39,606 bases of DNA, taken from positions 1-39,606 of IMG/VR virus record IMGVR_UViG_3300014501_000034, one strand, 5' to 3'. How positions within the stretch are numbered: the first letter of the stretch is position 1; each line of letters starts with the position of its first letter. Below are positions 1-39,606 of this stretch, piece after piece. The position numbers and the translations under genes were made by a program. The stretch comes from a virus. The notes below the pieces were generated by a model, which was not told the DNA's origin, made no database searches, and saw only the letters and a program-made list of their open reading frames with translations.

Positions 1-5
1 ACACA

Positions 6-239
6 ATGAGCCACCTAGATCAAGCAGCAGCGCCGGCAACAGTAGACAAGACGCCAGAACAGCGTGAAGCTGAGCGCCAGCAGAAACTCCGAACAGAGAA
101 GCTGGCTGGCTGGGCAGAGCAAGCCGCTGTATCGCAGCGACAGCTGGCGCTGTCACTCTTGCAGCTAGACCGAAGTATCATCGCGAGGAGAGCCTCCGGA
201 CTTACCCTGTGGATGCAGAAGCGTGGACGGCAAGGTTGA
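6..239 (+). CDS. Hypothetical protein, 77 aa
   Basis: Small charged protein rich in Ala, Gln, Arg and Glu with no domain I recognise. Residues 15-45 are strongly helical (Glu/Arg/Gln repeats), and the C-terminus is basic. Only five bases precede the ATG in this window, so its ribosome binding site and promoter cannot be judged. It is the last gene before a promoter region at 249-308 and may be the tail of an operon that begins outside the window. Confidence 0.55.
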   Translation: MSHLDQAAAPATVDKTPEQREAERQQKLRTEKLAGWAEQAAVSQRQLALSLLQLDRSIIARRASGLTLWMQKRGRQG

Positions 240-248
240 GTACGTGAT

Positions 249-308
249 GGTAACCAAATAGTCCGGTTACCTTCGTGATCTTGACGGTCCTCCCACCCAT
301 GCTATTCT
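249..308 (+). promoter_or_regulatory. Promoter with upstream inverted-repeat operator
   Basis: TTGACG (281-286), 16 nt, TATTCT (303-308) forms a sigma-70-like promoter for the gene at 334. Upstream lies an inverted repeat GGTAACC (249-255) / GGTTACC (265-271), ending 9-10 nt before the -35 box. The same -35 and -10 hexamers, spacer length and GTAAC/GTTAC repeat recur at 735-792, which supports a shared regulator. The position upstream of -35 would fit an activator; this is inference. Confidence 0.7.
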
Positions 309-333
309 GACATCAGTACAGAGGAGAACGAAA

Positions 334-738
334 ATGGAAACGATGACTTTAGAAGCAGCGAGCGCGGGGCAGGCAGCCGAAGACGCAAAGGGCGGTCTGG
401 ACTTCTCAGCGCAGCCGGATCCATCAGCCAAGAAGACACCGTTCGAGATGCTGACGAATGCTAATCCTCTTCAGTTTGTGATGTCAGTCTATTCCGGCAA
501 GCCTGGATGCGCTTGCGGCTGCCGCGGGACGTATCGCTACAACGGCACAATGCTCGCAGAAGCGAGCGCCGACCGTGGCTATGCTGTGACTCCGGACGAA
601 GTCAACCACACGCAGATCAAGAAGGTCGTGAAGATCCTCTTGGCGAACTGGTCCTTCGTTCAGGTTGAGGGAGCAGAGTTTGCTTATGCTGAGCTGGACG
701 GTCGCTCATACTGCGCCTACTTCAAGAAGCAGGCGTAA
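334..738 (+). CDS. Hypothetical protein with Cys-rich motif, 134 aa
   Basis: Unknown function. Residues about 52-64 contain a compact Cys cluster (GCACGCRGTYRY), followed by a helical segment and a C-terminal part rich in aromatic residues. The Cys spacing suggests metal binding or a structural turn, but no family is certain. The start is well supported: GAGGAG at 321-326 precedes the ATG, and a promoter lies at 281-308, giving a leader of about 20 nt. Confidence 0.75.
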   Translation: METMTLEAASAGQAAEDAKGGLDFSAQPDPSAKKTPFEMLTNANPLQFVMSVYSGKPGCACGCRGTYRYNGTMLAEASADRGYAVTPDEVNHTQIKKVVKILLANWSFVQVEGAEFAYAELDGRSYCAYFKKQA

Positions 739-792
739 CACGAAGCTTGGTTACCAAGGTGATCTTGACGGATCCTAGCAATGGAGTATTCT
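735..792 (+). promoter_or_regulatory. Promoter for a leaderless gene, with GTAAC/GTTAC operator
   Basis: TTGACG (765-770), 16 nt, TATTCT (787-792). The next ATG (799) starts 6 nt after the -10 box, so the transcript should begin at or next to the start codon. GTAAC (735-739) and GTTAC (750-754) form an inverted repeat with a 10-nt centre, ending 10 nt before the -35 box, the same geometry as at 249-308. The repeat overlaps the stop codon of the preceding gene. Confidence 0.7.
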
Positions 793-798
793 TGGATC

Positions 799-1035
799 AT
801 GAACAACACAGCCAAATTCGGAAGTGACCTGTTGAAAGCGTACGGCGAGGCAATTGAAAGTCGCAGCGATACGCTTGCATATTTGACTGACGAAGACAAA
901 CTGGCAGCGGCAGCCGCCGCACTGAGCGAACTCAAACAATACGTTCGCAAGTATGACATCGAATTGAAACGCATCATCAAAGCACGCAAGGACGCGATGC
1001 CTGGGTTCCTGCGAGATGTCGAGGCGGGGCTGTGA
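799..1035 (+). CDS. Hypothetical helical protein, 78 aa, probably leaderless
   Basis: Predominantly alpha-helical, with an Ala-rich stretch in the middle and a basic segment near the C-terminus (ELKRIIKARKDA). No domain recognised. An in-frame ATG at 781 lies inside the promoter spacer (-10 at 787-792) and could not be on the transcript, so the ATG at 799 is chosen. It lies 6 nt after the -10 hexamer and has no Shine-Dalgarno sequence within the implied mRNA. Confidence 0.65.
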   Translation: MNNTAKFGSDLLKAYGEAIESRSDTLAYLTDEDKLAAAAAALSELKQYVRKYDIELKRIIKARKDAMPGFLRDVEAGL

Positions 1036-1082
1036 GCATGCTGCGGACTTCGACAAGTGCCTAGCTGACTTGAGCAAATAAC

Positions 1083-1163
1083 ATGGCAGGAATCTACATC
1101 ACGGTGGCGCTCTGCGCCGCAGTACTCGACATAATCTATCAGTGGCGGAGGTCTGTAAAGTGA
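1083..1163 (+). CDS. Micro-protein with one membrane segment, 26 aa
   Basis: Residues 3-19 are hydrophobic (IYITVALCAAVLDIIY) and are followed by a short basic end (WRRSVK), giving a single-span inner-membrane peptide oriented Nout-Cin by the positive-inside rule. The TGA stop overlaps the GTG of the next gene (1160), a layout typical of translational coupling, which supports this being a real gene. Function unknown; phage lysis modulators or host-envelope effectors can look like this. Confidence 0.45.
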   Translation: MAGIYITVALCAAVLDIIYQWRRSVK

Positions 1164-1483
1164 GTGAGCCAACAGCAGCAGAGCTGGACAACTTCGAGCA
1201 GGAACTGATGATGGAAGAGCAAGACGAGCTGGCGATCGCGCTGCTCATTGACTCTGTGCCGTCTTCAGGGAAATGTGACCACGGGGTCTATATTGCAAAG
1301 GGCGACACCTTTGCTCACTACTGCACAGCATGCAATCCGGGCGTGGCGCGGATCATGCGCCCACCAATGCGCGTTGCTCTTGCGACCAAGCAAGAGCGCA
1401 CACTCGACCTCGCCGAATTCTTTGAGCAGCCCCTCTCCGAGAGACTCTCGTTCGCAGCAACCATGGAGGACATGACATTATGA
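1160..1483 (+). CDS. Hypothetical protein with CxxH/CxxC motif, 107 aa
   Basis: Acidic N-terminal helix (residues 1-30), then a possible zinc site: C-x2-H near residue 33 and H-x-C-x2-C about 16 residues later. The C-terminal 40 residues are helical. GTG at 1160 is chosen because GGAGG (1146-1150) is placed correctly and the codon overlaps the upstream TGA; a GTG at 1142 would have no ribosome binding site. The stop overlaps the next ATG. Function unknown. Confidence 0.65.
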   Translation: MSEPTAAELDNFEQELMMEEQDELAIALLIDSVPSSGKCDHGVYIAKGDTFAHYCTACNPGVARIMRPPMRVALATKQERTLDLAEFFEQPLSERLSFAATMEDMTL

Positions 1484-1998
1484 AGAAATTCCTGATGGCT
1501 AAACTCGTTGGTCTGGTGCTCGTCGGTCAAGTAGCGGCGCAAGTGAGCGGCAATGTGTATGAGCTGGCTCATGCTATCGCGTGGACTGAAGGCTTCTATA
1601 CCAAGGGGACAATCCCCAACCGGACACACAATCCGGGCGACATTCGTGCAGTGAGCGCTCACCAGTTCCCCGGGCAGGTGGGGATCAATTCCAAGCGCTA
1701 TGCGATCTTCCGCAATGATGCCGCGGGCTTCGGAGCGCTCTATCATCAGCTTGAGAAAGTGGAAGCAGGCGAGTCGCGCTTCTACTCAGCAGACATCACG
1801 ATGCGGCAGTTCTCGAAGACGTATGCGGAAGTCAACGATGTGTGGCTTCACAACGTCTGCAAGATGCTGAGCATTTCGCCCAGCATGACTCTGCGGCAGT
1901 ACTTCAACAGCAACCGATCGCTGGTGCTCGCTGCTGACACTGCGCCGCTGGATCCGCCAACGACTTTTGAATTCACCCTAGGAGATGTGCAACCTTGA
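1480..1998 (+). CDS. Exported lytic transglycosylase-like protein, 172 aa
   Basis: The N-terminus (MKKFLMAKLVGLVLVGQVAAQ) is a convincing signal peptide with an Ala-x-Ala-like cleavage site near residue 20. The mature part begins with an I-x-W-x-EG helix (E near residue 36) followed by RTHNPGDI, which resembles the catalytic Glu and the NPGN motif of phage peptidoglycan-degrading domains. It probably acts on the cell wall in the periplasm. The ATG overlaps the preceding TGA, and the end overlaps the next TTG start. The exact glycosidase class is inferred from motifs only. Confidence 0.6.
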   Translation: MKKFLMAKLVGLVLVGQVAAQVSGNVYELAHAIAWTEGFYTKGTIPNRTHNPGDIRAVSAHQFPGQVGINSKRYAIFRNDAAGFGALYHQLEKVEAGESRFYSADITMRQFSKTYAEVNDVWLHNVCKMLSISPSMTLRQYFNSNRSLVLAADTAPLDPPTTFEFTLGDVQP

Positions 1999-2432
1999 GA
2001 GAGAAACTGCTCCTGCTTCTGAACAACAGCCCAGCTACGGCTGGTCGCCCAGACGACTTTCTGGAAACGCTTGCCGACGACATTCAGGCAGTCATCATCC
2101 GCGCCATTCACCCAGCCAACACTGACGATGCTGTCTCTGCTCTTGAAGCTGAGATGGAAGAAGTGTACGGCTCGGACTTCGGCGTGCGGCTCTTCAATCT
2201 CTACACCACCGAGAACTTTCCGGGGAAGAAAGCCCCGATCTTGGCATTCTCTGCGCGAAAGCGCCTTGTCCGTGCTATGATCCAGACGTTACTCGTCGAG
2301 CAGTGCATTGACTACGACTGCGATGCTGATGACATCCCGGCGCTGTTCTCTGGCGCATCAGATGGGAACACAATCAAGCGGCGTCTGACCGAGTTGTCTT
2401 CTGCGCCGACCCCGGGAGCGCTTCCGAACTAA
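1995..2432 (+). CDS. Hypothetical protein, 145 aa
   Basis: Starts with TTG overlapping the preceding stop. A Leu-rich helix opens the protein, followed by an acidic mixed alpha/beta region and a Pro-containing C-terminus. No motif points to a function. It is the last gene of the operon that begins near 799; a new promoter lies at 2438-2466. Confidence 0.6.
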   Translation: MREKLLLLLNNSPATAGRPDDFLETLADDIQAVIIRAIHPANTDDAVSALEAEMEEVYGSDFGVRLFNLYTTENFPGKKAPILAFSARKRLVRAMIQTLLVEQCIDYDCDADDIPALFSGASDGNTIKRRLTELSSAPTPGALPN

Positions 2433-2437
2433 TTGCT

Positions 2438-2466
2438 GGACAGCCGAACACAAACTGAAGTACACT
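2438..2466 (+). promoter_or_regulatory. Sigma-70-like promoter
   Basis: TGGACA (2438-2443), 17 nt, TACACT (2461-2466). The ATG of the next gene is 9 nt downstream, so the leader would be only about 2-3 nt. A GAGG sits between the -10 box and the ATG but would be mostly untranscribed. This is a near-leaderless arrangement. Confidence 0.5.
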
Positions 2467-2475
2467 GAGGACACT

Positions 2476-3138
2476 ATGCCAGAGACTGCCGTAGCGGTTG
2501 CGCAAGAAGAGAACCTCGCGGATGGCGTTGCAGAGAAAGCAGAGCCTGAAGCCAAACCACAGATGACCCGCGAGCAGGCTGTTGAGTATGTGCTCGGGCA
2601 TCAGATCAAGTCATTCGAGCAGAATGACATCAAGCAGCGCATCCAAATTGCGTTGCGCAAGGGCATCATCACTGAGAATCCCAGCATCGAGTACACGCTG
2701 GAAGAACTGAAGGCGCTCGTGCCGCTGCCGCATGACCGCTGGAACTACATCAAGATCGCCAAGACTTCTCAGGGCTTGCTCGCTGTGCCGAAGCAGCGCG
2801 GTCGGCGCAAGAAGCACATGACCAAACACCAACAGGACATCAAGTCCACTTCGCTTTCCATCTTCAAGCAACTCTTCGCTGCGAAGGCAGAGCGCCTGAA
2901 GGCTGTCTGCAAGACAGAGGAAATCGAGTATCTCGGTGTCCCTGACTCTGCTCTCCCTGAACTGGGGACGCAAGCTGCAATGCAGGCGCTCACAGCAGTG
3001 AAGGACAAAGCGAAGCGCAAGCGTGACAAAGCGCGGCGCAGACAGAAATACTCCCGTGCTGTCAATGCCGGCATCTTCGGCATGAACAACCCCGGGGAGC
3101 GCAACTTCGTGGAGCATGGAGGACAATACGGATTATGA
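2476..3138 (+). CDS. Hypothetical basic protein, 220 aa
   Basis: Acidic, low-complexity N-terminus (residues 1-30), a helical central part, then two strongly basic blocks: RGRRKKHMTKHQQ near residues 109-121 and a KDKAKRKRDKARRRQK segment near 178-195. The charge pattern suggests nucleic acid binding, but no fold is recognised. Its stop overlaps the ATG of the beta-helix gene, so the two are probably co-translated. Confidence 0.65.
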   Translation: MPETAVAVAQEENLADGVAEKAEPEAKPQMTREQAVEYVLGHQIKSFEQNDIKQRIQIALRKGIITENPSIEYTLEELKALVPLPHDRWNYIKIAKTSQGLLAVPKQRGRRKKHMTKHQQDIKSTSLSIFKQLFAAKAERLKAVCKTEEIEYLGVPDSALPELGTQAAMQALTAVKDKAKRKRDKARRRQKYSRAVNAGIFGMNNPGERNFVEHGGQYGL

Positions 3139-3665
3139 TTGCTTTCTTGAGTCGTGAAGAGCAGCATCAACACGAAAACGGCGGCGGCTGGGTTGCTAAC
3201 ACCGCTAAGGTCGAAGCAACAGCTTTTGTCGGATGCGACGCTTGGGTGTACGGCAACGCTCGGGTGTACGGCAACGCTCTGGTGTACGGCAACGCTCGGG
3301 TGTACGGCAACGCTCGGGTGTACGGCGACGCTTGGGTGTTCGGCAATGCTCTGGTGTTCGGCAATGCTCTGGTGTACGGCAATGCTCAGGTGTACGGCAA
3401 CGCTCTGGTGTACGGCAACGCTCAAGTGTACGGCGACGCTCGGGTGTACGGCGACGCTTGGGAAATGTCGCCGCTTTACATACAAGGAACGGGACACGCA
3501 CTTACGAACTGCGCCCGCGGCAAAATAGCGATTGGATGTCAAGTTCACTCCTTTTCTGAATGGAAGAAGAAATACGAGCAAATCGGGAAAGCGTTCGGTT
3601 ACACGTCTGCACAGATCAAAGAGTACGGCAACCACATCGCTCACGCGATAAAGGTAGGTAAATGA
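3135..3665 (+). CDS. Left-handed beta-helix hexapeptide-repeat protein, 176 aa
   Basis: Residues about 35-110 consist of roughly twelve tandem hexapeptides of the form [VYGNA-R/L/Q/D], the pattern of a left-handed parallel beta-helix: a small aliphatic or aromatic residue every six. Short caps precede it (residues 1-34), and a helical C-terminal domain follows (about 125-176) with an aromatic/Lys-rich helix. Such proteins occur in many phages with unknown roles; binding or scaffolding is plausible, and no acyltransferase catalytic residues are evident. ATGA overlaps occur on both sides. Confidence 0.75.
   Translation: MIAFLSREEQHQHENGGGWVANTAKVEATAFVGCDAWVYGNARVYGNALVYGNARVYGNARVYGDAWVFGNALVFGNALVYGNAQVYGNALVYGNAQVYGDARVYGDAWEMSPLYIQGTGHALTNCARGKIAIGCQVHSFSEWKKKYEQIGKAFGYTSAQIKEYGNHIAHAIKVGK
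3238..3465 (+). repeat. Tandem 18-bp coding repeats
   Basis: About twelve 18-bp units of the form GTGTACGGCAACGCTCGG encode the hexapeptides of the beta-helix protein. Variation is limited to a few positions (CGG/CTG/CAG/TGG, AAC/GAC/AAT, TAC/TTC). There is no spacer, so this is not a CRISPR array. Such a tract can expand or contract by slippage without breaking the frame. Confidence 0.9.
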
Positions 3666-3898
3666 GCGCTAACAAACCGCAACAAACTGCTTGGCACACT
3701 TCGGCTGCTGTCTCTTCTGGTCCGATCATCGCTCAGACAGAGAGCGACGGACTCAACAGCACGCGAGCGCTTCGCGCCAAGTACAACGAGCGCCTCGTCT
3801 ATCTCACCGCACTCGGAAAGAACGTCGATTTCTACATCCGAGCAGTTGTCAGCTTGGATGCATTCATCGAAGGTCCACAAGCCGATGCGACAGCCTGA
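3662..3898 (+). CDS. Hypothetical protein, 78 aa
   Basis: The first 30 residues are polar and low in structure, followed by a helix (residues 35-68). No domain recognised. ATG overlaps the previous stop, and the next gene begins inside its last codons, so it is embedded in a coupled operon. Confidence 0.6.
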   Translation: MSANKPQQTAWHTSAAVSSGPIIAQTESDGLNSTRALRAKYNERLVYLTALGKNVDFYIRAVVSLDAFIEGPQADATA

Positions 3899-4046
3899 GA
3901 ACACCGAACCACGTTACCTTGTCGGAATGCTGCTTGTGGTGCTGAGCGGTCTGCTCGCGAATATCAGCCCACTTGCAGCGCTCCTTCCCTATAGCGCGGG
4001 CGCTGCTGTGCTCTTCTACCTCGCGAAGGACCTAATCTTCGGATGA
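3885..4046 (+). CDS. Small membrane protein, 53 aa
   Basis: After a short polar start there are two hydrophobic stretches (about residues 12-29 and 32-50) separated by Ser/Pro, consistent with a two-span membrane hairpin. The ATG at 3885 lies within the end of the previous gene; an upstream in-frame ATG at 3846 would lie deep inside that gene and is less likely. Size and topology would fit a holin-like protein, but evidence is weak. Confidence 0.55.
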   Translation: MRQPENTEPRYLVGMLLVVLSGLLANISPLAALLPYSAGAAVLFYLAKDLIFG

Positions 4047-4300
4047 AATACCTCTTACTGCTCTTCGTGTTCGCGGTCATCTATGCCTGCTCTTGGTGCG
4101 CAGTCAGACTGGGCGCTAAGAAGCAGCCAGCCCCTCCCCCGAGGGTGACATTCGTTCCGGAAGCGCCTGAGGGCAGCGTGCCGCGGTATGGATCCAGGCG
4201 CTGGGCTCGCGCTATGTTCTACAACGGAATGTGTACCATCGAAGAGTTGAATGCTTTTTACGCAACTCACCCAGAAGACTTGACCGACCCTGACAGATAG
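4043..4300 (+). CDS. Membrane-anchored hypothetical protein, 85 aa
   Basis: An N-terminal hydrophobic segment (residues 3-22) is followed by a basic turn, a Pro-rich linker (PAPPPR) and a soluble, aromatic C-terminal part. The start overlaps the preceding stop (ATGA). The hydrophobic segment contains a Cys but no convincing lipobox. Function unknown. Confidence 0.6.
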   Translation: MKYLLLLFVFAVIYACSWCAVRLGAKKQPAPPPRVTFVPEAPEGSVPRYGSRRWARAMFYNGMCTIEELNAFYATHPEDLTDPDR

Positions 4301-4310
4301 GAGAAACACG

Positions 4311-4865
4311 ATGGAGCGCTACCTTTCTTTGCTCTCAGCGGACCAAGATCCGCGCACAAGTGAGCGTCAATTCTTCCCCCAGCCGGAGGGCTTCAACTGG
4401 TATGACAAGACAGCGTACCTTCTTGGTTGGTGGACTGCCACAGGGCACTTCAACATTGAATTGCCGCTGAAAGATGAGAGCGCCTTGTTGAGCAGATACA
4501 AGCGTCTGACGGGTGCGCTGCTTACAGACCTGCCCGACAGCCCCAGGCGTTACAAAGTCACTGGCTACGAGACTGCTGCTGGGCGCTCAAACAGGTTCGC
4601 TCCGAAGTTTGAATTCTTCTTCAAAGAACTTGATCGGCGCTCAGTGCCGGATGACCTGTTTAAGGATCGAAATGAATTGCAGCACTCGCGCCCAAACTGC
4701 ATCAGCAGCAAGCACCTTTTCTGGAACCTCATCAAGATCGGTTTCCGCGTAACTTCCAATTCGCAGGACCGCATGCTCATACTCGAAAGCATTCCTCCAA
4801 ATCTACGTAGAGACTTTGACTGTGGTTTCCAAGAAGGTCTTGCCAAATCTCGCAAGAAGAGGTAA
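4311..4865 (+). CDS. Hypothetical protein, possible degenerate LAGLIDADG-like fold, 184 aa
   Basis: GGAGAAACACG precedes the ATG. Residues about 36-51 (AYLLGWWTATGHFNIE) match the hydrophobic and glycine pattern of a LAGLIDADG helix and strand but lack the acidic catalytic residue. Another helix near the end (DFDCGFQEGLA) is a weak candidate for a second copy. If the resemblance is real, this would be a catalytically dead or repurposed homing-endonuclease fold; it may equally be an unrelated protein. It is followed by the promoter of the clamp-loader gene, which overlaps its C-terminal codons. Confidence 0.5.
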   Translation: MERYLSLLSADQDPRTSERQFFPQPEGFNWYDKTAYLLGWWTATGHFNIELPLKDESALLSRYKRLTGALLTDLPDSPRRYKVTGYETAAGRSNRFAPKFEFFFKELDRRSVPDDLFKDRNELQHSRPNCISSKHLFWNLIKIGFRVTSNSQDRMLILESIPPNLRRDFDCGFQEGLAKSRKKR

Positions 4866-4868
4866 ACT
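4840..4868 (+). promoter_or_regulatory. Promoter for a leaderless clamp-loader gene
   Basis: TTGCCA (4840-4845), 17 nt, TAAACT (4863-4868), then 6 nt to the ATG at 4875. The start point would fall at the A of the ATG. A GAAGAGG stretch at 4856-4862 lies upstream of the -10 box and would not be on this transcript, although it could serve read-through mRNA. Confidence 0.6.
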
Positions 4869-4874
4869 GCCACA

Positions 4875-5999
4875 ATGCCAATCAATGAAAAGACAACACT
4901 GAGCCTGACTCTGCGCCCAAAAGACTTCTCGGAAGTCATCGGACTCGATGTGGCGGTGAACACTGCCAAAGCCAAGCTGGATGCCGGCGGCGTGCCACGC
5001 GCTATCCTGCTCAAAGGACCTTACGGTTGCGGCAAGACGACTCTCGCGCTCATCATTGCGCGTTACATCCAAGGTCCTCTCTTCGACGGAGAGCCAGACA
5101 TCGAAGAAATCAATGCAGCCAACTACCGCAAGATCGACGACATGCGCACGCTCATTCAAGGCTGCGGATCTTATCCGATGCGCGGTCTCTACAAAGTCAT
5201 CCTGATGGATGAGTGCCACCAGCTCACGAAAGATTCCAAAGAGGTGCTGCTGAAAGAGCTGGAAGCGAAGAAGTCAACGACGGTGTGGATCCTCTGCACC
5301 ACGGATCCCGGGTCATTGAATGAGGGCATCCGTTCTCGGTGCATGATTCTCGAAGTCAAGGGCATGGAAGCGCAAGAGCGCCACAACCTCATCGCCCGCG
5401 CATCGAATGAGTTGCAGCACTTGGGAGACATCACTCCGTTCGAGAACGAGATTACGAAACAGAACGTCGTGAGTCCGCGCAAGATTCTGCAAGCGTTTGA
5501 ACTCTACCACTTCGGCACGCCTCTCGCTCAGGCAGTTGCTCAGCAAGCCATCGAGAGCCTGCCGGAGTATTCTGACATCGCGCTCTGCTGCATCTACGGC
5601 AAGTGGGACGAACCAGTCACCATATTCGGCGGCTCTGTGACTCTCAAGCCACTCGGACAGTTGCTCAAGGAACTCGATGAGCGCTTGAAGAAGAAGCCAG
5701 CGCCTTCGTCTGACACTTCAGAGAAAGAAGACAGCATCGACGGAGATGACCTGGGGAGCAAGACGGAAGTTGCGACAGCACTCCGTGCAATCTTGGGCGC
5801 CTATCTCAAGGGTCAACTTCTGCCGACAATCCAGAAGAACAATTCCTTCAAGTTCAAACAGGCTGCGCAGAGCGAGAAAGCTGCCCGCGCAATGAACGTG
5901 CTCGCCAGCTTCATCAATCCTGCGGCGTTCGAGTTGCAGTGGTCTGGAGTGATCGCAACGCTGTACAAAGTGAACAGCATCATGCAGGGCGGAAAATGA
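4875..5999 (+). CDS. AAA+ clamp-loader-like ATPase, 374 aa
   Basis: Walker A GPYGCGKTT at residues 48-56, Walker B LMDECH near 111-116, sensor 1 around TTDPGS (about 143) and the RSRC motif (about 154-157) are those of DnaX/RFC-small clamp-loader ATPases, which open the sliding clamp during replication. The usual N-terminal cap (LRPKDFSEVIG) is present. The C-terminal half has an acidic linker near residues 275-297 and a helical collar-like end. At 374 aa it is closer to phage and archaeal small subunits than to bacterial DnaX. No polymerase or clamp gene lies in the window. The next gene overlaps by ATGA. Confidence 0.85.
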   Translation: MPINEKTTLSLTLRPKDFSEVIGLDVAVNTAKAKLDAGGVPRAILLKGPYGCGKTTLALIIARYIQGPLFDGEPDIEEINAANYRKIDDMRTLIQGCGSYPMRGLYKVILMDECHQLTKDSKEVLLKELEAKKSTTVWILCTTDPGSLNEGIRSRCMILEVKGMEAQERHNLIARASNELQHLGDITPFENEITKQNVVSPRKILQAFELYHFGTPLAQAVAQQAIESLPEYSDIALCCIYGKWDEPVTIFGGSVTLKPLGQLLKELDERLKKKPAPSSDTSEKEDSIDGDDLGSKTEVATALRAILGAYLKGQLLPTIQKNNSFKFKQAAQSEKAARAMNVLASFINPAAFELQWSGVIATLYKVNSIMQGGK

Positions 6000-6286
6000 T
6001 CTCGGAAAAGGTTGGGCTGTCGGGCTGGATCACACTCGAATTCCTCACGGATTCAGTGTACTCGCCCGACACCATCTGTGACCTCTTTCGGCTGCGCCTT
6101 GCCAAGTGGTGCGCAGAGCAAGGCTACATTCTCCTCCCCGGCTGCCGCGTTTACTTCCACGTTCCAGACTTGGATGAGCCTGTGCCTGGTCCCGAGATGC
6201 TGAAAGTCAGAGCGATCGGTCGCGCGGTTCCTGTTCAGAAATTCCCGCAGTACACTTCCGGAACGGAGGGCTGGGCTCGCGCGTGA
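5996..6286 (+). CDS. Hypothetical protein, 96 aa
   Basis: Mixed alpha/beta, with an aromatic and Cys-containing middle (LAKWCAEQGY) and a Pro-rich C-terminal half. ATG overlaps the clamp-loader stop, so it is probably co-expressed and may be a partner. The reading frame is open upstream inside the clamp-loader gene, but the overlap start is the natural one. No family recognised. Confidence 0.6.
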   Translation: MISEKVGLSGWITLEFLTDSVYSPDTICDLFRLRLAKWCAEQGYILLPGCRVYFHVPDLDEPVPGPEMLKVRAIGRAVPVQKFPQYTSGTEGWARA

Positions 6287-6353
6287 TAGTCTATTGCATC
6301 AGCAATGTGAAGAACGGGAAGCAGATAGCTGCTATTCGGAAAGGAAAGAACCT

Positions 6354-6659
6354 ATGCTAGGAACACTGATCGCTGGTTGGGCAATCGGAATCGTTTTCGT
6401 GTTGAGCGCTTCGCTAAATTTCTACCTCAAAGCGCAGAACATTGAACTTCGTAAAACGAACAAAGAGCTTGGCAAAGAGCAAGCGGAAACCGATGCCAAG
6501 TTGCAGAAGCTGGCAGCCACAGTGCAAGAGCGCGAGAAGCTGCCGTACGTCATCAACATCAGCGAGCAGGTGACCAACACCATCGCCGATCGTGTCTGCA
6601 ACCGCGTCCAAGTCATTCTGCATTCGCAGAACGAAGCCGCACTCGCAAAGATGTCCTAA
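6354..6659 (+). CDS. Membrane-anchored coiled-coil protein, 101 aa
   Basis: One N-terminal transmembrane helix (residues 3-24) is followed by a long charged coiled coil (residues 28-62) and a short C-terminal domain. This topology resembles inner-membrane spanins (Rz type), but also many unrelated phage membrane proteins, and no outer-membrane partner lies next to it. GGAAAGGAAAG precedes the ATG at 6354, favouring it over an in-frame ATG at 6294. Confidence 0.6.
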   Translation: MLGTLIAGWAIGIVFVLSASLNFYLKAQNIELRKTNKELGKEQAETDAKLQKLAATVQEREKLPYVINISEQVTNTIADRVCNRVQVILHSQNEAALAKMS

Positions 6660-6661
6660 AC

Positions 6662-6907
6662 ATGGATCGCTTAGAAGAATCCAAAGACCGATACCTCAAC
6701 CAGTGGACCCACTGCGGTAAGCTGCTCCATGCGCAGAACTCACAGATTCGTTGTGATTGCGGGCAAGCATGGGTCTGGGCAGGCACGCTCGGAGAGATGA
6801 TGGAGCACTTGGAGACGATGGAGCAAGTCACCAGACAGGCAGGTCTGACTCCAGCGCCCGTGCAAGTGACCACAGAAGACTCCGACGAAGTGGGGTTCTC
6901 TTGGTGA
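6662..6907 (+). CDS. Small zinc-ribbon-like protein, 81 aa
   Basis: Cys residues at about 18 and in CDCG (31-34), plus a His, give an incomplete zinc-ribbon pattern around an aromatic core (QAWVWAG). The remainder is an acidic helix. It follows the previous stop by 2 nt. One of several short Cys-paired proteins in this genome; function unknown. Confidence 0.55.
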   Translation: MDRLEESKDRYLNQWTHCGKLLHAQNSQIRCDCGQAWVWAGTLGEMMEHLETMEQVTRQAGLTPAPVQVTTEDSDEVGFSW

Positions 6908-6931
6908 ACAGAGGCGCATGAGGGGGAAGAG

Positions 6932-7189
6932 ATGAGCCTGCCACTGCACCATGCTGACTTGATCGGATCCGCTTTCAGTCTCAGCGGGCAGTGGTTCGTT
7001 TACAAACGGAAGTGGTGGGGCTGGGTGCTGTGCTCTGCCGGCGCTGCTTGCTTCTGCTGGGTCAATGCTCACTTCGGCGCCTGGGGCATGGAACCAATCT
7101 CAGCTTTTGCTACGCTGATGAGCGCCCGCTCCGCAGTAAAGTGGTTGCAATCTCGGCGCGATACTTGCTATACTGAGGGAACCAAATGA
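6932..7189 (+). CDS. Small membrane protein, PnuC-like fragment, 85 aa
   Basis: GGGGAAGAG precedes the ATG. Two or three hydrophobic segments (about residues 10-24, 30-48, 52-68) with a basic YKRKWWGW turn. The pattern, with Trp-rich helices and a final KWLQSRR, resembles a short part of PnuC-type nicotinamide riboside transporters and similar small phage membrane proteins, but the resemblance is only in pattern. The stop overlaps the next ATG. The last codons contain the promoter at 7145-7174. Confidence 0.55.
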   Translation: MSLPLHHADLIGSAFSLSGQWFVYKRKWWGWVLCSAGAACFCWVNAHFGAWGMEPISAFATLMSARSAVKWLQSRRDTCYTEGTK

Positions 7190-7193
7190 GCAA
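7142..7193 (+). repeat. Direct repeat A (promoter plus start of gene 7186)
   Basis: TGGTTGCAA, TCTCGGC, a -10-like hexamer and AACCAAATGAGCAA are repeated at 7474-7518 in the same order, so the gene at 7186 and the endolysin gene share a duplicated leader and first codons. The copies differ mainly by a deletion within the promoter spacer of copy B. Confidence 0.65.
7145..7174 (+). promoter_or_regulatory. Sigma-70-like promoter
   Basis: TTGCAA (7145-7150), 18 nt, TATACT (7169-7174), with an upstream TTGC before the -10 box as in the promoter at 12303-12331. ATG at 7186 is 11 nt downstream, so the leader would be about 5 nt and carry only part of the GAGGG sequence. Confidence 0.6.
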
Positions 7194-7470
7194 ACCTAGT
7201 CACAGAAGCATTCGTAAAGAATACAGAATTTTTGCTGTCGCTCGGAAGTACAAGGGCGGCACTACATCCTCTATCGAAGTTACTTCTGAGGTGCGCTGCT
7301 TCTCTAAACGTGAAGCTTTAGAAAACTTTAGGCGCTATCTCAGCAAGAAGAACTGGCTGGTTCGCTGTTGTTACTTTGTCCGCTACAAACCGCGCCTCTC
7401 TGAGAGAACACCTGCTGTTGAGGCTTTCCTAGAAGCAAAACGGAAAGCAGCATTAGAATTATTCGCATGA
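7186..7470 (+). CDS. Hypothetical basic protein, 94 aa
   Basis: Strongly basic (many Arg/Lys) with alternating aromatic strands and a C-terminal helix (VEAFLEAKRKAALEL). Codon use is more AT-rich than its neighbours. It sits between two copies of a direct repeat (7142-7193 and 7474-7518), as if inserted or created by duplication just ahead of the endolysin. No family recognised. Confidence 0.6.
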   Translation: MSKPSHRSIRKEYRIFAVARKYKGGTTSSIEVTSEVRCFSKREALENFRRYLSKKNWLVRCCYFVRYKPRLSERTPAVEAFLEAKRKAALELFA

Positions 7471-7473
7471 CTA

Positions 7474-7518
7474 TGGTTGCAAATCTCGGCAGCTTACACA
7501 GAGAAACCAAATGAGCAA
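7474..7518 (+). repeat. Direct repeat B (leader of endolysin gene)
   Basis: Second copy of the element at 7142-7193. Here TTGCAA (7477-7482) and TACACA (7495-7500) are only 12 nt apart, so the promoter is probably inactive while GAGAAACCAAATG is kept as ribosome binding site and start. Confidence 0.6.
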
Positions 7519-7954
7519 CTTTGTTTATTCCAAATCCGGCTTAGCATTCACTGAGCGCTTCGAGTCCTGCCGTCTCACTGCTTACCAAGACATCCGCGGA
7601 ATCTGGACGATTGGATGGGGGCACACAGGTCCGGAAGTCGTCGAGGGTCTTGTGTGGACTCAAGAGCAGGCGGATGCTCAAGCGCTTGCCGATACGGACC
7701 GCTTCCAGACCAACGTCAATCGCGTCGTGACTTATCCGATCAACCAGAACGAATTCGACGCGCTCGTTGACTTCTCCTTCAATGACGGCAATGCTGCGCT
7801 CGACGGATCCACGCTGCTCAAAGATGTGAACGAGGGCAACCTTGACGGCGCTGCTGCGCAATTCCAATTGTGGGATCATGCCGCTGGAAAAGTCGTTGCT
7901 GGCTTGCTGCGTCGGCGCCTCGCCGAAGAAAAGGAGTTTACAAGTGGATCCTAG
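7511..7954 (+). CDS. Endolysin, GH24 (T4-type) lysozyme, 147 aa
   Basis: Hydrolyses the beta-1,4 bond of peptidoglycan to release progeny. The GH24 triad layout is visible: Glu18 in RFESCRL, Asp27 in AYQD and Thr33 in GIWTIGWGHT. It is followed by the typical D..V....QNEFDALVDFSFN helix pair and a LLRRR segment near the end. Length is close to that of single-domain phage lysozymes. There is no signal peptide, so export should depend on a holin. The next gene starts within its last four codons. Confidence 0.92.
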   Translation: MSNFVYSKSGLAFTERFESCRLTAYQDIRGIWTIGWGHTGPEVVEGLVWTQEQADAQALADTDRFQTNVNRVVTYPINQNEFDALVDFSFNDGNAALDGSTLLKDVNEGNLDGAAAQFQLWDHAAGKVVAGLLRRRLAEEKEFTSGS

Positions 7955-8078
7955 TTTCGACCTGATCGCTTGCCACAAATATCACAAAGGGCAGATTCTC
8001 AAAGAGAATATCTGGTGGATCATTCTGCTGGTGCTTCTCGTGATAGTCGGGTCTGCTATTGCCGTTCTTCTTCGCTAA
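7944..8078 (+). CDS. Small membrane protein of lysis cassette, 44 aa
   Basis: A GTG start (7944) follows AAGGAG at 7931-7936 and overlaps the end of the endolysin gene in another frame. Residues 22-43 form one strong hydrophobic helix (IWWIILLVLLVIVGSAIAVLL). Position directly after the lysozyme and size fit a pinholin-like or spanin-related role, inferred from context only. Confidence 0.6.
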   Translation: MDPSFDLIACHKYHKGQILKENIWWIILLVLLVIVGSAIAVLLR

Positions 8079-8092
8079 GTAGGAGTGAAAAT

Positions 8093-8542
8093 ATGCCACG
8101 GTCTCTAAGTGAACTCTTTCGCGGAATGCTCGGTGAGTTTGCGATCGTCGCGCTCATCATCTTCGGTCTGTACTGCTTAGCCGCTCGTGCAGACAGCACG
8201 GCAAGTCACAAGCAGCGCAGCAACACCTTCGGCGCAGCGATCTACCAAGACAACACCAATTCGTACCTCATGGGATCCGTGAAGTCGGCTGCTGTTGCGC
8301 GTGTAGGGAAAGACCGAACGATTCTCGTGCTGGAAGTCAGTCCGACCAACACGTACCAGATGTTTACTCAGCAGTTGCAACTTTGCGTCGGCATCGACGA
8401 GAACACCGCAAAGAAGCTGACGGACGCAATCGAGCAGCGCTCCGTAGTCGTGTTCACGTACAGCAGAGTCAGACATCTGCTGGACTGCAATGACTTGTAT
8501 CGCGTAGACAAGCTCGCCGAGTCTGCGCCGCTGCTCCAGTAA
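8093..8542 (+). CDS. Membrane-anchored periplasmic protein, 149 aa
   Basis: GTAGGAG precedes the ATG. Residues 13-31 are hydrophobic and end in CLAARA, which could be a transmembrane anchor or a signal peptide. The rest is soluble, mixed alpha/beta. It belongs to the lysis region by position. Its stop overlaps by 1 nt the start of the GIY-YIG remnant. Function unknown. Confidence 0.6.
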   Translation: MPRSLSELFRGMLGEFAIVALIIFGLYCLAARADSTASHKQRSNTFGAAIYQDNTNSYLMGSVKSAAVARVGKDRTILVLEVSPTNTYQMFTQQLQLCVGIDENTAKKLTDAIEQRSVVVFTYSRVRHLLDCNDLYRVDKLAESAPLLQ

Positions 8543-9065
8543 TGAAAATTTGGTTTATTTACGCCTACAAAAGAGCTGACACGGGCAGGTGTGTCTATGT
8601 CGGCAGTACTCTGAATCCGCACGATAGGCACAGGCTGCGGATTAAGAAGAGTCAGAACGGTGTCCCTTTCGACAGGGCGCTTGCTGCGGAGCCGGTCTGC
8701 TTTCTCTTACGAAATAGTCGAAGCGCTTTTCTGTCTTCCAAGTACTGTTGTGCTCAGAGAGAATCAGTGGATGGATGTGTTCGGCACTTTCCGCACAGAA
8801 GGTTGCTTCAATTTCCAGCGAGCGAATATCACAGTCTCGAAATATGAGTCTTGGTTAGCTGCACTGGGAGAACAGGCGCAAAAGTAAACCGCCAAAGAAA
8901 ACTCGTGAAGAAATAAATGCGGCTCTGCGTGCATCTTGGACTCCTGCTCGGAAAGTAGCACAACATGACAGCTTGCGCAGAGCGGGCGCAGCCGGCGGCA
9001 GAGCAGCTAAAGAGCATAATCTCGGCTGGTTCGCTCGGCGCAGTAAGGGCGTCACAGGATGCTGA
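8542..9065 (+). pseudogene. GIY-YIG homing endonuclease remnant with two frameshifts
   Basis: Frame 1 (8542 to about 8695) encodes the GIY-YIG core: FIYAYKRADTGRCVYVGST with the Y/G motif and HDRHRLR. The reading then continues one nucleotide later (about 8697-8870) with AFSYEIVEALFC and LRENQWMD, which holds the expected catalytic Glu. It shifts again by one nucleotide near 8868 into a frame running to TGA 9063-9065 with a basic, Gly/Ala-rich DNA-binding-like tail (KKTREEINAALRASW). Each shift requires skipping one base. No single frame gives a complete nuclease, so it is probably dead. The late-type promoter at 9051 lies in its last codons. Confidence 0.75.
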
Positions 9066-9071
9066 TATTAT
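9051..9071 (+). promoter_or_regulatory. GTCACAG-N8-TATTAT promoter element
   Basis: GTCACAG (9051-9057), 8 nt, TATTAT (9066-9071), an exact match to the element repeated before the structural genes. Here it precedes a structured leader and the endonuclease VII-like gene, outside the structural module. Confidence 0.7.
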
Positions 9072-9072
9072 A

Positions 9073-9170
9073 GGGGAAAGAGGAAAGCCTCTTTTCTAGC
9101 CCCAACGGGCATTGCGTTCTGGTGTAAGTCTGCACGCACTCCACTCCGGAGTTGAGGTACGCAATGCCCG
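9073..9170 (+). ncRNA. Structured 5' leader of endonuclease VII-like gene
   Basis: Two strong hairpins follow the promoter. The first pairs AAAGAGG (9077-9083) with CCTCTTT (9088-9094), closed by GGGG (9073-9076) and CCCC (9100-9103). The second pairs CGGGCATTGCGT (9106-9117) perfectly with its complement (9159-9170) around a 41-nt loop that contains the palindrome ACTCCGGAGT. It is not a recognisable tRNA or terminator, as there is no T-tract. A leader-mediated control of the downstream gene is the likely role; the class is unknown. Confidence 0.5.
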
Positions 9171-9183
9171 CCCCCTCGATTTT

Positions 9184-9516
9184 ATGGCTTATAATAGAGC
9201 TGGTTATTGTCGCTACTGTCATAGACCTTCTTCTGAGAAGCGCTGTCTCTCCTGTAGAGACAAGAAGAAAGATCGAGAGAAGGGCATCAGTCGTATCACC
9301 GGAATGATTTCGCGGTCTGCACTGCGCTTGTATAAAGGGCACCCTTGTCCTATATGTGAGCAGCCGATGGAGCAGCCAGTCCGAGATCATGACCATGATA
9401 CAATGATTTTTCGTGGCGTCATCTGCTTGCGTTGCAATTTTATGCTAGGATACATACAGAAAGTAAGCGCAAGAACGCTCGCACGCGCTGTTGAGTACTT
9501 GAACATGCCTCGTTGA
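9184..9516 (+). CDS. Endonuclease VII-family (HNH/treble-clef) nuclease, 110 aa
   Basis: N-terminal CRYC...CLSC is a zinc-finger-like pair. CPIC near residue 55 is followed by RDHDHDT...RGVICLRCNFMLG, the signature of recombination endonuclease VII-family nucleases, where His/Asp bind the metal and the Cys pairs bind zinc. Free-standing copies in phages are usually selfish mobile genes. The frame is open further upstream through the hairpin leader, but ATG 9184 keeps the complete domain and leaves the leader untranslated; no clear Shine-Dalgarno precedes it. Confidence 0.8.
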   Translation: MAYNRAGYCRYCHRPSSEKRCLSCRDKKKDREKGISRITGMISRSALRLYKGHPCPICEQPMEQPVRDHDHDTMIFRGVICLRCNFMLGYIQKVSARTLARAVEYLNMPR

Positions 9517-9529
9517 GGCGGGGGATCAA

Positions 9530-9817
9530 ATGGAAGGCAAGCTACAACTACGCATCGAGTACCTTGACGGAACATTCTATGCCGAAGAAATCGGCATGTC
9601 CTGGCCGGTGGGGCAAGAAGCCACAGCCTGTATGAAGCTGCTCGCTGACATCAAAGCGGTGGGCGGACTGCTTCAGGCGCCTGACAAGAATCGCATTACA
9701 CTGCGCTGCTGGAACAGCATGAAGTCGATCGACATTCAAGCTAGTGAGATTGTCACTGGAGACTTGGGCGATCTGGCGCGGCTGACTCCGCCTGCGAAGA
9801 CCGGCATTATTCTGTGA
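9530..9817 (+). CDS. Hypothetical protein, 95 aa
   Basis: GAGGCGGGGG precedes the ATG by a short distance. The protein is mixed alpha/beta with a central helix containing one Cys (EATACMKLLADIK). No known domain. It ends 28 nt before the next start. Confidence 0.6.
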   Translation: MEGKLQLRIEYLDGTFYAEEIGMSWPVGQEATACMKLLADIKAVGGLLQAPDKNRITLRCWNSMKSIDIQASEIVTGDLGDLARLTPPAKTGIIL

Positions 9818-9845
9818 ATCCGAGAACTGAACCCTGTTGCATTTT

Positions 9846-10163
9846 ATGCGCGGTGCTTCAATGAAGAAGCCCTCTTGGTTGCGTGTACCGGAGAGCCGGA
9901 CAGGACAATTTCTTTACGGTTTTGCAGATCAATTTTTATACTTCTTCGTGGTCTGCGCGAATTTCAGAGCAGTAGCGATTGGTCTGAAGTGTGCAACAGC
10001 GAGCACAGACGTGCTAATCACAGCACAAGCCTTTATCAGCAAGAAGTTCGCTATAGACAAAGAAGAGTGCCGAACATATTGGGTCGGGCTTGGAGAAACA
10101 ATTGGCGGCGGATTAGGAAGCATTCTGAGCATCTGGGTTACGCAACGAATCTTCGGGCGGTGA
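9846..10163 (+). CDS. Hypothetical protein with hydrophobic centre, 105 aa
   Basis: An aromatic and hydrophobic segment (residues about 19-40: FLYGFADQFLYFF) and a second near the C-terminus (GGGLGSILSIWV) suggest membrane association. The start is uncertain: ATG 9846 and ATG 9861 are both possible and neither has a clear ribosome binding site. Function unknown. Confidence 0.45.
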   Translation: MRGASMKKPSWLRVPESRTGQFLYGFADQFLYFFVVCANFRAVAIGLKCATASTDVLITAQAFISKKFAIDKEECRTYWVGLGETIGGGLGSILSIWVTQRIFGR

Positions 10164-10166
10164 GTC

Positions 10167-10598
10167 GTGAGAATCTGGGCATCAAGACAGCAATGGCAAG
10201 CCTTCCTTCGTCGCTGCAAAGCGGCGTACCCGAATGAGCACTGCGAAGCTGTCTGGGGAGAAGAGACCGTCGACAGCTTCCGCGTAATGCGGATGGTGCG
10301 GATGCGCCTGAACAAAGCAACGTCCAAGCTGATCGACTACGACGACATCGAAATCAAGCGCCAGAAGTGGGCAGCAGAGCAAGAGGGCTTGAAGTTCCTG
10401 GGGACTGTGCACACGCACCCCGGGAAAGACTTGGACTCGGCGCCATCGGCTTTCGACCACCACGCCTGCGCTGCTTGTGAGCGCATCATGGGGATCGTGA
10501 ACCTGTACAAAGCGCCTGACGGGCGCCGCTACATTGTGGAGACCAACTGGTGGTTCCCCCAGCGCAAGATCGAATTCGATTTGGATGACTCACTCTAA
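10167..10598 (+). CDS. JAMM/MPN-type metalloprotease-like protein, 143 aa
   Basis: Residues 82-97 read H-T-H-P...S-A-F-D, matching the zinc-binding HxH...SxxD motif of JAMM (MPN+) isopeptidases; a preceding strand (KFLGTV) and an upstream Glu complete the expected layout. Phage tail-tip assembly proteins carry this domain fused to NlpC/P60, but here it stands alone, far from the tail genes. Bacterial JAMM enzymes also act in ubiquitin-like conjugation systems and CBASS. The GTG start lies 3 nt after the previous stop. Substrate unknown. Confidence 0.75.
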   Translation: MRIWASRQQWQAFLRRCKAAYPNEHCEAVWGEETVDSFRVMRMVRMRLNKATSKLIDYDDIEIKRQKWAAEQEGLKFLGTVHTHPGKDLDSAPSAFDHHACAACERIMGIVNLYKAPDGRRYIVETNWWFPQRKIEFDLDDSL

Positions 10599-10606
10599 GG
10601 GGCACT

Positions 10607-10840
10607 ATGATTAAGAAAATTATCTGCGACATCTTCACTGAGCCAGGCGCCAGCAACCATCAAGTGTGCCCTGCTCGCGTCATCGGCGTGCTGGGCGCGT
10701 TCGTGTTTCTCGGGCTGGCAGTGGCGCACTACTCACAGCACCAAATCTTCGATGCTCAGCAGTTCGCGCTCGGCTTCGGCACAATGATGGCTGGTCTCGG
10801 CGTTGCGCTCAGCTTGAAGAAAGATGCTCCGAAAGAGTAA
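10607..10840 (+). CDS. Small membrane protein, holin-like phage family, 77 aa
   Basis: AAGGGGC precedes the ATG. The layout is a short amphipathic start containing FTEPG, a hydrophobic helix (about 25-44), a short polar loop and a second hydrophobic helix (about 53-70) ending in LKKD. This is a common small phage membrane protein pattern, sometimes proposed as a holin. It is 2.5 kb from the lysozyme, so a holin role is tentative. Confidence 0.6.
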   Translation: MIKKIICDIFTEPGASNHQVCPARVIGVLGAFVFLGLAVAHYSQHQIFDAQQFALGFGTMMAGLGVALSLKKDAPKE

Positions 10841-10855
10841 CTTTGTATTCAGGGA

Positions 10856-10919
10856 GTTGCCGTCAAGGTTCAAGTCCTTGCTTACTCCTTAACTGGGGAA
10901 CGGCATCGCGCACGGCAAC
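10856..10919 (+). ncRNA. Candidate three-way-junction RNA
   Basis: An 8-bp outer stem GTTGCCGT (10856-10863) / ACGGCAAC (10912-10919) encloses a hairpin CAAGG-TTCAAGT-CCTTG (10864-10880), which looks like a tRNA T-arm, and a weaker CTCC/GGGG hairpin. It lies between the membrane protein and the FmdB-like gene, in a leader position. No full tRNA can be drawn. Identity unknown. Confidence 0.4.
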
Positions 10920-10942
10920 GGCTTGAGCACAAAGAGGGAGCA

Positions 10943-11152
10943 ATGCCGATTTACGAATACGTTTGCAAAAGCGGACACCGCACCGAACTCATTCTGAGCA
11001 TCAAGGAAGAACTGCCAGAGAGCACGCGCTGCCGCAAGTGTAAGAAGAAAGCGCCTCTCGTGCCGAGCATGACTTGCGCTCCCATTCTGAAAGCCGGTGG
11101 AGTAGGTGGATTCTACAAACCAACACGACCAGAGCGCCACTCGGAAGACTAA
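10943..11152 (+). CDS. FmdB-like zinc-ribbon protein, 69 aa
   Basis: The N-terminus MPIYEYVCKSGHRTEL is the hallmark of the FmdB/regulatory zinc-ribbon family, followed by CRKCKKKAP about 20 residues later. These proteins bind zinc; in phages they are often found beside nuclease or regulatory genes and their role is unclear. GGGAG precedes the ATG. The HNH gene starts inside its last third in another frame. Confidence 0.75.
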   Translation: MPIYEYVCKSGHRTELILSIKEELPESTRCRKCKKKAPLVPSMTCAPILKAGGVGGFYKPTRPERHSED

Positions 11153-11531
11153 GCCCGAGTACGACAAGTGGTACCACAGACGCGTCTGGTATGACATTCG
11201 TAAAGTAATCTTAGCGCGTGATCCGCTATGCTATATGTGCAAACGGAATCCTTCTACAATCGTTGATCACAAGATTCCGCACAAGGGCGTTTGGGCTTTG
11301 TTCCTAGAGCTAAGCAATTTAGGCGGCGCCTGCAAGGGCTGCCATGACATCAAGACTTCGCGAGAAGACGGTGGCTACGGCAGAGCGCCAGCAACTCACG
11401 AGCGCACAGAGACACCGAAGCCCGTTCCGACTGGAGAAAAGGGCGGTGCAGAGTTTCAGTCGTCAAGTATTTCAACATCCAAGCTCGATAAAGCACTTGA
11501 GATGGACGAAGACTTCCTGAAGGGCTTATGA
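11106..11531 (+). CDS. HNH endonuclease, 141 aa
   Basis: RDPLCYMC (about residues 39-46), IVDHKIPHK (about 52-60) and NLGGACKGCH (about 70-79) form the two Cys pairs and the H-N-H core of a classic phage HNH nuclease. The C-terminal third is polar and low in structure. The GTG start at 11106 overlaps the FmdB-like gene by 47 nt; no better start exists before the domain. The stop overlaps the next gene's ATG. HNH proteins near terminases can aid packaging, but this one lies far from TerL and looks more like an accessory or homing gene. Confidence 0.75.
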   Translation: MDSTNQHDQSATRKTKPEYDKWYHRRVWYDIRKVILARDPLCYMCKRNPSTIVDHKIPHKGVWALFLELSNLGGACKGCHDIKTSREDGGYGRAPATHERTETPKPVPTGEKGGAEFQSSSISTSKLDKALEMDEDFLKGL

Positions 11532-11960
11532 GATGCAGCACCTGTAACGGTAAAATAAAGAAGAACCAGAATCGTAAAGGAGTATGTAACCGCTGTTACC
11601 AAGCAAAGTGGATGCGTGAGCACTACGATTTGGAAAAGCGGAGAGATTGGCGCCAGCGTAATGCAGCGCGACTCATGCTCCTTGGCGCAAAAGAACAGTG
11701 GCAGAGAATGCACAATTTCTTTGGATGATATTGTGATCCCTGAGTTTTGTCCTGTGCTCGGAATCAGGCTCATGACAAAATGTATGAAGAGAGGCACTAC
11801 ATCGTTAGATGCTGCTCCGTCTCTTGACCGTCGCGACAATTCCCGTGGTTACGTTCCAGGGAATGTATTCGTAATCTCTCAGAGAGCTAACAGGCTCAAG
11901 AGTGATGCTTCACCAGAAGAGTTGCGCCGCTTGTGGATGTATGTTAGTATTTCAGAGTAA
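11528..11960 (+). pseudogene. HNH-like phage endonuclease with +1 frameshift
   Basis: ATG overlaps the preceding stop. Frame 1 gives MRCSTCNGKI and a CNRCY zinc knuckle, then a helix RNAARLMLLGAKE; it ends early at TGA about 11727. One nucleotide further on (from about 11696) a second frame continues with SLDDIVIPEFCPVLGI, SLDRRDNSRGYVPGNV and ISQRANRLKSDA, the signature of small phage nucleases of this type. Dropping one base near 11695 restores one continuous protein of about 143 aa. A related gene at 17812-18217 is broken in the same direction. Confidence 0.7.
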
Positions 11961-11974
11961 AAGGAGAAGAACCC

Positions 11975-12139
11975 ATGGCGAAACTATCAGACTATCAGCG
12001 CTTGCGCAAGGCTGGACTCTGCACCCGTGATTGCGGACGCAAGGGCGAACTCAAGAATCCGAAAGCGCCCGCATCCAAGACTAACACGCGGCGCAGTGAG
12101 TGCCGGCAGTGCCGAGACGACTCACACGGCAAGAAGTAA
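11975..12139 (+). CDS. Zinc-ribbon micro-protein, 54 aa
   Basis: AAGGAG precedes the ATG by a good distance. Two Cys pairs, CTRDC near residue 16 and CRQC near residue 43, in a very basic protein suggest a zinc ribbon that binds nucleic acid. The stop TAA shares its last A with the next ATG. Function unknown. Confidence 0.6.
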   Translation: MAKLSDYQRLRKAGLCTRDCGRKGELKNPKAPASKTNTRRSECRQCRDDSHGKK

Positions 12140-12264
12140 TGCCCTGCCGGACGCATCTCGAACAGAAGTGTGGCGAAGCGCTCATTCGCACCTTGCTCAA
12201 GCAGCAAGACGACCGCTTGAAGACGCTGGAAGCGGAGTACGATGCCGGCAAGATCGCAGAATAG
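12139..12264 (+). CDS. Helical micro-protein, 41 aa
   Basis: One amphipathic helix (residues 6-40) rich in Glu, Lys and Leu, with two Cys near the start. ATG overlaps the previous stop by 1 nt, so translation is probably coupled. It may be a partner of the zinc-ribbon protein before it; no homology is known to me. Confidence 0.45.
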   Translation: MPCRTHLEQKCGEALIRTLLKQQDDRLKTLEAEYDAGKIAE

Positions 12265-12294
12265 CACGGCGCTCCCCACTGGCAAGATCACGAA

Positions 12295-12331
12295 AGTAAC
12301 ACTTGCCAAAGTTACTCAGTCTTGCTATACT
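12295..12331 (+). promoter_or_regulatory. Promoter for a leaderless gene, with operator around -35
   Basis: TTGCCA (12303-12308), 17 nt, TATACT (12326-12331); ATG follows after 7 nt. The inverted repeat AGTAAC (12295-12300) / GTTACT (12311-12316) brackets the -35 box and matches the GTAAC-N10/11-GTTAC repeat near 250 and 735. Here its location would fit repression rather than activation. Confidence 0.65.
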
Positions 12332-12338
12332 TCAACAC

Positions 12339-12539
12339 ATGGAGCATTACATTCCGTCCGCAGTATTCGGCGAATTGCAAGAGTGGGCGGCAGACAAAGC
12401 CCCGCTTCGTGTTCCAGAACAACCCAAGTTCGGCAAGCAACCTCACACCCTAGAACTCAAGACAGTCGAAGGCTCTCTCGTCGCAATCGTTGTGCTGAAA
12501 GAGTCTGGAAAAGTCATCGACCTGCTGAGGCTCTCATGA
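12339..12539 (+). CDS. Hypothetical protein, 66 aa, probably leaderless
   Basis: Short protein with an amphipathic N-terminal helix and a beta-hairpin-like C-terminal half (LVAIVVLKESGKVIDLL). The ATG at 12339 is 7 nt after the -10 box; the in-frame TTG at 12303 is the -35 box itself and is rejected. Stop overlaps the next ATG. No family recognised. Confidence 0.6.
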   Translation: MEHYIPSAVFGELQEWAADKAPLRVPEQPKFGKQPHTLELKTVEGSLVAIVVLKESGKVIDLLRLS

Positions 12540-12838
12540 CCAAACAAAGCATCATCCGCGCTGCACTGAAACTGCCCATCGTCTGGCGCTGGGCGGTCAA
12601 GAAAGCTGAAGCTGAGCCGCACACCCGCGCTTCGGATTGCCTACCGTGCTTAGGAAAGCAGCGCCGTGAGAAGTACAAGCACGTTCCGTTCTTAGCCATA
12701 TCTGGCTCACTCATCTGCAAGCGGTGCAGCATGCCGGTGTGGTATTGGAAGCAGTCACCCAAGTGCAAACTGAAAAAGCCGCCTACACAGGGAACACCGA
12801 TCAAGCGTCCGGATTACCGAATCGTTCACGTTGACTGA
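12536..12838 (+). CDS. Basic zinc-ribbon-like protein, 100 aa
   Basis: A basic N-terminal helix is followed by C-x2-C (about 37-40), ICKRC (about 61-65) and another Cys further on, giving a plausible zinc ribbon. The C-terminus is Lys/Pro-rich. ATGA overlap with the preceding gene fixes the start. Probably binds nucleic acid; no family identified. Confidence 0.6.
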   Translation: MTKQSIIRAALKLPIVWRWAVKKAEAEPHTRASDCLPCLGKQRREKYKHVPFLAISGSLICKRCSMPVWYWKQSPKCKLKKPPTQGTPIKRPDYRIVHVD

Positions 12839-12847
12839 GGATCCTAA

Positions 12848-13192
12848 ATGACTGTGCTTGTGCTCCCGAAGTGCCCGCAATGCAACATCGACATGGTTTG
12901 GGATGAGTCTCTACCGCTTGAGAGTGGAAAGATGGCGAAGTGTCCGACGTGCGGGCATCTGACACCCTGCTGGGAGAAAGAAGCGCCTGCGCCGCGCAAG
13001 AGAAAGCCGCAGTCAGCAGCAGACCTGCCGCCGGTGCCGTTTGCGTGGAAGACGAAGAAGCACGGCGATGTCACCGTGACGGCTATCAGCGGCTCTGACA
13101 GTGGCGGTCTGGTAGAGATTGACGACGGTGAGCATGCGCCTTGCTGGGCTCGCGCGAAATCTGTTTTCGGATTCGAAATCTATAGGAGGTAA
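12848..13192 (+). CDS. Zinc-ribbon protein, 114 aa
   Basis: Classic pair CPQC (9-12) and CPTC (about 38-41) near the N-terminus, then a Pro/Lys linker and a small beta-rich C-terminal domain. GAGG precedes the ATG. Likely a zinc-binding adapter or DNA-binding protein; the specific role is unknown. Confidence 0.65.
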   Translation: MTVLVLPKCPQCNIDMVWDESLPLESGKMAKCPTCGHLTPCWEKEAPAPRKRKPQSAADLPPVPFAWKTKKHGDVTVTAISGSDSGGLVEIDDGEHAPCWARAKSVFGFEIYRR

Positions 13193-13193
13193 C

Positions 13194-13496
13194 ATGGGAG
13201 AACTCGTAGAGTTTTACTATCCCGGATTGTCGCAACTCCGTTCAAAGCGGAAAGAGCCCGCGCCAGAACTGCCAAGCACACAGATGCCAGCAGAGGACTT
13301 GCTGAAAGAAGCCCTCGAGCTAGGCGCTGATGCAATTCAGGACATTCTCATCCTGATTCGGCACAAAGACGGCTCGTTGAACTTCACCACAAACCAGAAG
13401 GGGCTGCCAGACATGCTGCTCTTGATGGAAAAGATCAAGCTGTATGCACTCCAGCATCCAGAAGAAGTGGGCGACGAAGGACCTCGAAGCGCATGA
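13194..13496 (+). CDS. Hypothetical protein, 100 aa
   Basis: Preceded by AGGAGG (13184-13189), the strongest Shine-Dalgarno in this part of the window, so the ATG at 13194 is well supported and expression is probably high. The protein is mainly helical after a polar first third and contains ELGADAIQDILILI. Overlaps the Nudix gene start by ATGA. No known family. Confidence 0.65.
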   Translation: MGELVEFYYPGLSQLRSKRKEPAPELPSTQMPAEDLLKEALELGADAIQDILILIRHKDGSLNFTTNQKGLPDMLLLMEKIKLYALQHPEEVGDEGPRSA

Positions 13497-13957
13497 CTAC
13501 ACTCGCAAGAGCCATTCCGAATCCTGATTTCAAGCTGCAAGCCAAGACTGAGAAGCCGAAGCACCCCGTGGTGGGTGTCTCTGTGCTGCTGCGCTGCGGC
13601 GGGCAGTTCCTCATGGCGAAGCGTAAGAACAACAGCGGCGCTGGCTTCATCTCAACACCTGGCGGTAGTCTCGAAGTCGATGAGACAATGAAACAATGCG
13701 CTGCGCGTGAGTTTGAAGAGGAATGTGGAGCGCTGCTCGGACCTGTAAAGATCATCGGCTGGAAAGAGCACTTCCGCTACGGCAACCATTACATAATGTT
13801 CTATGCGCTTGCGCTGCAATACTTCGGCACGATCGTGAACCTCATTCCGGACAAGTCAGAAGACTGGGCGTGGTACAGCCGCCCCGGACTGACGGAAGAG
13901 AACTGCACCGAACCACAAGACATCTTGGAGGAAGCGTATGGCATTCAACGACTGTGA
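13493..13957 (+). CDS. Nudix hydrolase, 154 aa
   Basis: A perfect Nudix box lies at residues 58-80: G58, E64, R72-E73, E76-E77 and G79 in the GX5EX7REUXEEXGU pattern, the Mg-binding catalytic helix that cleaves nucleoside diphosphates linked to another group. The N-terminal strand (VVGVSVLLRCGGQFLMAKR) matches MutT-like enzymes. Together with the overlapping MazG-like gene it suggests nucleotide pool cleaning or degradation of host signalling nucleotides. ATG overlaps the previous stop. Confidence 0.9.
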   Translation: MTTLARAIPNPDFKLQAKTEKPKHPVVGVSVLLRCGGQFLMAKRKNNSGAGFISTPGGSLEVDETMKQCAAREFEEECGALLGPVKIIGWKEHFRYGNHYIMFYALALQYFGTIVNLIPDKSEDWAWYSRPGLTEENCTEPQDILEEAYGIQRL

Positions 13958-14348
13958 CTGCAATAACCCAGACTGTTCTCTCTCGCACAGAGACCGCTCG
14001 CCAAACATCAGACTGACATTCGACCGCTATGCAGAGCAAGCGGGCAGGACGGCTGTCTACCCGCACCACATTCCAGATGAGCTGGCAGGTGTCGTGTACT
14101 GCGGTCTCGGACTCGCTGGTGAAGCGGGAGAAGTTGCCGGCAAAATCAAGAAGCTAATCAGGGACGGTGACACCCCAGAGAAGCGCCGCGCTATCGTGAA
14201 AGAGATTGGCGACTCTCTGTGGTACATCCCGCGCCTGCTCACCGAGCTGGGCAACTTCGGCATGGGAGATTGTGCGCAAGAGAACCTCGACAAACTGGCG
14301 GGGCGTGCAGAGCGCGGAACTATTCATGGCAATGGCGACGAGCGCTGA
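13938..14348 (+). CDS. MazG-like nucleotide pyrophosphohydrolase, 136 aa
   Basis: GLAGEAGEVAGKIKK (about residues 57-71) and EIGDSLWYI (about 92-100) are the two metal-binding helices (ExxE and ExxD types) of the all-alpha NTP pyrophosphohydrolase family. It would hydrolyse NTPs or dNTPs, or alarmones such as (p)ppGpp, as proposed for phage MazG proteins. An N-terminal Cys-rich stretch (DCDCNNPDCSLSH) is unusual and may bind metal. It overlaps the Nudix gene by 20 nt. Confidence 0.85.
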   Translation: MAFNDCDCNNPDCSLSHRDRSPNIRLTFDRYAEQAGRTAVYPHHIPDELAGVVYCGLGLAGEAGEVAGKIKKLIRDGDTPEKRRAIVKEIGDSLWYIPRLLTELGNFGMGDCAQENLDKLAGRAERGTIHGNGDER

Positions 14349-14555
14349 GTGTCGGCCAAATCCGCTGCCCCGGCGAGTTATCGCGCTGCTGAGAAAGCGC
14401 TCAACGGTCCAGACAAGACAGACCGCAACCCTTCCTTGAAGGACGGAGTCACTCTGCGCCACGACCACAGCTGGGAATCTTGTCACAAGCAAAAGTACTT
14501 CCGGCGCAGAATGTCGCTGGCATGGCGAGGAGCAACCTTGCAAAGCAGATTTTAG
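14349..14555 (+). CDS. Hypothetical protein, probably cut by IS605-type insertion, 68 aa
   Basis: GTG start directly after the MazG-like stop. Residues 1-43 (polar, with VTLRHDHSWE) look like a normal phage protein; the last 25 are very basic and overlap the TnpB remnant in another frame. The natural reading is that an insertion replaced the original C-terminus. Function unknown. Confidence 0.45.
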   Translation: MSAKSAAPASYRAAEKALNGPDKTDRNPSLKDGVTLRHDHSWESCHKQKYFRRRMSLAWRGATLQSRF

Positions 14556-14824
14556 ATTGCAGTTGGTCAGAATGGTTTAGGCAATTGTCCTACAAAGCGG
14601 CAGATGCTGGTAGGAATTTCATTGCTGTAGACCCGAAGTATACAAGTCAAATTTGCTCAGAGTGTGGATTCAAGCATCCCGACAATCGTAAGACTCAGGC
14701 AAATTTCGAATGCCTGTCCTGCGGCTTCAAGGACAATGCCGACCACAACGGAGCAGTCAACATATTGGCTCGGATGGAGCCATCAGACGCCAAGATAGGA
14801 GAACCAATTCCATGTCTAGTCTAA
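14480..14824 (+). pseudogene. TnpB (IS200/IS605 OrfB) C-terminal remnant
   Basis: From about residue 12 the protein matches the end of TnpB: NVAGM (the RuvC-II region, but without its Glu), a SWSEWFRQLSYKA helix, CSECG and CLSCG zinc-finger pairs, and ADHNGAVNIL with the RuvC-III Asp. RuvC-I and all upstream domains are missing, so it cannot be an RNA-guided nuclease alone. ATG 14480 is the longest possible start; true translation is uncertain. The exonuclease gene begins inside its last codons. Confidence 0.75.
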
Positions 14825-14855
14825 GAATCCCAGAGTTCCACTCTGGGAGCATCAA
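14510..14855 (+). mobile_element. Right-hand relic of an IS200/IS605-family element
   Basis: The tnpB 3' end is followed by a perfect 8-bp hairpin TCCCAGAG-TTCCA-CTCTGGGA (14828-14848) and then ATCAA (14851-14855), the layout of IS605-type right ends, where a subterminal hairpin precedes a TCAA-type terminus. In such elements the tnpB 3' end and right end also encode the omega-RNA scaffold. No left end or TnpA is present. The left boundary is approximate. Confidence 0.6.
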
Positions 14856-15642
14856 TGGATCCACAACACCACGCGCCTTCATCGTCGATGCTTCATACAT
14901 GCAATACAGGGCGCATTACGTGACAGAGCAGCGGCAGAGCTACACCAAAGAGGGAATTCCCAACGCGGCTGTGCTGCTGCTGCGCAAGATGCTGGACAAG
15001 CTGAAGCGCGATTACTCCCCTGATGTCATGGTCGCAGGCTGTGATTCTGCCTCACCCACTTTCCGCAAGAAGTTGTACGCCGATTACAAAGCTAACCGAG
15101 AAGCGCCACCTGCTGACTATGCAGCGCAGCGCCCCGGGTTCTTAGAGTCATTCAATAAAGAGCAGATTCCCACATTCGCTGCTGAGGGCTTTGAAGCTGA
15201 CGATGTTATCGGCACTCTGGCGAAGCAGTACTCAGAGCAAGGGCACGATGTCACGATCATCAGCGGCGACAAGGACATGAACCAGCTCGTAAGCATCAGC
15301 CATGATAACGGCTGCGTCTCAGTGCTGAACACGAACAAGAATCGTCTACTCGGTCCGTTTGAAGTGCTGGAAGTCTTCGGAGTCTGGCCGCACGAGATCC
15401 CAGACTATCTGGCGCTGGTCGGAGATACGAGCGACAACATTCCAGGCGCCAAGGGGATCGGACCGAAGGGCGCGGTCGAACTCATCAAGCAGTTCGGCTG
15501 TGTCGAAGAGATGATTCAACGGGCGGGAGAAATTTCCTCTGGACATCTGCGCCACAACGTGGTAATCTACAAGGAGTGGATTCTGCTGAGCAAGAAGCTA
15601 ACCGTTATTGACTGCGCCGCACCCATTCAGAGGACATCATGA
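14812..15642 (+). CDS. 5'-3' exonuclease (FEN/PolI N-terminal type), 276 aa
   Basis: Removes RNA primers or flaps during replication. Metal-binding acidic residues appear in FIVDASY, AGCDSASPTFRKKLYADYK, EADDVIGTLA and SGDKDMNQL, and a helix-hairpin-helix DNA-binding motif lies in NIPGAKGIGPKGAVELI. Length fits stand-alone phage FEN proteins. The only start codon before the first catalytic Asp is ATG 14812, which lies inside the IS605 right end, so residues 1-14 derive from the transposon hairpin. Upstream of it the frame is noise. Confidence 0.88.
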   Translation: MSSLRIPEFHSGSINGSTTPRAFIVDASYMQYRAHYVTEQRQSYTKEGIPNAAVLLLRKMLDKLKRDYSPDVMVAGCDSASPTFRKKLYADYKANREAPPADYAAQRPGFLESFNKEQIPTFAAEGFEADDVIGTLAKQYSEQGHDVTIISGDKDMNQLVSISHDNGCVSVLNTNKNRLLGPFEVLEVFGVWPHEIPDYLALVGDTSDNIPGAKGIGPKGAVELIKQFGCVEEMIQRAGEISSGHLRHNVVIYKEWILLSKKLTVIDCAAPIQRTS

Positions 15643-15830
15643 CACATGCCGGCTGGGCAATCTCTTCACTGTTGTACCTTTTCTTCGGCGCCATCACTGC
15701 TGATGTTGCGAATGATGAAGCTAAAGCCGTCGGCAGTCCTGCTCCGTTCGGAAGCCTGTTCATCATCGCTGCAATATGGCCGGTGATGCTTGCTGCCCGC
15801 ATCGTCTACCGTTTCGTTCGCAAGTTCTAA
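15639..15830 (+). CDS. Small membrane protein, 63 aa
   Basis: ATGA overlap with the exonuclease gene. Two hydrophobic segments (about residues 5-22 and 38-55) with a polar loop between and a basic end (RIVYRFVRKF). No signature of a known holin or transporter. Confidence 0.55.
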   Translation: MTHAGWAISSLLYLFFGAITADVANDEAKAVGSPAPFGSLFIIAAIWPVMLAARIVYRFVRKF

Positions 15831-15845
15831 AAGGGAGCAGCCAAA

Positions 15846-16037
15846 ATGAAACTCATCCACTTGCACGACATCAACAATCCATCACAGCGCATTCCGATGG
15901 ATGCTGAAGACTTCTCGGTCGCCGTCCCGTACGGCACAGGGTCATCTGTGCGTCTGAAGTCATCCGATCAACCGATCGCATGTCATGAAGACCCTGACAC
16001 TGTGGAGCAGATCGTGTCGGATGCGCTCAGCGCATGA
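15846..16037 (+). CDS. Hypothetical protein, FlbD-like, 63 aa
   Basis: GGGAGC precedes the ATG. The pattern MKLIHLHD, a short strand with Arg-Ile-Pro, VRLKSS and a final helix DTVEQIVSDAL resembles the small beta-rich FlbD-type or phage-specific fold, but sequence matches are weak. Function unknown. Confidence 0.5.
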   Translation: MKLIHLHDINNPSQRIPMDAEDFSVAVPYGTGSSVRLKSSDQPIACHEDPDTVEQIVSDALSA

Positions 16038-16202
16038 AAGCCATCAGCGAATTCGTGAGAGACTAAAGTCGTTGAGTTGGTCCGACATAGTGTTGAAGAC
16101 GGACAGATGAGAGAGCGCTTCGAAGGGCGGTCATAGTTGGTCGGGTTCCAACGGGTTATGAAGTTCATCAAAGAAAACAAAATATCGAAGGAGTGGAAAA
16201 CA

Positions 16203-16703
16203 ATGAAGATCACAGTCGATTTCGAGAACGGGATGCAGGTCACTCTGAAGCCGGAGAACGTGCAACTCGTGGACAACCACGGCAAGGACACAGTGCTGAC
16301 TTTCAAGACGGACCACACGCTGGTGCCGATCATGTTCTTCAAGTCACTGCTTGCCACGCCCGTCGAGTTGGGTTTGCGCAATGCAGCGCTTGCCGCTGCT
16401 GCCAAAGCTGCATCAGAGAAGAAGCCCGCGCCTGGCGCTCCTGCTGCTACGACGGAGACTGGCACCGACAAAGAACTGCTCAAGAAGGCTCTGGACGAAT
16501 CCAAGCCCGGTGAGACAGTGACAGCCGGTCCTGCTGCTACCGCAGCGCCCGCCAAACAGGTCGTCACTTTGCAGCGCCCACTCCAAGCACCGCGGCTCGC
16601 TGGTCCCGCGGTTGTGGGTCCTGCTGGCTCTGCCACATCGGATTTCACTCCGACTTTGCCGGTAGTTGACGGAGGCGTTGCACCTTCTTCCAAACCCGAG
16701 TAA
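16203..16703 (+). CDS. Protein with beta-rich head and Ala/Pro-rich tail, 166 aa
   Basis: GAAGGAG at about 16187-16193 fits ATG 16203; the earlier in-frame ATG 16137 lacks a binding site. Residues 1-45 look like a small beta domain, 46-72 an Ala-rich helix, and the remainder is low-complexity Ala/Pro/Thr/Lys. A flexible tail of this kind often links domains or mediates binding; the role here is unknown. The 165 nt before it hold no credible gene. Confidence 0.6.
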   Translation: MKITVDFENGMQVTLKPENVQLVDNHGKDTVLTFKTDHTLVPIMFFKSLLATPVELGLRNAALAAAAKAASEKKPAPGAPAATTETGTDKELLKKALDESKPGETVTAGPAATAAPAKQVVTLQRPLQAPRLAGPAVVGPAGSATSDFTPTLPVVDGGVAPSSKPE

Positions 16704-16754
16704 GCTGTCAACATGGTTCCATGATGACAACATATTGACGCGAGGTGAAAAGCA

Positions 16755-17216
16755 ATGCAGCATCCAATCTTGATGTACGGGCTGAGCGTCGTCTACGGAC
16801 TATTCGCAGCCGCTTTCATCTATCTGTGGTATCGCTTGTGCAGGAAGAATGCACAGGCGCCCAAAGTGCAGACTTGCACGCGGCAAGCGCCGCATGTCTT
16901 CGTGAGTTGCATTGGCTGGGATGAGAACAACCCCGAGAAATCACTCTCGGACTTGGTCGGCTGGGAGTGCACAATCGCGCTGGATCCGCGAGTATCGGAA
17001 GCTGCTGCAAAGTTGCTCGAAAAGAGCGCGTGGAATAAAGTCGCTGATGTTGAGCCACCTTCTGATCGTGCAGTCTTCACGTGGCACGAAACCTGCGGGT
17101 TGTTCTACTGCTCGTACTGGAATTCTGAGACGAAATCATTCGATCTCGCTTGGAAACCCACATACTGGATGGAGCGCCCAACTAATCCTGTCTCACCCGA
17201 CAGTCCGCGCGTATAG
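16755..17216 (+). CDS. Membrane-anchored protein, 153 aa
   Basis: CGAGGTG precedes the ATG. One transmembrane helix (residues 6-26) is followed by a basic stop-transfer (RLCRKN) and a soluble domain of about 120 residues containing FVSCIGWDENN and several Trp residues. The N-out/C-in prediction places the domain in the cytoplasm. No family recognised. Confidence 0.6.
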   Translation: MQHPILMYGLSVVYGLFAAAFIYLWYRLCRKNAQAPKVQTCTRQAPHVFVSCIGWDENNPEKSLSDLVGWECTIALDPRVSEAAAKLLEKSAWNKVADVEPPSDRAVFTWHETCGLFYCSYWNSETKSFDLAWKPTYWMERPTNPVSPDSPRV

Positions 17217-17229
17217 AAAGGCTCACAGA

Positions 17230-17727
17230 ATGGCGAGACCGCCTGACATCTGCCGGCATGACAAAATCGAAGCTGCTTGTGACGTTTGCTGTTGCACGCC
17301 AGAACTGCTGAACAGAATGTGCGAGAAAGTCACAGGGCATCCGTTGTATCCCGTCGAAGAATTCGATGACAGTCCTCTCGCGAACGGTCGTGTGACCGAA
17401 GCGCATTTCGAGAAGCAGATCACGAGCAAAGAAGCCTATGCGCGTTACGACCAAGAGCGCAAGCGCTGCATCGCGATTGTCGCACTGATACGAGAATCGA
17501 ACTTCGACTTGCGACCGTTTCTTGCTGATGCGTTCAGCAAACGGATGTCGAGGAATCTGTGTGATGAATTCGCAGCATACGAACTAGGGCTTTGGCTGAG
17601 CAAGCTGGAAAAACTGCTACGTTCACAAAGCGGACGCGATCGCCTTTCCAAGTCATTGCCTGGCGTAGAGAAGGCAGAAAAAGGGAGCGGAGCAAACCGA
17701 TCAAGAGAAGCACAACACCCCACATAA
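17230..17727 (+). CDS. Hypothetical protein with Cys/His cluster, 165 aa
   Basis: The N-terminus carries CRHDKIEAACDVCCC (residues 8-22), a possible zinc site. The rest is helical with acidic and basic patches. ATG 17230 follows AGAAAGG; the reading frame is open much further upstream, but inside the preceding gene. Function unknown. Confidence 0.6.
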   Translation: MARPPDICRHDKIEAACDVCCCTPELLNRMCEKVTGHPLYPVEEFDDSPLANGRVTEAHFEKQITSKEAYARYDQERKRCIAIVALIRESNFDLRPFLADAFSKRMSRNLCDEFAAYELGLWLSKLEKLLRSQSGRDRLSKSLPGVEKAEKGSGANRSREAQHPT

Positions 17728-17811
17728 CACAATTCCCACACACATTGGATTTGGATGCAGACCTCAATCCCATCCGACCTTCTTAGCCGCCTCGACAAGC
17801 GAGCCCTGACG

Positions 17812-18217
17812 ATGAATCATTGCACCCACGGAAAGCCGAATATGGCAAGCTGCAAACTCTGCAAAGCTGCCTTTGCTGCCAGCGCTCACGCTAATCGCCC
17901 TCTTCAGCTTTGGCGGAATGCGAGAGCCCGCGCCCGCGGGAAAGGGTTGCCGTTCAGCATCACTGTGACAGATGTCATTCGTACCAAAAACATGCCCAGT
18001 TCTCGGTATCGCTTTGGATGACTCTAACCGCGATCATGTTGCGACGATAGATGAAGTGATCCAAGGACACGGTTACACTCCACGAAATATATGCGTCATT
18101 TCCGGACGCGCTAATCGTCTGAAATCTGATGCAACTCCCAACGAGCTTGCTGCTGTCGCCCGTTACGCTGAACTCCGCAGCAAGTATTCCCTATTAGGTA
18201 TCCCTGACAGCTGGTAG
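17812..18217 (+). pseudogene. Second HNH-like phage endonuclease with +1 frameshift
   Basis: ATG 17812 opens a frame with MNHCTHGKP and CKLC (zinc pair), then an Arg-rich helix (NARARARGKGLPFSITVTDVI); it terminates at TGA 18019-18021. The frame one base later continues from about 17974 with VPKTCPVLGIAL, GYTPRNICVISGRANRLKSDA and a C-terminal helix to 18217. Removing one base near 17973 gives a continuous protein of about 134 aa. It resembles the broken gene at 11528-11960, but the break lies about ten codons further along. A longer start at 17755 is possible. Confidence 0.7.
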
Positions 18218-18849
18218 TCCTATGATCTATGCGCAACTAAGTGGTTGCGCCTTTGTTCCTATGTTGCGCGTAGGATCCTATGCGCAAGCATCGCGCTGAG
18301 CGCTCGCACTGCCTGCTCAGTTTGTGACAGCGCTCTATAGTGACAGCGGCACCATGGAAGTCCGCCCGCGGCTCTGAATCTTGGGACCGACCTTTAGCAG
18401 AAGTGCTGCCTTTGGGACACGGTTTTTCCATTGACTCACAGCATGCCGACAGTGCAGTCCATCGCACCAGGCGAGTCCTATCGTTATGGCAGCCCTAATA
18501 GGACCGCGCTTCCCCAGCAAGTGCTCTGCTTTGTGCAGTGTAGCCGTGCTGCCCACCCACCTAAATAGGCACCCCTGCCTAGTATGTGACAGCCTCTATT
18601 AGGTAACCCCTGTGTACTCAGTGGTATACAGCCACAGCACTGTATGTGGTTGCCATGTAAGCAAGTGCGTTGTTATCATAGACATAGCACCAGGGGAGGG
18701 GTAGTGTCCTGTAAGTTGTTGAAAGGAAAAGACGGATATGGGGGTCCATTTTTGATTTTGAACAAGCCTAGGGTGCGTTATGCGCTCACACGCACACCCA
18801 AGCGAAATGGGCTTCAAAGGAGGATCGCCTCCTGACCTGACCCTCCTGC
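18218..18849. other. Non-coding region rich in CCTA/TAGG sites and palindromes
   Basis: No credible gene. The region holds the two GCGCAA palindromes, several CCTAnTAGG-like sites (around 18190, 18495, 18561 and 18594) and three copies of a GTGACAGC or CTGACAGC word (around 18203, 18324 and 18584). In a genome with hardly any gaps, this makes it a candidate replication origin or master control region. Both are inference. Confidence 0.45.
18231..18287. repeat. Tandem inverted repeats with GCGCAA arms
   Basis: GCGCAAC (18231-18237) / GTTGCGC (18244-18250) is a 7-bp stem with a 6-nt loop. It is followed by a 24-bp near-perfect palindrome TTGCGC-g-TAGGATCCTA-t-GCGCAA (18264-18287). The arms are shared between the two structures, so alternative pairings are possible. 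The first hairpin could also terminate the upstream transcript. Confidence 0.65.
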
Positions 18850-18879
18850 TTGCCAAAGCCGGTCTTTCCGTGCTAGACT
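18850..18879 (+). promoter_or_regulatory. Sigma-70-like promoter
   Basis: TTGCCA (18850-18855), 18 nt, TAGACT (18874-18879). A start near 18886 would give a leader with AAGGGGG before ATG 18905. It would drive the L7/L12-like remnant and possibly genes beyond. Confidence 0.5.
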
Positions 18880-18904
18880 GAGCACTCCAAAAGGGGGTCT
18901 TTAG

Positions 18905-18987
18905 ATGCGATCAAGTACGTCCGAGACACAGCGCAACTCGGATTGAAAGAAGCGAAGGAATACGTTGACATCTTACGAGGGCTTTGA
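18905..18987 (+). pseudogene. Ribosomal L7/L12 C-terminal-like peptide, out of frame with its start
   Basis: The frame ending at TGA 18985-18987 encodes VRDTAQLGLKEAKEYVD, which closely follows the helix motif of the ribosomal protein L7/L12 C-terminal domain (VR..TGLGLKEAK.LV). AAGGGGG and ATG 18905 are correctly placed, but the ATG is in a different frame; one added base right after it would join them. Either the gene is broken or an unusual start is used. Only about 26 residues remain. Confidence 0.45.
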
Positions 18988-18993
18988 TACTCT
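18965..18993 (+). promoter_or_regulatory. Sigma-70-like promoter with consensus -35
   Basis: TTGACA (18965-18970), 17 nt, TACTCT (18988-18993). It lies at the end of the L7/L12-like remnant and would transcribe the gene at 19083 with a leader of about 80 nt. Confidence 0.55.
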
Positions 18994-19082
18994 GACATAG
19001 ATCAATGGCGCTCCACTGGATGCAGCGCCTAACTGGAAGCAGGACCTGATGTACAAGAGACCACAGGAGGCTCACATGCGTT

Positions 19083-19298
19083 ATGGATACTAAGGCAATC
19101 GCAAAGGCAACCACGGCAGTTAACCGCTCACAGAAGAAGCTGGCGAAAGCCACAGCCGCCAAAGATGTCACGATCGCAAAAGCTGTCGAGAAAGCCGAAT
19201 CGCGCTTCACCGCCCGCTTGACCGCTGCCATCGCTGCGGTTGCTGCCGCGCAGGCTTCGTTGACCGCTCTGGTCAGCCCCGCGCCGGCTGCTGAGTAA
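19083..19298 (+). CDS. Ala/Lys-rich helical protein, 71 aa
   Basis: Low-complexity, entirely helical (Ala, Lys, Thr, Val), and probably a coiled coil or histone-like DNA-binding helix. AGGAGG at 19064-19069 is best spaced for an ATG at 19077, which opens a five-codon mini-frame (ending at 19094) overlapping the ATG at 19083; translation of this gene may therefore depend on reinitiation. A strong terminator follows. Function unknown. Confidence 0.55.
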   Translation: MDTKAIAKATTAVNRSQKKLAKATAAKDVTIAKAVEKAESRFTARLTAAIAAVAAAQASLTALVSPAPAAE

Positions 19299-19335
19299 TT
19301 CTCACCTGGATCCGCACGACAATTCTGCCGAATAG

Positions 19336-19367
19336 AGCCGCCCTAACCGGGGCGGCTTTCCTCTTTG
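19336..19367 (+). terminator. Rho-independent terminator
   Basis: AGCCGCCC (19336-19343) pairs with GGGCGGCT (19350-19357) around a 6-nt loop, followed by a pyrimidine tract TTCCTCTTT. It separates the left half from the structural module. Confidence 0.85.
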
Positions 19368-19372
19368 TACCC

Positions 19373-19393
19373 GTCACAGGCTTTCGGTTATCT
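19373..19393 (+). promoter_or_regulatory. GTCACAG-N8-TTATCT promoter element
   Basis: GTCACAG (19373-19379), 8 nt, TTATCT (19388-19393), directly after the terminator. The 18 bases from 19368 to 19385 (GTACCCGTCACAGGCTTT) are identical to those before the second capsid gene. It is the first element of the structural module. Confidence 0.7.
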
Positions 19394-19426
19394 TGAGCGC
19401 ACATCTGCGCATCACGGGGGATTTCC

Positions 19427-19669
19427 ATGTTCGTTCCATCTGTTGAGTTGATTGAAGGCGCAGCCGCAGGCTTCGTCACTGGGGTATTTTGCCCCGCGGT
19501 TTGCCGCAAGATCAAAGCTGCCTTCACCAGCGAGACCAAGAAGCTCGTCGCTGAGTTGAAGACCAAAGTGGAAGCGCTCGAAGCCAAGATCGTGAAAGAC
19601 GGTCAGGCTGTGATCGCTGAAGCTGAGAAAGTTCCTGCCGCTGTCGAAGCGGAAGTCAAGAAAGCGTAA
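19427..19669 (+). CDS. Small coiled-coil protein upstream of TerS, 80 aa
   Basis: A hydrophobic, glycine-containing N-terminal third (residues 4-27) is followed by a heptad-like Lys/Glu/Ala coiled coil (residues 33-78). The hydrophobic part may span a membrane or mediate oligomerisation. GGGGG precedes the ATG. The stop shares one base with the TerS start. Function unknown. Confidence 0.6.
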   Translation: MFVPSVELIEGAAAGFVTGVFCPAVCRKIKAAFTSETKKLVAELKTKVEALEAKIVKDGQAVIAEAEKVPAAVEAEVKKA

Positions 19670-20214
19670 TGGCGGGTCGCAGACCAAAACCGACAGCGCT
19701 CAAGAAGCTGCAAGGGAATCCAGGCGGAAGACCGCTGAATGATTCCGAGCCGAATGCTCCCGTTGGCATGCCTGAAATTCCGAAAGGAATGGGGCATGTT
19801 GCCACGCGATACTTCAAGCGGCTGTGTGCAGACCTTCTCACGACCGGACTGCTGACAACAGTGGACGGACTTGCGCTGGCGAATCACTGCAAGGCAGAAG
19901 CGCTCGGCGAGAAGTACTTCAAAGATGCGCTGGAAGAGCCATACGTATTCGAGCACACTTACGACAAGGAAGGTCATCTCATCAAGACGACCAAGAAGTT
20001 GTCGCCAGCGTCTCTCGGCTTCATTGCTTGCAGCAAAGCGAGTAAGGGTTATCTGACTGAGTTCGGACTGACTCCAGCATCGCGCGCTAAGTTGCATGTA
20101 GAAAAGCCGAAGCCTGCTGACGAATTTCCGACTCGTGAAACTGCGATGGCAGATGCTCCAGCGCCGACAGATGCGCTGCTCGATTCGATTGACGAGGCAA
20201 AGCTCGTCATGTAA
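19669..20214 (+). CDS. terS: Terminase small subunit, P27 family, 181 aa
   Basis: The N-terminal MAGRRPKPTALKKLQGNPGGRPLN is the signature of P27-type small terminases, which recognise the packaging site and regulate TerL. A helical core (residues 40-70 and 110-135) and an acidic C-terminus complete the fold. It starts on the last base of the preceding stop and is followed by an 800-nt stretch with a tRNA instead of directly by TerL. Confidence 0.9.
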   Translation: MAGRRPKPTALKKLQGNPGGRPLNDSEPNAPVGMPEIPKGMGHVATRYFKRLCADLLTTGLLTTVDGLALANHCKAEALGEKYFKDALEEPYVFEHTYDKEGHLIKTTKKLSPASLGFIACSKASKGYLTEFGLTPASRAKLHVEKPKPADEFPTRETAMADAPAPTDALLDSIDEAKLVM

Positions 20215-20340
20215 AAAGTTAGCCGCTGGTTGTTCCTCGCTCAGCAATGAGATGGACACTCCGAGAGACACTGAAGTCGGTTGCGGATGGAGTCTCTTGA
20301 AAGTCCCAGCAGCCCCAGGTGAAGGAGAAACAGCAACGCT

Positions 20341-20368
20341 CCTTAGCCGCGCGGGGCTTTAAGTTTTT
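20341..20368 (+). terminator. Possible rho-independent terminator
   Basis: CTTAGCC (20342-20348) can pair with GGCT...TAAG (20355-20363) with a small bulge, followed by TTTTT. It lies 130 nt after TerS. The stem is imperfect, so the call is tentative. Confidence 0.4.
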
Positions 20369-20602
20369 CGCCGAAGACAAAAGTGGTAAGCGCTGACTCT
20401 CACGAGTTAAGTGCTCCGATCGTTTCGCCCAGTGCGGGAAGAACGGTACGCTTGAGTTGAAGCGGAAGCGGCAGCAGTCAACACTATCCTGCTTGAGAAG
20501 CGGAGTAGTGTCCGAGTCTCAGGTGGGTGACTGCTGCCTTCAATTTCTAAGACGTAACAGTGAGCCGGAATGCTACCGATCACAAGGTTGCTGCGCGGTG
20601 AA

Positions 20603-20678
20603 GCCGGTATAGCTCAGTGGTTAGAGCTACGGTTTTGTAAACCGTGGGTCGGTGGTTCGAATCCATCTGCCGGCTCCA
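20603..20678 (+). tRNA. tRNA-Thr (anticodon TGT)
   Basis: A complete cloverleaf: acceptor GCCGGTA / TGCCGGC, D-arm GCTC...GAGC, anticodon stem ACGGT/ACCGT with loop TTTGTAA giving anticodon TGT (reads ACA), T-arm with GGTTCGAATCC, and an encoded CCA end (20676-20678). It would supplement decoding of ACA threonine codons or resist host tRNA cleavage. It is the only tRNA found in the window. Confidence 0.95.
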
Positions 20679-21010
20679 AATTTGCACGTCGCGCGGATGC
20701 CCATAGAGCTGGCGCGAAACAATGCTCGGGCAGTCGTAGTGCAAAGCGACTGCTCGTAAAACGCAACAGAGTCCTCTTTCGGGACGGTGCGTCAGCCGCG
20801 GGTGGTTGAGGTTCGCACTGGCTCCAGTTGCATGACTGCTCTCTTCGTTAAGCGGCTCAGGACCGCAGCGAGCAGGTTACCAAGAGTACCAGGAAAGGAG
20901 GGTAGGACCTGAAAGGAAAAAATCAGGAAAATACCCCAAGATCAAAAGCAACATCAACACCTCTGCGACGTGGTGAGAACGTCAGTTCGGCGATTCTGTA
21001 AAGAGGCTCT

Positions 21011-22888
21011 ATGACTGACGTTTTAGTAGCACCCCCATCGGTACCGCAAATCGACGCCTACAATGTCGCTGTAACTTATGCGAAAGACATTCTCGAAGGG
21101 CGCATCATAGCAGGTAAGCTGCTTAAAGCAGCGTGTATACGCTTCATATCCGACTTAAAAGTTGGTCCCGCCCGCGGCATCTCCTTTGACAAGAAAGCTG
21201 CTCAGCACGTCGTTGACTTCTTCGGCATTCTTCGCCACAGTAAAGGTAAGTGGGGCAAAGGCAAAGGAGAACCCTTCATTCTACAATCTTGGCAGGTGTT
21301 CATTCTAGCCAACATTTTTGGTTTCAAGAAGAACGGCAAGCGCAGATTTAACGAAGCGCACATCGAGATCGCCAGAAAAAATGGAAAGACTACCTTCATG
21401 GCGGGCATTGGTCTGTACATGCTCGTGAGTGATGATGAGCCGGGTGCCGAAGTCTACTCGATCGCCACAACGCGCGATCAGGCGAAGATTGTGTTCGATG
21501 AAGCATGCCGCATGCGTACAAAGAGTCCGTACCTTGCCGGCGCTGTTGACAGTGTTCGGAACAACCTTAGCGTGTTGAGCAGCGCTAGCAAGTTCGAGCC
21601 GCAGAGCGCTGAAGCAGGAACTAAGGACGGTCTGAACGTCCATTGCTTCATTGCTGACGAACTGCACGCACACAAAGATCGGGCGCTCTATGATAATTTC
21701 AAACACGGCACAGCGTCGCGCGAACAACCGCTTGCTTTGTCGATTACGACTGCCGGGTTTAATATGCTCGGCGTCTGCTATGACCAACGTCGCATCATAG
21801 AAAAAATTCTAGCAAAAATTGTAGACGCTGGTTCTTTTGACCACATTTTTGGGTATATCGCATGTCTTGATGTGCCGGACACAGAAACAGGAAAAGGAGG
21901 CGATGACCCGTTCGATGAGTCTGTTTGGGCAAAAGCCAATCCAAATATAAATGTGTCTATAGACATTTCTTATTTGCAGCAAGAGGCAGCTAAAGCGAAG
22001 GTCTCTCCGACAGCCCGCAATGAATTTCTTTGCAAGCACATGAACGTGTGGGTAAACCAACAAATTTGTTGGATGCCGCTTGAAGCGTGGGCTGCTTGTA
22101 ATGCGGCGGGTCCTCTAGCAAAGCCGATTAACTTGCGCCTTGCTGCGCTTGAAGCACTCAAGGGCAGGCTGTGTATCGGCGGACTTGACTTGTCCGCTAA
22201 GATCGACTTGTGCGCTTTCGCGCTGCTCTTCCCTCCGGTGAAGGACAAAGTGGAACTCGTGCCGCGCAAGCAGACACAGCAAGAAATCTGGAACCGCGTG
22301 CCGCAGCAGTTTGATGAGGTCATTATCTCCAGGGGGGATCCGAAGTGGTCTGTGCTTGCGTGGTTCTGGGTTCCTGAAGATCGTATTGAGCGCCGCACAA
22401 AAGAAGACAGAGTACCATATACGGCTTGGAAGAATGAGGGCTTTTTAGGCACGTGCCCCGGAAGTGTCATTGACCATGAGTACATCTACAAGGAAATCAA
22501 GGCGCTGCGTGAGCGCTTCAGCTTCACTGACATTGCATTCGATTCTTGGAACGCGCAGTGGATCGCCAAGAAAATGGAGGGTGACGGATTCAAGCCCGAA
22601 GAAGCGCACATGGGTTACCACACGCTGTCAGAGCCGATGAAAGAACTGATGGGCTTAGTTCTCCAGAAGAAGCTGGAGCACTTCGGCGATCCGATACTTT
22701 CTTGGAACATGAGCAACGTCGAAGCTACGACGGATCCGATGGGCAACATCAAGCCAGACAAAGCCAAGTCGAAAGAGAAGATCGACGGCAGCGTGGCGCT
22801 CATCATGGCTATCAGCCGCGTGATTCAGAATCCGAAAGTGGCAACAGTGAGCGGCTGGGACTACTCTAAGGGGATCCTGTTTATCTAA
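21011..22888 (+). CDS. terL: Terminase large subunit, 625 aa
   Basis: The motor and nuclease that packages DNA into the prohead. A deviant Walker A is seen in ARKNGKTT (about residues 121-128), and IADELH (about 214-219) carries the Walker B acidic residues. The C-terminal nuclease has GGLDLSAKID, AFDSWNAQWIAKKM and DGSVALIMAI. The order and the FGILRHSKGKWGKGKGEPF segment fit HK97/lambdoid-type Terminase_1. AAGAGG precedes the ATG. At 625 aa it is slightly longer than usual. Confidence 0.93.
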   Translation: MTDVLVAPPSVPQIDAYNVAVTYAKDILEGRIIAGKLLKAACIRFISDLKVGPARGISFDKKAAQHVVDFFGILRHSKGKWGKGKGEPFILQSWQVFILANIFGFKKNGKRRFNEAHIEIARKNGKTTFMAGIGLYMLVSDDEPGAEVYSIATTRDQAKIVFDEACRMRTKSPYLAGAVDSVRNNLSVLSSASKFEPQSAEAGTKDGLNVHCFIADELHAHKDRALYDNFKHGTASREQPLALSITTAGFNMLGVCYDQRRIIEKILAKIVDAGSFDHIFGYIACLDVPDTETGKGGDDPFDESVWAKANPNINVSIDISYLQQEAAKAKVSPTARNEFLCKHMNVWVNQQICWMPLEAWAACNAAGPLAKPINLRLAALEALKGRLCIGGLDLSAKIDLCAFALLFPPVKDKVELVPRKQTQQEIWNRVPQQFDEVIISRGDPKWSVLAWFWVPEDRIERRTKEDRVPYTAWKNEGFLGTCPGSVIDHEYIYKEIKALRERFSFTDIAFDSWNAQWIAKKMEGDGFKPEEAHMGYHTLSEPMKELMGLVLQKKLEHFGDPILSWNMSNVEATTDPMGNIKPDKAKSKEKIDGSVALIMAISRVIQNPKVATVSGWDYSKGILFI

Positions 22889-22891
22889 CCC

Positions 22892-22912
22892 GTCACACCT
22901 TCTGATACATAG
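22892..22912 (+). promoter_or_regulatory. Degenerate GTCACA-type promoter element
   Basis: GTCACAC (22892-22898), 8 nt, ACATAG (22907-22912), a weak version of the structural-module element. TAACCC directly upstream resembles the TACCC before the copies at 19373 and 31492. It lies between TerL and the next gene. Confidence 0.45.
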
Positions 22913-22925
22913 AGAGGGATTAGGT

Positions 22926-23240
22926 ATGAGCACACCGATTCAGCCAGACCAGATCAATGTGGCGAAACAGGAAGCGCAGGCGGATGCTGAAGGCTGGCTT
23001 CACCGCTCACTCGTTGCATTCGACATCTGCTGCAATGTCATATTTTTCCGCGGGCGCCAAGGCGAGACGATTAGTTCACACTGCTACCGCGCAGCACTCG
23101 AGGGACACCTCTGGGGAAAGATTCTCAACGGTGCTCTTGACCTGATCCAGACCAACCACGGCGCAGATGCCGCGGCTGGTGATCTTGCCAGAGCGAAGTC
23201 TATCGTCACCACTTTAGAGCAGACCCTGGCGAGGTCGTAA
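22926..23240 (+). CDS. Conserved phage protein between TerL and portal, 104 aa
   Basis: The segment VIFFRGRQGETISSHCYRAALEG (residues about 38-60) and the small helical protein layout match a phage family I have seen near packaging genes, where the FRG..GETIS motif is conserved. The function is not known; the position suggests a role in packaging or prohead assembly. The next promoter element overlaps its stop codon. Confidence 0.65.
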   Translation: MSTPIQPDQINVAKQEAQADAEGWLHRSLVAFDICCNVIFFRGRQGETISSHCYRAALEGHLWGKILNGALDLIQTNHGADAAAGDLARAKSIVTTLEQTLARS

Positions 23241-23257
23241 CAGCCTTAGGATATAGT
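23237..23257 (+). promoter_or_regulatory. GTAACAG-N8-TATAGT promoter element
   Basis: GTAACAG (23237-23243), 8 nt, TATAGT (23252-23257), before the portal gene. One mismatch to the GTCACAG consensus. Confidence 0.6.
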
Positions 23258-23268
23258 GAGGGACCACA

Positions 23269-25761
23269 ATGGCGAACCGATTTATTACGAAACTGTTCGA
23301 CAGCATTGAAAAGTATGGCGAGCGCAACCTGCCGCCCTCTGTCGAGCAGCGCACCAGTTTGGAGAATCCGCAGACACCGCTAAGCTATCCGGCTGAGTGG
23401 CTGTTGGACATCTTCAACGGCGGGCGCACCGACTCTGGTATCAGAGTCAGCGAAATGACAGCGCTCCAAGTGGGCACAGTGTTCGCTTGCGTAAACGTCA
23501 TCTCCGATGGTGTCTCTTCTCTGCCGCTGCATGTCTACCAGCGTGCCAAGATTTCTGGACGCGCCAGCAAGACGCTCGCGCTGGATTCACCGCTTTACAA
23601 GATCGTGCACACTGAGCCGAACCCCGAGATGACCAGCGCCGTATTCTTCAAGGTCGCCATGATCCATGCTCTACTCTGGGGCAACTCGTACTCGGAGATT
23701 GAGCGCGATGGCTCCGGACAGATATGCGGACTCTGGCCGCGCAATCCGGCACGCACTCGTCCAATCCGTTTGCTGAAGCCGATCATGTTCGAGGGAGACT
23801 TGCTGCCTGGCGGAACGCTGATGTACGAAACATCCGACCAGCTCATGGACTCCAGCAGCTATGTCGTTGACCAGAATCCAGAAATGATGAACGTCGGATT
23901 GCGGCGCCTAGTGCTCGCGGAAAACATGGTGCATGTCCCGGGGCTGTCTCTTGACGGTCGTCTTGGACAGAGCACAGTGTGGCTGGCGCGGCAGGCATTC
24001 GGTCTGGCACTCGCAACAGAGAAGTACGGCGCCAAGTTCTTTGGTAATGGCGCTCGCCCGTCTGGCATCTTGACCTTCCCGAACAAGATGGAAGACAAGC
24101 AGATCGACACGGCTCGGCGCTCGTGGGCTGAAGCACACGGCGGAGAGAATCAATTCCGCGTGGCAGTGCTCGAAGACGGTGTCAAGTATACCAAGATCCA
24201 AGCCACACCTGAAGAAGGGCAGATGCTCGAAACTCGGAAGTATGAGCGAGAGGAAATCTGCGCCATCTTCGGAGTGCCGGCACACATGGTCTGTGCTCAA
24301 GACAAGGGCGGCAAGTCAAACGTTGAGCAGTCCAGCATCGAGTTCGTTCTGTACTGCCTGCATCCCTGGCTCAATCGCTGGGAGCAGGAGATGGAGCGTA
24401 AGCTATTCTCGAAGATGGGGCGCTCTGCCAGCAAGTACTTCGCGAAGTTCGACACGCGCAAGCTGATGTACCCTGATGCGGCAGCCCGCGCCACCTTCTA
24501 CGCCTCCGGTAAGCAATGGGGATTCCTGAACACGAACATCATTCTGGAAATGGAAGACATCAACCCAGTTGAGGATCCTAATGTCGGTGAGAAATTCTGG
24601 ATGCCGATTAACATGCAAGATGCTGGCGATCCGCAGAAGCTCGGCGCTGAGGACCAGAATGCGCTGGACATCAAGAAAGCCACTGCTGTTGCTGAGCACG
24701 GAGCGCAGATGGCGCAGGACACTGCGAAGGTCACTACGAACTTGCAGATGAAGACTGCGCAGCAAGCGCACGAGCACACAATGGCTCAGACGAAAGTCAG
24801 CAACAGTCACGAGCTGGCAAAGCACAAGGCAGGGATTGCTCCTCCTGCGGCACCCGGAGCGCCGGGAGCACCTGGGGCGCCTGCTGCTGGGAACGATGCA
24901 GGGGACCAGCCTGGACAGGCGAAGCGCACGATCACAGACTTTGCAGAGATGCGCAGCGCCATGGAAACCTTGATGGAAGAGGGCTTCCACTTCCGCAAGT
25001 CAGAATATGATGACGAGCTGGACGGAATCACCTATACGTACCTGCATCCAGATCATCGGTCGGTACTGCTCACGTACAAGCAGGGACCTGTGGCTGTCGA
25101 TGACAGCAGCGTGGCTGCTGGCACGGGCAGAGACAACATCGGAGAACTGTTCGCGGGCGGAGACTCACGGGACAAAGGTCCTGAGGGAAAGACCGACTAC
25201 GTTCTGCGCCACGGCTGCACTAAAGCCAACGATGACGATGAGTACCGCGGCTGGGGAACTTACCCGCTCGACGCTGATGGAAAAGCTGAAGCGCTCGAAG
25301 CTGCCAAGTTCCTGCGCGACAAGGGTCTCATCAAGATCGTGACCAGCTCTCTTGTGCGGCATCAACAGACTGCACGGATCATTGCGAACGAGCTGGACAT
25401 TCCCGTCGAGACTGACGAGAACTTCCGCACGCTGAACGTTGGAGACTTCATGGGCAAGAAGCGGAAAGTCTATGGCGAGAAGCTGCAAGAGTACTTGGAC
25501 GATCCGAGCAAGGTGATCCCTGGCGGAGAGAGCGTGGACACGTTCATCAAGCGCAACGCTGGCGCCTTCGAGAAGGTGCGCTCTGACTCCCAGCAAACCC
25601 TGATCGTGACCAGCCGCAGCAACATCTTCGGCTTGATCGGTAAGGACACTGGAGAAGAGGTCAAGATCGCGAACCCTGGCGGAGTCTACACCCTGAACAA
25701 CGGGAACAAGCTGGCACAGGTGCTCGGCGCTGCTGACACTGATACGCTGGCGGGTTCATAG
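23269..25761 (+). CDS. Portal protein with C-terminal histidine-phosphatase-like domain, 830 aa
   Basis: Residues about 40-450 are an HK97-type portal (TALQVGTVFACVNVISDGVSSLP, then the long VWLARQAFGLALATEKYGAKFF region), the dodecameric ring through which DNA passes. A Gln/Ala-rich helix (about 470-515), an APGAPGAPGAP linker (about 525-540) and a small domain (about 550-610) follow. Residues 640-825 look like a histidine phosphatase: LRHG with His648, SSLVRHQQTARI and Glu754 in GGES. The usual second catalytic His is replaced (Ser782 in VTSRSN). Ordinary HK97 portals are about 420-450 aa, so half of this protein is added. Confidence 0.88.
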   Translation: MANRFITKLFDSIEKYGERNLPPSVEQRTSLENPQTPLSYPAEWLLDIFNGGRTDSGIRVSEMTALQVGTVFACVNVISDGVSSLPLHVYQRAKISGRASKTLALDSPLYKIVHTEPNPEMTSAVFFKVAMIHALLWGNSYSEIERDGSGQICGLWPRNPARTRPIRLLKPIMFEGDLLPGGTLMYETSDQLMDSSSYVVDQNPEMMNVGLRRLVLAENMVHVPGLSLDGRLGQSTVWLARQAFGLALATEKYGAKFFGNGARPSGILTFPNKMEDKQIDTARRSWAEAHGGENQFRVAVLEDGVKYTKIQATPEEGQMLETRKYEREEICAIFGVPAHMVCAQDKGGKSNVEQSSIEFVLYCLHPWLNRWEQEMERKLFSKMGRSASKYFAKFDTRKLMYPDAAARATFYASGKQWGFLNTNIILEMEDINPVEDPNVGEKFWMPINMQDAGDPQKLGAEDQNALDIKKATAVAEHGAQMAQDTAKVTTNLQMKTAQQAHEHTMAQTKVSNSHELAKHKAGIAPPAAPGAPGAPGAPAAGNDAGDQPGQAKRTITDFAEMRSAMETLMEEGFHFRKSEYDDELDGITYTYLHPDHRSVLLTYKQGPVAVDDSSVAAGTGRDNIGELFAGGDSRDKGPEGKTDYVLRHGCTKANDDDEYRGWGTYPLDADGKAEALEAAKFLRDKGLIKIVTSSLVRHQQTARIIANELDIPVETDENFRTLNVGDFMGKKRKVYGEKLQEYLDDPSKVIPGGESVDTFIKRNAGAFEKVRSDSQQTLIVTSRSNIFGLIGKDTGEEVKIANPGGVYTLNNGNKLAQVLGAADTDTLAGS

Positions 25762-25762
25762 C

Positions 25763-26119
25763 ATGCGAAACTTTTGTAAGAACAACCACAGCATGACCCC
25801 TGACAATACGTACTGGTATAAGGGTTATGCTCAGTGTAAAGAATGTCGGAAAGTCAACACAGCTAACGGTGATAAACTTTACGGCATCACACATTCAGAA
25901 AGAGAAGCATTGCTCGCCTCTCAAGGAGGCGCCTGCGCAATATGTGGGCGCACAGGTCTGAAGTGGGGTAAAGGCTTGAATGTCTGGCACACAGACCATG
26001 ACCACAAGAAGAAGGGAACACATCGCGGGATACTTTGCGGGCGCTGCAACGTTGTGCTTGGATGGGCAGAGCCACTGCTGAGTAAAATCATCGCTTACTT
26101 GAAAAAGTGGGAAGCATAA
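25763..26119 (+). CDS. Endonuclease VII-family nuclease, 118 aa
   Basis: Intact nuclease with CKECRK (zinc pair), CAICGRTG, WHTDHDHKKKGTHRGILCGRCNVVLG, the endonuclease VII signature with its DHDH metal site and Cys pairs. It starts 1 nt after the portal stop with no strong ribosome binding site and lies between head genes, a typical place for a free-standing homing gene. It is related to the copy at 9184-9516 but clearly diverged. Confidence 0.85.
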   Translation: MRNFCKNNHSMTPDNTYWYKGYAQCKECRKVNTANGDKLYGITHSEREALLASQGGACAICGRTGLKWGKGLNVWHTDHDHKKKGTHRGILCGRCNVVLGWAEPLLSKIIAYLKKWEA

Positions 26120-26139
26120 AAAGTACCGAAAGGTTGACA

Positions 26140-26421
26140 ATGACGACCGCTTTGACAGTCAACAAACCGACGGCGCTCACAGTGCACAAGCACCAGGGCG
26201 CGGGCGCAGCGCTCATCCACAAGCGCAAGCCGTACAAGAATCAAGTTCAGGACCATGATCCGAAGTTGTGGAATCGCGCAAGACAGATCGCTTGGATCCG
26301 CGCGAATTACCGCAAGAAGGTTTGGCTCAAGTGGACAAACGGCAACATGGGTTGGCTGACACAGACGCCTGCCGTTGAGCTAATTCGCACGGGTCAGGCG
26401 AAACTGTTTCGCTTGGGATAA
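26140..26421 (+). CDS. Hypothetical basic protein, 93 aa
   Basis: GAAAGG precedes ATG 26140; the in-frame upstream start at 26107 lies inside the nuclease gene. The protein is very basic with a Trp/Arg-rich middle (RQIAWIRANYRKKVWLKW). It may bind DNA or another head component. No family recognised. Confidence 0.55.
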   Translation: MTTALTVNKPTALTVHKHQGAGAALIHKRKPYKNQVQDHDPKLWNRARQIAWIRANYRKKVWLKWTNGNMGWLTQTPAVELIRTGQAKLFRLG

Positions 26422-26436
26422 GGATGGAAAGATAAC

Positions 26437-26562
26437 TTGGATAAAATAATTCAGAGACTGGAAGAAATACTGGAGCGCTTCGATGAGAAAGCGCCAATGG
26501 GTCACCGCTTCCACACTCCGACTCGGCAAGACTTCGTCGACCTCACGAAGTGTGTGAAGTAG
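26437..26562 (+). CDS. Possible micro-protein, 41 aa
   Basis: TTG start (26437) after GGATGGAAAG. A short amphipathic helix (DKIIQRLEEILERF) is followed by a polar end. It fills the gap between two head genes in a sensible frame, but a TTG start and the small size make it uncertain. Confidence 0.4.
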   Translation: MDKIIQRLEEILERFDEKAPMGHRFHTPTRQDFVDLTKCVK

Positions 26563-26581
26563 ATCGCACAAAACATCCAGA

Positions 26582-27394
26582 ATGAAGGGATCGAAATTGA
26601 CTGAAGAGTTTCAGCAGCGCGTCATGGAACTGATGTCGGATCCGCTCTTCACCAAGAACATGGGGAAAGCGCTGCCGCAGGCAGAGCCCTACAAGGCGCT
26701 CGGTGATGGCTTCAGCAACATCAGCGGTCAGGCATTCCCTGAGATGTGCTCTTGTCTCTGTCAGAATCCGGAAGTGTTTGGACCGCAGGGTGAGCCGCTA
26801 TTCCGCTTCAGTGAAGACCAGCCTCGAGATCCTGATGGGAAGTTTGCGAGCGGATCAGGTAGCATGTGGAAGAAAGAAGAAGATGAACCTGACCACGTGA
26901 AAAAATTCTATGATCGTAAGCATGTAGCTGCTGACAAGGTGGTCGTTGACCAGCATGTATTACCACATCATGTGGATGCTATCAAAGATGCAATGTCTTC
27001 TGGTACTAAATTTGATGTTGCTACAGCGGTAGCGAATGGAGATGGAACGTATACAGTAGAAGACGGCAGTCACAGAGTCACAGCAGCTAAGAATCTTGGA
27101 GAGGAAACAATACCGCTACGCGTGATGAAAGAAGATTCTCGCTCATTCAATCCTGAGCAGCCACGCGACAAGTCCGGAGTGTTCTCGATGGGCAACGTTG
27201 CCAAGTTCGAGAGCGAGGAAAAGGGGCTGATCGCATACGTCACCAAGTTCGAGGGTAAGTTCCATGTGAACGTGCTCAAAGCGGGGCAGCCGTGCCTGCC
27301 TGGCGCGATCTACTCTGACAAGCAGCAAGCCATCGACAAGGCGAAGGAGTTGCTGGCGGAGTTGAAGGTGAAGCCCGTCACAGGACAGCAGTAA
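26582..27394 (+). CDS. Head-associated protein with embedded ParB-like domain, 270 aa
   Basis: Residues 1-77: phage-specific start ending FRFSEDQ. Then PRDPDGKFASGSG (about 81-93), an AT-rich segment (about 95-185) with DGSHRVTAAKNLGEETI, the nucleotide-binding motif of ParB/Srx-like domains, and then a second linker EQPRDKSGVFSMG (about 192-204) and a C-terminal beta domain. The ParB-like part differs in codon use from both flanks, as if inserted as a cassette between two linker copies. Located between portal and protease; probably packaged or attached to the head. Function inferred only. Confidence 0.65.
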   Translation: MKGSKLTEEFQQRVMELMSDPLFTKNMGKALPQAEPYKALGDGFSNISGQAFPEMCSCLCQNPEVFGPQGEPLFRFSEDQPRDPDGKFASGSGSMWKKEEDEPDHVKKFYDRKHVAADKVVVDQHVLPHHVDAIKDAMSSGTKFDVATAVANGDGTYTVEDGSHRVTAAKNLGEETIPLRVMKEDSRSFNPEQPRDKSGVFSMGNVAKFESEEKGLIAYVTKFEGKFHVNVLKAGQPCLPGAIYSDKQQAIDKAKELLAELKVKPVTGQQ

Positions 27395-27397
27395 TAA
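27377..27397 (+). promoter_or_regulatory. GTCACAG-N8-TAATAA promoter element
   Basis: GTCACAG (27377-27383), 8 nt, TAATAA (27392-27397), covering the end of the previous gene and just before the protease gene. Confidence 0.6.
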
Positions 27398-27408
27398 TGA
27401 GGAGAACT

Positions 27409-29955
27409 ATGTCGACGAAGCGCTGGCCGTTGCAGGTTAAGACACGACAGGGAATGGGCTTTGAGGCGGGACTCATGAGTCCCGGCGCCGGCGGCAATCA
27501 AGCCAGTGATGGCGGACAAGCTGCCGACCCGCAAATGTTGATGCGCGGCGGGCCCGGCAGCGGACCCCATGCAAGTGGCACTTTAAGTAAAGAAGAGCAC
27601 GATAAACAGTTCACGGCTTCTTATTCGAAAACAATGGATGCCTTGAATGCAAAGAAAGATTCCGGTTTATCGAATGACCCAAAAGCAGGGGGCCGTGATC
27701 GCGTAAAAGCGTATCATGACATAATGCAGCCTAGTGAAAAAGAACTGACTGCTGATAATGCACAAAAAGAAGGCGCTCTTTCTGCATGGTCAGCTCATCA
27801 TTCTGCATTATCACCGCGGAGTATGCGCTCTTCAGAAGATCAAGAACGCGCACCTGATGGCAAATTTGGTTCTGGAACATTGCATGATCCGCATGAGAGC
27901 AAAACAGCGAAAGCTGCTGCGGGGCAAAACACAACCAAGTTTAAGATCGGTGATGAAGTCAAAAACAAGTTTGGTGATTCCGGCAAAGTTTTGAACGTCG
28001 AAGGCAATGTTCTGAAAGTGAACACAGGTGAAGGCAAGACTCAACTGTGGATGTCAGGACACACAGAGCCGCGGGAGAAAACAATGAACGTCGAGATTCG
28101 TTATGCATCCAAGATGACTGTTGAAGAGCGCGGCGATCAGGGCGATGAAATGGCGCTCGTCGGTTACGCTGCTGCTTACAACAGCCTTTCGAAGCCGCTG
28201 CCGGAGGGGTTTGTCGAGAAGATTGCCCCCGGTGCATTCGACCGCGCTTTGGCTGAGAAACAGGACTGCCGGTGCCTCTTCAATCATGACCCCAGCCGAG
28301 TGCTCGGTCGAGTCTCTTCAGGCACACTGAAACTTTCTTCGGACGACAAGGGGCTAAAGTTCCGCTGCGCTCTTGATCCGAACCAGCAAGCACACCGAGA
28401 CCTCCACGCCGCTGTCAAGCGCGGAGACATCAGCGATTGTTCGTTCGCATTCTCTCCGAACGGAGAAGATGGGCACGACTTCGACGATGTCCGCCAGCAA
28501 GATGGTTCGTGGCTGATGATTCGCACCTTGAAGGACGTGAATCTGTACGATGTCTCGGCTGTCACACATCCTGCATATAATGACACTTCAGTATCAGCGA
28601 GGGACGCTCAAATGACACCTGAAATCCGAAGCATCGTGACCAAGCTGCTCGAAAAGCGAGCGCAGACCGAGAAGCGGGACGCATTCGATTGTCTCGAAGA
28701 TTACATCGGCGCCATCAGCAAAGCAATGGCGGAAAAGTTCCCCTGCGAGCCCGTAGAGGGAGACGGCGGCACCTGCTGCTCTTCTTACGGCAAGTTCTAC
28801 ATTCTGGAGACGCACGTCGACCACGTGATTGCTTGCAATACCTACGGTCCGGATCCTCAAGAGTTTGTGAGCATTCCCTATGTCATCAGCCCTGACGGTG
28901 ATGGCTTCGTGTTCGGCACTCCAGTGCCGATGGAAAAAGAATACGTGCCCGCCGAGCGCACAGCGCAGAAGGTTGCTGAGCACCGCGCGATGCACTCTGG
29001 ACACATGCAAGCGATTGCAGACCAGCATGCGGCTGCCGCAGCGGAACACAATGCCATGAGCGATGCTCATGCTGCTGCCTCTACCGAGCACAGCGCACAT
29101 GCCGCAGCGCACCAAGAAGTGGCTGACGATGCTGCCAAAGAAGCCGAGCGCATGAAGAAGTGCGAAGACTCCGATGGTGACTGCGCAGTCAAGGGCTGCC
29201 GTTGCCAGAACTGCCGTTGCGATGACTGCGACGTCTGGGACGATGAAGACATTGACGGCGAGAATCAAGACGACCGCTCCAAGCGCATGCTGGCAAAGTA
29301 TGGCGCCGAGAAGCGCGATGCTGCTGGGAAGACTCTCACCAAGAAGGTTGGCGGGAAGAACTTGCCGGCAAGCGCATTCGCATCGGTCGGTGATCCGAAT
29401 GACACCAGCACTTGGAAGCTGCCTGTCCATGACAAGGCGCATGCTGACAATGCTGCTGCCCGCCTCGACCAGACTGCCGACATCGACAAAGATGCCGCCA
29501 AAGCCAAGATCGAAGCAGCGCAGAAGAAGTTCGGGGAGAAGACTGACACGCGCTCTATCGACCCCAACACGCTGCCTATGAGCGCGGAAGAAGTCGAAGA
29601 CACAATGAACCGGCTTCGCTTGATCACGATTGACAGCGAAGTCCGCAGCATCACTGTATCTGCTCCGGAAGAGCGCGGCGGACCTGGAAGCGGTCCGCGC
29701 CCGGGCGGTAATAAAGGAAATAAAGAAACAGAGAAAGGCGAAATTGCTACGAATAACGAGCAGCATGCCGCCGCAGCGACCGCTCATGATACAGAGGCGG
29801 AAAAGACAACAGGAAAAGAGAGCGAAGCGCACAGCAAAGCAGCGAATGCACATTGGAAAGCGGCAGGAAAAATGGGCGTTGCTAGTACGAAAGATTCGGC
29901 TGAAGCGTCTGCACAGGCGCGTATCGCTTCATTAAAAGCAAACGGTAAGATTTAA
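27409..29955 (+). CDS. Multidomain HK97-type prohead protease polyprotein, 848 aa
   Basis: GAGGAG at 27399-27404 selects ATG 27409. Order: short start; RGGPGSGPHASG linker (about 45-56); AT-rich helical module (to about 140); QERAPDGKFGSG linker; KOW-like small domain (about 180-205); HK97-family serine protease (about 225-390) with His293 in LFNHDP and Ser345 in DCSFAF; His/Ala-rich coiled coil (about 525-570) probably acting as scaffold; Cys cluster CAVKGCRCQNCRCDDC (about 590-606); a domain with LPASAFASVGDPNDTSTW; a second RGGPGSGPRPGG linker (about 760) and a Lys/Ala tail. It should cleave capsid and scaffold during maturation and may process itself. Confidence 0.85.
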   Translation: MSTKRWPLQVKTRQGMGFEAGLMSPGAGGNQASDGGQAADPQMLMRGGPGSGPHASGTLSKEEHDKQFTASYSKTMDALNAKKDSGLSNDPKAGGRDRVKAYHDIMQPSEKELTADNAQKEGALSAWSAHHSALSPRSMRSSEDQERAPDGKFGSGTLHDPHESKTAKAAAGQNTTKFKIGDEVKNKFGDSGKVLNVEGNVLKVNTGEGKTQLWMSGHTEPREKTMNVEIRYASKMTVEERGDQGDEMALVGYAAAYNSLSKPLPEGFVEKIAPGAFDRALAEKQDCRCLFNHDPSRVLGRVSSGTLKLSSDDKGLKFRCALDPNQQAHRDLHAAVKRGDISDCSFAFSPNGEDGHDFDDVRQQDGSWLMIRTLKDVNLYDVSAVTHPAYNDTSVSARDAQMTPEIRSIVTKLLEKRAQTEKRDAFDCLEDYIGAISKAMAEKFPCEPVEGDGGTCCSSYGKFYILETHVDHVIACNTYGPDPQEFVSIPYVISPDGDGFVFGTPVPMEKEYVPAERTAQKVAEHRAMHSGHMQAIADQHAAAAAEHNAMSDAHAAASTEHSAHAAAHQEVADDAAKEAERMKKCEDSDGDCAVKGCRCQNCRCDDCDVWDDEDIDGENQDDRSKRMLAKYGAEKRDAAGKTLTKKVGGKNLPASAFASVGDPNDTSTWKLPVHDKAHADNAAARLDQTADIDKDAAKAKIEAAQKKFGEKTDTRSIDPNTLPMSAEEVEDTMNRLRLITIDSEVRSITVSAPEERGGPGSGPRPGGNKGNKETEKGEIATNNEQHAAAATAHDTEAEKTTGKESEAHSKAANAHWKAAGKMGVASTKDSAEASAQARIASLKANGKI

Positions 29956-29958
29956 GCT

Positions 29959-29979
29959 GTCACAGAAGAGCAGTTAAGA
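29959..29979 (+). promoter_or_regulatory. GTCACAG-N8-TTAAGA promoter element
   Basis: GTCACAG (29959-29965), 8 nt, TTAAGA (29974-29979), between the protease and the first capsid gene. The -10-like box is weaker than in other copies. Confidence 0.55.
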
Positions 29980-29992
29980 AGAGGACACCACA

Positions 29993-31150
29993 ATGGCGAA
30001 ATATCTGACTCCGGCGCAGCAAGAGATTCGAAGCCTCTTGAATGAGGCGGACGCACTCTCTCAGCGCTCTGAACCGAGCAAGCAAGACACTGCGCGATCG
30101 GCGTACATCTACGCCAAAATAAAAGCGCTGTCTTCGGGCATCGACGCTGTTGACTATCGAACGCAGTTCTTCTCCGACCTGTTCAAGGGCAGAACACCGA
30201 AAGCTGAAGTACGCGCCACGCCACTCGAAGCTAATCCGCCGCAAGTCATCAGCTACACCGCCGGTAATGAAGGCGGCTTTCTCGTTCCGCAAGAGTACCA
30301 TGACGAAGTGATCTTCGGTATGGCGCAGTACGATCCTCTTCTGAACAAGGACATCGTCACGCTGATCGAGTCGAAAGACCAGTCACTCCGCCCTTACACA
30401 GTGCCTGGCTGGGACATGAGCACATTCGCTGCGGTCAAAGTCTCTGAGAATGCGCAGCAAGTTCCGAACTCTGTACCGCCCACTGTGAGCGGTACGATTC
30501 TCAACGGCTTCAAGTACATGGCGAGCATGCCGATCACCATGGAACTCGAAGAAGACATGTACGAAGCAACTCAAAAGCTGATGGCTGATGCTTATGAGAT
30601 CGCTTTCGCTCGCGGCATCGGCACTGACTTGGTTCTCGGTTCTGGGACGAATGCGCCTCAGGGCGTCATCGCTGGATCCGAACAAGTCTACACGCTAGCC
30701 GGTGTCGGCGTGGTCACGCTTGATGACATCGAATCTATTTACTTCAACATCAACCGCATTCACCGTCAAGCGCCAAAGTGCGCTTGGCTGATGAATGACA
30801 CATCGTACCAGATGACGCGCAAAGCTGTGGACTCTGTCGGCAATCCGCTTCTGAAGGTCATCAAGGACAAGGAGACACTGATGGGGAAACCCGTCTATGT
30901 GTGCCCTTCTCTGCCTGAGCACAATGCTTCGCTCGGCACCCAAGCCGCGGGTTCATTCTGTGCATTCGGTGACTTGAGCCACATGTTCGTGCGCGTCTCT
31001 CGGCTGACTGTCAGCCGTTCGACCCAGGCACAGGGCTATGCTGAGTACGGCAAAGCACTGTACCGCGGGGTCATGCGGGCAGATGCAAAGGTATTTGATC
31101 CTACGAGCGGCGCTACACCTCCGATTGTGACTGCCGCACTGCACAGCTAA
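29993..31150 (+). CDS. HK97-fold major capsid protein 1, 385 aa
   Basis: A helical N-terminal region (residues 1-75, delta-like) precedes the HK97 fold, which starts near AGNEGGFLVPQEYHDEV (about 90). Typical features follow: E-loop region with PYTVPGWD, the P-domain helix ITMELEEDMYEATQKLMADAYEIAFARGIGTDLVLGSGTNAPQG in order, and a C-terminal FGDLSHMFVRVSR strand. Length is normal for the family. GAGG lies before the ATG. A second capsid gene follows at 31623. Confidence 0.9.
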   Translation: MAKYLTPAQQEIRSLLNEADALSQRSEPSKQDTARSAYIYAKIKALSSGIDAVDYRTQFFSDLFKGRTPKAEVRATPLEANPPQVISYTAGNEGGFLVPQEYHDEVIFGMAQYDPLLNKDIVTLIESKDQSLRPYTVPGWDMSTFAAVKVSENAQQVPNSVPPTVSGTILNGFKYMASMPITMELEEDMYEATQKLMADAYEIAFARGIGTDLVLGSGTNAPQGVIAGSEQVYTLAGVGVVTLDDIESIYFNINRIHRQAPKCAWLMNDTSYQMTRKAVDSVGNPLLKVIKDKETLMGKPVYVCPSLPEHNASLGTQAAGSFCAFGDLSHMFVRVSRLTVSRSTQAQGYAEYGKALYRGVMRADAKVFDPTSGATPPIVTAALHS

Positions 31151-31161
31151 GGGGCTGAGCT

Positions 31162-31455
31162 ATGGAGAAGCGCAACGTCCGGTCCGAAAGGACCGGAAGC
31201 TGCTACCGAGTCTGGGCAGACCTCCGTGTCGCAGACTTGCTGGCGATTCAATTCAATGCAGACCGCGCCGATGCCGCATGGGGCAATGACTGCGATCTTG
31301 TTCGGATGTATGCTGCCATGACTACGACTCCGCCACCGATCAAGATTAGAGCCGTCGGCGATCATTATGAAGTCGCAGATGGCGGACACAGATTAGCAGC
31401 CGCAAGACTTCGTGGCGATGAGTGGATCCCAACGATTGAGTTGCCAACCACTTAG
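31162..31455 (+). CDS. Free-standing ParB/Srx-like domain, 97 aa
   Basis: After a basic start, PPPIKIRAVGDHYEVADGGHRL and AAARLRGDEWIP match the ParB N-terminal (Srx-like) pattern D-G-x-H-R-x-x-A-x-x-x-x-G. Such domains bind CTP or act as nucleases in other proteins. AAGGGGC precedes the ATG, 11 nt after capsid gene 1, so it is probably co-transcribed with it. It resembles the embedded domain at 26582-27394 in type but not closely in sequence. Confidence 0.7.
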   Translation: MEKRNVRSERTGSCYRVWADLRVADLLAIQFNADRADAAWGNDCDLVRMYAAMTTTPPPIKIRAVGDHYEVADGGHRLAAARLRGDEWIPTIELPTT

Positions 31456-31491
31456 CGAAAGAAAAGATTTATTTTATGGCGCTTCGTACCC

Positions 31492-31512
31492 GTCACAGGC
31501 TTTGAGTATTAT
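31492..31512 (+). promoter_or_regulatory. GTCACAG-N8-TATTAT promoter element
   Basis: GTCACAG (31492-31498), 8 nt, TATTAT (31507-31512), an exact consensus copy. The 5' flank GTACCC is shared with the element at 19373. It is followed by a leader of about 100 nt before capsid gene 2, which contains a short GTCCGAG...TTCGGAC inverted repeat (31527-31553). Confidence 0.75.
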
Positions 31513-31622
31513 GTAAGCTGCCTCTGTCCGAGGGCTTCAAAGTTGTTCGGACGCCAACCCTGCTGTAGACAATCCAAACAACTTTTTCAGATCATGCCCT
31601 TTGTGGGCACAGGAGCATTACC

Positions 31623-33053
31623 ATGTCCAAGAAAAACGAATTGCTTGAGAAGCGTGCACGGATTCACACGGAAGCCGTCGCCATCATGGCGAAGGACCAG
31701 ACCGCGGAAACTCGGTCGCAAGTGAAGACGATGTTCGCTGACATCGACGCCATCGGAGAAGACCTTCAGAACATCGAGCGCTCTGACAAGATGGCGGCTG
31801 ACCTCGCTCAGCGCAGCGGTGCGATTGCACCGGGTGCAGAGCAGCGCAGTGCGCAGACCGCCACAGAAGCCGCAGAGTATCGCGAAGCGTACTTTGAGTT
31901 TCTGATGAAGGCACACCCCGAATCCCGGTCCGCAGTTGCCGGTGGCGCTTCCAAAGAAGCCATCGCCCTGTTGGAGAAGACGAAGCAGAGCATCGAGAAG
32001 ATGTCTGCCGAGCAGCGCCGCTCGGCAGTACTGAGCCAAGTCAAAGCTGAGAAGCGCGACCAGTCCGCTGGTTCGCAGTCGATTCTCTACACCGAAGGCA
32101 ACCTGGGTGGATACTTCATCCCCGCTGGCTTCGTGTACGACATCGAGACTGCGACCAAGTACTTCGCGCCTCTGTTGGATGGTTCGACCATCCGCGTGAT
32201 GGAGACTGCAACCGGAAACGTGTTGCCGTACCCCACCAGCAACGACACCAACCAAGCGTGGACTCTGTTGTCTGAAAACACGCAGGTCGTCGACAACGGA
32301 ACGACTCCCAACTATCCGAACCAGGGCACCTCGGCTCCCACAGCGAACCCCGGCAACGTGCTGGCTGGCAGCGTCTCCTTCAGCGCATACAAGGGCACCA
32401 CTGGACTTGTGCGCGTGTCGCTCGAACTGATGCAAGACAGCGCATTCTCGCTCGAAGCATTCCTGAAAGAAGCATTCAGCACCCGTCTCGGACGTGGGTA
32501 TGAGTACTACCTCACGCAGGGTTCGGGCAGCAATGCTCCTCTCGGCTTCATTCCGGCTATCGCCGCTTCTGGCGCGACACCGGTGGTTGCTCAGGGCTCC
32601 TTCAACGAAGATGGCATCTCCGGTAACACCGGCGCCAACTCCATCGGCTGGCAGGATCTTGTCAATCTTGAGCACAGCGTTGATCCGACTTACCGTCGTG
32701 GCGCCAAGTTCCAGATGCACGATCAGACGGTCGCTTCACTGAAGACGCGACTGGACAAGTACGGGCGTCCGTTCTGGGTTCCCGCTGTGAAAGAGGGAAT
32801 GGTCGATACGATTCTCGGCTACCCCTATGTCATCAACCAGAGCATGGCTCAGATCGGCGCTTCGGCGACCACTGTTGCCTTCGGTCAGTGGAGCAAGTTC
32901 ATCGCCCGCAAGGTGCGTGACCTGTCCATCGCCCGTCTGGATGAGCGCTTCGCTGACTACGGTCAGGTTGCTTATGTGGGATTCAGCAGGATTGATTCCC
33001 GCCTGATCGACGCCGGCACTCACCCTCTGAACGTTCTCGTGCAGCACAGCTAA
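31623..33053 (+). CDS. HK97-fold major capsid protein 2, 476 aa
   Basis: A long helical delta-like N-terminal domain (residues 1-145) is followed by the mature HK97 fold starting near AGSQSILYTEGNLGGYFIPAGF. E-loop (ETATGNVLPYPTSNDTNQAW), P-domain helix (SLEAFLKEAFSTRLGRGYEYYLTQGSGSNAPLGF region) and the C-terminal FGQWSKFIARKVRDLSI strand are all present. It has its own promoter element, a leader and a strong terminator, the layout expected of the most highly expressed gene, so it is the better candidate for the main shell protein. Confidence 0.92.
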   Translation: MSKKNELLEKRARIHTEAVAIMAKDQTAETRSQVKTMFADIDAIGEDLQNIERSDKMAADLAQRSGAIAPGAEQRSAQTATEAAEYREAYFEFLMKAHPESRSAVAGGASKEAIALLEKTKQSIEKMSAEQRRSAVLSQVKAEKRDQSAGSQSILYTEGNLGGYFIPAGFVYDIETATKYFAPLLDGSTIRVMETATGNVLPYPTSNDTNQAWTLLSENTQVVDNGTTPNYPNQGTSAPTANPGNVLAGSVSFSAYKGTTGLVRVSLELMQDSAFSLEAFLKEAFSTRLGRGYEYYLTQGSGSNAPLGFIPAIAASGATPVVAQGSFNEDGISGNTGANSIGWQDLVNLEHSVDPTYRRGAKFQMHDQTVASLKTRLDKYGRPFWVPAVKEGMVDTILGYPYVINQSMAQIGASATTVAFGQWSKFIARKVRDLSIARLDERFADYGQVAYVGFSRIDSRLIDAGTHPLNVLVQHS

Positions 33054-33083
33054 CCGGCTGGCTGAGCAAGACCGAACCAACCA

Positions 33084-33122
33084 AGCGGGAGCAGAGCAAA
33101 CAAGCTGCTCCCGCTTTGCTTT
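33084..33122 (+). terminator. Rho-independent terminator after capsid gene 2
   Basis: AGCGGGAGCAG (33084-33094) pairs perfectly with CTGCTCCCGCT (33105-33115) around a 10-nt loop, followed by TTGCTTTG. It ends the capsid transcript. Confidence 0.85.
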
Positions 33123-33137
33123 GCCCGCAGGATCCCT

Positions 33138-33158
33138 GTCACAGCCCTAGGACATTAT
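33138..33158 (+). promoter_or_regulatory. GTCACAG-N8-CATTAT promoter element
   Basis: GTCACAG (33138-33144), 8 nt, CATTAT (33153-33158), between the capsid terminator and the connector genes. Its position right after a terminator supports promoter function. Confidence 0.7.
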
Positions 33159-33168
33159 GGGGTGATCT

Positions 33169-33384
33169 ATGCTGGTACGTGTACGGATGAAGAAAGACGG
33201 CGCGGTCGAAGACATGCACCCAACCAGAGCCAAGCTGATGCTGAAGCTCGGACACGCAGAGGCTGTTCTCCATGCTGAGAATCAGGGCGGACCAGCAGCA
33301 TGCGCGGGTGTAGAGCTGGCGCTCCGAGAACCGAAATCGCAGAAGGCAGTCTTGGGCTATGCCCGCACTGCCGGTCGGAGATAA
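33169..33384 (+). CDS. Small hypothetical protein before connector, 71 aa
   Basis: Begins with a strand MLVRVRMKKDG and continues with a helix MHPTRAKLMLKLGHAEAV. Small proteins of this size often lie between capsid and connector genes in HK97-like phages; a head-tail joining accessory is possible. GGGGTG lies before the ATG. Function unknown. Confidence 0.6.
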   Translation: MLVRVRMKKDGAVEDMHPTRAKLMLKLGHAEAVLHAENQGGPAACAGVELALREPKSQKAVLGYARTAGRR

Positions 33385-33386
33385 CC

Positions 33387-34130
33387 ATGGCAGGACTAAT
33401 CATTCAAGGTGGCGCTACACCAGGCGCACCGATTACGGAACTGATTTCGCTGACTCTGGCAAAGAACTTTTGCCGCGTCTTCAACACGGACGACGATGCG
33501 CTGTTCTCTGTGCTCATCACGGCTGCGCGTGAAGCTGCGGAAGAATTCTGCAACCGGAAGTTCGCCATCCAAAGTCTGCTGATGTCTCTCGACTCTTTCC
33601 CGTACTACACCGATACGGTCATGAGTCAGGCAGCCTATCCGCCTTCTTACTACTCTCTGCCGATGTACTCCACGACGCTGTGGAACTACTCGCAGATGAT
33701 TAAACTTTTCTACGCACCCTGCATCGAGGTTCAAGGCATTGACTACACAGACGCCAACGGCAATAACCAGACGCTCATGCAAGATACTGACTTCTTGCTC
33801 GACAACATTTGGGAACCTGCGCGCATTTTTCCAATGCCGGGTGGTATGTGGCCGGCTTGCCTTTACGTGCCAAATGCTGTGCGAATTCGGTATACTGCCG
33901 GCTACGGTTCTACTGCTGTGGATCCTGCTCCAGTGGACGGCGAGATTCCTCAGGGCGCTGGCAGTCAGCCTGTGCCGCAACGTGCAATCATGGCACAATT
34001 GCAGTTAATCGCTAGTTGGTATGAAAACAGAGAAGCGCTGTCAGAGGTGACAATGAAAGAGATGCCTCAACACGTAAAAATGCTCCTCTGGAGTTTGCGG
34101 ATTGTCGATTTTCAGCCGACGAGAGGATGA
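33387..34130 (+). CDS. Head-tail connector protein, HK97 gp6-like, 247 aa
   Basis: The N-terminal pattern ITELISLTLAKNFCRV...DDALFSVLITAAREAAEEFCNRKF is that of gp6/phiE125 gp8-type connectors, which form a ring below the portal. The C-terminus carries VPQRAIMAQLQLIASWYENRE and MLLWSLRIVDFQP, the family's helical end. ATG 33387 lies 2 nt after the preceding stop. It is separated from the head-closure gene by an HNH insertion on the other strand. Confidence 0.85.
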   Translation: MAGLIIQGGATPGAPITELISLTLAKNFCRVFNTDDDALFSVLITAAREAAEEFCNRKFAIQSLLMSLDSFPYYTDTVMSQAAYPPSYYSLPMYSTTLWNYSQMIKLFYAPCIEVQGIDYTDANGNNQTLMQDTDFLLDNIWEPARIFPMPGGMWPACLYVPNAVRIRYTAGYGSTAVDPAPVDGEIPQGAGSQPVPQRAIMAQLQLIASWYENREALSEVTMKEMPQHVKMLLWSLRIVDFQPTRG

Positions 34131-34152
34131 TAAGTCTTTTGCCTTGTTATAC

Positions 34153-34668
34153 TTATATGTGTGTCCAGCGCTTGCGCTGAACGATCTTGTAAGCAGTCTG
34201 ATAGTGAATGTTGTACTCTTGAGCGAGCGTCTCAAGTGCTGTGCCTTTGCTGTAGGAAGCACGGAGAGCGAGCACTTGCTCAGCAGTGAGCTTTGACATG
34301 GGATTTGTTCCTCCCTTGAAGTGAGAGTAGCAGCCATTGAGCGTCGCGTGTTCACGATTCTCTTTAGCTGTGACCCACTCAAGATTGCTATCTCGATTGT
34401 TCGTCTTGTCGCAGTCTTTGTGATTGACTTGCTCTTTGCTGTCCGGATTCGGAATGAATGCGCGAGCAACAAGAACGTGCGTTCTGTATTTAGAGACTTT
34501 GCCTGCTGAGCAAAGCGCGACGTTGAGATAGCCGTGACCGTCGTATTGCCCGAGAATACGGCCGGCTTTGCTCGCGCAGCATGTTGAAGAACGACGTACT
34601 CGGCCGTGATTCGAGACTTCGTAGTTTTGTTCGTGACCGATGACAGGTTTCCAGATTTCGAGTTCCAT
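34153..34668 (-). CDS. HNH homing endonuclease with NUMOD4, 171 aa
   Basis: The only minus-strand gene. Order: NUMOD4 (EIWKPVIGHEQNYEVS, residues 4-19, and GRVRR), an HNH_3 core (VNHKDCDKTNNRDSNLEWVTAKEN region, about residues 80-103) and a C-terminal helix-turn-helix (SKLTAEQVLALR, ETLAQEYNIHYQTAYKIV). It is an intact free-standing homing nuclease inserted between two connector genes. The start at 34668 lies 6 nt from its -10 box; the in-frame start at 34698 would be upstream of the transcript. Confidence 0.88.
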   Translation of the reverse strand: MELEIWKPVIGHEQNYEVSNHGRVRRSSTCCASKAGRILGQYDGHGYLNVALCSAGKVSKYRTHVLVARAFIPNPDSKEQVNHKDCDKTNNRDSNLEWVTAKENREHATLNGCYSHFKGGTNPMSKLTAEQVLALRASYSKGTALETLAQEYNIHYQTAYKIVQRKRWTHI

Positions 34669-34674
34669 AGCAAT

Positions 34675-34703
34675 ATGGTAACACGGAGAGGTTAACATGT
34701 CAA
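34675..34703 (-). promoter_or_regulatory. Minus-strand promoter for leaderless HNH gene
   Basis: Read on the minus strand: TTGACA (34703-34698), 17 nt, TACCAT (34680-34675), 6 nt, ATG (34668). It repeats the geometry of the promoters at 765-792 and 4840-4868. GTAAC and GTTAAC lie in its spacer, 8 nt apart, and may be a variant of the left-half operator. Confidence 0.6.
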
Positions 34704-34810
34704 GTGTTTTGTACTGGATGCGGCGCTGTCCGCTTTGCGGACGAGAGTTGCGGAAGACTTCACTGGCCGAAGTTCTGCGCTGCGCCTGCGGATGGGTTTG
34801 GGGCGCTTAG
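34697..34810 (+). CDS. Zinc-ribbon micro-protein, 37 aa
   Basis: GGAGAGG precedes the ATG. CPLCG (residues 11-15) and CACG (about 29-32) form a tight zinc ribbon with a final GWVWGA. It starts within the -35 region of the opposite-strand HNH promoter. Very small but well formed; function unknown. Confidence 0.55.
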   Translation: MSSVLYWMRRCPLCGRELRKTSLAEVLRCACGWVWGA

Positions 34811-34855
34811 CGTTCAGAGTTATGAACATTACGAGAGATAAGGTTCATTATGGCA

Positions 34856-34876
34856 GTCACAGGCTGAGGATATTAT
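34856..34876 (+). promoter_or_regulatory. GTCACAG-N8-TATTAT promoter element
   Basis: GTCACAG (34856-34862), 8 nt, TATTAT (34871-34876), an exact consensus copy before the head-closure gene. Confidence 0.7.
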
Positions 34877-34895
34877 AGCAGAGTAGGTGTCTACT

Positions 34896-35492
34896 ATGGC
34901 AAGAAACTGGAGAACGGGAAGACTACAAGCCGGCAAGCTGCGACATCGCGCCGATATTGTGCAAGTATCCTCAATCCAAGACAGCACTGGCGGATTCAAC
35001 CTGTCTGCTGATGTCGTTTATGCGAATGTCTGGTGCTCCATTGAAGCGCTGAGCGGGCGCGAGACTCTCGTGCTGGAGTCGCAGACTTCGATGGTGTCGC
35101 ATCAAGTCATCATCCGATACATCGGCGCAGCGCCTGACTGGCAAGCCGATACCGACTATCTTGCCGGCGCAGTCTGCTTGGATGCGAACGGAAATCTTCA
35201 GCTGGCGCTCAGCGCTGGACTGTCCGGAGACACAGCGCCGACATGGGGCACCACAAAGGGTGTCACGACACCTGACGGTGATCCGAGCACGGGCTTGAAC
35301 TGGAAGAACCTGGGCGTGGCGCCTCCGTACACAGGTGTTACAGCAGCAATGCAGTTGTGGTTCCAAGGTCGCCAGTTCCAAATCACGTCGGTCATGAATC
35401 CAGACGAGCGGAATAAAATGCTCGTTCTGTCTTGCATGGAAATCAACGACAGCCGCCAACAGATCACTGTACAGCCGAACAACTTGGGGTAA
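34896..35492 (+). CDS. Head closure (head-tail joining) protein with inserted domain, 198 aa
   Basis: AGKLRHRADIVQ...DSTGGF...VYANVWCSIEALSGRE and the final FQGRQFQITSVMNPDERNKMLVLSCMEI are the two halves of the SPP1 gp16/HK97 gp7-type joining family. Between them (residues about 83-150) lies an extra W..DTDYLAGAVC...DGDPSTGLNWKNLG segment, resembling carbohydrate-binding-like decoration modules found in virion proteins. AGGTG lies upstream of ATG 34896; a GTG at 34887 is possible. Confidence 0.8.
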   Translation: MARNWRTGRLQAGKLRHRADIVQVSSIQDSTGGFNLSADVVYANVWCSIEALSGRETLVLESQTSMVSHQVIIRYIGAAPDWQADTDYLAGAVCLDANGNLQLALSAGLSGDTAPTWGTTKGVTTPDGDPSTGLNWKNLGVAPPYTGVTAAMQLWFQGRQFQITSVMNPDERNKMLVLSCMEINDSRQQITVQPNNLG

Positions 35493-35495
35493 TGA

Positions 35496-36380
35496 ATGGG
35501 AGCAATCACCCAGAATAAGTTCACGGTCAACGCGCGTTTGCTTGCGCTGGAACAAGAGATGGTGGAACTGCGCAAGCAGTACGGACTCGTTCAGTTGCAG
35601 GCAGGTCCGCAAGGCGCAGCAGGACAAGCAGGACAGAAAGGCGACAAGGGAGACCCCGGAGTTGGACTGTCAGGACGTGACGGTCTCAACGGAGCAGATG
35701 GACAGCAAGGTCCGAAAGGGGACCGCGGAGACAAAGGTGATCGTGGAGAAAAGGGCGATCAGGGAGAGCGCGGCGCTGCTGGTCACAATGGCATCAAAGG
35801 GGACAAGGGAGATAACGGAGAACGGGGCGCAAAAGGCGATGACGGTCTGAGCATCAAAGGAGATGCTGGACAGCGCGGTGAAAAGGGTGATCGTGGAGAT
35901 GTCGGTCCTCAGGGAATGAGCATTATAGGACCACGCGGTGAGAAGGGTGATAAGGGTGATGTAGGAGCACCAGGACGCGATGGGGTCGATGGAAAGAACG
36001 GTGCTGATGGGAAAGATGGACGGCATGGGAAAGACTCTACCGTGCCAGGACCGAAGGGAGAGAACGGCTGGCACGGGAAAGACGGTGCAAAAGGAGAGCA
36101 AGGAGAGCAAGGAGAGCGCGGGTTACAAGGAGAGAAAGGTGATAAGGGCGAGCGCGGCGATGTCGGTCCTCAAGGTGCTAAGGGAGAGAAGGGCGACATT
36201 GCTGCTGTCACAGAGTCCGAGTTATTAGAGGCGGTGCAGAAGTTGCGCAGACGCCATGCAGCAATTCTTGCGAAGCTGGTGCATGAGCGAGAGTTGAATG
36301 ATTCAGTTCCGAATAGTGCACTGAAAGCGGCGCTAAATGCTGTTTTGAACAGGATAGAAAGAGCAGCCAATGTCAGCTAA
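35496..36380 (+). CDS. Collagen-like virion fibre protein, 294 aa
   Basis: A short coiled-coil start (residues 1-32) leads into about 190 residues of almost uninterrupted Gly-x-y triplets rich in [11 protein letters not shown], which form a trimeric collagen helix. A C-terminal helical part (about 235-294) probably trimerises or attaches. The sequence is strongly charged, typical of phage side or tail fibres. It begins 3 nt after the head-closure stop, overlaps the next fibre gene by 11 nt, and contains a promoter element near its end. Confidence 0.85.
36205..36225 (+). promoter_or_regulatory. GTCACAG-N8-TTATTA element inside collagen-like gene
   Basis: GTCACAG (36205-36211), 8 nt, TTATTA (36220-36225), 145 nt before the tail-spike gene. 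It encodes residues just after the collagen tract ends, so it may have been placed to drive the downstream gene. It is the least certain because it is entirely intragenic. Confidence 0.45.
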
Positions 36381-39024
36381 AACGACAAAGTATTATCACT
36401 TGAATGTGAATAGTCCGCAAGCGACACAGAGCGCTGCTCTGTCGCAGCCGGCTGATGCATGGGAGACCGACCAAAACTTCTACTCTCTTGACGACATCCT
36501 TCATGACATCGCTGAGTCTGCCGGCTCTTCTATTTCTGTCAACGGAACGCCTGTTGCTTCCGCTAACCTTAATAGTACATCTCCTGAACCTCCATCTGGT
36601 TATGTCAACATCGTTTGGGCATACGAGGGCAGCGCGGTGTCTGCTTATGCGCCTGCCGGCTTCTTAAATCCAATGCTGGATGCCGGTGACTTGATTTATG
36701 AAGATTCTTCACTCGGTCCAGCGCGGCTTCCGATTGGAACAAGCGGCGAAGTTCTCACCGTTGTTGGCGGGCTTCCCGTTTGGGCGGCTGGTAGTCAGGC
36801 TGTTGTTTCGGTGTTTAGTCGCACAGGTGCGGTTGTTGCAGGTGCTAACGATTATGCCGCAGTTCCCAACCTAGTGTTGGGTGATGGTAACGAAGACTCA
36901 ATAAGCATTTCTGATGGCATACTCACCATTTCAGTTGCTAGTGGTAGCACCATCTACATGGATGCTAACAGCGTGCCTGAAATTTATTTGTTGGCGCAAG
37001 GTGGTTCTGGTCTTGATCTGACTTTAGAAACGGCTTCGTTAGAGTCACCTGATACCGCGTCAACGGTAGATGTCAGTGATTCAGGTGTATTGTTGCAGTC
37101 TGCCTCAGGAACTATAACGTTAGACAAGTCACCTGCAAATAGTGACAACTCAACCAAGATTGCAACCACGGCTTATGTCAAGGACCAAGCAAACAACTTT
37201 GATGCTGCGGGTGCGGCTGTGACGGCTCAGACAAACGCTGAGAGTTTCGCAACATCAGCCGTAGCTACGGAAACCTCACGCGCTGAAGCGGCTGAAGCGC
37301 TGCTCGCGCCCAAAGCCTCACCGACTTTCACGGGTACAGTGAGTGGCATCACAGCGGCAATGGTTGGTGCAGACGCTTCTGGCGCTGCGGCAACGGCACA
37401 GGCGAACGCTGAGAGCTTTGCAACCTCAGCAGTGGCAACAGAGACTTCAAGAGCAGAAGCAGAAGAAGCGATGCTCGCTTCGATCATCAGCGGACTCGGC
37501 AGCGAATTCCTCGCGCTGGCTGGCGGCACAATGTCTGGCACGATCAACATGAACGAGAACTTGATCGTGTGGGAGAATTCGAGTCTTGGAATTGACACGA
37601 GCCTTTCGCGCGTTGGTCCGGGGATCCTCGGAATCGGCACAGGAGCGAACGGAAGTTCAAACGGAACGCTCGACTTGGGCTCGCTGAATGTTTCTGGCAT
37701 CTCTACTTTTGGCGGCAGCGGCACGACGACGATCACAACGCAGGCGCCCGGAACATCGCCAGCGACTGCTGGATTCAGACTGTTGCAGAATACTACTCCT
37801 ACCGTTACAGGGGCGTCTACTACGGTAGCATTGAGCACCAGCGCCGGGCCGATCAACGTAAGCGGCAACACTTGGCGGTATACTCTCGCCGCCACCGAAA
37901 CGGGGGCGGGCTCAGGGGCTTGGGTTAATGCGTCCGTTACCGTGTCTGGATACACCGGAGGAGCCACGGGCAATAACGGCACCTTCATCATCACTGCTTC
38001 AACTACCACTACATTCGATGTTGTCAATGCTTCCGGCACTACCACTAGGGCGGGAACGCCTGTGGCTATATCGTCCGCTGTCGTAAACAGCCCCATCATT
38101 CAATTAGCCGGGACCGTCAATACTGGAACCGCTGGAACTCTGAACTCGGCGGCTGATACTTGGTCGATACAGAATGTTATCAGCAGCGTGGTTCCAAATC
38201 CTATCTCTACATTGACTATTACCCATTCCGGCTCTTTAGGACAGGCACTTACCAAACTACAAGCAGCAGGGGCTCTTGAGATGTGGTTAGGCTCAACTGC
38301 TGGGTCCGCCGGAATATGTACAGGCATCAACGGTGCGAACACACTCTCTATTGGAAGTGGCACTGGCACCGCTACTTTATTTGCGAACTTTAGCACTAGC
38401 GGCATTCAAGCACCTACAGCAGGACTATTTGGCTGGAGTAATAGCAATGGCTCCTCAACTCTGGATACCGGCATTTCAAGGTCGTCAGCTGGTGTAGTAG
38501 CTATTGGCACGGGTGCGCCGGCCAGTGCGGCGGGTTCTCTTCTATGTTCCGCTATTGCCCTGAACGGAGCCACAAACGAAGGGGCTGGAACCATCAATCT
38601 GGCTACTTACTATGCAGCAGGCGTGGCGGGGGCTTCAGCTTCTTCCGGCGTTTATAATACCTTCACTTTCTCGGGCGGTATTTGCACGGCTGTGAGCGAC
38701 GTTGTCAGCGATGAACGCTTGAAGAACTTCTCGCCCTACGTCGGCGGGCTCAAAGAGATTCTTGCCATTACTCCAATCAAATACACCTATAACGAAGCCG
38801 GGCAGCAACACACGGGTTTGGCGGGCGAAATAGAACACGTAGGCTTCTCCGCTCAGAACATACAAAAAGTAATACCACAAGCAGTAGCCCCATCCACACT
38901 GAATCCAGAGTATTTAACTTTGGACGAGAGACCTGTTATTGCAGCGCTGGCCAATGCAGTCAAAGAACTGCACGCTATCATTCAACAAATGCGCGCAGAG
39001 ATTAAAAAACTGAAAGAAGAGTAA
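36370..39024 (+). CDS. Tail fibre/spike with C-terminal S74 chaperone, 884 aa
   Basis: A long Ser/Thr/Gly/Ala-rich fibre with two copies of an ESFATSAVATETSRAEA segment (near residues 297 and 351), a TIATTAYVKDQ-type tail-fibre motif near residue 265 and beta-rich repeats. Residues about 775-884 are an intramolecular chaperone: SDERLKNFSPY carries the Ser-Asp self-cleavage site, and LAGEIEHVGFSAQNIQKVIPQAV is typical of Peptidase_S74. A coiled coil ends the protein. It should trimerise and release its C-terminus. GC is lower than in the head genes. Confidence 0.88.
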   Translation: MSAKTTKYYHLNVNSPQATQSAALSQPADAWETDQNFYSLDDILHDIAESAGSSISVNGTPVASANLNSTSPEPPSGYVNIVWAYEGSAVSAYAPAGFLNPMLDAGDLIYEDSSLGPARLPIGTSGEVLTVVGGLPVWAAGSQAVVSVFSRTGAVVAGANDYAAVPNLVLGDGNEDSISISDGILTISVASGSTIYMDANSVPEIYLLAQGGSGLDLTLETASLESPDTASTVDVSDSGVLLQSASGTITLDKSPANSDNSTKIATTAYVKDQANNFDAAGAAVTAQTNAESFATSAVATETSRAEAAEALLAPKASPTFTGTVSGITAAMVGADASGAAATAQANAESFATSAVATETSRAEAEEAMLASIISGLGSEFLALAGGTMSGTINMNENLIVWENSSLGIDTSLSRVGPGILGIGTGANGSSNGTLDLGSLNVSGISTFGGSGTTTITTQAPGTSPATAGFRLLQNTTPTVTGASTTVALSTSAGPINVSGNTWRYTLAATETGAGSGAWVNASVTVSGYTGGATGNNGTFIITASTTTTFDVVNASGTTTRAGTPVAISSAVVNSPIIQLAGTVNTGTAGTLNSAADTWSIQNVISSVVPNPISTLTITHSGSLGQALTKLQAAGALEMWLGSTAGSAGICTGINGANTLSIGSGTGTATLFANFSTSGIQAPTAGLFGWSNSNGSSTLDTGISRSSAGVVAIGTGAPASAAGSLLCSAIALNGATNEGAGTINLATYYAAGVAGASASSGVYNTFTFSGGICTAVSDVVSDERLKNFSPYVGGLKEILAITPIKYTYNEAGQQHTGLAGEIEHVGFSAQNIQKVIPQAVAPSTLNPEYLTLDERPVIAALANAVKELHAIIQQMRAEIKKLKEE

Positions 39025-39028
39025 TAAT

Positions 39029-39097
39029 ATGGCACTCGGCACCGGAGATGCTTTTACCGTTGAGGTTAGGGGGATGGACAAGCTCCAAACTGCATAG
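39029..39097 (+). pseudogene. Truncated HK97 gp10-like tail gene start
   Basis: MALGTGDAFTVEVRGMDKLQTA ends at an in-frame TAG. The FTVEVRGMDKL pattern is how HK97 gp10-type tail proteins begin (strand, G-hydrophobic-D-x-L). The region after the TAG has no continuation of the family, and the next promoter element starts 26 nt later. The gene order connector, closure, gp10, terminator predicts this gene here, so it looks like a remnant. Confidence 0.45.
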
Positions 39098-39123
39098 TTA
39101 TGGGAAATCCGAACTAAAAGGCT

Positions 39124-39144
39124 GTCACAGTTCCGCCGAAATAA
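39124..39144 (+). promoter_or_regulatory. GTCACAG-N8-AAATAA promoter element
   Basis: GTCACAG (39124-39130), 8 nt, AAATAA (39139-39144), before the tail terminator gene. Confidence 0.55.
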
Positions 39145-39156
39145 TGAAGGTGTTCT

Positions 39157-39603
39157 ATGCTTATTGAATCACTTCAGGCGCTGCTTGCCGCTGACAGCGG
39201 CATGCAGGGCTATCTTGGAACAGTCACTTCGCGCACAGACGGGACCACAGGTATCTTCCCGACGCAGGCGCCTGACCAAGTGCCGATGCCGTATCTTGTG
39301 CTCAGGCAAGTCGGCGGAGAGCCGCTACAAGAGAGCATGCAAGGTACGGGCTGCTTGACGACAGAGCGCTGGCGCTTTTCTTGCTGCGGAACGACGTACA
39401 AAGGCGCCAAGAAATTCGGCAAGTATGTCCGGCAATTTATGCTCGGAGTGTACGGCAACCAAATCAACGGTCTCTGCTTCATCCAGGGCGTCTGGCACAA
39501 GATGGAAGTCGACGACAGGGAAGCGCTCGGCAAGGGCACGATGTTCAGCACCCATCACGACTTTGAAATCAATTATCAGGACTTTGACACAGTGTCCAGC
39601 TAA
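39157..39603 (+). CDS. Tail terminator/completion protein, DUF3168-like, 148 aa
   Basis: The layout LIESLQALLAADSGMQGYLG, then P.QAPDQVPMPYLVLRQVGG and a C-terminal FSTHHDFEINYQ matches DUF3168/HK97 gp10-gp11 region tail terminators, which cap the tail tube and join it to the head. GAAGG lies before the ATG. The stop codon is 3 nt before the window end, so further tail genes presumably follow. Confidence 0.82.
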   Translation: MLIESLQALLAADSGMQGYLGTVTSRTDGTTGIFPTQAPDQVPMPYLVLRQVGGEPLQESMQGTGCLTTERWRFSCCGTTYKGAKKFGKYVRQFMLGVYGNQINGLCFIQGVWHKMEVDDREALGKGTMFSTHHDFEINYQDFDTVSS

Positions 39604-39606
39604 GCG

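Follow-up and report, generated by a model that had tools for sequence, protein, structure and literature searches.

The coming and going of nuclease genes is a usual pattern. It is described for T4 in PMC2988022, and the same account reports RNA structures lying over the ribosome site of I-TevI, I-TevII, I-TevIII, T4 segB and Aeh1 mobE, as well as a very stable hairpin located just before, and not over, the ribosome site of seg43(25) from Aeromonas phage 25. For proteins with an endonuclease VII motif, the criteria of the DHHRN family are set out in PMC6083498, where a C-terminal position of the motif is given for most of the endonuclease clade, as opposed to the resolvase clade. A folded phage leader is also described for putL, which is about 70 nt long and forms two stem-loops just downstream of PL (PMC9378689).

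The locus considered here lies in a 39,606-nt stretch of viral DNA (the window). A promoter-like element, GTCACAG-N8-TATTAT, occupies positions 9051-9071 on the plus strand, with GTCACAG at 9051-9057 followed by 15 nt up to 9073 that include TATTAT at 9066-9071. Behind it is a 98-nt leader (9073-9170) containing two hairpins. The first (9073-9103, plus strand) consists of a 4-bp part, GGGG at 9073-9076 with CCCC at 9100-9103, and a 7-bp part, AAAGAGG at 9077-9083 with CCTCTTT at 9088-9094. The second is a perfect 12-bp stem, CGGGCATTGCGT at 9106-9117 with ACGCAATGCCCG at 9159-9170, with 41 nt between its arms; it closes a predicted three-way (Y-shaped) fold at 9106-9170 on the plus strand. The preliminary description had reported these pairings in a structured leader behind a promoter-like element, and had held that this is not a simple terminator. 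All three statements are borne out: the pairings are exact, the leader as a whole folds at about -47 kcal/mol versus a shuffled mean of -29 (z -5.83, with 0 of 200 shuffles as good), and no intrinsic-terminator-like site (GC-rich stem plus T-run) is listed at 9073-9170 on the plus strand.

The fold signal can be located more closely. The region 9104-9170 by itself reaches z -4.71 (0/300 shuffles), while both the stem interior at 9118-9158 (z -0.06, 127/300) and the first hairpin by itself (z -0.81, 62/300) are at chance level, and therefore the 12-bp stem is the carrier of the signal. For the 112-nt leader the value is z -3.56, with one of 300 shuffles as good, and the signal is diluted when the segment runs into coding sequence (9079-9220; z -2.01, 7/200). 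The inner arms of the three-way fold may be chance products, although the folding model assigns high pair probabilities to most of them. Perfect 12-bp inverted repeats with loops of 3-60 nt occur twice in the window versus a shuffle mean of 0.38, with none in 45 of 60 shuffles; the other one is found at 33083-33116, behind the capsid gene. Such a stem is thus not rare over the whole window, but within one given 112-nt leader it is unlikely, with a probability of about 0.001 by arithmetic from the shuffle mean. A further symmetrical element of the window is the near-perfect 24-bp palindrome TTGCGCGTAGGATCCTATGCGCAA at 18264-18287, possibly an operator.

The ownership of this leader is indicated by a close relative, L023, which is part of a 21,158-bp virus record (IMGVR_UViG_3300050045_000022). 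Window positions 9099-9176 are 98.7% identical to L023, with the stem element identical over 73 of 73 nt, and 9517-10601 are 96.5% identical. The latter segment includes a phage gene of 95 amino acids (9530-9817, plus strand; gene 9530) that differs from its counterpart by one substitution in 288 bp. In L023, the stop codon of the upstream gene (9434-9436) is followed by the same promoter-like motif (L023:9440-9461), a few bases and the stem element. Further on come a short hairpin (CCCCTA/TAGGGG), a ribosome site rich in G and the ATG at 9573, with which the L023 counterpart of window gene 9530-9817 begins. This gene follows the leader in L023 and stands behind the nuclease gene in the window. 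At this place L023 has no endonuclease VII-like gene and no GIY-YIG-like frames (window 8542-8887), nor any counterpart of 8889-9065 or of the first hairpin, where it has only a few nucleotides. Taken together with coding sequence (L023:9463-9610), the leader of L023 is but marginally more stable than its shuffles (z -1.50, 14/200). Since L023 has the motif, the stem and gene 9530 without the nuclease genes, the element is best read as the phage's own 5' leader of gene 9530, beside which nuclease genes have been inserted, a reading to which we assign a probability of roughly 0.6. The earlier view of it as the leader of the endonuclease VII-like gene itself is not supported, as the same element occurs in L023 without that gene. 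More generally, the reading of a single genome can assign a leader to a selfish gene, and one close relative can reassign it to another gene.

The identity of the stem in the window and L023 says nothing on conservation or covariation, because the flanking sequence is of very recent common origin; with the only homologue of the stem identical over 73 nt, there are no variable pairs in which compensating changes could appear. The protein encoded by gene 9530 has no PHROG match at E 0.01 and no Pfam match at E 5, and its homologues are confined to the L023 record in viral contigs, with nothing in phages. Elsewhere among the relatives, window 3135-3665 and L024:13698-15349 encode a protein of short repeated VYGNA-like units, with many shifted repeat matches in the relative.

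According to the preferred reading, a promoter of the form GTCACA(G/C)-N8/9-TATTAT would drive gene 9530 and probably the genes behind it, and the stable stem would sit near the transcript start in the gene 9530 leader. An endonuclease VII-like homing gene would have been inserted behind the stem and a GIY-YIG-like gene before the promoter, and the endonuclease VII-like gene would now borrow its neighbour's promoter and leader. Two insertions around the leader are most likely, judged from the two genomes compared; the loss of the nuclease genes from L023 instead is still conceivable.

The inserted gene behind the stem (9184-9516, plus strand) is absent at this place in L023, a presence and absence between close relatives as expected of a free-standing homing gene. 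Its protein matches PF02945 (E 3.9e-12) at residues 44-107 of 110, so the motif is C-terminal, and both translation and alignment contain CPIC (CX2C), DHDH, FRG (R) and CLRCN (CX2CN). The protein thus shows the features of the F-CphI-like DHHRN family, namely CX2-4C, D-H-(x)-H, R, CX2C and N in a C-terminal motif, and gene 9184 is probably a free-standing homing endonuclease. Its relatives in annotated phages comprise 361 records, all below 60% identity (20 listed), whereas viral contigs contain none. On the other side of the leader, a GIY-YIG-like gene start with a broken frame, also absent in L023, is found at 8542-8847 (plus strand), continuing at 8660-8887 in a second frame. The first piece matches PF01541 below the cut-off (E 0.076, 13.8 bits versus 22.6, 27 of 78 profile positions), and the second gives only PF12025 at E 0.03, likewise below the cut-off, with no PHROG match and nothing in phages. 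A third-frame open stretch at 8889-9065 (plus strand), whose stop codon abuts TATTAT, is perhaps the tail of the same insert and has no Pfam match at E 5. The locus provides a with/without pair for a homing-type gene of the endonuclease VII motif in a tailed phage, in which the insertion preserves the promoter and the leader and would turn them to its own use.

Genes of this type are recurrent in the phage group. Six endonuclease VII-motif genes are found at different places in five of the seven records, and for five of them the corresponding place is empty in another record, the exception being G008/L016. The second such gene of the window lies at 25763-26119, and the corresponding empty place in L014 (8329-8376) has an 11-bp inverted repeat, TTGTCAACCTT/AAGGTTGACAA. 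Another is present at L023:3155-3655, inserted close to where the L023 counterpart of window gene 1480-1998 begins; in the window, its insertion site corresponds to 1547-1561. In L019, a gene at about 905-1269 on the opposite strand, whose place corresponds to window 19339-19368, lies just before the GTCACAG site and is bordered by a long perfect stem, AAAGCCCTTGCTTATCT. The window also has a homing-type gene of the HNH_3/NUMOD4 kind at 34153-34698 (minus strand), at a place where L014 shows a short uninterrupted spacer. The frame at window 14480-14824 matches PF07282 (E 2.3e-23), the TNB domain found at the C-terminus of Cas12f1/TnpB-like proteins; with only 114 amino acids, it is probably a fragment.

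The presence of two nuclease-like genes on the flanks of the stem could also suggest an element acting at the DNA level, a cruciform-prone site that is recognised by nucleases of the branched-DNA type and gathers their genes. The inverted repeat at the empty place in L014 fits this idea, as does the L019 insert, which stands at a terminator-like hairpin of the window. However, the empty counterparts of the L017 and L023 insertion sites have no such repeat as judged by eye, and hairpins are common between genes, which makes such a site improbable. A preference of endonuclease VII-like genes for inverted repeats was considered in this connection and is not pressed: repeats are seen by eye at three of five empty sites, all of them intergenic.

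The preliminary description had further offered the leader as the relic of an intron that carried the nuclease. A group I intron does occur in the phage group, at L017:6791-7065 (RF00028, 61.3 bits), immediately ahead of the L017 segment corresponding to window gene 23269-25761 from residue 50 onwards. At the leader, in contrast, the Rfam comparison proposed in that description gave no family for 8850-9350 even at E 10, introns included, and over the whole window at gathering score it returned just a tRNA at 20603-20675. There is no sign of an interrupted gene at this position, and the element is present there in L023 free of any nuclease gene. An intron relic, of group I or of another type, is hence scarcely credible.

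The case for a promoter rests on the longer motif. Bare GTCACAG occurs 13 times on the plus strand and seven times on the minus strand of the window, a strand bias too small to carry the case. GTCACA(G/C)-N8/9-TATTAT, scored as GTCACA(G/C), 8 or 9 bases and (A/C/T)AT(T/A)AT, is found seven times on the plus strand, never on the minus strand and never in 30 shuffles, a test that is partly circular since the longer motif was framed post hoc from GTCACAG sites. Four of the seven sites (27377, 33138, 34856 and 39124) have a start codon less than about 20 nt away, two (9051 and 31492) have long leaders behind them, and one (28561) lies within a gene, as does a looser site at 36207. The motif is also present in relatives. 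Three sites (27377, 33138 and 39124) stand just 10-12 nt 5' of an ATG, which argues for an early transcript start or a double use of the motif. The transcript start is predicted to lie just behind TATTAT or about seven bases further. No member of the phage RNA polymerase families was found in the seven records; 14 control genomes also gave none, so this result is uninformative on the polymerase. The major capsid gene of the window has a leader after the same motif (31513-31622), with a predicted pairing over its ribosome site; its fold has z -2.09 (10/300), or z -1.09 (29/200) when extended into the coding sequence as far as 31640. Should the promoter-like motif and its hairpins hold, they would provide a handle on transcription in this phage group.

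With respect to function, one rival reading is that a hairpin in the leader controls translation of the endonuclease VII-like gene, in the manner of the T4 homing endonucleases. The stem ends 13 nt before the ATG at 9184, and genes of the T4 type carry RNA structures at the ribosome site in the account of PMC2988022. However, the same stem occurs without the endonuclease VII-like gene, and no Shine-Dalgarno or other ribosome site is visible before 9184, so a mask would have nothing to cover. In the window, the start region has a modelled mean openness of 0.52-0.58 with the stem and 0.53 without it, and that of the gene 9530 start in L023 is 0.64 or 0.54 with the stem, depending on the start point, and 0.56 without it. 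Because the modelled openness is alike with and without the stem, a T4-type structure over the ribosome site is disfavoured, and this kind of control appears quite unlikely.

The unchanged modelled accessibility bears equally on the earlier suggestion of an RNA switch, which finds no Rfam family either. A ligand-binding riboswitch for gene 9530 would agree with the three-way fold and with the possibility, noted by eye, that the 3' flank of the stem, GCCCGCCCC, pairs with GGGGCGGG before the L023 start codon; moreover, the model re-pairs that region when the 5' arm is blocked. Against this, the stem form is predicted to be more stable than the blocked form (-56.3 versus -42.6 kcal/mol), the interior is no more structured than chance, and no homologue besides one identical copy came up in the sequences searched. 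A riboswitch is accordingly a poor candidate.

Processive antitermination of the HK022 put type, in which a fold of about 70 nt stays on the RNA polymerase and lets it pass terminators, fits the size of the element (65 nt) and its position behind a promoter, and in the window the leader forms two hairpins and lacks a T-tract. Yet the first hairpin is missing in L023, and the stem element is found at just one promoter among the sequences searched, which leaves a put-like role unlikely. For the stem in the gene 9530 leader, we tentatively propose that it forms a structure at the 5' end which either protects the mRNA against decay or influences the polymerase during elongation, a role that is plausible while still falling short of an even chance; it may also be a protein-binding or elongation element.

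Searches for further copies recovered two stems, identical to one another. The exact stem pattern was found in viral contigs in the L023 record only, and no diverged copy was detected in phages, in plasmids or, with patterns of either the stem or the loop, in viral contigs. One loop-pattern match in viral contigs, L042, was taken for a chance match (model E 0.54). A covariance model built from the two identical copies and run on 21 and then six sources returned, at E values under 0.54, nothing except the copies in the window and in L023/L024, and comparison at the DNA level with phages and plasmids produced either no match or short ones with E values between 2 and 8. Regarding the host, a terminase search of genome contigs returned one distant match (26%), and the capsid relatives in phages are all below 60% and come from many hosts.

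Hairpins of other sequence are present in other leaders of the group. Upstream of gene 19669, putatively the small terminase gene from its position, and of its homologues, GTCACA occurs in nine of ten records, giving five distinct leaders. Four of these types (window, L006, L017 and L021, but not L020) have a hairpin of at least 5 bp, differing in sequence, between GTCACA and a GGGG-rich ribosome site; 5 bp is reached by 12.3% of random 34-nt windows. The second hexamers in this group (TTATCT, CACCTT, TCCATT, CATAGC and TTAAGT) fit TATTAT poorly, and the homology of the L021 site is doubtful because it lies 58 nt before the gene versus 297-378 nt in the others. Of 20 promoters, hand-picked after setting aside intragenic sites and the majority of near-identical homologues, six have a hairpin that reaches 5 bp versus 2.5 expected, a weak excess (p about 0.03, post hoc binomial). 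The leaders at L018:16821-16888 and L032:6736-6808, which follow the same motif and by eye have look-alike hairpins with changed letters, show no gain over shuffles in folding energy (z -0.91 and 0.62). These observations would agree with hairpins close to the 5' end being customary in these transcripts, and the short hairpins upstream of gene 19669 give a hint of the role proposed above for the stem. A wider proposal would be that transcripts from GTCACA(G/C)-N8/9-TATTAT often carry an early hairpin and that the Y-shaped stem is its largest form, acting in cis on the polymerase (put-like) or on mRNA life and serving as a landing place for homing nucleases; we consider this proposal, taken as a whole, a long shot.

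Compared with the known systems, the stem resembles HK022 putRNA in being a folded RNA of about 70 nt behind a phage promoter, a comparison of size and place, and it differs from it in occurring at one promoter only. Like the 5'-terminal stem-loops that stabilise the bacterial mRNAs of ompA and papA (titles cited in PMC3997798), it is predicted to form a stable stem close to the first bases of the transcript and to leave the ribosome site unmasked. The putative inserted nuclease differs from F-CphI in that no intron was found beside gene 9184; it agrees with F-CphI, of the DHHRN family, in the C-terminal endonuclease VII motif with CX2C, DHDH, R and CX2CN, as the motif is given in PMC6083498. 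In contrast to the T4-type free-standing homing endonucleases, as these are described in PMC2988022, the same structured leader here also exists in a genome that lacks the insert, and its fold covers no ribosome site. In T4, by the same account, some promoters of downstream genes lie inside the inserted gene, while here the promoter abuts the end of the insert. What the two share is insertion between phage genes and use of a neighbour's promoter, and within that account the nearest look-alike of the present arrangement is seg43(25), with its stable hairpin just before the ribosome site.
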